In this document: piece after piece, positions 1-64,000 of the stretch
Numbering within the stretch: the first letter of the stretch is position 1
Layout: every line of letters starts with the position of its first letter
Assembly: GCF_003932895.1 (NCBI RefSeq)
Contig: NZ_RQYW01000002.1
Span: forward strand, 124,001 to 188,000
Length of the DNA stretch: 64,000 bases
Direction of reading: 5' to 3'
DNA from: Leptotrichia sp. OH3620_COT-345
Lineage (GTDB): Bacteria; Fusobacteriota; Fusobacteriia; Fusobacteriales; Leptotrichiaceae
The notes under the pieces: model-generated
The model's input: only the letters and a program-made list of their open reading frames with translations
Told to the model about the DNA's origin: nothing
Databases searched by the model: none
Made by a program: the position numbers and the translations under genes

Positions 1-313
1 TTGTTACATTTATCCCTGATACTGTTCCATCCACAGGTGCTACTATGGGATTTTCCATTTTCATGGCTTCCAGTACAAGGAGAGTTTCCCCCGCTTTTAC
101 TTTCTGTCCTATGGAAACGTCAACATTTAATACGAGTCCCTGCATCGGGGCTTCCACTTTTGTTCCTTCTACTGAAGATAGAGTATTTCCTCCTGATTTT
201 AATTCTTCCTTCTTCGGAGAAACCGTTTCTATTTTTCCTTCTTTTTCACTTACAGATTCCACTTCCACTTCATAGACCTTTTCTCCTATTTTTATTTTGT
301 ACATTTTTATCAT
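1..313 (-). CDS. biotin carboxyl carrier protein of oxaloacetate decarboxylase (3' part beyond window edge)
   Basis: Carrier subunit that shuttles CO2 on biotin from the carboxyltransferase (OadA) to the Na+-pumping membrane subunit. The 104 visible residues have an N-terminal segment (MIKMYKIKIGEKVYEVEVE), a linker, then a biotinyl domain with APMQG and the biotinylation site EAMKMEN (Lys target). The ATG at 313 has AAGGAG 7 nt upstream, which decides the start over the in-frame ATG at 304. It is the last visible gene of the citrate operon, after oadA and oadG; the C-terminus is lost at the window edge. The carrier is a separate protein here, not fused to OadA. A propionyl- or methylmalonyl-CoA decarboxylase carrier looks alike; the neighbouring citrate genes favour oxaloacetate. 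Confidence 0.85.
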   Translation of the reverse strand, partial: MIKMYKIKIGEKVYEVEVESVSEKEGKIETVSPKKEELKSGGNTLSSVEGTKVEAPMQGLVLNVDVSIGQKVKAGETLLVLEAMKMENPIVAPVDGTVSGINVT

Positions 314-416
314 AGTCAATCTCCTTATAAAAATATAATTTACGTTTTTTCAGGATAACATCCAATCCTTTATTACTTTATCCATTTAATTATTAAAATC
401 CTTGAATTTATACGAA

Positions 417-743
417 TTAATTAACTTCTCTTATTGACTTTACTCTCACATATGCATTTTCATCTTCACCCGCAGCTTCTATTACCGACACCATTACCGC
501 TGCCAACATTTTATCATCCTTTATATCTTCAGGACTCAATTTTGCCCTGTTTTCTTGGGAAGGTTTAAAAACAGTCGGTTGTGATTGCCGTTTATTTCCT
601 TCCTTTTCCGAAGGAATATATTTAAAAAGAGATAGAATGAAAGAAATTAAAATCAATACTAAAAATACTACCGTCATACTTATAACTGTTACAAATAATG
701 CTTCCGTCAATGTTATCGGTGAACTTCCATATATTATTCTCAT
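417..743 (-). CDS. oadG: oxaloacetate decarboxylase gamma (OadG-like) subunit
   Basis: Small membrane subunit (108 aa) that in the Oad family anchors the carboxyltransferase to the Na+ pump. One hydrophobic helix (about residues 13-41, ALFVTVISMTVVFLVLILIS) is followed by a Lys/Glu-rich cytoplasmic tail; the C-terminal part (AAVMVSVIEAAGEDENAYVRVKSI) is typical of OadG/MmdD-type proteins. It lies 18 nt after oadA and before the biotin carrier gene, the expected subunit order. The family is poorly conserved in sequence, so the call rests on topology, size and neighbours. A terminal metal-binding His-rich motif, seen in some OadG proteins, is absent. Confidence 0.8.
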   Translation of the reverse strand: MRIIYGSSPITLTEALFVTVISMTVVFLVLILISFILSLFKYIPSEKEGNKRQSQPTVFKPSQENRAKLSPEDIKDDKMLAAVMVSVIEAAGEDENAYVRVKSIREVN

Positions 744-761
744 ATAAATTTTCCCTTTCTT

Positions 762-2156
762 TTAAAATATTACATTTATAGTCTGCTCTTTTACTTCTTC
801 TTTTTTCCCTTTTTCAGGATTATTCCTATTTTCCAGATAAGGTTGGGCAGTTTGAGGGAACATGGCATACATCAGTATATCTTCATCAGATTTTACCAAA
901 TCCCCCGCCTCATTTTTTATTGTTTCATATTCACTATCTATTAAATCCGCCGGTCTTCCTGTGAATAATTCTTCTTCGCCTATTACAGTTTTTTTCATTT
1001 CTTCTGAAATAGGTACCGGAGATTTACCATACAGACCCTTTACATAATCTTTTATTTCTTTGGGAATCATTTTATATCGGTTTCCTGTAAGTACATTAAA
1101 TACAGACTGTGTTCCAACCATCTGACTTAAAGGAGTTACAAGAGGAGGATACCCGAGATCGGCCCTTACTTTAGGAATTTCCTTGAGCACTTCCTCATAT
1201 TTATGTTCCGCTTTCTGCGCCTTCAGTTGTGACAACATATTTGAAAGCATTCCTCCCGGAAGCTGATATTCAACTATGCTCGGTTCGACAAATAATGCCT
1301 GTGGATTTAATGTTCCGTTATCCAGATATTTTTTTCTTATCGGTTTGAAATATTCGGCTATTTCCTTTAAAAGTTCCAAATCAAACCCCGTATCATATTC
1401 AGTTCCTTGAAGTGTTCTTACAAGAGATTCCGTTGTAGGCTGGGATGTCCCTCCTGATAAAGGGGAAACTGCAGTATCAACTATATCTGCTCCTGCTTCT
1501 ATCCCTTTCAGATTTGCCATTGCTCCAAGCCCTGCAGTAGCATGAGTATGAAGTTCAATAGGAACATTTACCGTTTTTTTCAACTCACTTATAAGCTCAT
1601 AAGCTTTATAAGGGAGCAGTATCCCCGACATATCTTTTACAGCAATGGAATCGGCACCCATATCTTCCATTTCCTTAGCCAGATTTTTGAAATATTCGGT
1701 AGTATGAACGGGACTTATTGTATAGCATATTGCCAACTGACTGTGACCTCCATATTTTTTTGTACTCTCACATGCTTGCCTTATATTTCTTACATCATTC
1801 AGTGCATCAAATATTCTTATTATATCTATTCCGTTTTTTATGGATTTTTCTACAAATTTGTCCACTATGTCATCGGCATAATGTCTGTATCCGAGTAAAT
1901 TTTGTCCTCTCAAGAGCATCTGAAGTTTTGTATTTTTTGCCCTTTTTCTTATTTCCCTCAGTCTTTCCCACGGATCTTCATTTAAAAATCTTATTGCCGA
2001 ATCAAATGTCGCCCCTCCCCATACTTCAAGGGAATGATACCCGACTTTATCCATCATTTCAACTGCAGGAAGAATTTCCGCAGTTGTCAGTCTTGTTGCT
2101 ATTAATGACTGATGTCCATCTCTCAATGTAGTATCCGTTATCTTCACTTTACTCAA
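762..2156 (-). CDS. oadA: oxaloacetate decarboxylase alpha subunit, carboxyltransferase domain only
   Basis: Transfers the C4 carboxylate of oxaloacetate to biotin, releasing pyruvate. The 464 aa protein has the HMGL-like/PYC_OADA TIM barrel: TTLRDGHQSLIATR near residue 9, the metal ligands around HTHATAG, and the conserved Lys region SIAVKDMSGILLPY. It lacks the C-terminal biotinyl domain found in longer OadA proteins, which is supplied by the separate gene at 1-313. The start is TTG, supported by AGGAGG about 8 nt upstream; no better ATG is near. A hairpin in the 95 nt between citS and this gene may set relative expression. Pyruvate carboxylase subunit B is homologous, but the oadG and citrate context argues against it. 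Confidence 0.92.
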   Translation of the reverse strand: MSKVKITDTTLRDGHQSLIATRLTTAEILPAVEMMDKVGYHSLEVWGGATFDSAIRFLNEDPWERLREIRKRAKNTKLQMLLRGQNLLGYRHYADDIVDKFVEKSIKNGIDIIRIFDALNDVRNIRQACESTKKYGGHSQLAICYTISPVHTTEYFKNLAKEMEDMGADSIAVKDMSGILLPYKAYELISELKKTVNVPIELHTHATAGLGAMANLKGIEAGADIVDTAVSPLSGGTSQPTTESLVRTLQGTEYDTGFDLELLKEIAEYFKPIRKKYLDNGTLNPQALFVEPSIVEYQLPGGMLSNMLSQLKAQKAEHKYEEVLKEIPKVRADLGYPPLVTPLSQMVGTQSVFNVLTGNRYKMIPKEIKDYVKGLYGKSPVPISEEMKKTVIGEEELFTGRPADLIDSEYETIKNEAGDLVKSDEDILMYAMFPQTAQPYLENRNNPEKGKKEEVKEQTINVIF

Positions 2157-2204
2157 GATTTTTCCTCCTAACTTGTTTATAATAAATATATTTTACTATT
2201 AATA

Positions 2205-2250
2205 AAACTGAACGGGAATTTATTTAAAACTCCCGATTCCGTTCAAGTTT
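2205..2250 (-). terminator. hairpin between citS and oadA, terminator or attenuator
   Basis: TGAACGG (2209-2215) pairs with CCGTTCA (2239-2245), with an inner GGGA/TCCC pairing. Read on the minus strand it is followed by GTTTTATT, a short U-rich tail. It sits inside the operon, so it may act as a partial terminator lowering oadA relative to citS. Confidence 0.6.
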
Positions 2251-2251
2251 T

Positions 2252-3598
2252 CTATCCTGCAAATAATCCGAACAATACTGAACCTAAAATAAGCATCATA
2301 GCTCCACCTATTCTTGAAGAAATCTGTGCAAAAGACATGAGTTCCATTCTATTTGCAGCTCCCAGAACCGCTACGTCTCCTGCTCCGCCTCTATTTGCCA
2401 TACATAATCCGGCTGTTATAGCAGCTTCCACAGGATAAAATTTCATTTTTTTTGCAACAAGCATTATCATTCCAACTGCCCCGAATACTATTGCTAATGC
2501 TATTATCAGATTAGGAACTGTCAGTGCATTTTTAATTTCATTTATATCAGTTCCGAATCCTACTGCTGCCATTAATACCCATATTGTATGTTTTGAAAAA
2601 TATGTCTGCATTTTTTTTGCTCCCGCTTTTATTCTGTCAGGAACAACGTTAAACACATTTAAAAGTACAGCTAGAATAACAAGAAAAGCAAGTCTGTGAA
2701 TTTCAAAAGGTAATTTCCAACTTTTCCATATTACAGCAAATATATGTGCCGTCATAGCAAGTATACCTGTGAAGAATATTGCAATAGCAACGTCTGAAAG
2801 TTCAGCTTTTATATCTACTTCTTTATCTTTTACAGCTTCTTTTGAATTATCAATAACAAGTTGACCGTTTCCTGTAAGTTCGGGTTTCTTTTCTCCCAGT
2901 TTGCTTAAAAGAGCCCCTGATAATATTGATATAATATTTGCTATTGTAAGAATGGATATAGCAAACGCAAACCATTCCTTAGCGGGTCTTCCTGTTTTTG
3001 CCGCCCACATTTCGGACATAGGTATAGCTCCTGCTCCGGTTCCTCCTCCCATAATAGGAAGTACATAATTCATCATTACATCCAAAGGTGATTTTCCGAA
3101 TATAAGCCCTACTCCGATTCCGCCTATTGCCGCTCCAATTACACCCAATACTATTAGAGGTATATACCCTGCTATGGATTTTATAAGAGTATTTCTATTA
3201 ACTGTCAAAACCGATCCCACTATAAGTGCAGGTATAAATATTTCCAAAAAGTTCACAGGCTGCTCTCCGTAAAAAATATCAATATGTTCCAGTAACTTTT
3301 CAGGAACCAGTTTATAAGTTCCGAAAACAGCTGCCATAAGAAATACAAGAACCGTTCCTCCACCGATATAATCATTAAAATACGGTATTCTATCTCCGAT
3401 TACTCCAAAAAAGATCCCGAAAACAGCTAATAAAGAAAACATTGTCAGGAAATTGGGTCTTAAAAATGCCAGTTCCTTTCCTCCAAAAGGTACATAAACA
3501 ACAACTAATGTAACCGCAAGCATGAAAAGGTACATGAATAAATTTGCCCCTCCCCACTTAAATTCTTTTTCATCAAATAATTCCTTAAATTTTTTCAT
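2252..3598 (-). CDS. citS: citrate:Na+ symporter, 2-hydroxycarboxylate transporter family
   Basis: Imports citrate (or a related 2-hydroxycarboxylate such as malate) with Na+. The 448 aa protein has about eleven hydrophobic segments and the two family signature loops: GGGTGAGAIPMSEM near the middle and NRGGAGDVAVLGAANRM near the C-terminus, each with the GG(x)G re-entrant motif. Neighbouring citC and citXG indicate citrate. The start is uncertain: a GTG at 3619 lies inside a hairpin, whereas the ATG at 3598 follows it; I prefer 3598 because the Shine-Dalgarno (3637-3643) and hairpin would otherwise be spaced oddly and MKKFKELFDEKEF looks like a normal N-terminus. Substrate specificity (citrate versus malate) cannot be read from sequence alone. 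Confidence 0.9.
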   Translation of the reverse strand: MKKFKELFDEKEFKWGGANLFMYLFMLAVTLVVVYVPFGGKELAFLRPNFLTMFSLLAVFGIFFGVIGDRIPYFNDYIGGGTVLVFLMAAVFGTYKLVPEKLLEHIDIFYGEQPVNFLEIFIPALIVGSVLTVNRNTLIKSIAGYIPLIVLGVIGAAIGGIGVGLIFGKSPLDVMMNYVLPIMGGGTGAGAIPMSEMWAAKTGRPAKEWFAFAISILTIANIISILSGALLSKLGEKKPELTGNGQLVIDNSKEAVKDKEVDIKAELSDVAIAIFFTGILAMTAHIFAVIWKSWKLPFEIHRLAFLVILAVLLNVFNVVPDRIKAGAKKMQTYFSKHTIWVLMAAVGFGTDINEIKNALTVPNLIIALAIVFGAVGMIMLVAKKMKFYPVEAAITAGLCMANRGGAGDVAVLGAANRMELMSFAQISSRIGGAMMLILGSVLFGLFAG

Positions 3599-3643
3599 TT
3601 TCTCATTTATACAGTACACTTCTGTGTATACTGTAACTCCTTT
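3596..3643 (-). promoter_or_regulatory. ribosome binding site separated from the citS ATG by a stem-loop
   Basis: On the minus strand AAAGGAG (3643-3637) is followed at once by TACAGT-AT-ACAC, loop AGAA, GTGT-ACTGTA (3635-3610), then 11 nt and the ATG at 3598. Folding would bring the AAAGGAG to about 12 nt from the ATG. Similar layouts precede the genes at 12745 and 43324. Confidence 0.55.
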
Positions 3644-3703
3644 CTTTTTAGTTTATATAATTATTGTAAATTAATAATTTATCAAACTCAGTCTCCTAAA
3701 TAC

Positions 3704-4996
3704 TCAATAATAAATGTTATGCAGAAAAATTACGACTGCAAGAACATCTGCAGAACCTCCGGGACTGATATTATTTTCAATACACCATTTTTCAAATTTT
3801 TCAAGTTTTTCCTTTTCTGATATACCTATTAAAGATTTCGTCCTTTTTTTGACTTCACTCAACATTTCTATCCCGTGTCGATGAACAATCGTACTGTCAT
3901 TTATAATATTCATCAGTTTTATGAGAGTCATTGAACAGACTGTATTTTTACTGTAACATTTGAGATTTTCATCATAAAAAGGCAATATATCATCAAAAAT
4001 GCCGGTCAGACCTTCTCTGACCTCTCCCCTTATTCCTGTAAAACCATATTTTACATATAATTTTTCACCATTTGTGAGATTTTCTTTATTTCCGATATTT
4101 TTAAAATCATCTAAAATATTTTTAGTAATTTTCCTTATCAACTCAGGAATTTTTTCTATATTTTTTCCTAAATAAAAATTTCTTGCTGTTGCCAGTACTG
4201 TTATTCCCATAAGAAATATAAGCCCTTTATGAGTATTTACATTTTTTGTAGCCCTCATCATGGAAATTTCAGCTTTTTTCCCGATTTCCCTTGCAATAGA
4301 AAATGCAGTATCGAGCTCTATATCAGAATACCCTATCCTTGTTATTTCATAAAAAGCTTTTTCTATGGCAAAGCCGCTCTCCAGAAAAGTATAAAAATTC
4401 ATGTCTTTGTGAGAACCTGTATTAACAGGTGACACAAGACCGAAAGACGGATAAGCGGAAACTTCATAAATAAGTCCTTCAAGTGCTGCCAATGAAAATT
4501 TGTGAGCTATGTAATTTCTGTATTTTTCTTCAAGAAAATTATAAAGCTCCTCATAACTGTGCTTCATACTTCTTACACAATTATAAGCCTTGTCATTACA
4601 AAGAAAACACTTCCTGAAAGAATTTCCGATATCTTTTCTTGAAAGTACATTTCCTTCGGGAGTATGAACATCTATGTCTGCACATCTTCCCAATTCATGA
4701 CTTTCTTCAAGAATAATCATAGATTTTTTTATATTATAGGCATTACCTTCCAATATATAAAAGAAAAATTTCCCTTCCTCATTTCTGAAGTTTTCTCTAA
4801 AAATTATATTTTTTTCAAATAATTTGTCAATTTCTTCAGAAATTGCATCTACTATATTATCTGCTAAAGGAAGATTCTTATTTTTTCCGGGAAAATTCGC
4901 CTTTAATACAACAAGAGTTTTTTTATATTTTTCAATTAACTTTTTCTGGTATTCCACTCTTTTTTCTCTATCATTTAAAAAATTTCCTATGTTCAT
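3704..4996 (-). CDS. citXG: CitX-CitG fusion: apo-citrate lyase phosphoribosyl-dephospho-CoA transferase / triphosphoribosyl-dephospho-CoA synthase
   Basis: Makes and attaches the prosthetic group of citrate lyase. Residues about 1-165 are CitX-like (GRCADIDVH, SRKDIG, RKCFLC); residues about 170-430 are CitG-like (GLVSPVNTGSHKDMN, NTHKGLIFLMG, GEVREG, SPGGSADVLAV). CitG makes triphosphoribosyl-dephospho-CoA from ATP and dephospho-CoA; CitX transfers it to the acyl carrier CitD. Such fusions are known in several bacteria. The start codon overlaps the citC stop (ATGA), implying translational coupling. The 430 aa length equals the sum of the two domains. The target CitD and the lyase subunits CitE and CitF are not in the window. 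Confidence 0.92.
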   Translation of the reverse strand: MNIGNFLNDREKRVEYQKKLIEKYKKTLVVLKANFPGKNKNLPLADNIVDAISEEIDKLFEKNIIFRENFRNEEGKFFFYILEGNAYNIKKSMIILEESHELGRCADIDVHTPEGNVLSRKDIGNSFRKCFLCNDKAYNCVRSMKHSYEELYNFLEEKYRNYIAHKFSLAALEGLIYEVSAYPSFGLVSPVNTGSHKDMNFYTFLESGFAIEKAFYEITRIGYSDIELDTAFSIAREIGKKAEISMMRATKNVNTHKGLIFLMGITVLATARNFYLGKNIEKIPELIRKITKNILDDFKNIGNKENLTNGEKLYVKYGFTGIRGEVREGLTGIFDDILPFYDENLKCYSKNTVCSMTLIKLMNIINDSTIVHRHGIEMLSEVKKRTKSLIGISEKEKLEKFEKWCIENNISPGGSADVLAVVIFLHNIYY

Positions 4997-6009
4997 TTTA
5001 ATTTACCTGAAATTTCTTTATTTTTAAGAGAATCCAGATATTCAAAAGTCGTATAAGGAACAATCTTTCTAATTTCTTCCATTTTTCCTTCCTTTAAAAG
5101 CTTTCTCACTGAAGAGGCGGAAATAATTTTTCCATCAATAGATTTACGTGGAATAATATTAACTTCAATTCCATATTTAGGTAAAATTTCTGAAATGATT
5201 CTATTATAAACTGATGTCACTTCATCAAAAGGTTCCTCCCCTAAATATCTGTGATTTATATTCAACCGTCTGCAAAATTTTGTTGCAATTATTTCAGAGT
5301 CAAGTTTTGCATATTCAGTGAGCATCGAATTTTTGTCTTTCAGAAAATAGGAAGGAAAGGTTGCTGAAGAAATTATATATTTCGTAGATGGAACTACTTT
5401 TACATTTTTAAGGTCTTCCGTCCCCTTTTTTACAAGTTGTATCCTCGTTTTAAAAGAAAATGTCGATTTATTTTCCTCCAGTACAAAAATAATAACTTCA
5501 TTATTATTTTTCGCGGCATTTTCAATAAGGTATCTGTGACCTAACGTAAAAGGATTACAGTTCATTACTATCATAGCCCTTTTATGTCTGATATCCAGAT
5601 TATTATTTTTTATAATGTTTGAAATTATCCCTTCGATATCCTCATTCCCCTGTTCTAACAAAATAACTTTATCCGTACATGCAACTTTTTTATATCCCAT
5701 GTCTTCAAAAATAAACTTATTTTCAATTTTAGTAAATATCATTGATGACAAGTATCCCTCTTCAACAAGCTTATTTCTTATTTCTGTTAGCAGGATATTA
5801 GATAGTCCTTTTCCCTGATGACTTTTATCCACTGCGAAATCTTTTATAATATTCCTGTCTTTAGAGACAGTAGCTATAATTTCTTCATTTTCTCTTATTA
5901 CTGCAGTGTAATCTACTGAACTGTCAAACTCCAGTTCAAATTTCTCTAAAAATTCTTTTAACTCCCTCAATTCAAAACTGTTTTTATAATCCAGCTTTGA
6001 TACATTCAT
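4993..6009 (-). CDS. citC: [citrate (pro-3S)-lyase] ligase
   Basis: Acetylates the thiol of the citrate lyase prosthetic group using acetate and ATP, activating the lyase. The 338 aa protein has an N-terminal GNAT-like domain (KSHQGKGLSNILLTEI, about residues 60-85) and a C-terminal nucleotidyltransferase fold with the HxGH-type motif NCNPFTLGHRYLIE (about residue 150) and ISASSVRKLL near the end, the usual CitC layout. An ATG start with GGGAGG 7-8 nt upstream is clear. It is the second gene of the operon, 26 nt after pckA, and overlaps citXG by 4 nt. Confidence 0.93.
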   Translation of the reverse strand: MNVSKLDYKNSFELRELKEFLEKFELEFDSSVDYTAVIRENEEIIATVSKDRNIIKDFAVDKSHQGKGLSNILLTEIRNKLVEEGYLSSMIFTKIENKFIFEDMGYKKVACTDKVILLEQGNEDIEGIISNIIKNNNLDIRHKRAMIVMNCNPFTLGHRYLIENAAKNNNEVIIFVLEENKSTFSFKTRIQLVKKGTEDLKNVKVVPSTKYIISSATFPSYFLKDKNSMLTEYAKLDSEIIATKFCRRLNINHRYLGEEPFDEVTSVYNRIISEILPKYGIEVNIIPRKSIDGKIISASSVRKLLKEGKMEEIRKIVPYTTFEYLDSLKNKEISGKLK

Positions 6010-6035
6010 CTAAATAACCTCCCGATTTATCCTGT

Positions 6036-7619
6036 CTAAGCTCTCGGTCCTGCATTTACGACATTTTCAGGCATATGAGGATATTTTTTTTCAAAATTTT
6101 CCTGAAACATTTTAGCCAATTTTTTTGCATAGACAATGTAAGCTTCCTTATTTTCCCAAGTATCGGCAGGGTTCATAATTTCACATGGAACATTTGGGCA
6201 AAATTGAGGAATATCCACATTGAAAATATCGTCATGTTTATATTCAACCGAATCAAGTTCGCCATTTAAAGCCGCTGTAACCATTGCACGAGTATATTTC
6301 AGTTCCATACGCTTCCCTATCCCGTAAGGTCCTCCTGACCATCCTGTATTTATGAGATACACTTTTGTATTATATTTTTCAATTTTTTCTCCAAACATTT
6401 TCGCATAAACTGATGGTTCCATAGGCATAAAAGGCTCTCCGAAGCAAGTGGAGAATGTTGGTTGAGGTTCTGTGACTCCACGCTCGGTACCTGCAAGTTT
6501 TGAAGTAAATCCTGTAATAAAATGATACATTGCCGCATCTTGATTCAGCCTTGAAATGGGAGGCAGTACACCGAAAGCATCTGCTGTAAGAAATATAACT
6601 ACAGAAGGTATTCCTCCTACTCCCGGGATTTGAGCATTTGTTATATAATTAATGGGATAACCTACACGGGTATTCTCAGTAAATGTTTTATCTTTAAAGT
6701 CCAATTCTCTTGTTTTCGGGTCCATTATGACATTTTCCACAAGACTTCCAAATTTTATTGCCCGATATATTTCAGGCTCATATTTTTCTTTCAGATTTAT
6801 ACACTTAGCATAACAACCCCCTTCAAAATTAAAAATTCCATGATTGGACCAGCCATGCTCATCATCACCTATTAATTTTCTATTAGGATCTGTAGACAAA
6901 GTCGTTTTTCCTGTACCTGAAAGTCCAAAAAAAACGGCAGTTTTGCCTGTAACCGGATCTATATTTGCGGAACAATGCATAGGAAGCACATCCATACTCG
7001 GCATTAAATAATTCATTACGCAAAATACACTTTTCTTTATTTCTCCCGAATATCTCGAACCGCATATTATCCCTATTTTCGCTTCATAATCAATGATGAT
7101 AGCAGCTTCTGAATGAGTTCCGTCTATTTTCGGATTACACTTAAATCCCGGCGCTGCAATAATAGTAAAATCAGGACTATGATAATTTGCAAGCTCTTCA
7201 GCCGAAGGTCTTATTAAAAGTTGATGAATAAACAAATTCTGACTGGCAAGCTCATTTATGATCCTGAACTTTTTTCTACACACGGGATCAGCTCCCGCTA
7301 TTCCGTCAAAAATAAAAATTTCCCTATTCTGAAAATAGGAAACCAGCTTCCCGTAAATAGCATTAAACTTTGACTTTTCAATAGGGCGGTTTACATTCCC
7401 CCATGCAATGGAGTCATGAATTCCCTGAGTGTCGACTATAAACTTATCCTCAGGAGAACGTCCGGTATATTTACCGGTTGTTACAACAAGTGCTCCTGTT
7501 TTTGACAGTTTGCCTTCTTCTTTCTGAACAGCAATTTCAATTAATTCTGTAGGGGATAAGTTACGGTGAATTTTCCCGGTGTTTATAATTCCCAATTTTT
7601 CAAGTCCGAATGTTCTCAT
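6036..7619 (-). CDS. pckA: phosphoenolpyruvate carboxykinase (ATP)
   Basis: Interconverts oxaloacetate + ATP and phosphoenolpyruvate + CO2 + ADP. The 527 aa length is normal for the ATP family. It carries the kinase-1a P-loop GLSGTGKTTLS, the kinase-2 region IGDDEHGW, RYSGEIKKSVF with its substrate Lys, and TGRSPEDKFIV near the N-terminus. The ATG has GGAGGT 7 nt upstream. It is the first gene of the citrate operon, so oxaloacetate released by citrate lyase could go either to pyruvate via Oad or to PEP here, giving PEP for the PTS and biosynthesis. Direction in vivo is an inference. Confidence 0.96.
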   Translation of the reverse strand: MRTFGLEKLGIINTGKIHRNLSPTELIEIAVQKEEGKLSKTGALVVTTGKYTGRSPEDKFIVDTQGIHDSIAWGNVNRPIEKSKFNAIYGKLVSYFQNREIFIFDGIAGADPVCRKKFRIINELASQNLFIHQLLIRPSAEELANYHSPDFTIIAAPGFKCNPKIDGTHSEAAIIIDYEAKIGIICGSRYSGEIKKSVFCVMNYLMPSMDVLPMHCSANIDPVTGKTAVFFGLSGTGKTTLSTDPNRKLIGDDEHGWSNHGIFNFEGGCYAKCINLKEKYEPEIYRAIKFGSLVENVIMDPKTRELDFKDKTFTENTRVGYPINYITNAQIPGVGGIPSVVIFLTADAFGVLPPISRLNQDAAMYHFITGFTSKLAGTERGVTEPQPTFSTCFGEPFMPMEPSVYAKMFGEKIEKYNTKVYLINTGWSGGPYGIGKRMELKYTRAMVTAALNGELDSVEYKHDDIFNVDIPQFCPNVPCEIMNPADTWENKEAYIVYAKKLAKMFQENFEKKYPHMPENVVNAGPRA

Positions 7620-7672
7620 GATACTACCTCCGTTTAAATTATTTATTTTATAAAATTTAATTCTGTACGGTT

Positions 7673-7701
7673 ATTATCATAGTAACTTTTTATTCAAACA
7701 A
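7673..7701 (-). promoter_or_regulatory. candidate promoter of the pckA-citrate operon
   Basis: On the minus strand TTGTTT (7701-7696), 17 nt, GATAAT (7678-7673), about 54 nt before the pckA ATG. It matches the sigma-70 consensus moderately. The rest of 7702-8099 shows no gene, repeat or clear operator. Confidence 0.45.
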
Positions 7702-8099
7702 CTAAAATCAAACTTTTCATTTCCCATTCCAAAATAAATTAAAGTTCTTCTTGGTATCTTTCTCTGTATTTTCTTATCTAACAGTATCCCTTCAAAAAAT
7801 ATCAAGTCCGTTTACTTCCGTGAACCGTTTTTTAGAAATTTTTATATTGAGTTTTATATATCCTGTCTTATCATCTATTTTTAATTTTATTGTACATTCT
7901 GTTTTTATATTTTAAATGCTTCTTCTTTCGAGTTAATTTTTTCACCCACTTTTCTTAATGCAAAACATTTTATTACTTTTATTCTTAACATGCTATGGTT
8001 TATTATAACATACTTCATTACATTTTTAAAGTTTTTGAATATAATTCTTCCATAATAATTATATTTTTATTCTTGAAGACAATAAATTTTAATAAAAAT

Positions 8100-8127
8100 T
8101 TGTATTGTAATTTTCTTTATTTATAAT
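8100..8127 (+). promoter_or_regulatory. candidate promoter of birA
   Basis: TTGTAT (8100-8105), 16 nt, TATAAT (8122-8127), 41 nt upstream of the birA ATG, which has AAGGAG at a normal distance. Confidence 0.55.
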
Positions 8128-8168
8128 ATAATATTAAAATACAAATCAAAGCAAAAAAAGGAGAAACT

Positions 8169-8891
8169 ATGAAAATCTATAAATTTGATACTCTCGATTC
8201 TACAAACGAATACATGAAAAATCATATGGAAACCTTTGAAGAATTTGATGCGGTTATTGCCGATAGTCAGACAAAAGGAAAAGCCCGTAGAGGAAATTTA
8301 TGGTTTTCCGATAAAGGAATGGCACTTTTTACTTTTCTTGTAAAAAAACATAAAGGAATCAAAGATTCGGAATATATGAAATTACCTTTGTTAGCAGGAA
8401 TGGGAGTCATAAAAGGATTAAATCATTTTGAAAAACTGGATTATAAATTTAAATGGACAAATGATGTTTATCTTAACGAAAGAAAATTAAGCGGTATTTT
8501 GGTAGAAAGAATTGAAGATAATTTTTACATAGGTATAGGAATAAATATTAACAATATTTTACCTGTCGAACTTGAAAAAATTGCAGTTTCTCTTTCGGAA
8601 ATTACAGGAGAAAAATATGATATTACAGATATTGTTTCTTCCATTATTAAAGAATTTAAAATTCTTTATAATGACTTTATAAACAGACTCTGGAAAAACA
8701 TATTGTCAGAGATTAATTCCATAAACTATCTGAAAGATAAAAAAGTAAGCATAAAAATAGCTGACACTCTTATTTCAGGAATTGCACGAGATATAAACAA
8801 TAAAGGAGAAATTGAAATTCTTGCAAATAACGGTATTTTATCTTTTTCTTTCGGAGAAGTTGTAAATAAAAAGATTATAATTGAAAAATAG
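8169..8891 (+). CDS. birA: biotin--[carboxyl-carrier-protein] ligase, no DNA-binding domain
   Basis: Activates biotin as biotinyl-AMP and attaches it to the carrier Lys. The 240 aa protein starts directly at the catalytic domain (DTLDSTNEYMK); it has the biotinyl-AMP loop KARRGNLWFS, KWTNDVYLNERKLSGILVE and GIGININ. It lacks the N-terminal winged helix of E. coli BirA, so it should be a ligase only, not a repressor. It is divergent from the citrate operon that encodes a biotin carrier (1-313), which fits a local supply role, although it probably serves all biotin enzymes. SD AAGGAG and ATG are clear. Confidence 0.94.
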   Translation: MKIYKFDTLDSTNEYMKNHMETFEEFDAVIADSQTKGKARRGNLWFSDKGMALFTFLVKKHKGIKDSEYMKLPLLAGMGVIKGLNHFEKLDYKFKWTNDVYLNERKLSGILVERIEDNFYIGIGININNILPVELEKIAVSLSEITGEKYDITDIVSSIIKEFKILYNDFINRLWKNILSEINSINYLKDKKVSIKIADTLISGIARDINNKGEIEILANNGILSFSFGEVVNKKIIIEK

Positions 8892-8956
8892 CAGGGATAT
8901 AAGCTTTTTATATTATTTACCCCATCCTTTCAATATTAAAAATTTTTCCAAGAAAA

Positions 8957-9035
8957 TATGAGTTATGCCAATCGAGTTATACCAATTACGGAAATCAATG
9001 TCCGAACAAAGTGAGTTTGCCAATTTCGACTCATA
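8957..9035. repeat. possible decayed repeat with short inverted ends
   Basis: TATGAGT (8957-8963) and ACTCATA (9029-9035) enclose about 65 nt with related half-sequences (CGAGTTAT near the left, CGACTCAT at the right). The stretch is less AT-biased than its surroundings and is not convincingly coding. It could be a relic of a small palindromic repeat element; a genome-wide search would decide. Confidence 0.25.
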
Positions 9036-9037
9036 AT

Positions 9038-9065
9038 AAAACTTTTTGAATCTTCAAAAAGTTTT
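9038..9065. terminator. bidirectional hairpin between birA and the glycyl radical gene
   Basis: A perfect 13-bp inverted repeat: AAAACTTTTTGAA (9038-9050), 2-nt loop, TTCAAAAAGTTTT (9053-9065) followed by TT. Its T-rich right arm can end transcription from birA on the plus strand; the symmetric A-rich arm serves the minus strand. Confidence 0.6.
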
Positions 9066-9104
9066 TTGATTATTAACCGAGAGGTAAAGATAACAAGTCT
9101 ATTT

Positions 9105-9153
9105 AAAAAAATGCCCTGAACAAACTTCACAAAGCCTATCCAGAGCATTTTTT
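9105..9153 (-). terminator. intrinsic terminator of the glycyl radical enzyme gene
   Basis: AAAAAATGC-c-CTG (9106-9118) pairs with CAG-a-GCATTTTTT (9141-9153) around a 22-nt loop; on the minus strand the stem ends in a T run. It lies 45 nt past the stop at 9198. Confidence 0.7.
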
Positions 9154-9197
9154 ATCAAATTTATCAGGTGTATAACATTATTTTTTTTAACTGTCAA

Positions 9198-11603
9198 TTA
9201 TAATTTCTGCTCAGTTCTTGAAATAATATCATTCTGTGTCGTTTTATCCAATGTGACAAATTGTGCACAATATCCTGCGACTCTCACTATAATATCTCTA
9301 TGTTTTTCTGGCTCACATTGGGCAGCTTTCAATGTTTCTCCTGAAATAATATTGAATTGTATATGCCAACCTTTAGATGCTATAAATGATTTTATAACAT
9401 CTACAAATTTCTCAAACTGTTCAGGGCTTCTCACAAGGTCAGGAGAATATTTCTGATTCAATAGCTGTCCTCCTGTAATCATAAGAGTAGGAAGTTTGTT
9501 TACCGAATTAAGTACTGCAGTAGGTCCGTTTACATCTGTTCCCTGTGTAGGTGAACCTCCTTCAGCAGCCGGAGTATAAGCTCGTCTTCCATCAGGAGTA
9601 GCACCGCTTACAGTTCCCATAGGCACATTTGAAGATATTCCGGAAGTTGATACTCCATAGCCTCCATTTTTAGGGCCTCTTCCATATCTTGTATTATGAT
9701 ATTTCTGTATTTCATTTATATATGACCAATAAATATTTTCTGCAAATTCATCTACTTCATCAATATCATTTCCGTATTTAGGCACTTCAAGTAATATTTT
9801 ACGTATTCTTTCTCCTTCTTCTCCTGCATAGTCATTTTGTAATGCATTATATACTTCTTCCTTTGTCAGCACTTTTCCGTCATATACTAACGTTTTCAAA
9901 GCATACAAAGAGTTTGCAGCATTAGCTATTCCAACTTGAAGTCCTGAAACGATATCATAAACCGCTCCTCCTTCTTTTGCTGTCAATCCTCTTTCTATAC
10001 AGTTATCTACAAGACTTGATAACAATATGTCCGGGAATTCCTCTAAATGAGTGTCTGCAAGAGTGTCAAGAGCAACTGTCAGTTTTGTATAATGTTTTAT
10101 ATGATTTTCCCATGCTCTCCATAAATCATCATAAGTTTCAAAATCAGTTAATTTACCTTGACCTTTTAACATCTGAAGTCCTGTTCTATTGTCATATCCG
10201 TCATTTAAAACAAGTTCGGTAGCTTTTACAAGGTTTAAAAATGTCATTCCTGTACATCTGTATCCCCATTTGCCCGGTACGGCAACTTCCACACAACCTA
10301 CCATAGTATAGTCATAAGCATCCTTAAAATCTACACCTTTATTTAAAAGAGCAGGTATTATTATTTCATCAGTATGCATAGCAGGCATTCCGTACCCTGT
10401 AGCGGCAACAGAAGCGCATTCTCTTATAAATCTTTCAGGAGAATTGGCATGGTATCTCACTGCCAGATTAGGCTGTGTCAATTTATTTTCTCCTACGCTT
10501 TCCAATATTAAATAACTCAGTTCATTTGTGCAGTCTTTCCCGTTAGCCTTTGATCCTCCCAAAGTTACATTCTGATAAGTAGGATAACCTGCACCGTAAC
10601 CTGAGTGGGAAGTGGATCTCACTTTTATTACCGAATACAGTTTTACCCAAAGGCACTGTAACAGCTCTTTTGCAAAATCTCTTTCCACATTTCCATCAAT
10701 TATATCCTGTTTATACAACGGATACAAATACTGATCCACTCTTCCCAATGAAGCTGAGTGTCCGTTACTTTCTATCTGTATCACAAGATGAATAAACCAT
10801 ATTGCCTGTACTCCTTCCCAAAATGTGTCTGCAGGATTTTCAGGAACTTTCAGACAGTTTTCATGTATTTGAAGCAATTCTTTTTTTCTTGTTTCGTCTT
10901 TTTCCGATTGAGCAAGTTTCAGTGCCAGATCGGCATATCTATGGGCAAAGTTTATAACTGCTTCCGCTACAATTTCCACCGATTTCAGAAAATCTACTTT
11001 ATTGTATCCTCCGTATACTGTTATATCTACCTTTTCCCTTGCTTCCTTAGCTTCTTCTATTACACCTCTTAACCCTTTGTTCAAAACTTTTTCAAAAGAC
11101 GGAACTATATGACCGTCACCTGATGTCATGTTCCCTTCTCCATGGATTATTTTTACAATTCCCGCTTCTTTTATTTCTTGAGGCATTTGTGCAAAAGCTC
11201 TGTCTTTTAAGGTTTTCCCTCTCCACCATTCGCATATTTCAATCATTTCAGGTATTTCTTCTTCAGGAACACGGAATTTATCCCCTTCTCTTGAATCAAA
11301 ATTACCTTTTTCCTTAAGTTCATCAACAATCCAGTCTACTGCATATTCCGGAAAGAAAGGAGCAGTTCTTTCATCTACAGACTGGTTTCCTGCAATAAGT
11401 TCTCCATCTTTTATATATATTGTCATATTTTCAAGAATTTCCTTTACTGCATAGGCTCTCACAAGATATTTGGATTTTCCTTCATGCTCTTTGTAAGCTT
11501 TTGTAAGCAGTCTTCCCCTTTCTACACTAACTCCCGGAAACTTGGACAGTGCCGATTCTCTAAGTTTTTTTACTCTTTCACTTTTCAAAATATACTCTTT
11601 CAT
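9198..11603 (-). CDS. glycyl radical enzyme, dehydratase/C-O lyase type (YbiW/PflD-like)
   Basis: Oxygen-sensitive radical enzyme of about 801 aa, close in size to E. coli YbiW. The glycyl radical loop RVAGYCAQF is near the C-terminus (Gly about 777) and the active-site MVGCVEVAVPGK holds one Cys (about 437) followed by Glu two residues on. True pyruvate formate-lyase has adjacent Cys-Cys; GC-x-E is typical of C-O cleaving members such as glycerol dehydratase, so the usual label formate acetyltransferase would mislead. The ATG at 11603 has GGAGG 8 nt upstream; a TTG 15 nt earlier overlaps that SD and is unlikely. It follows its activase gene in one operon. With the Fsa, GldA and PTS genes nearby, I infer it opens a 1,5-anhydrohexitol-6-phosphate; which epimer is not readable. 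Confidence 0.88.
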   Translation of the reverse strand: MKEYILKSERVKKLRESALSKFPGVSVERGRLLTKAYKEHEGKSKYLVRAYAVKEILENMTIYIKDGELIAGNQSVDERTAPFFPEYAVDWIVDELKEKGNFDSREGDKFRVPEEEIPEMIEICEWWRGKTLKDRAFAQMPQEIKEAGIVKIIHGEGNMTSGDGHIVPSFEKVLNKGLRGVIEEAKEAREKVDITVYGGYNKVDFLKSVEIVAEAVINFAHRYADLALKLAQSEKDETRKKELLQIHENCLKVPENPADTFWEGVQAIWFIHLVIQIESNGHSASLGRVDQYLYPLYKQDIIDGNVERDFAKELLQCLWVKLYSVIKVRSTSHSGYGAGYPTYQNVTLGGSKANGKDCTNELSYLILESVGENKLTQPNLAVRYHANSPERFIRECASVAATGYGMPAMHTDEIIIPALLNKGVDFKDAYDYTMVGCVEVAVPGKWGYRCTGMTFLNLVKATELVLNDGYDNRTGLQMLKGQGKLTDFETYDDLWRAWENHIKHYTKLTVALDTLADTHLEEFPDILLSSLVDNCIERGLTAKEGGAVYDIVSGLQVGIANAANSLYALKTLVYDGKVLTKEEVYNALQNDYAGEEGERIRKILLEVPKYGNDIDEVDEFAENIYWSYINEIQKYHNTRYGRGPKNGGYGVSTSGISSNVPMGTVSGATPDGRRAYTPAAEGGSPTQGTDVNGPTAVLNSVNKLPTLMITGGQLLNQKYSPDLVRSPEQFEKFVDVIKSFIASKGWHIQFNIISGETLKAAQCEPEKHRDIIVRVAGYCAQFVTLDKTTQNDIISRTEQKL

Positions 11604-11691
11604 AGTTTTTTCCTCCAATATATTTTATTTTCATTTTTTTTGTAATTTTCTTATAACTCATATATATTCATTTTTTACTGACAAATTTATT

Positions 11692-12483
11692 TTATTGATT
11701 TATTTTTGCCCTTACTCCTATTTCTTTCATGATTTCCACAGCTTCTTCCAGCTCTTCTTTTGTATGTTTTACTAAAGTCGGCATAGGATAAGGTCTTCTG
11801 AGTTTCCTATATTTTTCAAGTCCCATAGTATGATATGGCAATATGTCCACATCCAATAAATTTACTTTTTTCAGAAACTTTGCAGTTTCAGCTATATTTT
11901 CCTTATCATCATTCACTCCTTTTATAAAAGGAAATCTCATTATTATATTTTTATGCCATTTTGAAAGCCTTTCAAGATTTTCCAATATTACTTTATTTGA
12001 AACAGCAGTATATTGTTTATGCTTTTCACTATTCATATGTTTTATATCAAACAAAACCGTATCTGTAAGTTTTGCCAGACTTTCAAGTTCTTCATAATTG
12101 CCGAATCCTGTAGTTTCAATAGCTGTTCCTATATATTCTTCTTTAAGTTTTTCAAATAATTTTATTGCAAACTTTGCATTTACAAGAATTTCCCCTCCGC
12201 TTAAAGTGACCCCTCCTCCTGATTTCCTATAAAATTTCTCATCTTTCATAACTTCTTTAAATACTTCATTTAATGTCATTTTTTTTGCTACTTTAGGCAG
12301 TTCTCCCGTAATAGGACAGATAGCCCCATAATCCCAGTAAACTTCATTTTCAGTTTTTTGAGTTTCAGGATTCGAACACCATAAACATCTTAGCGGACAC
12401 CCTTTCAGATATACTACTGTCCTTATACCGGGACCATCAAATGTTGCTCCTCTTTCTATTCCGGTAACAAGTGCTTCTTCCAT
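11692..12483 (-). CDS. glycyl radical enzyme activating enzyme (radical SAM), short form
   Basis: Uses SAM and a [4Fe-4S] cluster to place the radical on the partner enzyme's glycine. The 263 aa protein has the cluster motif CPLRCLWC (Cys 29, 33, 36), DGPGIRT before it, and GGGVTLSGGE about residue 90. Between the first two motifs there is a single Cys (YGAICPITG), so the ferredoxin-like double cluster insert usual in activases of dehydratase-type enzymes is missing; in length it resembles PflA. It is first in an operon, 88 nt before the ATG of the glycyl radical gene. The SD (GGGAGAG) is weak and distant, and the start at 12483 is supported mainly by the conserved N-terminus. Confidence 0.9.
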   Translation of the reverse strand: MEEALVTGIERGATFDGPGIRTVVYLKGCPLRCLWCSNPETQKTENEVYWDYGAICPITGELPKVAKKMTLNEVFKEVMKDEKFYRKSGGGVTLSGGEILVNAKFAIKLFEKLKEEYIGTAIETTGFGNYEELESLAKLTDTVLFDIKHMNSEKHKQYTAVSNKVILENLERLSKWHKNIIMRFPFIKGVNDDKENIAETAKFLKKVNLLDVDILPYHTMGLEKYRKLRRPYPMPTLVKHTKEELEEAVEIMKEIGVRAKINQ

Positions 12484-12524
12484 AAACTGTCTTCTCTCTC
12501 CCTTAATACAAAAATATTTTTAAG

Positions 12525-12548
12525 TTTCGTTTTGTTTCGATATATTTC
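12525..12548. promoter_or_regulatory. probable DeoR-type operator of the activase/GRE operon
   Basis: TTTC occurs at 12525, 12535 and 12545, exactly 10 bp apart (TTTCG, TTTCG, TTTCA). The array starts directly downstream of the -10 element of the leftward promoter, where a repressor would block initiation. The same triplet is found at 12638-12662 (other strand) and 19650-19674. Confidence 0.7.
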
Positions 12549-12577
12549 ATATTACACTATTTATCATTTATTGTCAA
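12549..12577 (-). promoter_or_regulatory. promoter of the activase/GRE operon
   Basis: On the minus strand TTGACA (12577-12572), 17 nt, TAATAT (12554-12549): perfect -35, near-consensus -10, about 66 nt before the activase ATG. Confidence 0.8.
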
Positions 12578-12597
12578 CAAAAATTTTAAAAATTTTA

Positions 12598-12626
12598 TAG
12601 ACTTCTTAAAGTAAATATGCTAATAT
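12598..12626 (+). promoter_or_regulatory. candidate promoter of the Fsa-like aldolase gene
   Basis: TAGACT (12598-12603), 17 nt, TAATAT (12621-12626). The -35 is weak, but the position relative to the operator at 12638-12662 mirrors the divergent promoter. Confidence 0.5.
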
Positions 12627-12637
12627 TAAAATATAAC

Positions 12638-12662
12638 CAAAATAAAACGAAATATATCGAAA
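12638..12662. promoter_or_regulatory. probable DeoR-type operator of the aldolase gene
   Basis: Read on the minus strand TTTCG (12662-12658), TTTCG (12652-12648) and TTTTG (12642-12638) recur every 10 bp, the inverse of the array at 12525-12548. TTTCGATATATTTC (12535-12548) reappears here inverted at 12649-12662. It lies just downstream of the plus-strand -10. Confidence 0.68.
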
Positions 12663-12700
12663 TAGAAACGTTTTATTTTGAAACAATTTTAAAATTAAAG

Positions 12701-12747
12701 AAAGGAGCGGTAACACTCTTTACAGAAGTTACCGGATAAATTTTATG
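12701..12747 (+). promoter_or_regulatory. ribosome binding site separated from the aldolase ATG by a stem-loop
   Basis: AAAGGAG (12701-12707) is followed directly by CGGTAAC (12708-12714), a 13-nt loop, GTTACCG (12728-12734), then 10 nt and the ATG (12745). Unfolded, the SD is 37 nt from the start; folded, about 10. No nearer SD or alternative in-frame start exists. Confidence 0.6.
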
Positions 12748-13461
12748 GAATATTTTTTAGATACTGCAAATTTAGACGACATTAAAAAAATTAATGATAT
12801 TTTCCCTTTAACAGGAGTAACTACCAACCCTTCAATCATTGCAAAAGAAAAAAGAGACTTTAAAGAAATCATAAATGACATTTACAATATTATAGGAAAA
12901 GACAAAATAGTACATGCTCAGGCTGTAGGATATACCGCCGATATTATAATTAAAGAAGTAAATTTATTAAGAGACACTTTCGGAGAAAATTTTTATACTA
13001 AGATTCCCGTGACTGCTGAAGGAATAAAAGCTATGAAAATACTTGCAAAAGACGGACACAAAATAACTGCCACAGGAATTCTTTCTTCTCAACAAATCAT
13101 AATGGCGGCAGAAGCAGGTGCGGAATATATGGCACCTTATATAAACAGATCCGATAACATAGGAGAAAGCGGAATAGAAATAGTTAAAGATGCTTTTACG
13201 ATACTTGAAACTGTTAAAAAAACCGATGAGGAATGTCTGAAAAGATATAAAAGAATTTTTGAACCGAAAATTCTCGGAGCTTCCTTTAAAAATGTAAGAC
13301 AGGTCCATGAAACAATGCTTGCCGGTTCAAAATCGGTTACTATAGCTCCTGACGTTTTTGAAAGGCTTATATATCATCCTTATACAGATTGGAGTATGGA
13401 TACATTTAACTCCGACTGGGAAAAAGCATACGGAAATAAAACCCTTCTGGATTTATTATAA
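12745..13461 (+). CDS. fructose-6-phosphate aldolase-like (Fsa/TalC) class I aldolase
   Basis: Small transaldolase-family aldolase, 238 aa against 220 for E. coli FsaA. It has the Schiff-base Lys in FYTKIPVTAEG (Lys86), TTNPS near residue 26, Gln59 (HAQAV; Gln59 is typical of Fsa rather than transaldolase), APYINR and LGASFKN. Fsa enzymes cleave fructose-6-phosphate or, as reported for FsaA/FsaB, 1-deoxyfructose-6-phosphate to glyceraldehyde-3-phosphate and hydroxyacetone. It is divergent from the GRE operon and shares its operator motif. An ordinary transaldolase is unlikely given the length and Gln59. It is followed by its own terminator. Confidence 0.9.
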   Translation: MEYFLDTANLDDIKKINDIFPLTGVTTNPSIIAKEKRDFKEIINDIYNIIGKDKIVHAQAVGYTADIIIKEVNLLRDTFGENFYTKIPVTAEGIKAMKILAKDGHKITATGILSSQQIIMAAEAGAEYMAPYINRSDNIGESGIEIVKDAFTILETVKKTDEECLKRYKRIFEPKILGASFKNVRQVHETMLAGSKSVTIAPDVFERLIYHPYTDWSMDTFNSDWEKAYGNKTLLDLL

Positions 13462-13480
13462 GTTAAAGATAACAGATTCT

Positions 13481-13523
13481 GAAGACAAAAAATTTTAAAA
13501 TTGAAAATTTTATTATTGTCTTC
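13481..13523 (+). terminator. hairpin after the aldolase gene
   Basis: GAAGACAA (13481-13488) pairs with TTGTCTTC (13516-13523), with an inner AAAATTTT-rich pairing. It begins 20 nt past the stop codon; the tail is only weakly T-rich. Confidence 0.55.
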
Positions 13524-13630
13524 ATTTATCAATAAATCATATATCAGAAATTTTTTATATAATTCAACAAAACACAATAAAATAAATATATAGAAATCAT
13601 ATTTTTAATACTTTAAAAATCTTCATCCCC

Positions 13631-13658
13631 TTGTATTTTTGAAAAATCGGGATATTAT
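13631..13658 (+). promoter_or_regulatory. candidate promoter of the CstA-family gene
   Basis: TTGTAT (13631-13636), 16 nt, TATTAT (13653-13658), 45 nt before the ATG at 13703. No TTTC triplet array is seen here, so this gene may not share the DeoR operator. Confidence 0.45.
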
Positions 13659-13702
13659 TATATTAAAGGAGTAAAAAACTTTTTTAAATGGAGGTAATAA
13701 AT

Positions 13703-15163
13703 ATGATTTCTTTTATTTTGTCAATCATCGCTCTTATATTAGGTTATGTGTTCTACGGTAAACTTGTAGAAAAGATTTTCGGGATTAATCCCCAAAGACC
13801 TACTCCGGCGATTGAATTTAAAGATGGTGTCGATTATGTAGAATTAAGCACACCTAAATCTTTCCTTATACAGTTTCTCAACATTGCAGGAACAGGTCCG
13901 ATATTTGGAGCGATTGCAGGAGCTTTATGGGGACCTGCGGCTTTTCTATGGATTGTTTTCGGTTGTATTTTCGGTGGAGCCGTACATGATTTTTTGATAG
14001 GAATGCTCTCATTGAGGTCAAAAGGAAGCAACATCGGTGAAATAGTCGGAGAAAACCTCGGAAAAACAATGCAGCAAATTATGCGTGTTTTTTCAATTGT
14101 ATTATTGCTTCTTGTAGGAGTAGTGTTTGTAAAATCTCCTGCCGATATACTGTCCAATTTGACAAAAATTGATGTAATGATATTTACAATAGCTATTATT
14201 GTATATTACATACTTGCAACCGTTCTTCCTATAGACAAAATTATAGCTAAAATATATCCTTTATTCGGATTCGCCTTATTGTTCATGGCTATTGGTATCG
14301 GTGGTATGCTTATATACGGAAGTTTAAAAGGAAATTTTGTCATACCTGAAATTACTGACATTTTTAAAGGAAATCCACATCCTAAAGGTACATCTTTATT
14401 CCCTTATTTATTCATTTCCATTGCATGCGGTGCAGTAAGTGGATTTCATGCTACACAAACACCTATGATAGCTCGTTGTATAAAAAATGAAACAGAAGCA
14501 AGAAAAGTATTTTATGGAGCTATGATTGCTGAAGGTGTTGTCGCTCTTATATGGGCTGCCGCTGCAATGACTGTTTTCGGGGGAATTAAAGAACTGGCAG
14601 CTGTCGGTTCTCCTGCAGTAGTTGTAAATAAAGCTTCCAGTCAGCTTTTAGGTATCATCGGTGCTTTCCTTGCCATACTGGGTGTTGTTGCCTGCCCTAT
14701 AACTTCAGGAGATACTGCATTCAGGGGAGCAAGGCTAATAATTGCTGAAATTTTCAATATAAAGCAGGCACCTGTTAAAAATCGTTTCTTAGTAGCTATA
14801 CCCTTATTTGCAGCAGGAATATATCTGACTACTATTGATTTCAATATTATATGGAGATATTTCGCATGGGCTAACCAGACATTGGCAACTGTTGCATTAT
14901 GGACAGCAACAGTCTGGCTTGTAAAAAAAGGAAAATCTTTCTGGATAGCTTTACTCCCATCCATGTTTATGACAATGGTAGTTACTTCATATATCGTTAT
15001 TGCCCCTGAAGGATTTGTAAGATTTTTCAAAAATGTTCCTGTCCATACAATAGAAATGTACGGATTTATAATAGCGGGTATTGTTACGATAATTTGCACT
15101 GCTCTTCTGTTTATGTATAAAAATAAAATTTCAAATATATCAGTTTCAGGAGTTAAAGCATAA
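13703..15163 (+). CDS. CstA-family carbon starvation transporter (short form)
   Basis: Inner-membrane transporter of about 486 aa with many hydrophobic segments. Family features include FGAIAGALWGPAAFLWI, GAVHDFLIGMLSLR, SGFHATQTP and ACPITSGDTAFRGAR. CstA/BtsT proteins take up pyruvate or peptides; the E. coli versions are about 700 aa, while this is a known shorter type. The ATG at 13703 with GGAGG 8 nt upstream is preferred to the ATG at 13688, which overlaps that SD. It lies between the aldolase gene and the convergent deoR-gldA-PTS operon. Its substrate is unknown; a link to the anhydrosugar pathway is only positional. Confidence 0.88.
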   Translation: MISFILSIIALILGYVFYGKLVEKIFGINPQRPTPAIEFKDGVDYVELSTPKSFLIQFLNIAGTGPIFGAIAGALWGPAAFLWIVFGCIFGGAVHDFLIGMLSLRSKGSNIGEIVGENLGKTMQQIMRVFSIVLLLLVGVVFVKSPADILSNLTKIDVMIFTIAIIVYYILATVLPIDKIIAKIYPLFGFALLFMAIGIGGMLIYGSLKGNFVIPEITDIFKGNPHPKGTSLFPYLFISIACGAVSGFHATQTPMIARCIKNETEARKVFYGAMIAEGVVALIWAAAAMTVFGGIKELAAVGSPAVVVNKASSQLLGIIGAFLAILGVVACPITSGDTAFRGARLIIAEIFNIKQAPVKNRFLVAIPLFAAGIYLTTIDFNIIWRYFAWANQTLATVALWTATVWLVKKGKSFWIALLPSMFMTMVVTSYIVIAPEGFVRFFKNVPVHTIEMYGFIIAGIVTIICTALLFMYKNKISNISVSGVKA

Positions 15164-15306
15164 TAAAAAATAATTTTTTACTCTCAGTTTTAGAAATACT
15201 TGAAATTATTCATTCATTTTAAAATCTTATATCAAAAAATTTTCTCAAAAAATATGAATTATAACTATTCAAAAAAACAACAAACTTTATATCCGGAAAT
15301 TGGAAT

Positions 15307-15330
15307 GTGAGGATGCATCGTCATCCTCAC
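15307..15330. repeat. stem-loop between convergent genes
   Basis: GTGAGGATG (15307-15315), 6-nt loop, CATCCTCAC (15322-15330): a perfect 9-bp stem in the gap between the CstA and DeoR genes. No T run follows on either strand, so it may be a structural or REP-like element rather than a classical terminator. Confidence 0.5.
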
Positions 15331-15380
15331 AAAAAAGTTTGAAAATATTTCACTAAGTTTTTTAAAAAATAATACAAAAA

Positions 15381-15406
15381 TATGAGGGCATATCACTACC
15401 CTCATA
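15381..15406. terminator. TATGAGGG/CCCTCATA hairpin between convergent genes
   Basis: TATGAGGG (15381-15388), 10-nt loop, CCCTCATA (15399-15406), then AATTTTATTT. It lies 42 nt past the deoR stop and on the plus strand downstream of the CstA gene. The stem resembles those at 36163 and 60166. Confidence 0.6.
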
Positions 15407-15447
15407 AATTTTATTTAAAAATTGTAGTAACTTTCAAAATATCGACT

Positions 15448-16197
15448 TTATATACATTCTATTCCAATTTTTTCATATTCTTCCAAAATTTCCCTTGATA
15501 TTCTTTTATCAGTTACAATAGTTGTAATATCTTTTATATCACATACTTTATAAGGCATGATTACATTAAACTTTTCAGGTATGACAAGAGTTACCGTTCT
15601 TCCCGAAGATTTTATAAACTGACGTTTCACTCCAATTTCTTCTTCGTAAGGACTTGTAATCCCCATTATAGGATGTACTGCATAAGCTCCCATAAAACAA
15701 ATATCGGGATAATATTCCTTTATCTGATTTTCAGCCAAGTATCCTACATTTGTCATAATTTTTTTAAATAAATTTCCTCCTATCATTATGACATCTATAT
15801 TTTTGTGATTACAAAGTTCATTGGCAATAGACAGACTGTTAGTAAGCACAGTCAGACTGAGATTAACAGGAATTGCTCTTGCTAACTGTAAATTCGTTGT
15901 ACTTCCGTCAATGGCAATTACTTGATTTTCTTTCATAAGATTTACTGCTTTTAATGCCAATTCGTACTTTAACTCAGGTTCAAAATTTTCCCTTTCAGAG
16001 TAATTTATTACATATCTGTTTAAAGGAAGAGCTCCTCCGAAGACTCTTTTGAGTACTCCCTTTTTGTCCATTTCCATAAGATCTCTTCTTATAGTATCTT
16101 CAGAAACTGATAAATCAAGAGCCAATTCATTCACTATTACTTTCCCTTTTGTATTCAGTTTCATAAGTATCAAATCTTGTCGTTCCTTTTTCAGCAT
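15448..16197 (-). CDS. DeoR/GlpR-family transcriptional repressor
   Basis: 249 aa regulator with an N-terminal DeoR winged helix (ERQDLILMKLNTKGK, VSEDTIRRDLMEMDKKG, GGALPL; residues 1-60) and a C-terminal DeoRC sugar-phosphate sensor (AIDGSTTNLQLAR, LTNSLSIANEL, IGGNL). Such proteins are normally released from DNA by a phosphorylated sugar. It is the third gene of the PTS-gldA-deoR operon (39 nt after gldA). The 10-bp-spaced TTTC arrays at three promoters of this locus are its likely operators, including its own operon promoter (autoregulation). The inducer is inferred to be a pathway intermediate. Confidence 0.92.
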   Translation of the reverse strand: MLKKERQDLILMKLNTKGKVIVNELALDLSVSEDTIRRDLMEMDKKGVLKRVFGGALPLNRYVINYSERENFEPELKYELALKAVNLMKENQVIAIDGSTTNLQLARAIPVNLSLTVLTNSLSIANELCNHKNIDVIMIGGNLFKKIMTNVGYLAENQIKEYYPDICFMGAYAVHPIMGITSPYEEEIGVKRQFIKSSGRTVTLVIPEKFNVIMPYKVCDIKDITTIVTDKRISREILEEYEKIGIECI

Positions 16198-16236
16198 TTT
16201 ATCATTCCCTGTTTAAAATTTTTTACAAAAGCTGTA

Positions 16237-17322
16237 TCATTTTCCCAGTTTATCCGCAACCAGTATTGCAGCATAAACATCATCAGCTGTAACTTTAAAA
16301 GGCATATTATGGATTGTTTCACCTTCTACCGTACTTGCTTGTGCCACTTTATAAAGTCTTTCTTTTGATACACTTCCCAGTCCGAGTTGCTCCAATGTAG
16401 TAGGCAGCCCTATGCTTTTACACAGTTCCACCACTTCATTTATTTCTTCAAGAGGTCTATTTTCAAGGACCATCTGAGTTATAGTTCCAAAAGCTACTTT
16501 TTCTCCATGATACATATGATGTCCCTCTTCAAGTATTGTAAGACCGTTATGTATTGCATGGGCAGCTGCAAGTCCTCCACTTTCAAATCCTATACCGCTT
16601 AAATATGTATTAGCTTCTATTATGTTTTCCACTGCTTTTGAACACACTTTGTTTTCCACTGCTATTTTAGCTTTAAGACCGTCTTCAAACAATGTATTCA
16701 GGCATAATTCAGCTATAGCAAGAGCCGCTTTTGTAGCTTTACCTCCTGCAATTGATGTAGCATTGGAATCTACACAAGCCTTTGCCTCAAAATAAGTGGA
16801 AAGAGCATCTCCAATCCCTGCTACAAGAAGTCTTACGGGAGCATTTACAATAATGTCCGTATCCATTATAACCATATCAGGATTGGATCTGAGGAAAAGA
16901 TATTTTTCAAATTCTCCCTCAGGAGTATATACAACTGATAATGCACTGCACGGTGCGTCTGTAGAAGCTATAGTAGGAACTATAAGCACAGGAATATTTT
17001 CATAATAAGCAATGGCTTTTGCTGCATCAAGAGTTTTACCTCCTCCTATTCCCAGAAGAACATCACACTTCTTAGTTTTAAGTATCTCAATGTTTCTGTC
17101 AATTTCTTTTTGAGAACATTCTCCACCGAATACCTCCATATGATAAGGTATGTTTTCTTTCTCAAAGCTTTCAGCTATTTTTTGCTTAAAATTGTCAAAT
17201 ATAAACTTATCTGCAAGTATATAAGCAGAGCTGTTTCCCTTTACCTTGTAGTATTTTGCCAGATTGGCAATTTCATTTGCACCTTGTATATATTTTGTAG
17301 GTGCATTGATAATTTTGCTCAT
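16237..17322 (-). CDS. gldA: glycerol dehydrogenase-type NAD-dependent alcohol dehydrogenase
   Basis: Iron/zinc-type dehydrogenase of about 361 aa. It has the NAD site GIGGGKTLDAAK, the STDAPCSA loop, and metal ligands in GIGDALSTYFEA (Asp), AAHAIHNG and MYHGEKVAFG (His). GldA oxidises glycerol to dihydroxyacetone and reduces hydroxyacetone to 1,2-propanediol; the latter fits the aldolase product in this locus. The ATG at 17322 has GGGGAG 7 nt upstream; the upstream ATG at 17337 overlaps that SD. It lies between the PTS gene and deoR in the same operon, as gldA lies next to fsaB and pflD in E. coli. Confidence 0.92.
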   Translation of the reverse strand: MSKIINAPTKYIQGANEIANLAKYYKVKGNSSAYILADKFIFDNFKQKIAESFEKENIPYHMEVFGGECSQKEIDRNIEILKTKKCDVLLGIGGGKTLDAAKAIAYYENIPVLIVPTIASTDAPCSALSVVYTPEGEFEKYLFLRSNPDMVIMDTDIIVNAPVRLLVAGIGDALSTYFEAKACVDSNATSIAGGKATKAALAIAELCLNTLFEDGLKAKIAVENKVCSKAVENIIEANTYLSGIGFESGGLAAAHAIHNGLTILEEGHHMYHGEKVAFGTITQMVLENRPLEEINEVVELCKSIGLPTTLEQLGLGSVSKERLYKVAQASTVEGETIHNMPFKVTADDVYAAILVADKLGK

Positions 17323-17396
17323 AAAATCACTCCCCATCTTGTTATTTTTTTATTTAATCTCTGATTAATTATACCTTTTATTTACAAATTTATCAA

Positions 17397-19604
17397 TTAT
17401 TTTTTTGTTACAAAAATTATTGCTTCTTCTCCCTGTTCGACCATTCCTTCCTTATCGACCTGTATACCGTATTTGGATTTATTCACATTTAAAAACGTTA
17501 CAGGAGAAACTAAGGAGTATCCGGCTTCCATAATAGCTTTTCTATCTATTTCAGCTATTTTTTCTCCCTGTTTTACAGAATCTCCTAATTTTTTAAGCAC
17601 TTTTATACCTTTACCATTTAGACTTACTGTTCCCAGTCCGATATGAATTAATATTTTATGTCCGTAATTATCTTCTAAAATAAAGGCATGCTCGGTTGAA
17701 TAAATATTTATTATTTTTCCGTCTATCGGAGCAATTATTTCGTCACTTTCAATTTCCACTGCAAAACCGTCACCTAAAACTTTAGCACTGAATATTTTAT
17801 CTTGAATATTTTCAATATCTATTATTCTTCCTTTAAACGGAGAAATCACTTTATTAATTTCTTCAAGAGAATCTTTATTTTCCACTGTACAGTCTTCACA
17901 TAATCCTAAAACATTTATATTCATATTTTTAGATGTCTCTTTATCTGCAAAAGATGACTCCATTCCATGTTCTTTTATTTTTTCTATATATTCTTCCAGA
18001 TTACTTTTTATTACTGAAACTGTAGGACCGTATACTACCTGTATTCCATTTCCTTTTTTTATAACCCCCATTGCTCCGGTCTGTTTCAATAATGAGTCGT
18101 TTATCAAATCAAGATTATTCGCTTTTATTCTAAGCCTTGTTGCACAGCATGTCAAATCACTGAAGTTATCCAATCCTCCCAGACCCTCTATAATAGACTG
18201 AGAAATTGTATCTTCCATAACCATGCCTTTTTTTCTTTCTTCTCTCATTGCATTATAGTCATTTTTTGTATAAAGTTTCGTTTCCACATCTTCATCTTCT
18301 CTTCCCGGTGTTTTTAAATCCCATTTCAGTATGACAAATCTAAAAAACATATAATACAATACAAAATAAAGTACAAACACAGGTAGCAACATAACCCAAT
18401 TCGTTTTTGCATTTCCCTGTAACAATCCATACAATGTAAAATCTATAAGGCCACAGGAAAAAGTCGTACCAATGGCTATATTCAGCACACTCATTAACAC
18501 AAAGGAAATTCCTGCAAAAATACAATGTACTACAAATACTATAGGAGCAACAAATAAAAATGTAAATTCAATAGGTTCTGTTATTCCCGTAAGAAAACTT
18601 GTCAATGCAGCTGACAGAAGTAATCCTCCCACTACTTTTTTCTTGGACGGTTTTGCACAATGATACATTGCCAAAGCCGCTCCCGGTAATCCCGCCATCA
18701 TAAATGAATATTTACCTGTCATAAATTTTGCAGCTTCTATACTGAAACGTGTAGTATTTTTAGATGCCAACTCCGCAAAAAAGATATTCTGTGCTCCCTG
18801 AATCAACTGACCGTCTACCATCATACTTCCTCCAAGACCTGTCTGCCAGAATGGAATATACCATATATGATGAAGCCCGAAAGGTATGAGTATTCTTTCC
18901 ATAAATCCGAAAATAAATATTCCTATATCTCCTGATCCGGTAACAACTCTTCCTATGGAAAATATCCCCTGTTGGATAAACGGCCATACAAGAAAAGCTA
19001 TAAATCCGATCCCGATATATGCAAAAGTACACACAATAGGCACAAATCTCACTCCTGCAAAAAATGAAACCGCCGCAGGTAATTTTATTTTGTAAAACCT
19101 GTTATGAAGTGCAGCTACTCCCAATCCTACAACAATCCCTCCAAACACTCCCATTTCCAATGTCTGTATTCCTAAAACCATACTTACAGCTCCGCTCAGA
19201 ACTCTTTCAGCTACCTGACCGTCTGCTGTAATAGTTCCATTAAAAATAAGTAAATTTTTTATTGTAACATGCATTATTATAAATGACAGGGCAGCTGAAA
19301 GTACCGCTACTCCTCTTTCTTTTTTTGACATTCCGAATGCAATTGCCATAGCAAATATTAAAGGTAAATTTGCAAATATTGCACCTCCTACTCCGCTCAT
19401 TATAGTTAAAACGTAACTTAACGGTGTCCCCGGAGCAAGCAACCACTCCAGATTATATGATGCTATAGTTTTTGGATTGGTAAATGAAGCTCCTAATCCA
19501 AGTAATAATCCCGCAACAGGCAAAATAGATACCGGCAGGAAAAACGACCTTCCTATACTTTGTAATGTTGAAAAAACGTGGTTTTCCTTTTTAATTTTTT
19601 CCAT
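17397..19604 (-). CDS. PTS system, glucose-family EIICBA permease
   Basis: Imports and phosphorylates a hexose-like sugar at C6. Residues about 1-435 are a glucose-superfamily IIC membrane domain (ERILIPFGLHHIWYIPF, GITEPIEFTFLF); about 465-545 IIB with phospho-Cys 487 (LTCCATRLRI); about 590-735 IIA with His 654 (ILIHIGLGTV) and the second active-site His (TEHAFIL). All phosphotransfer residues are present. The ATG at 19604 follows GGAGG by 5 nt; an ATG 12 nt upstream overlaps the SD. It is first in the operon with gldA and deoR. Glucose, maltose or GlcNAc systems look alike; the operon partners suggest 1,5-anhydroglucitol or -mannitol, which is an inference. Confidence 0.9.
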   Translation of the reverse strand: MEKIKKENHVFSTLQSIGRSFFLPVSILPVAGLLLGLGASFTNPKTIASYNLEWLLAPGTPLSYVLTIMSGVGGAIFANLPLIFAMAIAFGMSKKERGVAVLSAALSFIIMHVTIKNLLIFNGTITADGQVAERVLSGAVSMVLGIQTLEMGVFGGIVVGLGVAALHNRFYKIKLPAAVSFFAGVRFVPIVCTFAYIGIGFIAFLVWPFIQQGIFSIGRVVTGSGDIGIFIFGFMERILIPFGLHHIWYIPFWQTGLGGSMMVDGQLIQGAQNIFFAELASKNTTRFSIEAAKFMTGKYSFMMAGLPGAALAMYHCAKPSKKKVVGGLLLSAALTSFLTGITEPIEFTFLFVAPIVFVVHCIFAGISFVLMSVLNIAIGTTFSCGLIDFTLYGLLQGNAKTNWVMLLPVFVLYFVLYYMFFRFVILKWDLKTPGREDEDVETKLYTKNDYNAMREERKKGMVMEDTISQSIIEGLGGLDNFSDLTCCATRLRIKANNLDLINDSLLKQTGAMGVIKKGNGIQVVYGPTVSVIKSNLEEYIEKIKEHGMESSFADKETSKNMNINVLGLCEDCTVENKDSLEEINKVISPFKGRIIDIENIQDKIFSAKVLGDGFAVEIESDEIIAPIDGKIINIYSTEHAFILEDNYGHKILIHIGLGTVSLNGKGIKVLKKLGDSVKQGEKIAEIDRKAIMEAGYSLVSPVTFLNVNKSKYGIQVDKEGMVEQGEEAIIFVTKK

Positions 19605-19649
19605 AATTTCCTCCATTTATAATAAAAATATTTAATAACAGCATTTTTA

Positions 19650-19674
19650 TTTCGATTAGTTTCTTTTTATTTCA
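19650..19674. promoter_or_regulatory. probable DeoR-type operator of the PTS operon
   Basis: TTTC at 19650, 19660 and 19670, 10 bp apart (TTTCG, TTTCT, TTTCA), in the same orientation relative to the gene as at the activase promoter and also directly downstream of the -10. Confidence 0.7.
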
Positions 19675-19684
19675 TTTTATTTTT

Positions 19685-19712
19685 ATTATAACTCTATTTT
19701 CGGAAAAGTCAA
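19685..19712 (-). promoter_or_regulatory. promoter of the PTS-gldA-deoR operon
   Basis: On the minus strand TTGACT (19712-19707), 16 nt, TATAAT (19690-19685), about 81 nt before the ATG. Confidence 0.75.
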
Positions 19713-19719
19713 GTAAACT

Positions 19720-19809
19720 TTTGCATATTTTTGCATTATTATATTACAAAGAATGTATATTAATTTAATTATTAAAAATTTTATTCTAAAATTTGCATAT
19801 TTTTGCATT
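19720..19809. repeat. two 18-bp direct repeats upstream of the PTS promoter
   Basis: TTTGCATATTTTTGCATT is present at 19720-19737 and again without mismatch at 19792-19809, 72 bp apart (about seven helical turns). Each contains two TGCA tetramers 10 bp apart. The nearer copy abuts the -35 of the PTS promoter, as an activator site would. The rest of 19810-20046 shows nothing I can assign. Confidence 0.6.
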
Positions 19810-20046
19810 TTTAAATATAGTTATTTTTTTATAATATTTTTTTAATTTTTCTTGGCTTTACCGCTTAAGGATCATTTTATAAATCAAAAATACTTCTATA
19901 CTATAAGCAACATACATTTTAAAAAATTAAAAATTATTATTTTTACCAAGTTTTATAAAGAAATGATTTTTCCGGTTCCGGAGTAAAAGTTTATAAATTT
20001 ATAGGATTAAATAAAAATTATTCTGATAATTTTTTATATAAAAAGA

Positions 20047-20076
20047 CACTTTCACTTCATAAAACAAGTGAAAGTG
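20047..20076 (-). terminator. terminator of the surface protein gene
   Basis: CACTTTCACTT (20047-20057) pairs with AAGTGAAAGTG (20066-20076), an 11-bp stem; on the minus strand it is followed by TCTTTTTAT. Confidence 0.85.
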
Positions 20077-20110
20077 CCCATATAAAATTGATTAAGATTA
20101 TTAGCCGTTC

Positions 20111-21394
20111 TTAGAATTCCGCTCCGAATCCTACTTTAAATACATTGTTTTTATTGTCATTCAATTCATAAGCTGTTGTCATATTGAATTTGGAGAATTT
20201 ATATTTCAATCCCAATCCTAATTTCATTCCGCTATCATAATCCAATCCTTCTATTTTTGATCCGTCTTTTACATCTCTATCTCTATGATAAGATTTTCTG
20301 TTAAATCTATGTTCATATTCTACATTTCCGAATAAATCAACTGCTGATCCCAATGCAACTTGTCCATATACTCCTACATTTGCATTTCCACTTGTTCCTC
20401 TCGCTTTTGAGGCATTTAATTTATCTATTGCCCCTTCTTCAACTCTCGTTACTCCCAATCCTATATAAGGTTTTACATAACCAGTATTTCCACTGAATTT
20501 GGATCCGAATCTTGTTTGAAAATCAATAATATTTGAATTAAATTTAGTTCCTTCAATAGCTACTTTATTTCTATTTTCATATTTATGACTGTTGTGTGAA
20601 TATGTCAATACACTTGCCAAATCAACATTTTCAGTAAAATTATATTTTCCACTTAACATAAATTGGTAAGAATCCAAGTTTTCTTTTATACCGTCAAATG
20701 TTTCTTTATATTTTACTTTTGATTTTTGATATCCGAATCCTCCTCCTAATGTGAAGTTTCCGAAGCTTTTAGTTCCTATTAATGCTACTCCGTTACTTTT
20801 TGAATCATATTTTATAACTTGAGAGTTATCAGTATAACGTCCTGCTCCTCCTATATATTGGATATCTAAGCCTGTTCCGTTGTTATTCTGTGCGTCTTCC
20901 AAACTTTTGAATCCGCTTGAAGTTATATTTTTAGTCAATTCCAAATCAACTTTTGATCTAGGTATATAAACTTTTGTAGTCGGTGTTCCCGGTATCGGGG
21001 TTGGTGTAGGCGTTGGGTTTGGAGAAGGTGATGGTGACGGCGACGGTGCAGGCAATGTATTAAATGACGTATCACTTCCCGTTACTTGATTTGTAAAATT
21101 AAAAGTATTCCCTCCTGTTATTGTTCCTATTACCGTACCGCTTGAATTAACTACTTTAAAATTTGCTCCCGGTGCTACAGTTACAGATGTTCCTGCTGTA
21201 ATTCTATCAGTAGGATTTAATGTTAGAGTAAAATCTCCTGCATTAATTGTAACATTTCCTGAAAATATTCCTGCACTTGTACTTATAGTTCCTCCTGAAT
21301 AACTCGAACCACTACCTGTAGAAACTCCATTAAATGACAATGAATAAGCATTTACACTGGCAATTATTGCTCCTAATAATAATATTTTTTTCAT
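20111..21394 (-). CDS. surface protein with Pro-rich linker and autotransporter-type beta-barrel
   Basis: 427 aa exported protein. A signal peptide (MKKILLLGAIIASVNA) is followed by a Gly/Ser/Thr-rich passenger of about 100 residues, a low-complexity linker of Ser-Pro and Thr-Pro repeats (about residues 117-140), and a C-terminal region of about 280 residues with alternating amphipathic strands ending in GFGAEF. A terminal Phe after such strands is the sorting signal of outer-membrane barrels. The layout is that of a small autotransporter adhesin; the passenger is very short and I do not recognise its family. It has a near-perfect promoter and strong terminator, so it is probably highly expressed as a single-gene unit. 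It suits host or biofilm attachment, an inference. Confidence 0.8.
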   Translation of the reverse strand: MKKILLLGAIIASVNAYSLSFNGVSTGSGSSYSGGTISTSAGIFSGNVTINAGDFTLTLNPTDRITAGTSVTVAPGANFKVVNSSGTVIGTITGGNTFNFTNQVTGSDTSFNTLPAPSPSPSPSPNPTPTPTPIPGTPTTKVYIPRSKVDLELTKNITSSGFKSLEDAQNNNGTGLDIQYIGGAGRYTDNSQVIKYDSKSNGVALIGTKSFGNFTLGGGFGYQKSKVKYKETFDGIKENLDSYQFMLSGKYNFTENVDLASVLTYSHNSHKYENRNKVAIEGTKFNSNIIDFQTRFGSKFSGNTGYVKPYIGLGVTRVEEGAIDKLNASKARGTSGNANVGVYGQVALGSAVDLFGNVEYEHRFNRKSYHRDRDVKDGSKIEGLDYDSGMKLGLGLKYKFSKFNMTTAYELNDNKNNVFKVGFGAEF

Positions 21395-21465
21395 TTGTTA
21401 CCTCCTAAATTATTTTGTAATTTGTTACATTTAACTTTCTTTTGTCTTATTTTTCATTGCTTTAT

Positions 21466-21494
21466 ATTATACCCCAACTTTCATAAAGTGTCAA
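21466..21494 (-). promoter_or_regulatory. consensus promoter of the surface protein gene
   Basis: On the minus strand TTGACA (21494-21489), 17 nt, TATAAT (21471-21466): both hexamers and the spacer match the sigma-70 consensus exactly; 71 nt before the ATG. Confidence 0.88.
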
Positions 21495-21968
21495 ATTTCT
21501 TTCTTACTCTTAAAAATTCATTTATATACATAAATAAAAATTATAAATATATCTGAATAACAAGTATATTGAGTATTTATTTCAATATACAATTTTATTA
21601 TTAAAAATTTTCATTTAATTTATACCTTCTCTTAATATTTTATTATAAAAAATGAATTTAAATTCTTTCTTAAGACTGTAGACTACTGTTTTTTGTTTAA
21701 TATGTAATTTTCCTCTTTCTTTACTTTACCACTCCGTCCTGCTCTTATATTTGTCGTTATGTGTTGTAAATATTCATTCATATTCTTTGTTTTGCTCTTT
21801 TGATACTTAGTTCTATTCCTTCCGACACTCTTCCCAAATTCGATTTCTTAAACAGTATACCCATTTATATTTATTGTCTTTTCTCTTCTTCAAAGCTCTC
21901 AAAAAAACTTCTGTCTTTTAATATGCCTTTTATGAAGCTTCCTATTCTTTCTATATTAGCTCCTTCTT

Positions 21969-22235
21969 TCAACACTTTATAACCTTCTTTAATGCCCTTC
22001 TTCTATTCTCCCCCGAATTCAAATTAAATATTAAAACTATTCTTGCCTTCACACTTTTATTATCTATCATTATTTTGCTCTGAGAAGCTTTTATATATAT
22101 TTTTCTTTTAATTTCTTCTATCGATATATTCCTTTTAGCTCCTATATATCCTTATAACATTATGTTATCTTCTACTTCTATTGTCCCTATATTTCCTATA
22201 TTTTCCGTTATGTCGTACACTTCTATAGTATGCAT
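21969..22235 (-). pseudogene. possible remnant of a coding sequence, interrupted
   Basis: From the ATG at 22235 one minus-strand frame encodes MHTIEVYDITENIGNIGTIE and on to residue 27, hits TAA at 22154-22152, then stays open for about 60 residues (GYIGAKRNISIEEIKRKIYI and onward) to a TGA at 21971-21969. Beyond it another frame stays open towards 21820. The composition looks like coding DNA that has decayed. I do not recognise the parent; a surface adhesin is possible. The rest of 21495-22460 shows no other supportable feature. Confidence 0.3.
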
Positions 22236-22460
22236 TCTTTAATTTTTACCTAAAATTACTTTATTTATCTTTATTCTCCGGCATTCAAACTTTTTTAAAA
22301 GAATATAAAATTTTGCCGAACAGGAAAGCAATTTTCTGAAAATTAAATTTACTGTTTTTCAAACATAATGAATATTTATGAGAAATGAATTTTGAAGTCA
22401 GTAACTAGAGTATAAGAATAACGATAAAGCCCCATGGAAAGAAAAAATTATGTAAATAAA

Positions 22461-22488
22461 AAAATCGGTTAATTTCTCAACCGATTTT
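22461..22488 (-). terminator. terminator of gap
   Basis: AAAATCGGTT (22461-22470) pairs with AACCGATTTT (22479-22488); on the minus strand a T run follows. It begins 15 nt past the gap stop. Confidence 0.88.
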
Positions 22489-22503
22489 ATCTTTTCAAAT
22501 TAA

Positions 22504-23511
22504 CTATTTCGCTATTTCAACAAAGTATTTTAATGTTCTTACTAATTGAGCAGTGTAAGACATTTCATTGTCATACCATGAAACTGTTTTAACTAATTGC
22601 TGATCTCCACTTTCAATAACTTTTGTCTGAGTTGCATCAAACAATGAACCGAAATGAATTCCAACTATATCTGAAGATACAAGTTCTTCTTCAGTATATC
22701 CGAATGATTCATTTGAAGCTTCTTTCATAGCTGCATTAATTTCATCTTTAGTAACTTTTTTACCTAAAACAGTTACTAATTCTGTTAATGATCCAGTAGG
22801 TACAGGTACTCTTTGAGCTGCTCCGTCAAGTTTTCCTGCTAATTCCGGTATTACAAGTCCTATAGCTTTTGCTGCTCCTGTAGTATTAGGAACTATATTT
22901 GCTGCCGCCGCTCTTGCTCTTCTGAAATCATTTTTTCTGTGTGGAGCATCAAGTGTATTCTGATCTCCTGTATAAGCGTGGATAGTAGTCATTGACCCTC
23001 CAACTATTCCAAATTTATCATTTAATACTTTAGCCATCGGTGCAAGACAGTTAGTCGTACATGAAGCTGCTGACAGTACCGTTTCCGTTCCGTCTAAAAT
23101 AGTGTGGTTTACATTAAATACAACTGTTTTCATTTCTCCTGAACCAGGTGCCGATATAACTACTTTTTTAGCTCCTGCTTTAATATGTAATTCCGCTTTT
23201 TCTTTAGAAGTGAAGAATCCTGTACATTCTAATACTACATCTACTCCTAATTCTCCCCATGGTAATTGAGCCGGATCTGCATTTGCAAAAGTTTTGATTT
23301 CTTTTCCGTTTACAACGAAAGCCCCTTCTTTTACTTGAATTTCCCCATTAAATCTTCCTTGAGTCGTATCATATTTGAATAAATGTGCAAGCATTGCAGT
23401 ATCTGTCAAATCATTAATTGCGACTACATCAAATTCAGGATTATCAGCCATTAATCTCAATGCTAATCTACCTATTCTCCCAAATCCGTTAATTGCTACT
23501 TTAACTGCCAT
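22504..23511 (-). CDS. gap: glyceraldehyde-3-phosphate dehydrogenase, type I
   Basis: Central glycolytic enzyme oxidising glyceraldehyde-3-phosphate to 1,3-bisphosphoglycerate with NAD+. The 335 aa sequence has the Rossmann start [15 protein letters not shown], the catalytic [10 protein letters not shown] (Cys about 151), [12 protein letters not shown] and the final [25 protein letters not shown] and ATG are clear. It is a single-gene unit with its own promoter and terminator. It would also consume the glyceraldehyde-3-phosphate made by the aldolase at 12745. Confidence 0.98.
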
Positions 23512-23562
23512 ATTACTATTACCTCCTAAAATTTTTATATAACATAATTTGTTTACAAGTTA

Positions 23563-23591
23563 AGTATATCACAATTCATTTAAAATTTGAA
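23563..23591 (-). promoter_or_regulatory. candidate promoter of gap
   Basis: On the minus strand TTCAAA (23591-23586), 17 nt, TATACT (23568-23563) with a TG 3 nt before the -10. The remaining gap to 23845 holds no further feature I can support. Confidence 0.5.
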
Positions 23592-23845
23592 GTTTTTCTT
23601 TTAACAAATTTCACTTTCAATTTCCATTTTTCCTTTTATATAGCTTTTAAAAATTTCATTCTGTAAAGTTATAGAATAAAAATATTTTTCATCAAATTTT
23701 TAAGTGATTCAAACCTGAGAAGACATCATTAATATCCTGTACTTTTAAAATGAAAATGAATTCCTCTTTTAAAAATACTTAATTTTTTATATCCGTAAAA
23801 TCTTCAATAACATTTAAATATTCATAAATATTATAAATTTTCAAA

Positions 23846-25435
23846 TTATATTTTGTCGATTAACTCTTTCAGTTTTTTCGAGTCAGCTTCACCACTACAA
23901 TTTTTATTCACAGGTATTTTTTCTTCAATTATTTTAAATATTCCGAATTTCTTGCTTAATTCCTTTATTTCCGGATTTTCTTCAATATTTCCTGTAAATT
24001 CGGGATTTCTTTCTAAAACAAGATAAAACTTATCATCTTTTGAAATTAAAGCAGATTTTTTGACTGCTTTACAAAAAGAAAATGCTGTTTCTATAGCTAA
24101 AGGATAATACTCCTTTCCTTCTATATCTATTTTACTTTCAATTTTTCCTAATAATATTAACCGCTTCTTATCATCAACATATCCTGAAACTCCTGTTTTA
24201 TGCCATTTTCTATTTTTATTTTCATCCGTATTCGAGTTTCCTTTCAATATATGTTCTCCTCTGACAAATATCTCTCCTGTTTGTTCCCATGTATTTTTAG
24301 TTGATTTATTTTCTCTGTCAGTATTTTTTAATTCTTTAGAATCACTTTCTTCATCAACTTCTTTTTCAGTTTCTTTTATTTCAAACTCTATTTCTTTTAC
24401 TTTTTCTCCTATTATTAAGCCTTTACCGTCTTTCATCTTTTCCAAATCTTCTTTAGTAATATCTTCAAAATTCAGTACAGAAACCGGCTCAACTCCCGAA
24501 ATCTCATAAAACACTTTTATTTCAGCATTTATAAAGATTTTTTTTATTTTCTTCATAATTTTCGGAAACACAGACGCTCCTGTAATATATGCTGTCTGTA
24601 CATTTTTAAATATTATATTTTTCTTTAAAGCATATTCAGCTAGATTTTCAAATATTATCACAGGCAATATTATATTCTGTATATTATTTTCATTGATTTG
24701 TTTTACTACATCTCCGTATTCCGTCTTCTCAAAATTATTCAAATCCACATCGGAAATAAAAGTTGTTACTCCTGTAAGCATGTGCGAAAGAATAAACAGA
24801 GGTGATAATGAATAAACTTTTGTCTCTTTATTAAATCTCATATTTCTTTCCAAAACGTTATACTGCCCCAATAAAAATCCATGAGTACCCATAATGGTTT
24901 TAAAAATTTTTTCTCCTATATCTGTTATATCTCTAAATTTTATTAACGCAAGACTGTTTTCATTTATTTCCTTTTCTTCTTTTTCATATTTTTTAGGCTT
25001 TTTCTTTACAATTACAGGTAAAGTTTCAGAGCTTTCAATCATTTTTTTATAGTTGATTTTTTTCTTTATTTTTCTTATATTTTTTAATAAAATCCCTTTA
25101 AAAAGTGTTATCCTGTCGGCTAATATGCCTTCAGCGGAAACTGCACCGCAATATCTGTCCACACATTCCATTTCTTTATCAGCTTCTATTATTACCGCTA
25201 CCAATCCCATTTTAAAAATCGCCATTAAAATAAGATAAAATTCCAATCCTATAGGCATAAAAATTACAATTTTATCTCCTTTTTTAAATCCATTTTTTTC
25301 AAAATATGTACAAATCCGGTCAGATTTTATGTCCATATGACTGAAAGTAAGTTTATTTCCTGTTTTTATATCGACTAATGCTGTTTTATAAGGATATTTT
25401 TCCCGTAATTCTTTAATTTTATTAATTATTGTCAT
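23846..25435 (-). CDS. divergent ANL-superfamily (AMP-forming synthetase-like) protein
   Basis: About 529 aa with the fold of acyl-CoA synthetases: N-terminal GDKIVIFMPIGLEFY, a mid-region ITGASVFPKIMKKIKK, and WHKTGVSGYVDDKKRLILLG near the end, most like the fatty-acid ligase group that includes OleC. Several catalytic signatures are degraded: the phosphate-binding TSGSTG-type loop is FRDITDIGEKIFK, and the usual C-terminal Gly-Lys motif reads CSGEADSKK with no Lys after Gly. A Lys/Glu-rich insert (about 375-400) interrupts it. It may adenylate poorly or not at all. The ATG at 25435 has AAGGA 8 nt upstream; an ATG 9 nt earlier overlaps the SD. It follows the pseudouridine synthase gene by 58 nt. 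Function unknown. Confidence 0.7.
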   Translation of the reverse strand: MTIINKIKELREKYPYKTALVDIKTGNKLTFSHMDIKSDRICTYFEKNGFKKGDKIVIFMPIGLEFYLILMAIFKMGLVAVIIEADKEMECVDRYCGAVSAEGILADRITLFKGILLKNIRKIKKKINYKKMIESSETLPVIVKKKPKKYEKEEKEINENSLALIKFRDITDIGEKIFKTIMGTHGFLLGQYNVLERNMRFNKETKVYSLSPLFILSHMLTGVTTFISDVDLNNFEKTEYGDVVKQINENNIQNIILPVIIFENLAEYALKKNIIFKNVQTAYITGASVFPKIMKKIKKIFINAEIKVFYEISGVEPVSVLNFEDITKEDLEKMKDGKGLIIGEKVKEIEFEIKETEKEVDEESDSKELKNTDRENKSTKNTWEQTGEIFVRGEHILKGNSNTDENKNRKWHKTGVSGYVDDKKRLILLGKIESKIDIEGKEYYPLAIETAFSFCKAVKKSALISKDDKFYLVLERNPEFTGNIEENPEIKELSKKFGIFKIIEEKIPVNKNCSGEADSKKLKELIDKI

Positions 25436-25493
25436 ATTAAACATCCTTTCTGAAATTACTATCTATTCCCAAAACCATATTTTAATTTTATTT

Positions 25494-26363
25494 TTACCTT
25501 TCAAGAAATTTTTTCATATCTTCAGATATGGGTATTTCCAACTCAATTTCTTCATTTTTTGACGGATGAGTGAACCTTACTTTGTAAGCATGGAGAAATT
25601 GTCTTTTTATACCTTTTTCAGGATTTATCCCTTTACCGTAAAGCTCATCTCCTATTATCGGATGCCCTACGGACCTTAAATGCACTCTTATTTGATGAGT
25701 TCTCCCTGTAAATAGTTCACATTCGACTAATGTGACATTTTTTTCGTCATATTTTTTTAAAAATCTTATAGCCGTTTTTGCATACTGCCCTCTTTCGTCT
25801 ATTATCCTTTCCAACTTATCCCCATCTCTATAAATGGGTTTTTCAATTATAATTTCATTACCGATTTCCATAATACCGTCAACTATTGCCAGATATTTTT
25901 TTTCAAAAATTGAAAAATTTTGAAGAAATGCTTGAGCAAAACTGTTTTTAGCAATAATTATAAGTCCTGATGTATTCATATCCAACCTATTATAAAATCT
26001 CGGTATTCTTTCTTCTCCGTATTTTTCTTTAAAATAATGGACTATCCCGTTTGCAAGTGTAAAATCCGCTTTTTTCTGTGTAGGATGTGTCAGTAAAAAC
26101 GGTTCTTTATTTACAATGAGCAAGTCAGCATCTTCATATACTATATCCAAGTCAAGTTTTATCGGCTTTATATCTGTTACTTTACTTTTTTCAATTACTT
26201 TCAGTATTCCTCCTGATGGAAGTTTTTTGGTCGTTCTTACTTGTTTCCCATTTAAAAAAACCTCTACATTTCTTAAACTTCTTCCTGAATAATTTTGCAC
26301 TTCTCTTAAATATTGAGATATTTTCATTCTGTGGTACTGTTTTTCAAGTTTAAATTTTTTCAT
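25494..26363 (-). CDS. RluA-family 23S rRNA/tRNA pseudouridine synthase
   Basis: Isomerises uridine to pseudouridine in RNA. The 289 aa protein has an N-terminal S4-like segment (YSGRSLRNVEVFLNGKQV), then the catalytic FYNRLDMNTSGLIIIAKN with the invariant Asp (RLDxxTSG), LVECELFTGRTHQIRVHL and HPIIGDELYG, in the RluA/C/D order. The target position (RluC, RluD or RluB-like specificity) cannot be read from sequence. It is upstream of the ANL-like gene on the same strand. SD AAAGG and ATG are clear. Confidence 0.93.
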   Translation of the reverse strand: MKKFKLEKQYHRMKISQYLREVQNYSGRSLRNVEVFLNGKQVRTTKKLPSGGILKVIEKSKVTDIKPIKLDLDIVYEDADLLIVNKEPFLLTHPTQKKADFTLANGIVHYFKEKYGEERIPRFYNRLDMNTSGLIIIAKNSFAQAFLQNFSIFEKKYLAIVDGIMEIGNEIIIEKPIYRDGDKLERIIDERGQYAKTAIRFLKKYDEKNVTLVECELFTGRTHQIRVHLRSVGHPIIGDELYGKGINPEKGIKRQFLHAYKVRFTHPSKNEEIELEIPISEDMKKFLER

Positions 26364-26435
26364 GTTTTTCCTTTATATATTTTTTATTTTTCCCAAGACT
26401 TTATTTCGGTTAATTTATGATATTTATTAAGTTTA

Positions 26436-26840
26436 TTACACTTCAATCATTCCAATTACATTTAATACGAGCAACAACCAATTTAAAATATTTATCATCG
26501 TCGAAATCAGTCCAATCCCTATAAACAATGTCGCTATATTTGAACTTTCCATAATTTTCAGATTCAGCACGAATAAAATAGGCATTAAAATTGTAATTAT
26601 ATTTATTAGAATAAATATAACTGTTACCATATTGTTGATTTTTATCTGTAAATTAGTTTGAGGTTTATTTACATTTACTGAAATTCCTCTGCTTTTAAAT
26701 ATAAAATATTGCCCCTGTATTTCATAAATACCCTCTTTTAATGTTTTTTTCAGTTTCTGTCTATACTTTACATTTGCTATTTTTATTTCATTTAAAATTA
26801 AATTTACCCTCATAATATTATTTCCATGTCTAAACCGCAT
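26436..26840 (-). CDS. hypothetical membrane protein, probably a frameshifted gene
   Basis: Open frame with a soluble N-terminal part (VNLILNEIKIANVKYRQKLK, then KEGIYEIQG, like a small beta domain) and two to three hydrophobic segments (about residues 70-130). No SD precedes its ATGs at 26840 or 26813. However, an ATG at 26866 with GAGGGA 5 nt upstream opens MAKISVESRCGLDMEIIL in another frame and stops exactly at ATGA (26813-26810), where this frame begins MRVNL. Either the two are coupled, or one indel split a single protein of about 143 aa; I favour the latter. I do not recognise the family. Confidence 0.5.
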   Translation of the reverse strand: MRFRHGNNIMRVNLILNEIKIANVKYRQKLKKTLKEGIYEIQGQYFIFKSRGISVNVNKPQTNLQIKINNMVTVIFILINIITILMPILFVLNLKIMESSNIATLFIGIGLISTMINILNWLLLVLNVIGMIEV

Positions 26841-26866
26841 CTACTTTCAACACTTATTTTTGCCAT

Positions 26867-27367
26867 TTCAATCCCTCTTTATTATTTATTTTTCAGTTAA
26901 TTTTACATTATTTTTCACCTTATAACAAGTTATGATTTATTTTATGTTTCTTCTGTTTATTTCACTGTTTTTATAATAAAATAAATAAAAACTCCGGTCA
27001 GAAAGGATTTTTTAATTTAAATATAACAGCTTTAATAATTTTCTTTATCGCATTTTTCCCGAATTTAAACCGGATTCAAAATATTTTTTACTTTTATACT
27101 TTACTCCAATCCTTATTTTTCCTAAATAATTCCTAAAAATAATTTTTTACTTATAGTTTCAGTATTTAAATTTTTACATTCTCTGAATTTTTTTATTTTG
27201 ATTTTAGGAATTTGTTTATCAATATTACTGAGACTATGTTTTTAGAAAGGAAAAATACAATACGTTCCAAAATTTTGATTAAGAGCATATAGTTTTATTT
27301 CTCGAAATACAAATACAAAGGATTTGTATCTTTAATATTTTTTCAGGATTGTTCTTCCGGAATTCAG
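26867..27367. other. intergenic stretch without a supported gene
   Basis: About 500 nt of AT-rich DNA downstream of pth. A weak hairpin, ATACAAA (27313-27319) with TTTGTAT (27323-27329), could be part of the pth transcript end; nothing else is convincing. Confidence 0.4.
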
Positions 27368-27934
27368 TTATTTCGTATTATATTTGTTCATTAATCTTTC
27401 AATAGACATTTCGTCTTTAATATCATCTATTAAACTGAAAATTTTCTTTCTGCTTTCTTTTAACACATCTTTTTCATCAGGAGTGAATTTCCCCAGAACA
27501 TATCCTATTGTCTTATCTTTTGATTCAGGTTTTCCTATACCGTATTTTATCCTTATAAATTTTTCGCCTACATGACTGATTATGGATTTTATTCCGTTAT
27601 GTCCAGCTGCTCTTCCGTTTTTTCTTATTTTTATTTTTCCAAATTCCATATCCATATCATCATAAATAACAAAAAGTTCGGTTTCAGGATTGATTTTAAA
27701 AAATCTTACTGCTTCTCCTATAGCCTCTCCACTTGAATTCATAAATGTAAGCGGTTTCTGATAAAATACTTTATCCCCTTTATAATTTGTCTGGATAAAC
27801 TCAGACTTATATTTCTCTCTTATATCATTTATCCTATTCTCTTTTAAATATTCATCTATAAATATAAAACCGATATTATGTCTCGTAAGTTTATACTGTT
27901 CTCCGGGATTTCCTAATCCGACAATTAGTTTCAT
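27368..27934 (-). CDS. pth: peptidyl-tRNA hydrolase
   Basis: Releases peptides from prematurely dropped peptidyl-tRNA. The 188 aa protein matches the bacterial Pth family: VGLGNPGEQYKLTRHNIGF with the catalytic His in TRHN, PLTFMNSSGEA, YDDMDMEFGKIKIR and GRAAGHNGIKSI. Length and ATG are normal. It stands alone between the metNIQ terminator and an unassigned stretch. Confidence 0.97.
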   Translation of the reverse strand: MKLIVGLGNPGEQYKLTRHNIGFIFIDEYLKENRINDIREKYKSEFIQTNYKGDKVFYQKPLTFMNSSGEAIGEAVRFFKINPETELFVIYDDMDMEFGKIKIRKNGRAAGHNGIKSIISHVGEKFIRIKYGIGKPESKDKTIGYVLGKFTPDEKDVLKESRKKIFSLIDDIKDEMSIERLMNKYNTK

Positions 27935-28116
27935 TTTTCACCTTTCATTTATTTTTATATTAATATCAAGCCATTTCATAATTTAAAGATAATCTTACTA
28001 GCTGTAAATAATGGATATAAAATAAAATTTTATAATTTGATATATTTTTATACTTTATGAAATAGCCTTATTATTTTAAATAATTATAGCATATTTAACA
28101 TTCAATAAAAAAGCAA

Positions 28117-28161
28117 AAATTCCATAAAAAATAAAATTAATTCATTTCTTTTATGGAATTT
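28117..28161 (-). terminator. probable terminator of metNIQ
   Basis: AAATTCCATAAAA (28117-28129) pairs with TTTTATGGAATTT (28149-28161), a 13-bp stem with a 19-nt loop; on the minus strand TTGCTTTTTT follows. It is 155 nt past the metQ stop; 27935-28315 holds no gene. Confidence 0.65.
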
Positions 28162-28315
28162 TCCGCTTTATATAAATTTTCCTCTGATTTAATATTTAGT
28201 CTCTGTAATATCTATGGAGATTAAAAAATTCAACAACTTTAAGAGATCCTAAGTTTAACAATATTTTTCATGTTATTAAAATTTTTCACTCCCCACGCTT
28301 GACAAAGATCCTTTA

Positions 28316-29092
28316 TTAAAATACGGGAAAGCCTTCATTGAAATATTTTTCTTTTAAAAATTTTCTTACTTTTTCAGAAGTCATTGCTCTTGTCAAATCC
28401 TGAATTTTTTTACTGTTTCTGTTATCCTGTCTTGCCACAAGACTCACTGCATATTTTCCCGCTGATCCTTTTTCAGTAAATAAAGCATTTTTTACACTTA
28501 CACCTATTTTCAACATATGTGACGGCCAGTTAAAAGCAAGATCCGCTTCCTGATAAGCCTGCACAAGGGAAGGAATAGGTACCGATATAAATTTAAGATT
28601 TTTCTTTACATTTATTACATCACTTAAAGTATATAAACCATTTTTAGGCTTTAAATCTATTAATCCTTCTCTTGCCAGTATTCTTAATGCCCTGTCTTGA
28701 TTAGTAGGATCATTGGGTATAGCTGTTCTGGCTCCTTTAGGAAGTTGAGATTTACTTTTATATTTTTTTGAATAAAATCCTACATAAACATCATAAATTC
28801 CTTTAATTTTTACGAGCTTTCCATTATTTTTCCGATTAAACACCTGCATAAACGGTTCATGCTGATGAAAATTTGCATCAAAATCTCCTGCATTAAGTCC
28901 TATATTTGCAGTCACATAGTCGGTCAATAAAGTTAATTTCACATCATACCCCTGTTTTTTTAAATCTTCTGCTGCTATTTTAGCTATCTGATCCATAGGA
29001 TAACCTGCTGTAGCTATTTTAATAACTTTATTATTTGCAAACCCTATTGCAGTAACAAATATAAATAATAAAAATAATATTTTTTTTGACAT
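28316..29092 (-). CDS. metQ: MetQ-type D/L-methionine-binding protein (NLPA family), no lipobox
   Basis: Substrate-binding protein of a methionine ABC importer. The 258 aa protein has a signal peptide ending about AIGFA and NLPA-family motifs (IATAGYPMDQI, ANFHQHEPFMQVF, IPNDPTNQDRALRIL, LAFNWPSHM). Most MetQ proteins are lipoproteins; here there is no Cys near the cleavage site, so it should be free in the periplasm. It overlaps metI by one nucleotide (TAATG). Methionine is the family's usual ligand but not proven here. Confidence 0.88.
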   Translation of the reverse strand: MSKKILFLLFIFVTAIGFANNKVIKIATAGYPMDQIAKIAAEDLKKQGYDVKLTLLTDYVTANIGLNAGDFDANFHQHEPFMQVFNRKNNGKLVKIKGIYDVYVGFYSKKYKSKSQLPKGARTAIPNDPTNQDRALRILAREGLIDLKPKNGLYTLSDVINVKKNLKFISVPIPSLVQAYQEADLAFNWPSHMLKIGVSVKNALFTEKGSAGKYAVSLVARQDNRNSKKIQDLTRAMTSEKVRKFLKEKYFNEGFPVF

Positions 29093-29748
29093 TAGTCTAC
29101 TCTCCTTTTCTTATCTAATTTTTTTGCAATCCTATTTCCCGATATTTGAATAGAAAACACTATAAATATCATTATAATTACTACTTTATAGATTAAAATA
29201 TAGTTATATTCATTGTATCCGTACCTCATAGCATAATCTCCTATGCCGCCTCCGCCAACTACTCCCATAACAGTAGAATAGGAAATAAAACTTATAATTG
29301 ATGAAGTCAATCCTAAAATAAGACTGCTTCTTGCTTCTACAAGTAAAAAATGCCATACTGTCTGAAACAGTGTCGCTTTCATAGACAAAGCCACATCTAT
29401 TATTCCGTTATCAATGTCATAAAAAGACTGCTCTACAAATCTTGCATACAAAGCCACTGCTACAAAACATATCGGAAAACTTGCAGGCAGGAGGCCGAAT
29501 GCCGTACCGAATACCAGTCTTGTAAAAGGTATAAGAACAACGACAAATATTAGAAATGGAAAACTTCTAACTATATTTATATATGAATTACACGGTATAT
29601 TTATATACATATTTTCTTTTATAGAACCTTTATTAGTGAGAAAAACCACAGCTCCTAAAGGTATCCCTATAAAAACTGCACATAAAGCGGGAATGAGAAC
29701 CATGATAAATGTATCTTTTATTGCTGTAAGCAACTCAATATCTATCAT
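29092..29748 (-). CDS. metI: methionine ABC transporter permease
   Basis: 218 aa inner-membrane permease with about five hydrophobic helices and the BPD signature around VEARSSLILGLTSSIISF; the stretch STVMGVVGGGGIGDYAMRYGY is diagnostic of MetI. It is the middle gene of metN-metI-metQ, overlapping metN by ATGA and metQ by TAATG, so the three are translationally coupled. Confidence 0.93.
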   Translation of the reverse strand: MIDIELLTAIKDTFIMVLIPALCAVFIGIPLGAVVFLTNKGSIKENMYINIPCNSYINIVRSFPFLIFVVVLIPFTRLVFGTAFGLLPASFPICFVAVALYARFVEQSFYDIDNGIIDVALSMKATLFQTVWHFLLVEARSSLILGLTSSIISFISYSTVMGVVGGGGIGDYAMRYGYNEYNYILIYKVVIIMIFIVFSIQISGNRIAKKLDKKRRVD

Positions 29749-30416
29749 TTCAGCACCCCCCTCACATAATCGGTATAATTTACATTTTCTTTATTGTATT
29801 CTTTTTTCTCAATACTAAATATATCCGATATTCTCTCTTTTTCTATTATTGCAACTCTGTCACACAGCCTTTTGACCACTTCCAACTCATGAGTTACAAC
29901 TATAATAGTTACTCCATATTTCCTGTTTATTTCTTCAAATAAATCAAGTATCCCATCTTTGACTGTTTTATCAAGGGAAGTTGTAACTTCATCACATAAG
30001 AGTAATCCCGGATTTGAGACTAAAGCCCTTGCTATGGCAGCTCTCTGTTTTTCTCCTCCACTTAAAGAAATCGGATAAGAGTTTTTCTTATCATATAATC
30101 CTACAAACTTCAGAACTTCTTCAACTTTTTTTTCAGAAAATCTTCTTTTCAATATTAAAGGTAAAGATACATTATCAAATACATTTTTATTATATAATAA
30201 ATTAAATTCTTGGAATATATAAGCTGTTTCAGTATTATTTTTTATTTTTATCAGACCCTTGTCGAATTTGATTATTCCTTGTATCATTTTCAGAATAGTA
30301 GATTTTCCACTTCCTGATTGCCCTACAAGTCCAAAAATTTCACCTTCGTTAACTTTAAAATTCACTTTCAGATTAAAATTCGGATAATTCTTCTCAATGT
30401 TTATTAATTCTACCAT
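29745..30416 (-). CDS. metN: methionine ABC transporter ATP-binding protein, short form
   Basis: ATPase of the importer, about 223 aa. It has Walker A GQSGSGKST, signature LSGGEKQRAAIARAL, Walker B LLLCDEVTTSLD and the switch His (VVTHE). Typical MetN is about 340 aa with a C-terminal NIL domain that binds methionine for feedback inhibition; this protein ends after the ATPase core, so that control is absent. The ATG at 30416 directly follows AGGAGG with a tight spacer; upstream in-frame codons are weaker. First gene of the operon. Confidence 0.88.
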   Translation of the reverse strand: MVELINIEKNYPNFNLKVNFKVNEGEIFGLVGQSGSGKSTILKMIQGIIKFDKGLIKIKNNTETAYIFQEFNLLYNKNVFDNVSLPLILKRRFSEKKVEEVLKFVGLYDKKNSYPISLSGGEKQRAAIARALVSNPGLLLCDEVTTSLDKTVKDGILDLFEEINRKYGVTIIVVTHELEVVKRLCDRVAIIEKERISDIFSIEKKEYNKENVNYTDYVRGVLK

Positions 30417-30442
30417 TTCACCTCCTGATTTTTTTATATACA

Positions 30443-30448
30443 ATTATA
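30443..30448 (-). promoter_or_regulatory. extended -10 element of metNIQ
   Basis: On the minus strand TGATATAAT (TATAAT at 30448-30443, TG 1 nt before) with no good -35. The 250 nt between spoVG and metN leaves no room for, and shows no sign of, a SAM riboswitch. Confidence 0.5.
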
Positions 30449-30626
30449 TCATAATTTTTAAAAAACAGAAAGTTTGTTTTTAAAATATTTTGTTTATCAA
30501 AATCTATATTTTTATATTTTAAATTTATTTTATTCCTATTTTTTCACAATTTTTTTGATAATTAAAATATCAAATAAAATCCTTTTATTTTTTCGACTGT
30601 AAAATTAAACATTAAGAATTTAAAAA

Positions 30627-30648
30627 CCGGACTGAAATATATGTCCGG
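30627..30648 (-). terminator. terminator of spoVG
   Basis: CCGGAC (30627-30632) pairs with GTCCGG (30643-30648); on the minus strand TTTTTAAA follows. It starts 53 nt past the stop. Confidence 0.8.
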
Positions 30649-30700
30649 CTGTTTTTGATTATAGGCGTTTAACAAGCAATTTATTTTATTTATTAATTAT

Positions 30701-30976
30701 TTATACAGCTGCTGTATTTTCTTTTTCGTAGCTTTCCAAAATTACCCTTGTTAATTCGGATCTTAGTTCAGGAGTGATAGGATGAGCTATGTCTTTAAAT
30801 TCTCCATTAGGCATTCTTCTTGATGGCATTGCAACAAAAAGCCCATTCTGTCCTTCAATAATTTTCAGTCCGTGTACAACAAAACTTTCATCAAGTGTAA
30901 TGTCTACATATGCTTTTAATTTCCCGCCTTCTTCAGAACCTCTTCCGAGTCTGAGTCTGATATCTGTTATTTTCAT
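30701..30976 (-). CDS. spoVG: SpoVG, RNA/DNA-binding regulator
   Basis: 91 aa, nearly all of it the conserved SpoVG domain: MKITDIRLRL at the start, AYVDITLDESFVVHGLKIIE, and LFVAMPSRRMPNGEFKDIAHP. SpoVG proteins bind nucleic acid and tune many genes; in a non-sporulating organism the name is historical. A strong SD (AAGGAG) and promoter, and its own terminator, make it a single-gene unit. Confidence 0.96.
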   Translation of the reverse strand: MKITDIRLRLGRGSEEGGKLKAYVDITLDESFVVHGLKIIEGQNGLFVAMPSRRMPNGEFKDIAHPITPELRSELTRVILESYEKENTAAV

Positions 30977-31017
30977 ACGCTTCTCCTTGTAAAAAATAAG
31001 ATGTTTTTCTAATAACT

Positions 31018-31045
31018 ATTATACCCCATTATTTTCAAAAAACAA
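31018..31045 (-). promoter_or_regulatory. promoter of spoVG
   Basis: On the minus strand TTGTTT (31045-31040), 16 nt, TATAAT (31023-31018), 42 nt before the ATG. Confidence 0.65.
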
Positions 31046-31146
31046 GTGAAAATAATAATCTTTTTTTTACAAATTTCAGAAAATTAAACAGCATAGCTTT
31101 TATTTTCGCATTTTAATTTTTCATTTTATAAAATATATTTCTGATT

Positions 31147-31392
31147 TTAATTTATTAGTTCAATGTATTCATCTATAAAATCTTTTTTTAAGTTTTCAGG
31201 CGGAACATCTTTTACATGTATTTTTATATTTCTGTTAAAATATTTTATATCAAGAATATCTCCTTTTTTTATATTGTAAGAAGATTTCTTTTCTTCTCCG
31301 TTTATTGTAATATTTCCATTATCCGCCAGTTCTTTAGCTACTGTTCTTCTTTTTATTATTCTTGTTATTTTTAAAAATTTATCAAGTCTCAT
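31147..31392 (-). CDS. rqcP: S4-domain protein RqcP (YabO-like) of ribosome quality control
   Basis: 81 aa single S4 RNA-binding domain. MRLDKFLKITRIIKRRTVAKELAD and NGNITINGE, KSSYNIKKGDILDI follow B. subtilis RqcP almost position by position. RqcP helps RqcH add alanine tails to peptides stuck on 50S subunits. The ATG at 31392 has AAGGA 7 nt upstream; longer in-frame extensions into the upstream gene have no SD. It begins 22 nt past the AsmA-like gene. The alternative is Hsp15 (HslR), a close relative, but length and start favour RqcP. Confidence 0.85.
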   Translation of the reverse strand: MRLDKFLKITRIIKRRTVAKELADNGNITINGEEKKSSYNIKKGDILDIKYFNRNIKIHVKDVPPENLKKDFIDEYIELIN

Positions 31393-31414
31393 AATATTAT
31401 CCTTTTTCAGAACA

Positions 31415-32875
31415 TTAATTAAATAATTTGTCAATTTCCTTTTTTGCATCTTTAGCCGTTGAGGACGATTCTGATTTTGCTTCATCACCTGTATTTACAG
31501 TATTTTCTTGAAGTATTGTTTCTATATTCCGTGGACTTCCTTCGCTTTCAAAATCGTTTATATTTATAATAGTGTTCAAGGATTGCAGCTCCCTTTGTAA
31601 TTTACTTAGTTTCATTTCCTTTTCGTAAACACCGTTTACTAAGTTTTCTATAAGTTTTGTCTGTTCTTCATATTCTGACATTATTTTAGCATAACGTGAA
31701 GATTTCATATTTTCTATTTTTTCGGAAAGATTTTTTTTCTCTTCTTCGGATAAATCAGTTTTATTTATATTTCTGACATTATTATCTTCAAAAATGAGTT
31801 CAGAAACCAACTTTAACATTTTCCCTTCTACTAAATCATTTTTGGAATATTTTATAACAACGGAAAATTCTTCTCCAAATAATGCTGTTATTCCTAAAGT
31901 ACCTTCATTGTAAATAACTTCATAACCTTTTTCGGTTTCTTTAATATCAGCCTTTGCTCCATTATTTATCTGTACTTCACCTGAAACAGATTTTTTTCCT
32001 TTTTCCAGATTTTTAAATTTTATTTCTCCGTTATTTATTGAAATATCTAAAATAGAAATACTCGAAATATTTTTTATTTTTTTTATGAATTTCAGAATTT
32101 TTAAAGATTTATTTAAAGAATTTACTATTTCTTTTCCTTTATCCAAAAATATATACGAATTTATATTTTGAATATCATTTAAAGATATAAGTCTTTCAAG
32201 TTTTAGCAGATCTCCTGAAATATTTTCCAGAATCGTACTCCTCTCAGTTTCAATTTTATATACGGTTTTCGCTATTTTCTCTTTTTGTTCATTAATATTT
32301 TTTGTAAGGACTCCCGTTTCTTTATTAAGCTCTTTCAACTTCTGAGCTTTACTCTTTAAATCTACTAATCCGTTATAATCTTGCTTAATTTTATTTGTAG
32401 AATTAATTTTTTCTTTTATACTTTGGGAAAAATCAGCTATATCTCTGTTCAATCCATTTATTTCCGTCATTGTTTCTTTTATATAACTTTCTGTCGTTTT
32501 CCTAAATTTTTCATTTTCTATAGGAATATTGATTTTTTCAAGAAAAGCGTCTATTCTGGAATCAGGGGCATTGTACACCGTCTGCAAATCCATTTCTTGA
32601 AGTTCCATTGCGGATAGTTCTATTTTCGGAATTATTCCAAAAGTTCCGCTTCCTTTTATACTGATTTTAGCTTTTCCTCTTCCTAATTTTTCTCCACCCA
32701 ATACAAAATTATCAAATAAAATTTCCCTATCCTTAATTGAAAATCTCAAATTTTGAAATTCCGTATCTTCTGTCTTTGTCATATGAGAAAGAATTTTGTT
32801 TGAAAAAATCACTCCTCCCAAAACTGTAATTACTCCAATCATAACTAAAACCAGTAGGAATTTTAAAAACTTCAT
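31415..32875 (-). CDS. membrane-anchored AsmA-like/coiled-coil protein (TIGR03545-like)
   Basis: 486 aa. One N-terminal transmembrane helix (FLKFLLVLVMIGVITVLGGV) is followed by an AsmA-like beta segment (FQNLRFSIKDREILFDNFV, ISIKGSGTFGIIPKIELSAM), a long Lys/Glu coiled coil (about 125-235), a second beta segment (GEIKFKNLEKGKKSVSGEVQ) and a Ser-rich tail. AsmA-like proteins bridge the periplasm and concern lipid or envelope assembly; that role is inferred from the fold only. It is followed closely by rqcP and preceded by the lipoprotein and foldase genes. Confidence 0.6.
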   Translation of the reverse strand: MKFLKFLLVLVMIGVITVLGGVIFSNKILSHMTKTEDTEFQNLRFSIKDREILFDNFVLGGEKLGRGKAKISIKGSGTFGIIPKIELSAMELQEMDLQTVYNAPDSRIDAFLEKINIPIENEKFRKTTESYIKETMTEINGLNRDIADFSQSIKEKINSTNKIKQDYNGLVDLKSKAQKLKELNKETGVLTKNINEQKEKIAKTVYKIETERSTILENISGDLLKLERLISLNDIQNINSYIFLDKGKEIVNSLNKSLKILKFIKKIKNISSISILDISINNGEIKFKNLEKGKKSVSGEVQINNGAKADIKETEKGYEVIYNEGTLGITALFGEEFSVVIKYSKNDLVEGKMLKLVSELIFEDNNVRNINKTDLSEEEKKNLSEKIENMKSSRYAKIMSEYEEQTKLIENLVNGVYEKEMKLSKLQRELQSLNTIININDFESEGSPRNIETILQENTVNTGDEAKSESSSTAKDAKKEIDKLFN

Positions 32876-32915
32876 GTTACGCCTCCTTTTTATAAATTCT
32901 ATTTCACAGCATCTT

Positions 32916-33305
32916 TTATTTCAGCTGATTGAGCAATCTTCCTGCAGCCAGATAAAAGGAATTCATGTTATTATCCCTTATAATCTGATATGTTCTTGCA
33001 AGAAACTCCCTTTTTGTCATTCTTATATTTTTTTCTTTTAATAATTTATTCAGACTTTCTACTGTTACTTGCTTAATCTGTGCTGAATCTTCATACACTT
33101 TCTGATCAATAAAAGCGACTATTTTTTGGTCTGTAGCATCAAATTTCCCATCCACTTCACCGACTGAACTGCTTTTTGAAGTTCCTCCCGTAGATGCTTT
33201 AGAACTTCCTGTAGAACCTGAAACTCCTGCATACGGATCACCTGTAGTACATGAAATCATAACTACGGACATCAGCAACATAATAAGATAACTTTTCTTT
33301 ATCAT
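32916..33305 (-). CDS. small lipoprotein of unknown function
   Basis: 129 aa. Signal peptide with lipobox VMISC (Cys about 19), a Gly/Ser/Thr-rich spacer (GSTGSSKASTGGTSKSS) and a folded C-terminal part (FDATDQKIVAFIDQKVYED, TKREFLARTYQIIRDNN). I do not recognise the domain. It lies between the PrsA-like foldase and the AsmA-like gene, so an envelope role is likely. Confidence 0.75.
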   Translation of the reverse strand: MIKKSYLIMLLMSVVMISCTTGDPYAGVSGSTGSSKASTGGTSKSSSVGEVDGKFDATDQKIVAFIDQKVYEDSAQIKQVTVESLNKLLKEKNIRMTKREFLARTYQIIRDNNMNSFYLAAGRLLNQLK

Positions 33306-33352
33306 AAATTTCCCTCTCAGACATTTTTTAATATTTAATTTCTTTAAAATTT

Positions 33353-34249
33353 TTATTTTTTAGATTCCGGTAACTTTACTGTTTCCTTATTTATTTTATC
33401 CAGTTTATACTCTCTTGCAATATCTTCAATGAATCTCTGTGTTTCTTCCTGTCTTTTCGATGCTTTCATCTGAGCTTTTATCTGATCTTTAACTTTATCA
33501 AAAGCTTCCACTCCTTTAGGATATCTTTCCAACAGTTTCACTACATAAGCTTCATCTCCCACTACTATTACACTGTCAGCTATCTGACCGTTTTGAAGTG
33601 ACTTTACAGCCTCACTTACAGGAGCATATTTTGCAGAAAGATCGGACATTTTTATTATCTCAGTTTCCCCTGTGGAACCATTTTGGACTCCTGTATATTT
33701 TTTAACTAACTCTCCGAATTTTTCAGGATTTGCTTTTGCTTCTTTCAAAGCTTCTTCAGCTTTACTTTTCTCACTTGTAGGTGTCACAATCAGCTGAAGT
33801 CTTACTTCATCTTCTGTTCTTTCAAAATTTGTCTTGTTTGCTTCGTATATTTTCTTCGCTTCATCATCGGATATATTTATGGAATTTAACCTGTCCATCA
33901 TAACAACCGATGCAAGAAGATTTTCTTTTGCTATCCCTATTCCATCTATATATTTTTTACTCTTATCAAGTTTCTTTTCTTTTGCTTCAAAGGCAAAAGC
34001 TCTTGCTGTGGCTATATTTTGTATAATACTTATTTTCATTTGTTCCAATTGCTCTTTAGGAACTTCTTTCAATTCGACTCCTGCAGCTTCAAGATTTCTT
34101 TCCAGTTCATAATTTAATTCGGATTCATAAACTTTTATTTTTTTGTCTTCAGATTCAAACACTACCTTTCCACTTTTCCCTGAATTTCCACATGCAAATG
34201 CAAAAATACATAATATAGTAATAACTGACAGTTTCATTTTATTTTTCAT
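33353..34249 (-). CDS. PrsA/SurA-like peptidyl-prolyl isomerase lipoprotein
   Basis: About 298 aa. Lipobox FACG follows the signal peptide, then a SurA_N-like helical region (residues about 30-140) and a parvulin-type rotamase domain (EDEVRLQLIVTPTSEKSKAE, GELVKKYTG, about 145-250), then a helical tail. Such proteins assist folding of exported proteins. The parvulin core is divergent (GDEAYVVKLLERYPKG at its end). The ATG at 34249 is preceded by GGAGG; a TTG 12 nt upstream overlaps that SD. Confidence 0.78.
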   Translation of the reverse strand: MKNKMKLSVITILCIFAFACGNSGKSGKVVFESEDKKIKVYESELNYELERNLEAAGVELKEVPKEQLEQMKISIIQNIATARAFAFEAKEKKLDKSKKYIDGIGIAKENLLASVVMMDRLNSINISDDEAKKIYEANKTNFERTEDEVRLQLIVTPTSEKSKAEEALKEAKANPEKFGELVKKYTGVQNGSTGETEIIKMSDLSAKYAPVSEAVKSLQNGQIADSVIVVGDEAYVVKLLERYPKGVEAFDKVKDQIKAQMKASKRQEETQRFIEDIAREYKLDKINKETVKLPESKK

Positions 34250-34394
34250 TTTATCCTCCAATAAATTTATTTATATAACAATCCACAAACTTTATTTTAT
34301 TAATAGCTTTATTTTTTATTAATCATACCTTTTAACTACATTTAATATTTACTGTGAATTTTACTAAAGTATAACTCATAAATATTAGATTTCT

Positions 34395-35096
34395 CTATGA
34401 TTTTTTAAATTTTATTTTATAATTTTTTTCTTTCCAACATTTTTCACTAAAATCCCCTTTTTTCATTCCTGAAACATATTTATTTCCATTAACGTAAAAA
34501 CGCAAAAATTTCCGAGTCCATATTCCTTTATCAGGTATTCCTATTCTAGGAGATTTCATTATTTTTTTAGGTTCCTTACTCATTTCAAAATCAATATATA
34601 ATATATTTTCATTTATTTTCTGTACATTTTCATTTCTATTTATAACCGTTATTTCCGACATATTGAATTTATCATTTATTCCTACAGCTTTTGTAAGCTT
34701 TCCCGGACCGTTACTTACAAGAATACCTGTTTTCCCTCTATTTGTTTCCATTATACCCAGTCCGTCTAAAGGTTCTATTCCTCTAATAAGAACTGCCTGA
34801 GGGTTTCCTTTTTCACATGCGACGATATTAAGCATTTTATGAGTGTGCATTGTATAAATGTACACCGTTCCTCCTTTTCCATACAATGCTTCCACTTTAG
34901 GTGTCCTTTTTCCTTTATAACTGTGACAGGCTTTATCAATAATTCCAAGATATGCTTCCGTTTCAGTAATATAGCCAGACAGAATATTTTCACCACTTTT
35001 TACTATCAAAAGCTTTCCAAGTAAACTTTTTGCCAATGTTACAGTATCTTGCTTAAAAAAATCCTTAAATATGTTTTTTTCTTTATTTACTTTCAT
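34395..35096 (-). CDS. 3-methyladenine DNA glycosylase (Aag/MPG family)
   Basis: Excises alkylated purines. The 233 aa protein has TETEAYLGIIDKACHSYKG, LYGKGGTVYIYTMHTHKMLN, NPQAVLIRGIEPLDG and SNGPGKLTKAVGI in family order; the Glu of ETEAY is the catalytic residue. Size fits the family. It seems to stand alone between the foldase gene and a divergent gene. Confidence 0.9.
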   Translation of the reverse strand: MKVNKEKNIFKDFFKQDTVTLAKSLLGKLLIVKSGENILSGYITETEAYLGIIDKACHSYKGKRTPKVEALYGKGGTVYIYTMHTHKMLNIVACEKGNPQAVLIRGIEPLDGLGIMETNRGKTGILVSNGPGKLTKAVGINDKFNMSEITVINRNENVQKINENILYIDFEMSKEPKKIMKSPRIGIPDKGIWTRKFLRFYVNGNKYVSGMKKGDFSEKCWKEKNYKIKFKKS

Positions 35097-35238
35097 TTTT
35101 TAAAATTTCCTTTTCAATTTTTCTTAATTTTTTCTACATTTTACATTATATTAAAGTTTTTTTCCACTATGAAAAATAATTATAGTATTTTTCTTTTTCA
35201 ATATGATAAAATATTAAAAAACTCAAGGAGGAATTAAA

Positions 35239-36108
35239 ATGGAAAAATTGAAATTCAAATTTAAAAAAAAAGTTTTAATCATTACTTCTGTGTTATCACT
35301 ATTATTATTTTCTTATCTTCCGGCAAATCAACCAAAATCAAAAAAGTTACTTTCTAAAAATTCGGTAAAATCTATGAAAAAAGCTGAAATTTCAATTTCA
35401 AAAGAAGAACTTAATACAGTTGCTGAAAAAGTTTTCAAAAATGAAGCTTCAGGTATAAAAAGTAATTTAGTCTACTGGAATACAGGAGAAAATTTTCCTT
35501 CTCTTGGAATAGGCCACTTTATATGGTATAAAAAAGATGAAAGAGGGATTTTTGAGGAAAGTTTTCCTCCTCTTATAGAATATTTTAAATCTAAAAATGT
35601 AAAATTACCTGAAATTATTGAAAAAAATAAATATGCACCATGGACAAATAGAGAAGAACTTATGAAATTAAAAGATGAAAAAAATCCCGCTATAGAAAAA
35701 TTGACGGAATTCTTATATAATACTAAAGATATACAAATTGAATTCATTTTTAAACGTCTGGAAGCTTCCCTCGGAAAAATGCTCGCAATTTCTAAAAATA
35801 AGGAAAATGTGAAAAAGCAATTTTACAGGGTAGCAAACTCTCCTAACGGACTTTATCCTCTAATTGATTATGTAAATTTTAAAGGTGAAGGCACAAATCC
35901 AAAGGAAAGATATAAAGAAGAAGGCTGGGGATTACTTCAAATCCTTGAAAATATGAAAGGAACCAGTCCAGGAAAAGAAGCCCTCATTGAATTCAGCGAT
36001 TCTGCAAAATATGTTCTTCAAAGAAGAGTAAATAATTCAGATCCTTCAAGAAATGAAAAAAGATGGCTGGAAGGTTGGTTTAAAAGATGTGATACTTATA
36101 AAGAATAA
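35239..36108 (+). CDS. exported protein of unknown function, lysozyme-like candidate
   Basis: 289 aa with a basic N-terminus and one hydrophobic segment (VLIITSVLSLLLFSYLPA), signal peptide or anchor. The mature part contains FKNEASGIKSNLVYWNTGE, FPSLGIGHFIWYKK, FEESFPPLIEYFK and EEGWGLLQILENM. The pattern Glu...GIGHF...WGLLQ recalls muramidase folds, in which the first Glu would be catalytic, but I cannot name the family. SD GGAGG and ATG are clear. It is divergent from the glycosylase gene and followed by a strong hairpin. Confidence 0.6.
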   Translation: MEKLKFKFKKKVLIITSVLSLLLFSYLPANQPKSKKLLSKNSVKSMKKAEISISKEELNTVAEKVFKNEASGIKSNLVYWNTGENFPSLGIGHFIWYKKDERGIFEESFPPLIEYFKSKNVKLPEIIEKNKYAPWTNREELMKLKDEKNPAIEKLTEFLYNTKDIQIEFIFKRLEASLGKMLAISKNKENVKKQFYRVANSPNGLYPLIDYVNFKGEGTNPKERYKEEGWGLLQILENMKGTSPGKEALIEFSDSAKYVLQRRVNNSDPSRNEKRWLEGWFKRCDTYKE

Positions 36109-36162
36109 AGATATATCTTAAATTTAAATATAGTAAATATTGGATTTTTAATTAAAAAAATT

Positions 36163-36188
36163 TATGAGGGCTTATTTTCGCCCTCATA
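36163..36188 (+). terminator. terminator after the lysozyme-like gene
   Basis: TATGAGGGC (36163-36171), 8-nt loop, GCCCTCATA (36180-36188), followed by GTTTTAT. Confidence 0.8.
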
Positions 36189-36232
36189 GTTTTATCTACT
36201 TTTAAAAATTTTCCTGAAGTACTTATCTCAAT

Positions 36233-36404
36233 ATTTCACCATCTTAATGAAGAGGCTGATTATAAAAACTTGAGTATAAATTCTACAATAGTTAAAGTCC
36301 ATCAGCATAGTGCCGGTGTAAAAAAGGGGTAAAAAATGGTGAAGTATCAACATAAAAAAAGACATCTTGTAAAATGTTTTTTTAATAAGATAAAACTCTA
36401 TTAA
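36233..36404 (+). other. possible structured RNA with a short ORF
   Basis: TTCACCAT (about 36234-36241) could pair with ATGGTGAA (36336-36343), enclosing GCTGAT (about 36256) and ATCAGC (36301-36306). AAGGGG precedes the ATG at 36336, which opens a 22-residue ORF (MVKYQHKKRHLVKCFFNKIK and two more) to 36404; a hairpin ACAT/ATGT with a T run lies inside it. It matches no riboswitch I know; I compared lysine, TPP, SAM, FMN, THF and c-di-GMP consensus cores by eye. Confidence 0.3.
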
Positions 36405-36512
36405 AAGAATAGCTATGTTTTATTATACTTCTCCTTTGTAAACTAACTGTTAATTTACTGTAAAATTAATGTAAAAACATAATTATTATAACTTATTTTT
36501 GAATATTTAATA

Positions 36513-36521
36513 TGATATAAT
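36513..36521 (+). promoter_or_regulatory. extended -10 promoter of the LD-carboxypeptidase gene
   Basis: TGATATAAT: TG at 36513, TATAAT at 36516-36521, 60 nt before the ATG; no good -35 at 17 nt. Confidence 0.5.
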
Positions 36522-36581
36522 GTGAAAAACAGAAATTTATTATAAAATCAATAAATATCTGCTATTATAGGAGGTAAAGCT

Positions 36582-37652
36582 ATGCACAAACCTAAAATAT
36601 TGAAAAAAGGAGATAAAATTGCTGTTGTTAGCTTATCAAAAGGAGTTCTTGGAGAAAATTTCTGCAAACACCAGCAATTACTTGGAACTGAAAGATTGAA
36701 AAAAATGGGATTTAGAGTTATTTTTATGCCTAATTCTCTGAAAGGAATCGAATATATAGAAAAACATCCTGAAAAAAGAGCTGAAGATTTAAAAGCGGCC
36801 TTTAAAGATGATAATATAAAAGGAATTATCTGTGCCATAGGAGGCATTGACGGGTATAAGATTTTTCCTTATCTTATGAAAGATCAAGAATTTATCAGTT
36901 TAGTAAAAGAAAAACCTAAAATATTTACAGGCTTTTCAGATACTACAGTTCATCACTTGATGTTTCATCGTTTAGGAATGCAAAGTTTTTACGGACCAAC
37001 TTTTCTGACTGACATAGCCGAGCTTGATAACAACCTTTTACCTTATACTGAAAAATACTGGAATATCTATTTGGGAAACCCTTTAAATAAAATTATTTCG
37101 AGTGATATATGGTATGAAGAAAGAACCGACTTTTCTGAAAAATCTCTGGGAATACCGAGAATATCACATAAAGAATCTCGAGGCTTTGAACTTCTTCAAG
37201 GAAAAGAAACCTTCAGTGGAAAATTACTCGGAGGTTGTTTGGAATCTCTTTACAATATCATATCAGGAGACAGATTTAACGAACAGAAAGAAATTTGTGA
37301 AAAATACAAAATTTTTCCTTCTAAAGAAGAATGGAAAGGAAAAATACTGTTTATAGAAACTGCCGAAGGAAAACCCTTACCTGAAGAATATGAAAAAATG
37401 CTTGAAACGCTTAAGGAAAAAGAAATTTTTAATGTAATAAACGGAATAATAGTGGGAAAACCCCAAGATGAAGTCTACTATGATGAGTATAAAAAAATTT
37501 TATGTAAAGTTATTAATAATACTGAACTTCCTATTCTTTATAATGTTAATTTCGGTCACGCTTATCCCCGTTGTATTTTGCCCTACGGGCTTAATATTGA
37601 TTACAATCATTCAGAAAAAAAGATTCTATTTAAAGAACCTTTGTTTCAGTAA
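36582..37652 (+). CDS. S66-family peptidase (LD-carboxypeptidase/MccF-like)
   Basis: 356 aa serine peptidase. The Ser-Glu-His triad of S66 is visible: Ser119 in TGFSDTTVHH, Glu259 in ILFIETAEG and His326 in NVNFGHAYPR. The N-terminus (LKKGDKIAVVSLS) and AIGGIDGYKIFPYL also fit. LD-carboxypeptidases trim tetrapeptides in cytoplasmic murein recycling; the MccF branch cleaves microcin C-type toxins. The length and GFSD..HH pattern are nearer MccF-like proteins, so the substrate is open. Start: AGGAGG and ATG. No signal peptide, hence cytoplasmic. Confidence 0.85.
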   Translation: MHKPKILKKGDKIAVVSLSKGVLGENFCKHQQLLGTERLKKMGFRVIFMPNSLKGIEYIEKHPEKRAEDLKAAFKDDNIKGIICAIGGIDGYKIFPYLMKDQEFISLVKEKPKIFTGFSDTTVHHLMFHRLGMQSFYGPTFLTDIAELDNNLLPYTEKYWNIYLGNPLNKIISSDIWYEERTDFSEKSLGIPRISHKESRGFELLQGKETFSGKLLGGCLESLYNIISGDRFNEQKEICEKYKIFPSKEEWKGKILFIETAEGKPLPEEYEKMLETLKEKEIFNVINGIIVGKPQDEVYYDEYKKILCKVINNTELPILYNVNFGHAYPRCILPYGLNIDYNHSEKKILFKEPLFQ

Positions 37653-38247
37653 TTTTAATAGAATTTTTTAAGTAATGATTCCGATAAATTTAAAAATAAT
37701 ATTACTTATATTAAGTACAGTATGTATAACATATTATTTTTTCATAACATATATTTTCATATAAAGGTAAAAAACTAGATACAATCTCATTTTTCATAAA
37801 GTAAATGAGCGTAAAGTTGGAATTTTAAAAACTTCCGACTTTTTTCAGTAATAAGTTCCCTATCTTTAAACATTTTTATTTGAAATAAAAATTTTACATA
37901 TGGAAAATAAGTGTTTTTTAATTATTTATAAAAGTAATTTATAATTACCGATATCGTTATTTTTTTAGAAATATTGAATATTTTACTGTATTCCCTTAAT
38001 CAGACATAAAATTACTGCTGCTGCATTAAAAATTAAAATTGACAAAAAAATTTTTTCCTTATCTTTATTCAATTTATTTTTATTTTTTAATATGGTCACT
38101 TCTCAAAAAATTGAAATAATTGTAATTATTGTTACAGCTTTGAGCATTTCTCTATGTATATATTTTGTACTATTAAAAAATATTAAAATAGTTAATATAT
38201 ATCTAATATAATATATAAATAATATTATTTTTTTCAATTTTTTTCTC
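37653..38247. other. intergenic stretch without a supported gene
   Basis: About 600 nt of very AT-rich sequence. Frames are short on both strands and I see no hairpin with a T tail, repeat or promoter that I would defend. Confidence 0.4.
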
Positions 38248-38430
38248 CTAAAATAAAAATTTAAACAGAATTATAAAAAATAAAGATAAAATTGTTGGTA
38301 AAATAAAACGGAATTTATAAATTTTTATATTAATTTCTTTATAAGGATTATACAATCCGTGAAAAATAAGACAGATAATATATGAAATTAACCAAAAAAC
38401 CGACGATATAACATAACAACTCAATATCAT
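38248..38430 (-). CDS. small hypothetical membrane protein
   Basis: 60 aa, largely hydrophobic, with two predicted membrane segments (ISSVFWLISYIICLIF and ILPTILSLFFIILFKFLF) around a short polar loop. No SD is visible before the ATG at 38430. It sits downstream of decayed ORFs and may be part of them; existence as a real gene is doubtful. Confidence 0.3.
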   Translation of the reverse strand: MILSCYVISSVFWLISYIICLIFHGLYNPYKEINIKIYKFRFILPTILSLFFIILFKFLF

Positions 38431-38467
38431 AATTAAAATGGAATATATAAAATAAAATTTTTTTATT

Positions 38468-38749
38468 TTATCTCACATGTTCATTCCCTCTCTGAGAAAT
38501 TTTGAATTCTATCGCTCTTCCCTTATTGTTAATATAAATTCTTGAATCTCCTTTATATTTACGGTAATAATAATCTCTTTGTAATATTTCCAATATTTCT
38601 GGATATGTTAATGCTTTTCCTCCTTTTATTTTATTATAATTTAGTAATCCTTTTTTTATTGTTTCCTCTTCAGTTTTTGGTAATTTGTAGTTACCCGGAT
38701 ATATAGCTATATTAAGATGCAAAATCTTTACTACCACCATTAAATGCAA
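38468..38749 (-). CDS. hypothetical ORF in a decaying region
   Basis: 93 aa; the part after about residue 18 looks like a folded soluble protein (GNYKLPKTEEETIKKGLLN, ALTYPEILEILQRDYYYRKY, SRIYINNKGRAIEFKI). The first residues overlap the end of the next ORF in another frame and no SD is present, so the start is probably not genuine. It may be a C-terminal module of a polymorphic toxin or its relic; family not recognised. Confidence 0.35.
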   Translation of the reverse strand: MHLMVVVKILHLNIAIYPGNYKLPKTEEETIKKGLLNYNKIKGGKALTYPEILEILQRDYYYRKYKGDSRIYINNKGRAIEFKISQRGNEHVR

Positions 38750-39012
38750 GATTTTTTTACAAATTCCATCTCTGTTTCATTTATTTTAGTTGCAGCTATT
38801 GTTTTTACTATTTCCAAGCTGTAAGCTATTTTAAATGCTGTGCGTTTTTCACTTCCATATCCTGAAACTAACTTTTTCAAAATTTCTCCTGCTTCATATA
38901 CCGTTAAAAGTGTTCCTATTATTCCAAGATATGAATTTTTTAAAAAATAGTTTGTTACAATTCCCGCAGCCAATATAAAAACATCTTTAACTTCTATTTT
39001 TTCTTTGTCCAC
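38740..39012 (-). CDS. hypothetical ORF, likely 5'-truncated by frameshift
   Basis: 90 aa from a GTG with no SD. It includes a hydrophobic stretch (FILAAGIVTNYFLKNSYLGI) and KRTAFKIAYSLEIVKTIAAT. In the adjacent frame an ATG 20 nt upstream gives MQYIEMLWTKKK and stops; joined by one shift, the two would make a continuous N-terminus (MQYIEML then DKEKIEVKD). Family not recognised. Confidence 0.35.
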   Translation of the reverse strand: MDKEKIEVKDVFILAAGIVTNYFLKNSYLGIIGTLLTVYEAGEILKKLVSGYGSEKRTAFKIAYSLEIVKTIAATKINETEMEFVKKSCI

Positions 39013-39179
39013 AACATTTCTATATATTGCATTATTGTTCCTGTGTTAAATTATAATCATTTCTTATCGCTATTTCTAACATTTTAGTGTTACTTAATTT
39101 AGAATTACGGTTTAATTTGTTTTCACTGATTTATAGTATAAATTTTTCCTGCACCGTCTTTAAATTTTGGATCATTCAT
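39013..39179 (-). pseudogene. short frameshifted gene with an intact ribosome binding site
   Basis: AAAGGAG sits 7 nt before an ATG (39179) that encodes MNDPKFKDGAGKIYTINQ and stops; the next frame continues ENKLNRNSKLSNTKMLEIAI plus NDYNLTQEQ before a stop. A single shift restores about 49 residues. The DPKFKDGAGKIYT string recalls the ends of large secreted toxin/adhesin proteins, but that is an impression only. 39180-39409 holds nothing else. Confidence 0.4.
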
Positions 39180-39409
39180 TTCTTTACTCCTTTTAATAAC
39201 CACATTTTTTAAGACTGCCAACTTTTCTATTTTATATAAATATTCTACAATACGGAATTATTATTTGTCAAATTTTTAAAATATACTGCTTAACACTTTT
39301 TATTTACTGTTTTATTTTAAGTTTTACAAGTTAAAAATTTTTTATTTTAAAAACAGTCTCCTTTCTGAATATATTATAAATATTAATTTTAAATCCGTAT
39401 TTAAAAAAC

Positions 39410-39454
39410 CTCGCTATTTCTGTTTGATTTTAATAAATCTTATTAAATAGCGAG
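39410..39454 (-). terminator. terminator of the phosphodiesterase gene
   Basis: CTCGCTATTT (39410-39419) pairs with AAATAGCGAG (39445-39454); on the minus strand GTTTTTTAAA follows. Confidence 0.75.
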
Positions 39455-39475
39455 ATTCTATATAGCGAAGTTTTA

Positions 39476-39925
39476 TTATCTTAATCTTTTCTGTTCAAAT
39501 CCCTTTCCGTCATAAATTACATATTTTCTGTCTTGTAATGCTCCGGGATTCAAATATACTATTCCGTCCTTTTCTTTCATATACTCTATATGAGTATGTC
39601 CGTATATGCATATGTCGACATTTTCAGAAAACGCTTTTTTCTCAAGCTCGTTTAAATTTCCTTTTACTCCGAAAAGATGTCCGTGAGTCAGTAACACTTT
39701 TTTTCCGTTAAGTTCAAATATTTCAGTATCCTTTGTTTCCCTATCGTAATAATCGGTGTTTCCTTTTACTATCTTAAAAGGTATCTTATCATATACAAAA
39801 GACATATCAATAGCATCTGTACTGTGGTCTCCTGCAAAAATAACCAATTCAGGATTTTCCGTTTCTATTGCTTTCTGGAAATACTCAAGTCTTGTATGAC
39901 TGTCAGAGCAAATAAGTATTTTCAT
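39476..39925 (-). CDS. YfcE/MJ0936-type metallophosphodiesterase
   Basis: 149 aa calcineurin-like phosphoesterase with all metal motifs: CSDSHT, FAGDHS, GNTDYYD, LTHGHLFG and YGHTHIEY. Members hydrolyse phosphodiester model substrates; the natural substrate is unknown. SD AAAGGA and ATG are clear. It follows the stress-protein-like gene by 11 nt, so the two are cotranscribed. Confidence 0.9.
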   Translation of the reverse strand: MKILICSDSHTRLEYFQKAIETENPELVIFAGDHSTDAIDMSFVYDKIPFKIVKGNTDYYDRETKDTEIFELNGKKVLLTHGHLFGVKGNLNELEKKAFSENVDICIYGHTHIEYMKEKDGIVYLNPGALQDRKYVIYDGKGFEQKRLR

Positions 39926-39936
39926 ATATTTCCTTT

Positions 39937-40692
39937 CTACACTATAAATATAGGTTTTTTAAGATTTTCAAGAAGTCTTATGCCTAATTTCCCCGTAATT
40001 CTTTCAACCATGACAGTATATCTCAAATCACCCATTAAAATAAAGTCATACTTTTCAGATTCTTCCATTATAGTTTTAAAAGTATCTCCTGTTTTTTCAA
40101 TAAGATTGTAATTATCACCGAATTTTTCCTTTAAATTATCTTCTGAATTTACATTTACTCTTAAAACGTCTATTTTCTGCTCATCAAACATATAAAAGAA
40201 AGTAAACAGCGTTTTATTTGCATTGTAAGCTCCGTCATCCAACAGCACGATTTTATCAAGCTCAAACGTCTCAATATTGGGAAGAATAACAAGAGGTTTA
40301 AAGCTGCTTCTTAACAATTCCTTTAAATATGGACTTACTTTTTCATTTTTAACAACTACAAGTAAATCATATTTTTTTAATTCATCAAGAGCAACTTCCA
40401 CTGTTTCTCCATCTTTGGAATATACTTCCGAAAATTCCCGTTCCATCTTTTCCTTTACAGTTTTAAAACTTTTCTCCTCAAGTTCCTTATACTCTTTAAA
40501 AGCATAATTTGCACCTATGTTTAACCCTATTCCTTCTATTGTTACAGGAAATATTTCATATTTGAGAATATCTTTTACATATAATGCATCTATTTCAACA
40601 TTATATTTCTTTTTGAACACTTTTCCGAATTCAAGCAGCGGTTCAATTTCATTTTCAGCTGAAACTAAAAACAAAGCTTTTTTTAACAACAT
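39937..40692 (-). CDS. universal-stress-protein-like protein of two half-domains
   Basis: About 251 aa. Both halves begin like UspA folds (KKALFLVSAENEIEPLLEF; KIVLLDDGAYNANKTLFTF) and end like them (FKPLVILPN; LKKPIFIV), with KYDLLVVV and KYDFILMGD strands. The Gly-rich ATP loop is not obvious, so it may not bind nucleotide. The ATG at 40692 with GGGAG 8 nt upstream is chosen over a GTG 9 nt earlier that overlaps the SD. Role unknown; it precedes the phosphodiesterase gene. Confidence 0.6.
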   Translation of the reverse strand: MLLKKALFLVSAENEIEPLLEFGKVFKKKYNVEIDALYVKDILKYEIFPVTIEGIGLNIGANYAFKEYKELEEKSFKTVKEKMEREFSEVYSKDGETVEVALDELKKYDLLVVVKNEKVSPYLKELLRSSFKPLVILPNIETFELDKIVLLDDGAYNANKTLFTFFYMFDEQKIDVLRVNVNSEDNLKEKFGDNYNLIEKTGDTFKTIMEESEKYDFILMGDLRYTVMVERITGKLGIRLLENLKKPIFIV

Positions 40693-40759
40693 AAGAATCA
40701 CTCCCTTTTACTATTTTATATATTTTTAAAACTGTTACCGTTTTCTTTCAATACAATTT

Positions 40760-43324
40760 TTATTCTTTTTCTTCTTCAGCTTCAGGATTTTCAGTTATTT
40801 TAACAGTAGAAGCAACTTTTTCTTCATTCCTTACTTTCATAATTCTCACTCCCGATGTGGATCTTCCTATTACTGAAACCGTATCCACTTTTGTTCTTAT
40901 TAAAGTTCCTTCAGAAGTTATAAGCATTATTTCTGTTGTATTATCTACTATTTTAACATCTACTATTTTTCCTGTTTTTCCACTGATTTTTAAGTTTATG
41001 ATTCCTTTTCCGCCCCTTGTTTGAACTTTGTACTCATTAAGATCCGTTCTTTTCCCATATCCTTCTTCCGTTATCGTCATAACACTCAAGTTTCTATTTT
41101 CTTCTTTCATAGCTAACGTTATTATAACTGCAGCAACAACATAGTCACCATCTCTTAATGTTATACCTTTGACTCCTGCAGCACTTCTTCCCATACTTCT
41201 TACATCTTCTTCACAGAATCTTATGGAAATACCGTTTCTTGTAGCAATAAATACTTCATCTTTACGGCTTCCGCTCGTAAGTCCGACAAATTTCAGCTCG
41301 TCTTCTTCACGCAAAGTCAATGCTCTTATTCCTGTTTTATTTATGTTTGCAAAAAGTGTAAGTTCCGTTTTCTTTACTACTCCGTCTTTCGTTATAAAAA
41401 ACAATGTCTTATCTTTTTCAAATTCTCTGACTCTTATTACCGTACTTACTTTTTCATCTTCAGACAGTTTAATAAGATTATTTATGAGCTTACCTCTTGC
41501 TTGTTTGCCCGCTTCAGGAATTTCATAGACTTTCATGCTGAATACTTTCCCTTTTGTAGTGAATATAAGGAGAGTATCAAGATTTCTAGCTATATACATA
41601 TCTTTTATAACATCATTTTCCACAGTATTTGTAGCACTTACTCCTACTCCTCCACGTCTCTGGGAATGATATGTATCAGTTGCCATTCTTTTTACATAAC
41701 CTTTTTCAGTCAAAGTAACGACAACATCTTCATCTTTTATCAAATCTTCTATACCTATTTCTATTCTTGCATCCTTTATTTCCGTCTTTCTCTTGTCTCC
41801 GAAATCTTCCTTCAGTTTAATAACTTCATCTTTTATTATTCTGAACTTTTTAGAATCATCTGCAAGTATTGATCTCAGTTCTTCTATTAACAGCATGAGT
41901 TCCCTGTATTCCTGTTCGATTTTATCTCTTTCAAGACCTGTAAGCCTTTGTAATCTCATATCAAGTATGGCTTTTGCTTGAATTTCAGAAAATCCGAAAC
42001 TTGATATTAATTTTTCCCTTGCTTCATTGGCATCTTTTGATCCTCTTATTATTTTTATTACTTCATCTATATTGTCAAGGGCTATTTTAAATCCTTCCAA
42101 TATATGTGCCCTGTTCTCAGCTTTATTCAGCTCAAACTGTACTCTTCTTGTGACAACATTGTATCTGTGCACCAGATAATTTTCCAGAATCTGCTTTAAA
42201 TTCAAAATTCGCGGAGCATTGTTCACAAGTGCCAACATTATTATTCCGAAAGTATTCTGTAAATCCGTAAATTTATAAAGACTGTTAAGTATAAGTTCAC
42301 TTTCTTCACCTTTTTTCAGCTCAATTACAATTCTTATACCTTCTCTATCAGACTCATCCCTTAAATCCGATATTCCTGTCAATTTTTTTTGTCTGACAAG
42401 CTCGGCAATTTTTTCTATTAATCTTGCTTTATTTACTTGATAAGGAAGTTCGGTAACTATTATTGATTCTTTACCGGATTTTGAAGTTTCTATTTTTATT
42501 TTTCCGGCAACCTTTATTTTCCCTCTCCCCGTTCTATATGCTTCATATATCCCCTGTTTTCCATTTATTATACCTCCTGTAGGAAAATCAGGACCTTTTA
42601 CATAAGTTATAAGTTCATCTATGCTTATTTCGGGATTATTTATTAATGCCACTATTCCGTCACATATTTCAGATAAATTATGCGGAGGAATATTGGTTGC
42701 CATACCTACAGCTATTCCTGTAGAGCCGTTTAATAGAAGATTAGGCAGCTTTGCAGGCAATACTGTAGGTTCATCCAAACTTTCATCAAAGTTTTTCCTA
42801 AAGTCTATTGTATTTTTATCTATATCCGCAAGAAGTTCAGCAGTTATTTTAGCCATCCTAGCTTCGGTATATCTCATTGCCGCAGCTTCATCACCATCTA
42901 CCGATCCGAAGTTACCGTGCCCGTCTACAAGCATATATCTCATATTGAAATCCTGTGCCAATCTCACCATTGCATTATATACCGATGAATCTCCGTGAGG
43001 ATGATACTTACCTAAAACTTCCCCTACGATTCTGGCAGATTTTTTAAAAGGTTTTTCATGAGTCATTCCCATTTCATTCATTGCAAAAAGTATTCTTCTA
43101 TGGACAGGTTTCAGTCCGTCTCTTACATCAGGCAATGCCCTGCTTACTATGACACTCATAGAATAATCAAGATAAGATGCTTTTATTTCATCTTCAATAT
43201 ATATATTTACTTCATTTGTCATATTTGTTTCTTTTATTTCTTCAACGATAATATCTCTATCATCATTAGTCTCTTCGATTACCTCATCTTCTCTTTCTTC
43301 ATTATCTTTGAAATCATCAGACAT
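40760..43324 (-). CDS. gyrA: DNA gyrase subunit A
   Basis: 854 aa, the DNA-cleaving subunit of gyrase. [20 protein letters not shown] and [11 protein letters not shown] are near the N-terminus, the catalytic Tyr is in [11 protein letters not shown], and the C-terminal beta-pinwheel includes the GyrA box SQRRGGVGV; the box has Val where Arg or Lys is usual, and a later blade repeats TRGGKGI. An acidic N-terminal extension of about 35 residues precedes the conserved start. It lies downstream of gyrB and an acetyltransferase gene. Its leader has a strong stem-loop between the SD and ATG (43322-43380). Confidence 0.97.
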
Positions 43325-43380
43325 TATGTTTATTTATGTATAATCGGAATTTTTTTATTCCTAAAATTATACATCTCCTT
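43322..43380 (-). promoter_or_regulatory. ribosome binding site separated from the gyrA ATG by a stem-loop
   Basis: On the minus strand AAGGAG (43380-43375) is followed by TGTATAAT (43373-43366), GGAAT, a 7-nt loop, ATTCC, and ATTATACA (43344-43337), then 12 nt and the ATG (43324). The stem has 8 + 5 bp. No SD exists closer to the ATG. Confidence 0.6.
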
Positions 43381-43488
43381 TCTCTTTGTTTTAAAAATTT
43401 TCCGACAAAATTTCTTGTCTGAAATTTTTATTTTAAACTATTGTATTAATTCTAAAATAACAGAATTTTATTATTTTATATATTTTTT

Positions 43489-43959
43489 CTAATTCAATAT
43501 TTTTTCCATTCCTATTTTCTGAACTTTTAATCCGCATTTTTCGTAAAACTTTAAAGCCTGCTCATTACATGCCCATACATTAAGCGTTAGATTATAACAT
43601 TTATTTTCTTTTGCATATTCCAGTATATATTCATAAAGCTTCTGCCCTGTTTTCTGACCTCTTACTTTTTCATTTACACATAAATCATCAATATATAAAG
43701 TTTTTACATTATTTAAACTTGAAGATTTATATTCCTGAAAAATACAAAAAACATATCCTATTACTGTTTCTTCATCATTTAAAGCAACAAATACAGGTTT
43801 TTTGTCATTTTTTAAAATAAGTTCCAACTCCCGCTCATTATATTTTTTAGCTCCCTGCTTAAAAATATCGGGTCTTTTATCGGAATGTACTTTATGTACT
43901 TGATACAGCAATTCATTTATTTGAGGAATGTCCTTATTTAAAGCTCTTCTTATTTTCAT
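43489..43959 (-). CDS. GNAT-family N-acetyltransferase
   Basis: 156 aa. Acetyl-CoA fold with IGYVFCIFQEY, the substrate-side strand LYIDDLCVNEKVRGQKTG (acetyl-CoA loop RGQKTG) and LNVWACNEQALKFYEKCG at the C-terminus. It resembles small-molecule or protein N-terminal acetyltransferases; the substrate is not readable. It sits between gyrB and gyrA, possibly cotranscribed. Confidence 0.9.
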   Translation of the reverse strand: MKIRRALNKDIPQINELLYQVHKVHSDKRPDIFKQGAKKYNERELELILKNDKKPVFVALNDEETVIGYVFCIFQEYKSSSLNNVKTLYIDDLCVNEKVRGQKTGQKLYEYILEYAKENKCYNLTLNVWACNEQALKFYEKCGLKVQKIGMEKILN

Positions 43960-44071
43960 ATTTCTGTCTTTCCTTTTTTAGTAAAATTAAATGATTAAAC
44001 TTTACTTTTTCTTCATTTTTAGATTACAAATATAAATTCATCTGTAAATTATACCTGTATATTAAATAAGA

Positions 44072-46054
44072 TTATACATCCAGATTACGTACATAATTAG
44101 CGTTTTCTTCAATAAACTGTCTTCTCGGCTCTACTTTATCTCCCATCAATATATTAAACATTTTATCTGCATAAGAAGCATCTTCCATAGTAACTCTAAG
44201 CAATGTCCTTACCTCAGGATCAAGAGTCGTTTCCCATAACTGCTCGGGGTTCATTTCTCCCAGTCCTTTATATCTTTGTATAGTGTATCTTCTGTTATCT
44301 CTTTCCAACACTGAAGTTATTTTTCTTAACTGTTCATCAGAATAAGCATACTTTATGGCTTTTCCCGCCTGCACTTTATAAAGGGGCGGTTGAGCGATAT
44401 ATATATATCCTTCATTTATAAGTTCTCTTAACTGTCTGTAAAAGAACGTAAGCATTAATGTCCTTATGTGAGCTCCATCCACATCTGCATCGGTCATTAT
44501 AATAATCTTGTGATACCTTAATTTTTCCAAGTCCATATCATCACCGAAACCGGCTCCGAAAGCTGTTATCATTGCTCTTATTTCAGCATTTTCAAGTAAC
44601 TTGTGCATTCCTGATTTTTCTACGTTCAGTATTTTTCCTCTTAAAGGCAGTATTGCTTGAAATCTTCTGTCTCTTCCCTGTTTTGCCGAACCTCCTGCGG
44701 AATTACCTTCGACTATGAATATTTCAGATTCTGAGGGATCCTTTGAAGAACAATCAGCCAATTTTCCCGGAAGTGAACCTACTTCAAGAGTATTTTTCCT
44801 TAAAACAAGTTCTCTTGCTTTTTTAGCAGCTTCTCTCGCCCTTTTGGACATTGACATTTTTTCTATTATTTTTTCAGCCTCTTTAGGATGATCCTCCAAA
44901 TAAAATTTCAGATTGTTTCCTACTATATTTGATACAATCCCTGTAACTTCACTATTTCCAAGCTTTGTTTTAGTCTGTCCTTCAAACTGAGGTTCAGGTA
45001 TTTTTACACTTATTACGCATACAAGACCTTCCCTTACATCAGTTCCTTGAAAAGTCCCGTCTTTATCTTTTATTATATTCATTTGCTTTGCAACATCATT
45101 TATAGTTCTCGTAAGAGCGGTTCTGAATCCGCTTACATGTGTTCCTCCTTCATGAGTATTTATATTATTTACAAAAGAATAAACATTTTCTCTTTGAGAA
45201 ATAGTATAACTCATAGCTATTTCCACTTCGACAAATTTTGCAGACTTTATTTTTTTTACGGTATTTCCGTTATCATCGACACCTTCTATTTCTTTTGCTT
45301 CTTCGATTTCATAAGTATCACTCATATATATTATCTCATCGGTTATTTTTTCTTCATCGGCTATTTCTGCAAGAAAATCCTTTATTCCCCCTTCAAAGAG
45401 AAATTCTTCCTTTCTTTCTTTTTCTTTATCTCTTTCATCAAAAAGAGATATTTTCAGCCCTTTATTCAGATATGCCAATTCTTTTAATCTTGATTCCAAT
45501 ACCGAAAAATCATAAACTGTTGTTTCAAATATTTCCGAATCGGCTTTAAATTTTGTAGTCGTCCCGTGAACTCCATGAGGAGCTTCTCCTAAATTTTCGA
45601 CACCAGTTACAGGTTCTCCTCTTTTATATACCTGTCTTACAACCTGCCCGTCTCTTGTTACGGTTACTTCCAACCATTCGGACAGAGCATTTACTACTGA
45701 TACCCCTACTCCGTGGAGTCCTCCTGAAACTTTGTAATTATCATTGTCAAATTTTCCCCCTGCATGAAGCACTGTCATAACTACTTCCAATGTTGATTTC
45801 CCTGTTTCATGAGTTGTGAAAGGTATTCCTCTTCCATTATCAGAAACTTCTATTATATTATCTTCAAGAATTTTTACAGTTATATTATCACATACACCTG
45901 CCAATGCTTCATCCACACTGTTATCCACTATTTCCCAGACAAGATGATGAAGTCCTCTGGATGATGTCGATCCTATATACATTCCGGGTCTTTTTCTTAC
46001 CGCCTCCAGTCCTTCCAATACTTTAATGTTCTCGGCTCCGTAATTATTGGCCAT
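44072..46054 (-). CDS. gyrB: DNA gyrase subunit B
   Basis: About 660 aa ATPase subunit. GHKL features: [39 protein letters not shown] and [14 protein letters not shown]; Toprim features: [18 protein letters not shown] and [16 protein letters not shown]; the C-terminal [17 protein letters not shown]. The ATG at 46054 ([15 protein letters not shown]) has GGAGG upstream; the codon 12 nt earlier overlaps the SD. Upstream lies the LPS-kinase-like gene, an order also close to B. subtilis remB-gyrB-gyrA. Confidence 0.98.
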
Positions 46055-46078
46055 TTTTTCCTCCACTTTCCATAATTT

Positions 46079-46900
46079 TTAATTTTTTTTCTTTCTGAAT
46101 ATCTCCCTCAGAAATCTGGTATTATCTTTGAATAATACTCTATATTTATGTACTGTCACATAAAAGTACAGTTTTTTAAACACTTTTTCATAAGATATTT
46201 TATAAAGTTTTGCGTATTCTCTGGAAAACTTCTCTACAAAAATTCTGAATTCCATCATTCTTGAAACATTTTTCATTCTTGTATTAAAATTAAGTTTTTC
46301 ATAAAATTTCATTCTATTCAGGTCTACAAGATAAAATCCGTATTTATCCCCTTCTTTTTTTATGAGTACATTTCCCGGGGAAAAATCTTCAAACTTTATA
46401 CCTTTTTCATGCAAGTCAAAAGTAAATTCTGTGAATTGCTTTATTATCTCATCTTTGTTATTTGATATTTTCATTTTCATATCAAGAGGCATTTCCTCAT
46501 TCCAAAAAACTTCTCTACATGTAAAATCATATTTCAGCTCTTCACTTATATAAAAATTTATTTTTTCTCCTGTTACTCTATCTGTATAGTCATCAAAATA
46601 AGCTATCGGTTCAGGAGTTTTTATATTTTTTTCAAGGAGTTTATTTGCAAATTCATAAGATCTTTTTGCTTTTGAACCAATAAAATATTTATATATAAAT
46701 TGAGACAAAATATTTTTTCTTCCGAATTTTTTTATATTTATTTCTTTTTCTTTTCCATTATTTATTATTTTAAATTTTTTTATCTGATTTCTTCCTCCTT
46801 GAGTGACAAACTCTCCGGAAGAATTAAAATTTCCCAACACATCAAATAAAACATCTTTACTGTAATTTTCTTTTATTTTATAGTTCTGTTTATTTATCAT
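46079..46900 (-). CDS. LPS-core kinase-like protein (WaaP/InaA/Kdo kinase family)
   Basis: 273 aa small kinase fold. The Gly-rich loop is modest (GGRNQIKKFKI); the catalytic segment is GIKFEDFSPGNVLI (Asp and Asn) and the metal segment FYLVDLNRM. This matches lipopolysaccharide kinases that phosphorylate Kdo or heptose on the inner core, which agrees with a double-membraned organism. The C-terminus is Lys/Arg-rich, suited to a membrane-surface enzyme. It lies upstream of gyrB. Other small-molecule kinases of this fold cannot be excluded. Confidence 0.75.
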   Translation of the reverse strand: MINKQNYKIKENYSKDVLFDVLGNFNSSGEFVTQGGRNQIKKFKIINNGKEKEINIKKFGRKNILSQFIYKYFIGSKAKRSYEFANKLLEKNIKTPEPIAYFDDYTDRVTGEKINFYISEELKYDFTCREVFWNEEMPLDMKMKISNNKDEIIKQFTEFTFDLHEKGIKFEDFSPGNVLIKKEGDKYGFYLVDLNRMKFYEKLNFNTRMKNVSRMMEFRIFVEKFSREYAKLYKISYEKVFKKLYFYVTVHKYRVLFKDNTRFLREIFRKKKN

Positions 46901-46997
46901 TGTTTTAAAGCCTCTTTATCTTCTTTATATATTTTAATTTTATCATAAAAACACGGGCTTTTCAAATTACTGACTTTGTCAGAGGTTTTCTTTAATT

Positions 46998-48008
46998 TTA
47001 TTTTCCGCTCTGTTTCATTAATTTTGCATATTTCCTTTTTGATTTCATTATTCTTTTTCTCGCACTTTTAACAAGTTCTTTATCATCTACTTTCTTTTCT
47101 ACTTTTTTTATGAACTCCAGGGCTTTGTCAAAATCTTTCAACATTTCGGAAATATAAGCCGAATTAAAATAATGGAGAGGATTTTCAGGATTCAATATAA
47201 GAAGCTTCTCACATATTTTTTTTGCCCTTTGAAAATCCTCTATATATGCTGCATACCGTCCTTCAAGATTAAGTGATTTTTCTCTTTGAACGGAACTGTT
47301 AGCATAATTTATAAACAACAGTTCTATTTCCTCATATTTTTTTTCTTTCAGAAGAAATTCATAAAATGTTTCATATGCGTATTCATCGGCATTTTCACAA
47401 TTTATAGCTATATTATAACTATGTTCCGATCCTTCTGTATCACCTTTTTTATTTTTCACATTCGCTATTTTTGTATAAATATAATATTCTTCCACATTAT
47501 TTTGAAATTTTTCCAATATTTCTTCATAAATTTTTAAAGCATCATCATATTTTCCCTGTTTTATAAAACATTCAGCCTTATCCATATAACCATCTGAATT
47601 TTCAGGATCCATTTTTATAGCATCATTTATAATACTCATGGCTTTTTTATAGTATTTCATATCCACATAGGCAAGTCCTATATTTAAAAGCACATAATAA
47701 TCTTCTTGAAATTCCATATACTTCTTATAAAAATATATGGCTTTTTTAGGTTTTCCCAGAGACTGATGTATATATCCCATATTAAAAAGAATCAGATTAT
47801 CTTCTTTATTATTTTTATAAGCCCTTTCGCAATGTATAAGTGCTTCTTTATAAAATCCTACACTTGTGTATATTTTCGTAAGAAGAACAAGAGCTTCATA
47901 ATTATTTTCATTAATTTCAAGTACTGTTTCCAAATATAAGACAGCGTCATCATATTTCATTTCATCATAAGATTTTACAGCTTCCTGCAATAATTCCGTT
48001 ATTTTCAT
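46998..48008 (-). CDS. tetratricopeptide repeat protein
   Basis: 336 aa with about eight to nine consecutive TPR helix pairs and no signal peptide. Examples are YDDAVLYLETVLEINENNYE, GFYKEALIHCERAY, GKPKKAIYFYKKYMEF and GKYDDALKIYEEILEKF. TPR arrays mediate protein contacts; no partner is indicated. AAGGAG precedes the ATG. It lies in the leftward origin cluster after remB (12-nt gap), so it is likely cotranscribed with recF and dciA. Confidence 0.88.
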   Translation of the reverse strand: MKITELLQEAVKSYDEMKYDDAVLYLETVLEINENNYEALVLLTKIYTSVGFYKEALIHCERAYKNNKEDNLILFNMGYIHQSLGKPKKAIYFYKKYMEFQEDYYVLLNIGLAYVDMKYYKKAMSIINDAIKMDPENSDGYMDKAECFIKQGKYDDALKIYEEILEKFQNNVEEYYIYTKIANVKNKKGDTEGSEHSYNIAINCENADEYAYETFYEFLLKEKKYEEIELLFINYANSSVQREKSLNLEGRYAAYIEDFQRAKKICEKLLILNPENPLHYFNSAYISEMLKDFDKALEFIKKVEKKVDDKELVKSARKRIMKSKRKYAKLMKQSGK

Positions 48009-48020
48009 TTTTCTCCTTAT

Positions 48021-48281
48021 TTAAAATAATACACTGTTTACTAAATTATCATATTCATCAGCTCTCATTTTCAATGCCCTGTTTGTATATGATGTTATAT
48101 AAACAAATCTTTTTGTAAATATAATTGTTCTCTTTTCCTTTTTTTCAGCTGATAAATTCAGTATTTTTCTTTTCCCTGCTGTTTTTATAATATCATTTTT
48201 TAAAATAAAATCATTATAATCAATAAGCAGTTCTATTTCATTTAAGTTTATATATATATTATTTTCTATGTACAGATACAT
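48021..48281 (-). CDS. remB: DUF370 protein, RemB (YaaB)-like
   Basis: 86 aa. Starts MYLYIENNIYINLNEIELLI, with the later RTIIFTKRFVYITSYTNRALKMR matching the RemB end pattern (strand, then Ser/Thr and LKKR-type motif). In B. subtilis remB (yaaB) lies between recF and gyrB, as here, and the RemA/RemB family includes DNA-binding matrix regulators. Sequence similarity alone is weak; synteny carries much of the call. Confidence 0.7.
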   Translation of the reverse strand: MYLYIENNIYINLNEIELLIDYNDFILKNDIIKTAGKRKILNLSAEKKEKRTIIFTKRFVYITSYTNRALKMRADEYDNLVNSVLF

Positions 48282-48359
48282 TTTTTCATTTTTCCATTCT
48301 TTCTCAGTGTTAAATATATTATATCATTTTTTGTCTTTTTTATAAATATGAATTGTATT

Positions 48360-49349
48360 TTATTTATATTTTTTCATATATTCCCTTTCATTTTTCAACT
48401 TTCTTATTATTTTTTTTCTTTCAATATTAAAAACATTTTTATCATCAGTTCCGATTTTATAATCTATATAATTTTTGACATATACTTCAAAATCTATATT
48501 TGCCTCATTTTTTATTTCATTTTTATAATCTTCGCTATATTCTATTTCAATATTTTTCGTAATATAAAAATCTAAAAGCTCATTATATGACCGCTGAGCT
48601 AAAATATCTCTTACTTTATAATATACCTGCCATTCCGTTCCTGCTTTACTTACTGCCTCCCTTTCTCCGATTAAAGGGTTTTCAGTTATTATTTTCATCA
48701 TTCTTTCCTGTTTAATATTTTCTTCCTTTTCATAACAGTTAAAACATATTTTTTGATTTTTGAGAGGATAAAAAATGTCCTGACACTTTTCACATTTTAT
48801 ATATCCTCTTGAAATAAGAAATATATCTTTTTTTTTCCTGTTTATAGCTATCTTTTCAAGTTTTTCTCTGATATCTTCATATTTTTCATCTATTTTCCTT
48901 ATACATTTTCTTATGTCTTCCATTTCTGAAAAAGGAAGCTCTATTTCTTCTTCTATTTCTTCAATATCTGCACTTTTAACTTTTTTTATTTCTTCTTCTT
49001 CAATTTTTCCTGTCATTTCTTCTATAAGGTTTCTTCTTATTCTTTCGTTTATTTTTTTTATTTCCAGCTCATTTACAATTTCTTTCCGGAAAAATTCGTT
49101 TATTTTCCGAACAATTATATTTGAATGTATGACAATGCTATGGTAAATGACAGGATCACTTACATTTACAGTTAATTTTCCTTCATAAAATTTTTTAGGA
49201 AAAGATTTAGTACCTATTTCTTTTCCTGTAATTTCTTTCCAGTTTTTACTTATTTTCCATAAAACATATTTTCCGCTCTTAAATGCTGAAATTCGCGTTT
49301 CAGTAATATTTTCTATTATTTTTCCTGTACTTTTCACACTGTTACTCAT
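48360..49349 (-). CDS. dciA: DciA-like (DUF721) helicase loader with zinc-ribbon extension
   Basis: 329 aa. The N-terminal 100 residues fit DUF721/DciA, the widespread loader of replicative helicase in bacteria lacking DnaC: WKISKNWKEITGKEIGTKS, KFYEGKLTVNVSDPVIY, NIIVRKINEFF. A long acidic coiled coil (about 100-175) follows, then a four-Cys zinc ribbon (CEKCQDIFY ... KICFNCYEK, about 185-205) and a further helical domain. Canonical DciA is about 100-180 aa, so the ribbon and tail are unusual. It overlaps recF by 8 nt, close to dnaA, consistent with a replication role. Confidence 0.75.
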   Translation of the reverse strand: MSNSVKSTGKIIENITETRISAFKSGKYVLWKISKNWKEITGKEIGTKSFPKKFYEGKLTVNVSDPVIYHSIVIHSNIIVRKINEFFRKEIVNELEIKKINERIRRNLIEEMTGKIEEEEIKKVKSADIEEIEEEIELPFSEMEDIRKCIRKIDEKYEDIREKLEKIAINRKKKDIFLISRGYIKCEKCQDIFYPLKNQKICFNCYEKEENIKQERMMKIITENPLIGEREAVSKAGTEWQVYYKVRDILAQRSYNELLDFYITKNIEIEYSEDYKNEIKNEANIDFEVYVKNYIDYKIGTDDKNVFNIERKKIIRKLKNEREYMKKYK

Positions 49350-50433
49350 CTTCAGTCACTTTCCCTTTTTCAATAATAAATCTTTTTCCTTTTATATTAA
49401 GGTCTTCAGTAGATGTAATAAAACACTGTATTTTTTTATTTACAAAGTAATCAAGAATACTTTTTTTCCTTATTTCATCAAAATAAGAAGCTATATCATC
49501 CATTATAAAAACGGGATATTCATTTTTTTCTTTTACAAGCATATCTATTTCAGATATTTTAAGGGAAAATATAATGGATTTTTTTTCTCCTTGAGATGAA
49601 AAAGATTTAGCATTTCTTCCATTTAATTCAAATATAAAATCATCTTTCTGAGGACCTGTAAGACTGTATCCGATAAATTTTTCCCTTTCATTTTTTCTTT
49701 TCACATTTTCTTTAAATTTTTCTTTTATTTCATCTTTTGATTTTCTTTCAATATCCCCTAAAAAACAAACATATTTTAACTTCAGTTCCGATTTTTGATC
49801 AAACAGCTTCCTATAGTTCAAGTTAAGCAATATAGATATCTTTTTTATAAATTCTCTTCTGTAAACTATTATCTCGGTTCCTTCTTCTATAAATTTATCA
49901 TTATATATTTTATATATATCTTCGTGAGTTTTCTTTTCTTTTATCAGTTTATTCCTCGTTTTCAGTATTTTTTCAAAATCTACTATTGATTTTAAATACT
50001 CTTTTTTCGCTTGAGATATTTCATAATTAAAAAAATTTCTTCTTATACCGGGATTTCCTGTTATAATTTCTATATCTTCAGGAATAAAGGAAATTATATT
50101 AAGTAATCCTACATAGTCTATATATCTGTTTTTATTTTTGTTAATATAAAAATCTTTTCTTTCTTCATTTACATCTACTGCTAAAATATTTTCTTCATTA
50201 TTTTTATTTACATATTTTCCGAAAACGGTAACTCTGTTTCTGTTATACCTGAAAAGTTCTTTTGTCTTTTTTGTTCTGAAACTTTTTCCGGTTGCTAAAA
50301 AATGAACAGCTTCAATAAACGATGTTTTTCCCTGTCCATTTTTTCCGTATATTAAATTAAAATTCCTGTCAAGTTCCGTTTTCGTATCTTCAAGACACCT
50401 GAAATTACTGTAACTTATTTGTTTCAAATACAT
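49342..50433 (-). CDS. recF: DNA replication and repair protein RecF
   Basis: 363 aa SMC-like ATPase that helps load RecA at gaps. Walker A IYGKNGQGKTSFIEAVHF, signature region SFSSQGEKKSIIFSLK, Walker B YPVFIMDDIASYFDE. N-terminus YLKQISYSNFRCLE is typical. It lies between rlbA and dciA; in many bacteria dnaN also lies here, but it is absent. Confidence 0.95.
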   Translation of the reverse strand: MYLKQISYSNFRCLEDTKTELDRNFNLIYGKNGQGKTSFIEAVHFLATGKSFRTKKTKELFRYNRNRVTVFGKYVNKNNEENILAVDVNEERKDFYINKNKNRYIDYVGLLNIISFIPEDIEIITGNPGIRRNFFNYEISQAKKEYLKSIVDFEKILKTRNKLIKEKKTHEDIYKIYNDKFIEEGTEIIVYRREFIKKISILLNLNYRKLFDQKSELKLKYVCFLGDIERKSKDEIKEKFKENVKRKNEREKFIGYSLTGPQKDDFIFELNGRNAKSFSSQGEKKSIIFSLKISEIDMLVKEKNEYPVFIMDDIASYFDEIRKKSILDYFVNKKIQCFITSTEDLNIKGKRFIIEKGKVTEDE

Positions 50434-50456
50434 ATATTATCCTCTTTTCAGAGCTT

Positions 50457-50699
50457 TTAAGACAGATATTTCACTGTAACTTTTCTTCCCTTAAACTCCA
50501 CTATATCTCCGGAATATATTTTTTTCCCTCGTCTTGTTTCGATTTCTCCATTGACTTTTACTTTTCCTGTCAATATAAATATTTTCGCTTCCGCTCCTGA
50601 GGAAGTAAAATTAGCCCATTTTAATAACTGATCCAGTTTTATAAATTCAGTCATTATCTCTATTTTTTCTGTTTTTTCATTTTCCATCCTGAAATTCAT
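50457..50699 (-). CDS. rlbA: S4-domain RNA-binding protein RlbA (YaaA-like)
   Basis: 80 aa S4 domain: TEFIKLDQLLKWANFTSSGA, then ILTGKVKVNGEIETRRGKKI and GDIVEFKG. Family members lie between dnaN and recF in many genomes and bind RNA, probably in ribosome assembly. The start is uncertain: at 50699 the AAAGGAT is only 2 nt from the ATG; the ATG at residue 5 or 16 is possible. Confidence 0.88.
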   Translation of the reverse strand: MNFRMENEKTEKIEIMTEFIKLDQLLKWANFTSSGAEAKIFILTGKVKVNGEIETRRGKKIYSGDIVEFKGRKVTVKYLS

Positions 50700-50741
50700 A
50701 TCCTTTCAGTTTAATTTTTATCCATATGTATATTATCTATA

Positions 50742-52100
50742 CTATTGTACTATTTTTTGTCTTACTCTGTCCAATTCTTTTTTGAATACTGTACTTTCCT
50801 CTATTTTCCCTTCTATTTTTCTTATACTGCTTATAACCGTGCTGTGATCTTTTCCTCCAAACAGCCCTCCTATTGTAGTAAGATTAAGATCAAGTATATC
50901 TTTCAATAAAAACATGGCTATTTGTCTTGCATTTACTATTTCCTGCTGTTTTTTTCTGGCTTTCATATCGGAAATAGGAATAGAATATTCTTCAGAAATT
51001 ACTTCTATTATTTTTTCAGCATTTATTTTTGATTGCTGACTTCTCATTCTGCTGGTAATCTCGTCCTGTACCTGCTGTAAAGTTATCCTTTCTTTCAGCA
51101 AATTTGCTCTTGCCGTTATTCCGTTTAATATACCTTCCAATTCTCTTACATTGGAGGATACCGACTCTGCTATATACTCAAGGATATTATTATCTATTTT
51201 TATTTTTTTCGTTTCCACTATGTTTTCAAGTATAGCTTTTCTCGTTTCATAACTCGGATATTGTATTTCCACCGAAAGACCTGCGACAAATCTCGATTCC
51301 AGTCTTTTTGATAAATTTTTAATGTCTTTCGGATATCTGTCGCTTATCATTATTATCTGTTTTCCCGATTCTTGCAATTTGTTAAAAGTATGGAAAAATT
51401 CCTCTTCAGTATCTCCTCCGCCCCTTGCAAATATTTTTTCAAAAAACTGTATATCATCTAAAAGAAGTACGTCAAGAGTTCTAAATACATCTCTGAAATT
51501 TTTCATCCTTCCTTCTCTTATAGCCGTAATATAATCATTTATAAATTCTTCAGTTGTACAGTAAAAAACTCTTTTTTCAGGACTCTTTTCTAAAATTGCA
51601 TTTCCTACAGCCTGCATAAGATGCGTTTTCCCTAATCCTGACCCTCCATATATAAATAAAGGATTATAAACTGAAACATCACTTTCTACAACAGCAAGAC
51701 AAGCATTAAATGCAAGTTTACTGTTATCTCCCACTATAAAATTATCAAGCCTGTTTTTAACATTAAGCCCTGTTTTCATTTTGTTTCTATGTTCCTTTAT
51801 TCTATATATGTTGTCAGGAGATAACTCTTTCGATCTTACACTAAACGATATCTTTATTTTCTCATCCGATACTATAAAAATATCATTTACCGTTTCTTCT
51901 ATATCTTTCTTATATTTTTCCATTTTATCTTTAATAAGAGATGAATTGCAATTTAGTGACAATATGTTATTTGAGAAATCACCTGCCTCAACATTTTTAA
52001 AAAAAGTATTATAATCCATTTCTGTAATATCCATTTCTTTTATTCTGTATTTTAAAAATTTTAATGTCTTTTCCCATAATTCCGAGGCATTTATTTCCAT
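50742..52100 (-). CDS. dnaA: chromosomal replication initiator DnaA
   Basis: 452 aa AAA+ initiator. Domain I at the N-terminus, short linker, AAA+ core with Walker A GGSGLGKTHLMQAVGN (about 150), Walker B VLLLDDIQFF, and domain IV DNA-binding helix with GGKDHSTVISSIRKI. Between Walker B and the usual EEFFHTFN there is a slightly longer loop (KIFARGGGDTE). The ATG has GGAG 8 nt upstream. Its DnaA boxes lie directly upstream in the origin region, allowing autoregulation. Confidence 0.98.
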   Translation of the reverse strand: MEINASELWEKTLKFLKYRIKEMDITEMDYNTFFKNVEAGDFSNNILSLNCNSSLIKDKMEKYKKDIEETVNDIFIVSDEKIKISFSVRSKELSPDNIYRIKEHRNKMKTGLNVKNRLDNFIVGDNSKLAFNACLAVVESDVSVYNPLFIYGGSGLGKTHLMQAVGNAILEKSPEKRVFYCTTEEFINDYITAIREGRMKNFRDVFRTLDVLLLDDIQFFEKIFARGGGDTEEEFFHTFNKLQESGKQIIMISDRYPKDIKNLSKRLESRFVAGLSVEIQYPSYETRKAILENIVETKKIKIDNNILEYIAESVSSNVRELEGILNGITARANLLKERITLQQVQDEITSRMRSQQSKINAEKIIEVISEEYSIPISDMKARKKQQEIVNARQIAMFLLKDILDLNLTTIGGLFGGKDHSTVISSIRKIEGKIEESTVFKKELDRVRQKIVQ

Positions 52101-52133
52101 TCTTAAAACTCCTTAAATGTATTTTGTAGTATG

Positions 52134-52162
52134 AATATATCATAAAAAAATTAAATAATCAA
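52134..52162 (-). promoter_or_regulatory. promoter of dnaA
   Basis: On the minus strand TTGATT (52162-52157), 17 nt, TATATT (52139-52134), 34 nt before the ATG and 30 nt from the nearest DnaA box. Confidence 0.65.
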
Positions 52163-52191
52163 GAAAGTACCTTTTAAACTTTTCAACATAC

Positions 52192-52560
52192 TTTTCCACA
52201 AAATTATATGCTTTTTTTAAAACTCTTCCGACTTTTCCACATTTTAACTTAGTTTTCCACATTAATACAATTTCATATTTTTTGAACAAAACTTTTTTTA
52301 TCCACATTTAAAAATTTTTTCTTAATTTCCTGTTTAAAAAAAGTGTATAAATAATTTTCCACACTTTTCCCTATAAATAACAACAGTTTTTTCTTTCCAC
52401 AAAAAAAGCATTTAAAGACTTTCAACAAAATAACACTCTATAATACTGTTACTAATAAATAATGTAATTTAATATATTATTTATTATTTAATGTTGAAAA
52501 AACTACAAACGGAAAAAAATAATATACTTTTTAAATAAAATTATGATTTTTAGAAATATT
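52192..52560. other. oriC: chromosomal replication origin oriC
   Basis: Six DnaA boxes of the form TTWTCCACA, all on the plus strand: 52192-52200, 52233-52241, 52253-52261, 52298-52306 (perfect TTATCCACA), 52355-52363 and 52393-52401 (CTTTCCACA). A nearly pure A/T stretch at about 52435-52510 follows, a good unwinding element. The site lies between dnaA and rpmH, and gene orientation switches here. Confidence 0.9.
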
Positions 52561-52562
52561 CC

Positions 52563-52591
52563 TTGACTTTTTTAAGAATTTTGTTTATTAT
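52563..52591 (+). promoter_or_regulatory. promoter of rpmH
   Basis: TTGACT (52563-52568), 17 nt, TATTAT (52586-52591), 65 nt before the ATG. Confidence 0.8.
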
Positions 52592-52655
52592 ATTGTGTAA
52601 ACAACTAAAAAATTAAGAGGGTTATAAATTAATATAATTACCAGAAAGGAAAAAA

Positions 52656-52793
52656 ATGACAAAGAGAACATACCAACCAAATAAAAGAAAAAGAAAAAAA
52701 GATCACGGATTCAGATCCAGAATGAAAACTAAAAGTGGAAGAAAAGTTTTAAAAAGAAGAAGAGAAAAAGGAAGAACAAAATTATCAGCATAA
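52656..52793 (+). CDS. rpmH: 50S ribosomal protein bL34
   Basis: 45 aa, highly basic: [19 protein letters not shown] then [20 protein letters not shown] and KLSA, the bL34 consensus, with an insertion-free length. AAAGGA lies 5 nt before the ATG. First gene rightward from the origin, followed by rnpA as in most bacteria. Confidence 0.98.
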
Positions 52794-52824
52794 CCCGGTG
52801 ATTAAAAAACAACACCGGGTTTTT
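52793..52824 (+). terminator. terminator/attenuator between rpmH and rnpA
   Basis: ACCCGGTG (52793-52800), 12-nt loop, CACCGGGT (52813-52820), then TTTTAAAAAA. It starts at the last base of the rpmH stop and probably reduces rnpA expression relative to rpmH. Confidence 0.85.
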
Positions 52825-52853
52825 AAAAAATATTAAATTAAAGAGTTAAAATT

Positions 52854-53183
52854 ATGCAAATAAAAAAAATAAAAAAAAACAAAGACTTCTTTTCAATATA
52901 TAATAATTCAAAAAAAGTATACACAAAGTATGCTATTATTTTTATAAAAGAAAATAAAAGAAATGAACAAAGATTCGGTTTTGTTGCAAGTAAGAAAACA
53001 GGAAAAGCTATACAGAGAAATAGAATAAAAAGACTATTCAAAGAATTTGTAAGACTAAACAACCAAATATTTAAAAGAAATACGGATTATATATTTGTAG
53101 GAAAATCAATACTAAAAGAAAATATAAAAAAATTAAAATATAAAGATATTGAAAAAGATATATTAAAGGTGATGAAAAAATGA
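52854..53183 (+). CDS. rnpA: ribonuclease P protein component
   Basis: 109 aa basic protein that assists RNase P RNA in tRNA 5' processing. The family motif is [20 protein letters not shown]; the N-terminus has [15 protein letters not shown]. It overlaps yidD by 4 nt. The SD is weak (AAAGAG). Confidence 0.95.
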
Positions 53184-53389
53184 AATATATATTTTTATTT
53201 TTAATAAATCTTTATCAGAAATTCTTTTCAGGAGCATTTGGCAGAAAATGTAGGTTTTATCCAACCTGTTCGGAATATTCAAAACAGGCGATAAAAAAAT
53301 ATGGAGCTATAAAAGGAGTATATTTAAGTATAAAAAGGATATTAAAATGTCATCCTTTTAATAAAGGGGGATATGATCCTTTGAAATAA
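53180..53389 (+). CDS. yidD: membrane protein insertion efficiency factor YidD
   Basis: 69 aa. The YidD signature is complete: [20 protein letters not shown], then [15 protein letters not shown] and [11 protein letters not shown]. An amphipathic N-terminus attaches it to the membrane where it aids YidC. The ATGA overlap with rnpA and 24-nt gap to yidC show one operon. Confidence 0.95.
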
Positions 53390-53413
53390 CAAAATTAATG
53401 GAGGAAATAAAAT

Positions 53414-54088
53414 ATGGCGAAAGCAAAAGGAGGCTTTCTTAGAATACCTGCACTTGAAGCAGCAGTTGTTGCAGTATTAAAAGGAATAAATGGAATAGTT
53501 GGAAATTATGGAGTGGCAATAATAATAGTAACTATAATAGTAAGAGCTCTTATGTTTCCTTTAACGTTGAAACAGGAAAAATCAATGAAAAAAATGAGAG
53601 AATTGCAACCTCAACTTGATAAATTGAAAGAAAAATATAAGGATAAACCCCAAGAACTTCAGCAAAAAACTGCTGAAATATATAAAGAAAATAATGTAAA
53701 TCCTTTATCAGGATGTCTTCCTATTTTAATTCAGATGCCTATATTCATAGCATTATTTTATGCGTTCAGTGGAGACGCCATACCTAATGATGCCACATTT
53801 TTATGGTTTAACTTGAAAAAACCTGATGAGTTATTTAAAATAGGAACATTTACAGTAAATTTACTTCCTATTTTAAATACGGCAATTACTTTTTTTCAGC
53901 AGAAAATAATGTCAGGAAGTTCAAAAGGACAGGAAGTAAACAGTCAGATGCAGACTATGATGTATACTATGCCTTTAATGATGCTTCTGCTATTTTACAA
54001 AATGCCGTCGGGAGTAACTTTATACTATCTTGTTTCAGGAGCACTTTCACTTGTCCAGCAATATTTTATAATGAAAGGAAGAGATTGA
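53414..54088 (+). CDS. yidC: membrane protein insertase YidC, short form
   Basis: 224 aa with five hydrophobic helices (VAIIIVTIIVRALMFPLT with the functional Arg, PLSGCLPILIQMPIFIALFY, TMPLMMLLLFYKMPSGVTLY). It lacks the large periplasmic P1 domain of typical Gram-negative YidC and has no lipobox, so it is close to the bare core although the organism has an outer membrane. GGAGG is 9 nt before the ATG. Confidence 0.95.
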   Translation: MAKAKGGFLRIPALEAAVVAVLKGINGIVGNYGVAIIIVTIIVRALMFPLTLKQEKSMKKMRELQPQLDKLKEKYKDKPQELQQKTAEIYKENNVNPLSGCLPILIQMPIFIALFYAFSGDAIPNDATFLWFNLKKPDELFKIGTFTVNLLPILNTAITFFQQKIMSGSSKGQEVNSQMQTMMYTMPLMMLLLFYKMPSGVTLYYLVSGALSLVQQYFIMKGRD

Positions 54089-54963
54089 TTCAAATGGATA
54101 AAATAATATTGAAAGCCCAAAATAGAGAAGAACTTGACAGTATGATAAAAAGATCTCTTACTTTGGAAAATGATGAAACTTTTAAAATAAATGTAGTTAA
54201 AGAACCTAAAAAAATATTATTTTTTAATATTAAAGGTGTATATGAAATAGAAATAGTTAAAAAACATGAAATAGAAAAAAATAAAAAAAGTAATAAACAA
54301 GAAAAAAAGAATGAAATAAAAGATTTCAAAAAAGAAATAAAAAAAGATAGAAAATCTATAAAAGAAAACTTTAAAAAGGAAAAAAACAAATCTGAAAATA
54401 GAAGACCGACGGACAATAAAATAAACAGCAGTTTTTCAAACAACAATAACAATATAGAAATAGACAATGTGTTCCTAAATAAAAATAAGGAATCTATAAA
54501 AGAAGTAAAATCAGATGATGTGAATTATGACAGGATAAGAAGCTTTATAAAAGAATTTATAGTAAATTCAAAATTAGATATAAGAATAGTACAAATATCA
54601 AGAGACGGAGAAAGATATATTGTAAATGTAGATGGAAAAGATATAAGATATCTTATAGGAGAAAAAGGAAGTACACTTAATAGTGTCGAATATTTATTAA
54701 GTTCGGTAAAAAGCTTCAAAAATATTAAAGTAGTAATAGATTCTAATAATTATAAACAGAAAAGGGAAGAATCTTTAAGAGATTTGGCAAGAAAAAAAGG
54801 AAAAAAAGTACTTGAAACAGGAAGAAATATAAAACTTAATCCTATGTCTGCAAGAGAAAGAAAAATAATTCATGAAGAAATATCTTTCATAAAGGGTCTG
54901 AAAACGGAAAGCATGGGAGAAGAGCCTAAAAGATACTTAGTAATAAAAAGAACAAAAGACTAA
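54085..54963 (+). CDS. khpB: RNA-binding protein KhpB (Jag)
   Basis: About 290 aa. N-terminal Jag_N domain (about 1-60), a long Lys/Glu/Asn-rich linker (about 60-145), a KH domain with DIRYLIGEKGSTLNSVEYL, and a C-terminal R3H domain with LNPMSARERKIIHEEIS. Such proteins bind RNA and affect cell wall growth. The start may be the TTG at 54085, inside the yidC stop (TTGA) with AGGA 5 nt before it, or the ATG at 54094; spacing favours TTG. Confidence 0.92.
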   Translation: MIQMDKIILKAQNREELDSMIKRSLTLENDETFKINVVKEPKKILFFNIKGVYEIEIVKKHEIEKNKKSNKQEKKNEIKDFKKEIKKDRKSIKENFKKEKNKSENRRPTDNKINSSFSNNNNNIEIDNVFLNKNKESIKEVKSDDVNYDRIRSFIKEFIVNSKLDIRIVQISRDGERYIVNVDGKDIRYLIGEKGSTLNSVEYLLSSVKSFKNIKVVIDSNNYKQKREESLRDLARKKGKKVLETGRNIKLNPMSARERKIIHEEISFIKGLKTESMGEEPKRYLVIKRTKD

Positions 54964-54978
54964 TAATGAGGTATAATA

Positions 54979-56346
54979 ATGTTATTTGATACGATAGCTG
55001 CCATTTCCACTCCGAAAGGAGAAGGAGGAATAGGAATAATAAGAATATCGGGAGATAAGTCATTTGAAATTTTAAGCAAAATATTTAATACAAAAAACCC
55101 AAATAAAGATTTGGGTTTTTATAAATTTAATTACGGATTTGTTCATGATAAAGGAAAAATAATAGATGAAGTTATGACGGTTAGAATGAAGGCTCCTAAA
55201 ACTTATACATGTGAAGATGTAGTAGAAATAAATTGTCACGGAGGATACCTTATAACTGAAAAAATTCTCGAACTTATATTGAAAAATGGTGCAAGACATG
55301 CAGAAAAAGGGGAATTTACAAAAAGGGCATTTATGAACGGCAGGATAGATTTATCCCAAGCTGAAGCGGTAATGGACTTAATACAGGGAAAAACTGAAAA
55401 AAGTATATCATTATCAATGGAACAGTTAAGAGGAGATTTAAAGGAAAAAATAAAAGATTTTAAAAAGGCATTACTTGATGTTACTGCCCATGTAAATGTA
55501 GTTCTTGATTATCCTGAAGAAGGAATAGAAGATCCGCTTCCTCAAAATTTAAGACTGAATCTTGAAAAAGTATATGAAGAAGCTGATTCACTTATAGAAT
55601 CATATGACAAGGGAAAAAAAATAAAAGAGGGAATAAAAACTGTCATAGCAGGTAAGCCTAATGTAGGAAAGTCAACTTTACTAAATTCTTTATTAAAAGA
55701 AGAAAGAGCAATAGTTACACACGTTCCGGGAACGACAAGGGACATAATAGAAGAAATAGTTAATATAAAAGGGATCCCTCTTGTTTTAGTAGATACAGCA
55801 GGAATAAGAAAAACTGATGATATAGTTGAAAATATAGGAGTCGAAAAGTCAAAGCGATTTATAGAAACGGCGGATCTTGTACTTCTTGTTCTTGATGCTT
55901 CAAAAGAACTTGAAAAAGAAGATATTGAAGTAATAGACAAAATAAAAGAATCTAATAAAAAAATGATAATTTTACTTAATAAAACTGATTTGAAAAGAAA
56001 AATAGATTTAAAAGATTATCTTTTTGAAAATGTTGTAGAAATTTCAGCTAAAGATAATATAGGAATGGAAGAAATGGAAAATAAAATATATTCCTACATT
56101 ATAGAAAAAGACATTGAAAATACATCGGAAAAACTAATAATAACAAATATAAGACATAAAACAGCCCTTGAAAAAACAAAAGAATCCATAAAAAATATTT
56201 TTGAGACAATAGATATGGGTATGCCTATGGATTTAATATCTGTAGATTTAAGAGAAGCGCTTGATTCTTTATCTGAAATAACAGGAGAAATATCCTCGGA
56301 AGATGTACTTGATCATGTTTTCGGAAATTTCTGTGTAGGAAAATAA
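54979..56346 (+). CDS. mnmE: tRNA modification GTPase MnmE
   Basis: 455 aa; with MnmG it makes the cmnm5 modification of wobble uridine. N-terminal folate-binding domain ([20 protein letters not shown]), central G domain with [30 protein letters not shown] and NKTDLK, and the C-terminal FGNFCVGK with the conserved Cys. A terminator-like hairpin lies within the coding sequence at 55093-55120. GAGGT precedes the ATG. Confidence 0.97.
55093..55120 (+). terminator. terminator-like hairpin inside mnmE
   Basis: AAAAACCCAAAT (55093-55104), loop AAAG, ATTTGGGTTTTT (55109-55120): a perfect 12-bp stem ending in five T. It codes for [10 protein letters not shown] without disturbing the reading frame. 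Translating ribosomes should normally cover it. Confidence 0.5.
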
Positions 56347-56360
56347 GGAGGAAAAAACAT

Positions 56361-57131
56361 ATGAAAAAAATAGTAATAGCAAATAATAAAGGAGGAGTTG
56401 CCAAAACAACTACAGCATATAATATAGCCTCATATTATGCAAAAAAAGGAAAAAAAATATTAGTCATAGATTGTGATCCTCAGGGAAATCTTACAGATGC
56501 TTTAGGAATAGATCCGAATGAAGTGGACTGTACTATTTTTGATGCACTTACAAAAAGAAATATAAAAGAAGCGATAATAAAACTTCCTCAAGCTGAAAAT
56601 TTTTATTTGGTTCCGAGTAACCTTGAAAGTGAAAGAGTAAATATAACTTTATCATCACAGCTGAACAGAGAAAGTGTATTGAAAAAGATATTGAAAGAAG
56701 TGGAAGATGAATTTGATATGTGTATAATGGATACTTCTCCTTCATTATCAATACTTACTCTTAATGCCATTGTTGCAGCCGACAGCATATACTTAACATT
56801 GAGAGCGGGGTACTTTGAACTTAGAGGAGCAGGGCTTTTGATATCTACAATTAATGAAATAAAGGAAGACCTGAATGACAGACTTGAAGTGAAAGGATTG
56901 ATTTTGACCCAGTATGATATAAGAACAAGTTTATCAACAGACTCAAAGGAGCAGCTTGAAGAGTATTTTAAAAGTGCAATAATGAATACTGTGATAAGAC
57001 AAAATGTGGACTTGGCAAAAGCTCCTGCGAATGCTCAGGATATTTTCAGCTATGCTCCTCTTTCAAACGGTGCAAGGGATTATGAAGATTTAGCACTTGA
57101 AATACTTGAAAGAGAGGGAATAAAATGGTAA
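56361..57131 (+). CDS. parA: chromosome partitioning ATPase ParA (Soj)
   Basis: 256 aa deviant Walker ATPase: NNKGGVAKTTTAYN, LVIDCDPQGNLTDALG, MCIMDTSPSLSILT. It binds DNA non-specifically and moves ParB-parS complexes. SD AAGGAGG is strong. The stop overlaps the parB start by 7 nt. Confidence 0.96.
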   Translation: MKKIVIANNKGGVAKTTTAYNIASYYAKKGKKILVIDCDPQGNLTDALGIDPNEVDCTIFDALTKRNIKEAIIKLPQAENFYLVPSNLESERVNITLSSQLNRESVLKKILKEVEDEFDMCIMDTSPSLSILTLNAIVAADSIYLTLRAGYFELRGAGLLISTINEIKEDLNDRLEVKGLILTQYDIRTSLSTDSKEQLEEYFKSAIMNTVIRQNVDLAKAPANAQDIFSYAPLSNGARDYEDLALEILEREGIKW

Positions 57132-58039
57132 AAAAAACAAAAAATATATTTGAAAAAAGAAATCCTTTTTCCAATTTAAATAATGAAAAAACAAAAAATT
57201 TTGTAAAACAGCTTGAAGAAGATGAAAGTATAAGAATTGAAATTCTTAAAATAGACGGTGCAAAAATAATATCAGTAAATGAAAAAATACTTGAAAAAGT
57301 GGATTTTTATGACAGAGAATTCATAAACAGAGAAATAAGCTTTGAGAAAATAATTGAAACCGAGTCTATAAAAAATTTGGCAGAATCTATAAATGAAATA
57401 GGGATAATAAACCCTGTTTATGTTATAGAAAAAGAAGAAGGAAAGTATAAAATTTTATCAGGTTTTAGAAGGCTTTCAGCTGTATATTACGGATATAAAA
57501 ATATAAAAGAATTTTCTCCTGCAGGAACAAATAATTTTATAATAATTCCTGCAAATGCGAGTTATGAAATATTGGATAAAATTTCCCTTCATGAAAATAC
57601 TTTAAGGGAGGATTTGACGACACTGGAAATATCAATGAAAATATGGAGAGAAAGTAGAAATAAAAAGAAAAGCTCTGAAAAAATAGCACAAGAATACGGA
57701 ATCTCCAGAAGAACTGTAGCAAGATATTTGAGAGTGGAAAAGTATCCTGAAAAACTTCTTGAAAAACTCGATGAAATAAAAAATATAAGAAAATCCGATA
57801 CTATTTTTAATTATTTAAATCAGACGGATTTTAAAAATATGGAAGAAAATATTGAAAAACTGTCAGGAATGGAAATTTCAGAGATAGAAAGAGAAATAAG
57901 AAAACTGAAAATAAAATCCGATGACGGAAAATTATCAGTAAAAAAAGGTAAAAAATCAACTTCATTTGAAATACAGGGTCGACTTACTGATGAAGAGATA
58001 GAGAAAATAAAAGAATTTATTTTGAAAAAATTTTTTTAA
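57125..58039 (+). CDS. parB: chromosome partitioning protein ParB (Spo0J)
   Basis: 304 aa CTP-binding DNA clamp. N-terminal ParB domain with INEIGIINPVYVIEKEEG and ILSGFRRLSA (GxRR), the arginine patch region LHENTLREDLTTLE, a helix-turn-helix IAQEYGISRRTVARYL and a C-terminal dimerisation helix. Its likely target is the parS-like site at 60269. Confidence 0.94.
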   Translation: MVKKTKNIFEKRNPFSNLNNEKTKNFVKQLEEDESIRIEILKIDGAKIISVNEKILEKVDFYDREFINREISFEKIIETESIKNLAESINEIGIINPVYVIEKEEGKYKILSGFRRLSAVYYGYKNIKEFSPAGTNNFIIIPANASYEILDKISLHENTLREDLTTLEISMKIWRESRNKKKSSEKIAQEYGISRRTVARYLRVEKYPEKLLEKLDEIKNIRKSDTIFNYLNQTDFKNMEENIEKLSGMEISEIEREIRKLKIKSDDGKLSVKKGKKSTSFEIQGRLTDEEIEKIKEFILKKFF

Positions 58040-58178
58040 AGAATATTCACTCTGTAAAATTTTGTAGCCGATAGATTGATTTTGAGGGTGATGATAAGCT
58101 TTCGCAGAAAAATAATTGGGAAAATACAAGATTACTATGTTACAATTAACTGAAAATAAAGAAAAAGGATATGAGAAA

Positions 58179-60068
58179 ATGAATAAAAACTATGATGTAA
58201 TAGTGGTTGGAGCAGGGCATGCAGGAGTCGAAGCAGCTCTTGCATCGGCAAGACACGGACTTAAAACCGCTCTTTTTACAATCTATCTTGATAATATAGC
58301 TATGATGTCATGTAATCCTTCTGTGGGAGGACCGGGAAAAAGCCATCTTGTTTCAGAATTGGGAATGCTCGGAGGAGAAATGGCAAGGCATATTGATAAT
58401 TGGAATTTACAACTGAAAAATCTGAATCATACAAAAGGTCCGGCTTCAAGAATAACAAGAGCTCAGGCTGATAAGTATTGGTATAGGATAAAAATGAGAG
58501 AAATTATTGAAAAGCAGGAAAATCTTCATATAATACAGGGAACGGTTATAGATTTAATAGTAGAAAATAAAGAAATAAAAGGTGTTGAAGATAAATTAGG
58601 AGTAAAATACGGAGCAAAATGTGTAATTTTATGTACAGGGACGTTTTTAAAAGGACAGTTTATAATGGGAGATGTAAAATATTCGGCAGGACGTCAAGGA
58701 GAACCTGCAAGTGATGAATTACCTGATAAACTTTTAGAATATGGATTTGAACTGGATAGATACCAGACGGCAACACCACCCAGAATAGATAAAAGAACAA
58801 TAGATTTTTCCAAAACTGAGGAACTGAAAGGGGAAGAAAAACCGAGATATTTTTCTTATGAAACTGAAAAAGAATATAATTCCACTTTACCTACATGGCT
58901 TACATTTACTACTGAGAAAACAGTGGAAGTAGGAAAGGAAATGCTGAAATATTCTCCTATTGTGACAGGTATAGTAAGCACTAAAGGGCCAAGACACTGT
59001 CCTTCTCTTGACAGAAAAATACTCAACTTTCCTGAAAAAACAGACCATCAGATTTTTTTAGAACAGGAATCCATAGAATCAAATGAAATTTATGTAAACG
59101 GATTTACGACTGCAATGCCTCCTTTTGCACAGGAAGCAATGCTGAAAACAATAGCGGGACTTGAAAATGCTAAAATAGTAAGATACGGCTATGCAGTGGA
59201 ATATAATTTTATTTCTGCATATCAGTTAAATCTTACATTGGAAACAAAAGTAATAAAAGGACTTTATACTGCCGGGACAATAAATGGAACAAGCGGATAT
59301 GAAGAAGCTGCATGTCAGGGATTTATAGCGGGAGTAAATGCTTCAAGGAAAATACTTGGAAAAAAAGAAATAATAATAGATAGAAGTGAAGGATATATAG
59401 GTATTTTAATAGATGATATAATAAATAAAAAAACACCGGAACCTTATAGAGTTCTTCCTTCAAGAGCTGAATACAGACTTACACTCAGACAGGACAATAT
59501 ATTTGTAAGACTATTTGAAAAATCCAAGAAAATAGGACTTGTAAGTTCTGAAAAACTTGCAGAGCTTGAAAAAGCGAAAAAAAATATAGAAAATGAAATA
59601 AACAGACTTAAAGAAATAAAAATATATCCAACTAAGGAAACAAATGAAAAACTGAAAAGAATAGGGGAAAAATTTGCATTGGAGAATGAAAGTCAGGTTT
59701 TTCAGACTAACAGTGCAAACAGCCCTGTTTCAGCATTTGAATTTCTGGCAAGAAAAGAAATGAATTATGATAACTTATCGGAGTTTATCAAAACTGAAAA
59801 ATTATCTCCCCTTGTAAAGGAACAGGTAGAAATAAATGCAAAATATAATGTATTTATCCAAAGAGAGAAGCTTCAAATAGAAAAGTTCAAAAAACTTGAA
59901 GAGATGAAAATACCTGAAAATATAAATTATGAAGAAATACAAGGGTTGAGTAATATTGCTATATCAGGATTAACTTATGGAAAGCCTGAAACAATAGGAC
60001 AGGCAAGTAGAATAAGCGGAGTTACTTATAATGATATAGCACTTCTTATAGCTGTTATAAGAAATTGA
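58179..60068 (+). CDS. mnmG: tRNA uridine-5-carboxymethylaminomethyl modification enzyme MnmG
   Basis: 629 aa FAD enzyme, exactly the usual length. Rossmann FAD site YDVIVVGAGHAGVEAA, MSCNPSVGGPGKSHLV, CTGTFLKG, and the C-terminal helical domain that contacts MnmE. The ATG at 58179 has AAGGA 9 nt upstream and gives the standard N-terminus; the open frame extends upstream to 58116 but without homology. Same direction as parAB and mnmE. Confidence 0.97.
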   Translation: MNKNYDVIVVGAGHAGVEAALASARHGLKTALFTIYLDNIAMMSCNPSVGGPGKSHLVSELGMLGGEMARHIDNWNLQLKNLNHTKGPASRITRAQADKYWYRIKMREIIEKQENLHIIQGTVIDLIVENKEIKGVEDKLGVKYGAKCVILCTGTFLKGQFIMGDVKYSAGRQGEPASDELPDKLLEYGFELDRYQTATPPRIDKRTIDFSKTEELKGEEKPRYFSYETEKEYNSTLPTWLTFTTEKTVEVGKEMLKYSPIVTGIVSTKGPRHCPSLDRKILNFPEKTDHQIFLEQESIESNEIYVNGFTTAMPPFAQEAMLKTIAGLENAKIVRYGYAVEYNFISAYQLNLTLETKVIKGLYTAGTINGTSGYEEAACQGFIAGVNASRKILGKKEIIIDRSEGYIGILIDDIINKKTPEPYRVLPSRAEYRLTLRQDNIFVRLFEKSKKIGLVSSEKLAELEKAKKNIENEINRLKEIKIYPTKETNEKLKRIGEKFALENESQVFQTNSANSPVSAFEFLARKEMNYDNLSEFIKTEKLSPLVKEQVEINAKYNVFIQREKLQIEKFKKLEEMKIPENINYEEIQGLSNIAISGLTYGKPETIGQASRISGVTYNDIALLIAVIRN

Positions 60069-60165
60069 AAATAAAATATTAAGAACTATTATTAAAGTCT
60101 GATATTTGTTTTTAAAAAAATTTTACAAAAAATTCAGTAAAAACTCTCAATTTAATTTTCTTTTT

Positions 60166-60189
60166 GTGAGGGCAGTTATAAGCCCTCAC
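60166..60189 (+). terminator. hairpin after mnmG
   Basis: GTGAGGGC (60166-60173), 8-nt loop, GCCCTCAC (60182-60189), then ATTCCTATT. About 100 nt past the stop; the T tail is weak. Stem shared with 36163 and 15381. Confidence 0.6.
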
Positions 60190-60268
60190 ATTCCTATTAA
60201 AGCTAAAAAAATTATTAATTCAAAAATCTTTATTATTTTTGGAACAATTCAAACTTTTTTTCAACATA

Positions 60269-60284
60269 TTTTCCACGTGAAACA
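60269..60284. promoter_or_regulatory. parS: parS-like ParB binding site
   Basis: TTTTCCACGTGAAACA matches the bacterial parS consensus (TGTTTCACGTGAAACA) at 14 of 16 positions with a perfect right half and CACGTG core. It lies 2.2 kb from parB and about 8 kb from oriC, where parS sites cluster. Confidence 0.7.
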
Positions 60285-60305
60285 AAAAACAATTTCACAA
60301 TTTTA

Positions 60306-61004
60306 TCAACTATAATTATTTTTTTTCTGAAATCTTTTTGAAAAAGGTAAGTACATTAAAAACATAATAAGCAGCATACTTATAATTAAAATAAACTTAT
60401 AAAGAATAAAAGGTTTTATAAAACTTGCCATAGGAGCAATATAGTCATTTAAAAACATTGCATTTGTATTGTATTTTAAATTGTAAAAATGTGAAAATAA
60501 AAATAATCCCAATAAAACAACACATGAGCCTATAAAATTTTTAAATGTTATTTTTTCTTTCAAGTATACAAAACCGTAAATAACACCTACAAATTCCAAT
60601 GCATGCATAATCATAAAAATATAAACGTATACAGGATTGTAATAATAAGTTACTCCCGGTAAAATTAAAGCAAAAGCTGCACCGAAACTTAAAAAATATA
60701 ATAAATTAAAGAAAAAATGATTTCTGGATATTAAATATATACCTGCCGCTACAGCTGCAAAATTACAGAGATGTATGGGAATTACATTATAGACAGGCTC
60801 ATATTGGTATATTATTCTGTATACGGAATCAAGGAGTTTAAAAAATAAAATAAATATGCCGAGAAAAGTTGCATATTTTTCTATGTTAATTTTTTTATAT
60901 AATTTAGGAATAATTAGAAAAATAACACTTAATCCGATTGAAAATATGAAACTATACAGATGAATTGGACTGAAGTATGAAAAATATAAAGATTCAGGTC
61001 TCAA
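60306..61004 (-). CDS. YwaF/TIGR02206-family integral membrane protein
   Basis: 232 aa with about six hydrophobic segments. The pattern FSPIHLYSFIFSIGLSVIF, YNVIPIHLCNFAAVAAGIYL and GAAFALILPGVTYYY is typical of YwaF-like proteins of unknown function. The start codon is TTG at 61004, backed by GGAGGT 7-8 nt upstream. It is on the minus strand, opposite to its left neighbours. Confidence 0.85.
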   Translation of the reverse strand: MRPESLYFSYFSPIHLYSFIFSIGLSVIFLIIPKLYKKINIEKYATFLGIFILFFKLLDSVYRIIYQYEPVYNVIPIHLCNFAAVAAGIYLISRNHFFFNLLYFLSFGAAFALILPGVTYYYNPVYVYIFMIMHALEFVGVIYGFVYLKEKITFKNFIGSCVVLLGLFLFSHFYNLKYNTNAMFLNDYIAPMASFIKPFILYKFILIISMLLIMFLMYLPFSKRFQKKNNYS

Positions 61005-61068
61005 ATCACTACCTCCATTAAATATTTTATTAAAACATTGATATTATAACATTTTACCAAATAAAAAA

Positions 61069-61095
61069 CTACCTTTACTTAAATTGTAAAGGTAG
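61069..61095 (-). terminator. terminator of the outer-membrane protein gene
   Basis: CTACCTTTAC (61069-61078) pairs with GTAAAGGTAG (61086-61095); on the minus strand TTTTTTATTT follows. Confidence 0.88.
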
Positions 61096-61141
61096 TGAAT
61101 TGTTATGAAATTTAAAAATTTTAGAATCTAAATTCTAGTAT

Positions 61142-61831
61142 TTAGAATCCGAATGAATATCCAAATCCTAAAGTAACAACTCCATGATTAAGATTGAATT
61201 TTTCACTTTGATTTCTAGTTACTAATCCACCTGCAGCCGGAGAATAAACTAATTTATTAGTTCTTGTAATTCTTGTCCCGTTAACATTATAAGACAAGTC
61301 AACTATAAAGTTTTTATAATTAATTCCTGCACCTATTCCTGAATATAATCCACCTTTAAATTTAGCTTCCCCTTCTACAAAACCGTTAGAAAATTTATCA
61401 TTCCACTTAACGCTTCCTGAATTAAATGCATATCCTAAGTTAGCTTTAACATAAGGAGTTATTTCAGAAGAATTTTTAAAATTATATCTTGCCGTAAAGA
61501 AAAGAGGAACGGAACTTAATCCTTTGTTTTCTACACTTGAAGAAATTAATCCGGCACCAGTTGTTCTTTTTTCATTTAATTTATTGTATTTATATGAAAT
61601 TCCTCCACCTATTTCAAAGTTTTCAGTAATACCTTTTCTATATTCGGCAGTAAGTTCAAATCCTCTTTTTAAAGTATTTTTTTCTAAATTATACTTGAAA
61701 ACATTTGAATCGTATCTTCCGCCTTTAAATTCACCTCCGCTTGATAAATCAATTCCGGCTCTAACTTCTACAGTGTTTGTAGCCATAGCAATTGAACTGA
61801 TTAATGCTCCTAATAATAATAGTTTTTTCAT
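61142..61831 (-). CDS. outer-membrane beta-barrel protein
   Basis: 229 aa. Signal peptide MKKLLLLGALISSIAMA, then about eight to ten amphipathic strands (RGFELTAEYRKGI, FEIGGGISYKYNKL, TPYVKANLGYAF, GIGAGINYKNFIVDLSYN) and a final strand VVTLGFGYSFGF ending in Phe. It resembles small OmpW/OmpX-like porins or adhesins; function not assignable. It has its own promoter and terminator. Confidence 0.82.
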   Translation of the reverse strand: MKKLLLLGALISSIAMATNTVEVRAGIDLSSGGEFKGGRYDSNVFKYNLEKNTLKRGFELTAEYRKGITENFEIGGGISYKYNKLNEKRTTGAGLISSSVENKGLSSVPLFFTARYNFKNSSEITPYVKANLGYAFNSGSVKWNDKFSNGFVEGEAKFKGGLYSGIGAGINYKNFIVDLSYNVNGTRITRTNKLVYSPAAGGLVTRNQSEKFNLNHGVVTLGFGYSFGF

Positions 61832-61875
61832 TATATTTCCTCCTATAATTAATTTTTAATTTTCCTATTAAAATT

Positions 61876-61904
61876 ATTATAACCTCATTCAAAAAAAAAA
61901 TCAA
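61876..61904 (-). promoter_or_regulatory. promoter of the outer-membrane protein gene
   Basis: On the minus strand TTGATT (61904-61899), 17 nt including a T10 run, TATAAT (61881-61876), 45 nt before the ATG. The T run in the spacer could vary in length. From 61905 to 62328 I see no other feature except an orphan AAGGAGG at about 62274 with no following ATG. Confidence 0.7.
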
Positions 61905-62328
61905 GTCGAAAAATAAAAAAATTATATCAATTATAATTTTTTGGAAAAAGTTTAAATATATATTTTATTTTAGAAATATTTTCAGTATTGTGAAAATATA
62001 TAAAAAATAAAAAAAATATAATTATTTTATTATAATAACTTGGTATACTTATTTTATTTGAAAAAATTACTAAACAATTGTTAAGCAGATTTTAAAAGTA
62101 AAAAAAATACAATTTTTAAATTTTCATATTAATACCTAAGAAAAGTATATTATAATTATAAAACAATACCTTAATAATGTAATGTATAATAAATTGTCCA
62201 TTTTTAAAATTTATCCAACTTACATTATTAGAATGTCTGCAAAGTCATAATGAAACGAAGATTTAAAATCGGAAGGAGGTTCATAATTCAAATTTTAAGT
62301 TTAAATAGTATATAACTGTCAACTAAAG

Positions 62329-62357
62329 TTGTAAAAGTTAAAAAAAAGTGTTATAAT
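62329..62357 (+). promoter_or_regulatory. promoter of the surface-polysaccharide locus
   Basis: TTGTAA (62329-62334), 17 nt, TATAAT (62352-62357), 50 nt before the ATG. Confidence 0.65.
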
Positions 62358-62406
62358 CCAAATAAATAATAAAGAGTTACAAAAATTTCTTATAAAGAGG
62401 AAATTG

Positions 62407-63702
62407 ATGAAAACAAATAAAAATAACATAATATGGGTTATATATATATTAATTTCATACATACTCTATAATTTTTTATTACAGAAATTTAATTATCCCA
62501 CAAAATATTTGACGAATTTTTTATTTTTACTTTTTATATTCATCAAATTTATATTCGGACAACTTGATTTTTATGCTGAAAGATTCAGATTAAAAGATAT
62601 ATTTGTAAATTTTGGAATAAATTTCTTGTTTTCAATATTTATTTTTATATTTTTAAAAAGGATAAGTATATTCGGTATATTCGGTATAATATTTATATTT
62701 CAGACAGTATTCAGGAGAATTGTATGTCTGAAATATGTAAAAAAAGAAAGAGTCCTTATTTTCGGATCAAATCATATCGAAAATAATGTTCAGGATGTTT
62801 TAATGAATAGTCCGGATTACAAGTATGTAGGCTACATTTCCAACAATAAAAGTCGTGCAACCAAGTATTTACAGGGTAAATACGACGAAATGGAAAAAAT
62901 TATACAAGATAAAGAAATAGATACTTTAGTAATAGTTAAAAACATAAAAAATGACGACTTTAAAATTTATCTGAAAAGGCTGTTTGATTTAAAAATAAAT
63001 GGATTGAAAGTGTTAAGTTATGAAGAATTCAATGAAAGTATACAGAAAAAGATAGATATAAATCAGATAGATGAAGAATGGCTTTTGGAATCTAATGGGT
63101 TTGATATATTAAATAATGAAAGTCAGAAAAATGTAAAAAGAGGATTGGATTTAATAATAGCTTTTATTTTGATAATACTGTTAAGTCCTGTGGCATTAAT
63201 TACAGCATTCATAATAAAACTTGAATCACCCGGTCCTGTAATATTTAAGCAGACACGTATAGGTGAAAACGGGAAAAAATTTAAAATATATAAATTTAGA
63301 AGTATGAAACTTCATGATGGAACGAAATATCCTAAATATACTTTAGATAATGACAACAGAGTGACGAAATTCGGCAGTTTTATGAGAAAGACAAGAATAG
63401 ATGAACTGCCTCAATTATATTGTATAATTAAGGGTACGATGAGTTTTGTAGGACCTAGACCTGAATGGGATTTACTTGTAGAAGAGTATAAGAAAAAAAT
63501 ACCTTACTATAATTTACGACATATGATAAAACCTGGAATAACAGGTTGGGCTCAAGTAATGTATCCTTATGGAGAAAGTACGGAAGATGCAAAAAGAAAA
63601 CTGGAGTATGATCTGTATTATTTAAAACATCAGGATTTAATAATGGATGTTCTTACAATAATGAAAACAGCAAAAACAGTAATATTTGGAAAAGGAAAAT
63701 AA
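62407..63702 (+). CDS. undecaprenyl-phosphate sugar-phosphate transferase (WcaJ/WbaP-like)
   Basis: About 431 aa polyprenol-phosphate hexose-1-phosphate transferase that starts a surface polysaccharide. Four N-terminal membrane segments, a CoA-binding-like domain ([17 protein letters not shown], about 110-230), then the catalytic domain with a re-entrant helix ([20 protein letters not shown]), [29 protein letters not shown] and FVGPRPEW (Asp-Glu catalytic pair in DELPQ). The ATG at 62407 follows GAGG by 6 nt; the TTG just before is less likely. Which sugar is added is unknown; rmlA follows by 28 nt. Confidence 0.92.
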
Positions 63703-63730
63703 TTTGAAAAAAGAAAAAACAGGAGGAATC

Positions 63731-64000
63731 ATGAAAGGAATTATTCTTGCAGGAGGAAGCGGTACAAGACTTTATCCTTTAACAAAATCAATATCAAAAC
63801 AAATTATGCCTATATACGATAAACCTATGATTTATTATCCTTTATCAGTTTTAATGTTGGCAGGAATAAGAGAAATTCTTATAATATCAACGCCAAGAGA
63901 TTTGCCGATTTTTGAAGAACTGTTGGGAGACGGAAATCAATTGGGAATAAAATTGGAATATAAAATACAGGAACATCCTAACGGTCTTGCGGAGGCTTTT
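63731..64000 (+). CDS. rmlA: glucose-1-phosphate thymidylyltransferase (3' part beyond window edge)
   Basis: First 90 residues of Rml[21 protein letters not shown] with the nucleotide-binding GGSGTRL, then [25 protein letters not shown] and [12 protein letters not shown]. It converts glucose-1-phosphate and dTTP to dTDP-glucose, the first step to dTDP-rhamnose. SD AGGAGG and ATG are clear. The neighbour upstream suggests a capsule or O-antigen locus continuing to the right. Confidence 0.95.

Follow-up and report, generated by a model that had tools for sequence, protein, structure and literature searches.

The window, which is the whole stretch of 64,000 nucleotides that was analysed, comes from contig C2 in the draft assembly (2.5 Mb) of a Leptotrichiaceae genome. 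Its genes between positions 9198 and 19616 fall into three runs. PTS-gldA-deoR and activase-GRE are both encoded on the minus strand; fsa-cstA is on the plus strand, and its fsa gene diverges from the activase gene. The features of this locus, in window coordinates, are:

9198..11603, minus strand: YbiW-type glycyl radical enzyme (GRE), 801 amino acids, the proposed 1,5-anhydrohexitol-6-phosphate ring-opening lyase
11692..12483, minus strand: radical SAM GRE-activating enzyme (activase), 263 amino acids
12525..12548, plus strand: operator-like triple TTTC repeat (period 10 bp) in the gap between activase and fsa, on the upstream side of the activase gene
12639..12662, minus strand: mirrored near-copy of the TTTC repeat, TTTCGATATATTTCGTTTTATTTT, upstream of fsa
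12745..13461, plus strand: Fsa-type aldolase, 238 amino acids
13688..15163, plus strand: CstA-family transporter, downstream of fsa
15448..16197, minus strand: DeoR-family regulator
16237..17337, minus strand: GldA-type dehydrogenase, proposed to convert hydroxyacetone to 1,2-propanediol
17397..19604 (start at 19604 or 19616), minus strand: glucose-family PTS IICBA, proposed to serve anhydrohexitol uptake and 6-phosphorylation
19650..19673, plus strand: operator-like triple TTTC repeat, preceding the PTS-gldA-deoR unit

All six proteins that the sequence-only reading had placed in this span are found there and were identified by NCBIfam/Pfam, each of the identities of activase, FSA aldolase, DeoR, GldA and PTS IICBA being confirmed with both; that reading had omitted the CstA-family gene. 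The GRE gene starts with an ATG at 11603, with GGAGG upstream, and ends at 9198.

The GRE contains the thiyl loop GCVE within the CxE motif MVGCVEVA, the glycyl radical loop RVAGY within RVAGYCAQF, and the active-site His in GDGH; a GC-x-E site in place of the Cys-Cys of PFL, as had been claimed from the letters, is thus borne out. In a sequence search the best solved-structure matches are YbiW chains (759-761 bits), compared with 621 bits for glycerol dehydratase, 584 for propanediol dehydratase and 498 for PflD, and the identity is 46% to YbiW and 37% to PflD. The YbiW matches include 8id7, the title of which describes YbiW complexed with 1,5-anhydroglucitol-6-phosphate; the title of 8id0 describes Streptococcus PflD bound to 1,5-anhydromannitol-6-phosphate. 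A fold search with the predicted structure also returned YbiW enzymes as the top two matches. Because the active-site loops of this model (pLDDT 74 overall) are poor and of low confidence, what it confirms is limited to the nearest relatives and does not extend to the pocket. The only full-length NCBIfam model that the GRE passes above cut-off is TIGR01774, "formate C-acetyltransferase/glycerol dehydratase family glycyl radical enzyme", which fits the earlier expectation that automatic annotation hides the key enzyme.

In a tree of 55 GRE sequences, the window GRE falls in a clade of 22 (support 100/100) that consists of enzymes from Leptotrichiaceae, Clostridium/Eubacterium and Propionispora. 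Its sister clade (joint support 95/91) unites E. coli YbiW with enzymes from spirochaetes and from genome G001, and PflD, the diol dehydratases, HypD and sulfopropanediol dehydratase lie outside the joint clade (the HypD and HpfG references were checked by NCBIfam). Clustering with another characterised class, which the sequence-only reading had named as the finding that would speak against it, was not obtained: the GRE groups with YbiW, and the AU test rejects a tree that forces it together with the glycerol/propanediol dehydratases (p-AU 2.4e-5). HypD and sulfopropanediol dehydratase are ruled out as identities by the tree and by NCBIfam. A PflD-type identity is rejected as well, considering the other clade, the 37% identity, and the absence of both segments, NQTDKGQGH and YGLHDIA, that PflD-type enzymes carry in place of the segments described next.

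The window GRE and YbiW have in common EGNMTSGD-x-H around the active-site His and GKWGYRCTG after the GCVE/GCIE thiyl site. Asn156, Asp447 and Tyr640 of glycerol dehydratase, which we take to be pocket positions, align with Gly, Gly and Ser in the window GRE, as they do in YbiW. On the other hand, 17 fixed differences separate the window clade (22 sequences) from the YbiW clade (5 sequences), and some of them are at pocket positions. Two of these, YbiW Ser338 to Gly and Leu343 to Thr, align with HypD Ser334 and Asp339, which are in substrate contact or catalytically essential in HypD (PMC7077986), and further fixed differences are located in the beta-8 strand region, YbiW 658-663. The expectation that the YbiW/PflD pocket is conserved is borne out in part: the signature segments EGNMTSGDxH and GKWGYRCTG are retained, but several pocket-strand positions differ. 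The residues indicate that the catalytic type of YbiW is retained and do not prove the identity of the substrate; because pocket conservation is only partial, the anhydrohexitol may be the gluco form or another.

Aligned with FsaA and FsaB, the aldolase shows the Gln, Lys and Tyr residues typical of FSA; of these, Gln and Tyr distinguish FSA from transaldolase. It is the sole TAL/FSA-family gene of the genome, and with 200 bits it falls short of the 246 bits set as curated cut-off for the fructose-6-phosphate aldolase equivalog. Among 33 genomes of the family, full-length FSA is present in exactly 22, and these are the genomes with a YbiW-type or PflD-type GRE (YbiW-type in 19; PflD-type in 10, three of which are without the YbiW type); in the other 11 no full-length FSA homologue was found, just one 71-residue fragment. 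Such an exact match would arise by chance about once in 190 million if the genomes were independent, which they are not. The pattern also holds within genus g6, where 10 of 13 genomes have both and 3 of 13 have neither, and genomes with both GRE loci can have two FSA copies, one per locus. GRE, activase and FSA are kept together in Leptotrichia, Sebaldella and most Clostridium loci.

Full-length orthologues of the PTS IICBA (76-77% identity) adjoin the GRE in six genomes (G021, G005, G006, G008, G013 and G015). In G001 a 50% orthologue adjoins the YbiW-clade GRE, and in the PTS tree it is the sister of the window PTS group (93/95). No full-length orthologue of the window PTS was found in genomes without the GRE. 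In the Sebaldella group (g9), genomes G024 and G026 have GldA, FSA, a PtsG-like IICB, activase and GRE in one locus. Some Leptotrichia genomes with the GRE have neither PTS nor GldA beside it, and in the Leptotrichia genomes without an adjacent PTS the GRE, activase and FSA genes remain together. Among the neighbours checked in the Clostridium loci there is no PTS sugar transporter gene, and a ptsI-like enzyme I gene lies upstream in two. The linkage to the GRE in several genera argues for uptake with phosphorylation as the probable role of the PTS, and its sugar specificity is predicted. The GldA-type dehydrogenase is 57% identical to E. coli GldA, is present in a single copy in the genome, and is found within the locus in the window genome, in L006 and in Sebaldella. 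The CstA-family gene beside fsa recurs in genus g4 (L006/L064) and is absent from the G021 locus; its part in the pathway is uncertain.

Two E. coli systems can be compared directly. With ybiW-ybiY-fsaA (1,5-anhydroglucitol-6-phosphate; 8id7, 8yjn) the window locus shares the joint GRE clade and the signature segments, as well as the adjacent activase gene and the divergent Fsa aldolase gene. It differs in that its GRE, 46% identical, belongs to a sister subclade with the 17 fixed differences, and in that it has a glucose-family PTS, GldA and DeoR, none of which surround ybiW in E. coli. With frwCB-pflDC plus fsaB-gldA (1,5-anhydromannitol-6-phosphate; 8id0, 8yjo) it shares the combination of PTS, GRE, activase, Fsa and GldA in one locus, but the GRE is only 37% identical, of another clade and with other signatures, and the window PTS is of the glucose family. 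A true PflD counterpart is located elsewhere in the same genome, on contig C6. This other GRE of the class scores 1300 bits against the PflD equivalog model, above its cut-off of 1109, shares 61% identity with PflD and has both NQTDKGQGH and YGLHDIA. Its locus (L062:6516-9704) consists of GRE, activase and a divergent DeoR gene, with no FSA or PTS gene nearby, whereas relatives have FSA and PTS-like genes there: in L085, L086, L087 and L103 the PflD-type GRE is flanked by PTS-like genes, a DeoR gene, activase and Fsa aldolase. The three flanking genes are read, from their sizes and N-termini only, as putative fructose-type PTS A, B and C genes. The locus of these relatives is organised on the same principle as E. 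coli frwCB-pflDC together with fsaB and gldA.

The activase lacks the usual auxiliary 4Fe-4S ferredoxin-like insert, which is a further difference from the E. coli ybiW-ybiY-fsaA system. When the window gene (11692-12483) was compared with those of L007, L048, L054, L056 and L010, the auxiliary cysteine region was found to be lost or degenerate in the window genus, in genus g4 and in most aligned Leptotrichia loci. Most of it is retained in one Leptotrichia (L054) and in Sebaldella, and Clostridium has it in full. The comparison suggests a stepwise loss of this region.

A shared operator-like motif had also been proposed, and it is real: the window has three copies of the pattern TTTC-N6-TTTC-N6-TTTC where 0.16 would be expected, and no shuffle out of 100 reached three. 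Positions 12525-12548 and 19650-19673 hold two of these copies. Genome-wide the pattern occurs at 31 places, versus 4 for a reversed control; it is therefore not unique, and the operator argument is based on position and conservation. The repeat recurs upstream of activase in seven Leptotrichia loci and, as near-copies, in Sebaldella, and in G021, which is of the same genus, it is upstream of both units. In some Leptotrichia the repeat is present while the orthologous DeoR gene beside it is absent, and a different DeoR gene is near FSA. DeoR-type control through these repeats is predicted, with the DeoR protein of the locus as one candidate for binding them.

Taken from the observed gene identities, clade, signature residues, linkage, co-occurrence and conserved repeats, the most favoured reading is that the locus is a YbiW-type "radical glycolysis" locus with 1,5-anhydroglucitol as the likely substrate. 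The YbiW clade, the gene neighbourhood, the PTS linkage and the FSA co-occurrence support the anhydrohexitol radical-glycolysis assignment made by the sequence-only reading; a YbiW-type anhydrohexitol-6-phosphate pathway is well supported, and 1,5-anhydroglucitol itself is a probable substrate. That one genome has both GRE types agrees with a split between gluco and manno epimers, as a review describes it for YbiW and PflD (PMC12441222), and the PflD-type counterpart leaves the gluco epimer as the natural role that the YbiW-type enzyme would have. The biochemical steps and the substrate are transferred by analogy from E. coli YbiW and PflD. The same review gives the reactions of these two enzymes, names PTS phosphorylation as the first step of both pathways, and reports the chain in E. 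coli from the PTS to 1-deoxyfructose-6-phosphate (PMC12441222). In the window locus, the PTS would import a 1,5-anhydrohexitol, most probably 1,5-anhydroglucitol, as the 6-phosphate, and the activase would install the glycyl radical on the GRE. Following general GRE eliminase chemistry, the thiyl radical on the Cys of GCVE would abstract H from C2 and the CxE glutamate would deprotonate the C2 hydroxyl, so that the C1-O5 bond is cleaved and 1-deoxyfructose-6-phosphate results. In the published pathway this compound is reportedly cleaved by Fsa, followed by GldA reduction to 1,2-propanediol. Here, the Fsa-type aldolase would release glyceraldehyde-3-phosphate and hydroxyacetone, and GldA would reduce the latter to 1,2-propanediol with re-oxidation of NADH.

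Three other readings can be weighed against this one. The pathway type could be the same and the substrate another, if the Leptotrichiaceae/Clostridium GRE clade opened a different PTS-borne anhydrohexitol-phosphate or a close analogue. The 17 fixed differences, several of them in pocket strands, speak for this, as does the AU test, in which a position of the window clade nearer to Sebaldella GREs linked to NagA/NagB, or to DeoC and man/sor-type PTS genes, than to YbiW gives p-AU 0.105. However, the catalytic and signature segments are YbiW-like, the PTS beside the YbiW-clade GRE of G001 is the sister of the window PTS, and an Fsa-type aldolase fits a fructo-configured product. A different substrate is thus unlikely, though it deserves some consideration; by the same estimate there is a small chance that this sister clade of YbiW has an undescribed specificity, for another PTS-delivered anhydrohexitol phosphate or analogue, and that its product would still be a 1-deoxyketose phosphate cleavable by Fsa.

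A glycerol/propanediol dehydratase operon, in which the GRE would dehydrate a small diol and GldA would act in the same small-polyol metabolism, is very improbable. The window GRE does share the eliminase fold and the CxE motif with the B12-independent dehydratases (1r8w, 5i2g) and scores above the cut-off of the mixed family model in which glycerol dehydratase is included, and glycerol and propanediol are substrates of GldA-type enzymes. Nevertheless, it belongs to a separate clade, the grouping with 1r8w/5i2a is rejected by the AU test, the aligned pocket residues differ and are those of YbiW, and nothing in this reading would explain why a hexose PTS and an Fsa aldolase are linked to it. 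It is hardly conceivable that the aldolase is a housekeeping, TalC-like transaldolase with an accidental position beside the GRE, and the locus not one pathway. Its status as the only TAL/FSA-family gene and its score under the equivalog cut-off would agree with such a role, but FSA accompanies the YbiW- or PflD-type GRE in 22 of 22 genomes and has no full-length homologue in the other 11, the FSA-type Gln and Tyr are kept, and two copies are possible where both GRE loci occur, one at each. Given the co-occurrence with the GRE types across the 33 family genomes, a housekeeping transaldolase role for FSA is rejected.

Under the YbiW-type reading with 1,5-anhydroglucitol, oral and other fusobacteria would have a radical anhydrosugar pathway that comes with a PTS, a regulator and conserved operator-like repeats of its own. 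It is well supported that the fusobacterial locus is a further case of a pathway already reported in E. coli and not a new kind of system. The family appears to have two parallel loci, one with a YbiW-type GRE and a glucose-type PTS and the other with a PflD-type GRE and putative PTS A, B and C genes, with an Fsa aldolase central to each. The analysis also reveals a divergent sister clade of YbiW, the substrate of which is directly testable. 1,5-Anhydroglucitol occurs as a metabolite in humans, and two forms of neutropenia have its 6-phosphate as the toxic compound (PMC12441222); therefore there is practical value in knowing which bacteria can degrade it.

Several neighbouring and related loci were also noted. 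In one genome of the Sebaldella group, a GRE 42% identical to that of the window directly follows NagA and NagB genes (L060:6403-12800). Near it are activase, DeoR and sor/man-type PTS genes, and the locus may serve to process an amino-sugar derivative by way of a GRE. In the same genome, a single run (L061:3006-11800) consists of man/sor-type PTS IIA-IIB-IIC-IID, a DeoC-type aldolase, DeoR, activase and another such GRE, which suggests a related pathway with a different aldolase. In Clostridium loci L013, L015 and L016, genes for a dihydroxy-acid/sugar-acid dehydratase, KDPG aldolase and KDG kinase are beside the GRE-activase-FSA run. In the window, a putative citrate lyase ligase (CitC)-like gene (4993-6009) and a putative ATP-type PEP carboxykinase gene (6036-7619) adjoin the locus, and a GAPDH gene (22504-23511) is located about 3 kb past the PTS; in L006 a GAPDH gene adjoins the cstA-fsa-activase-GRE run.
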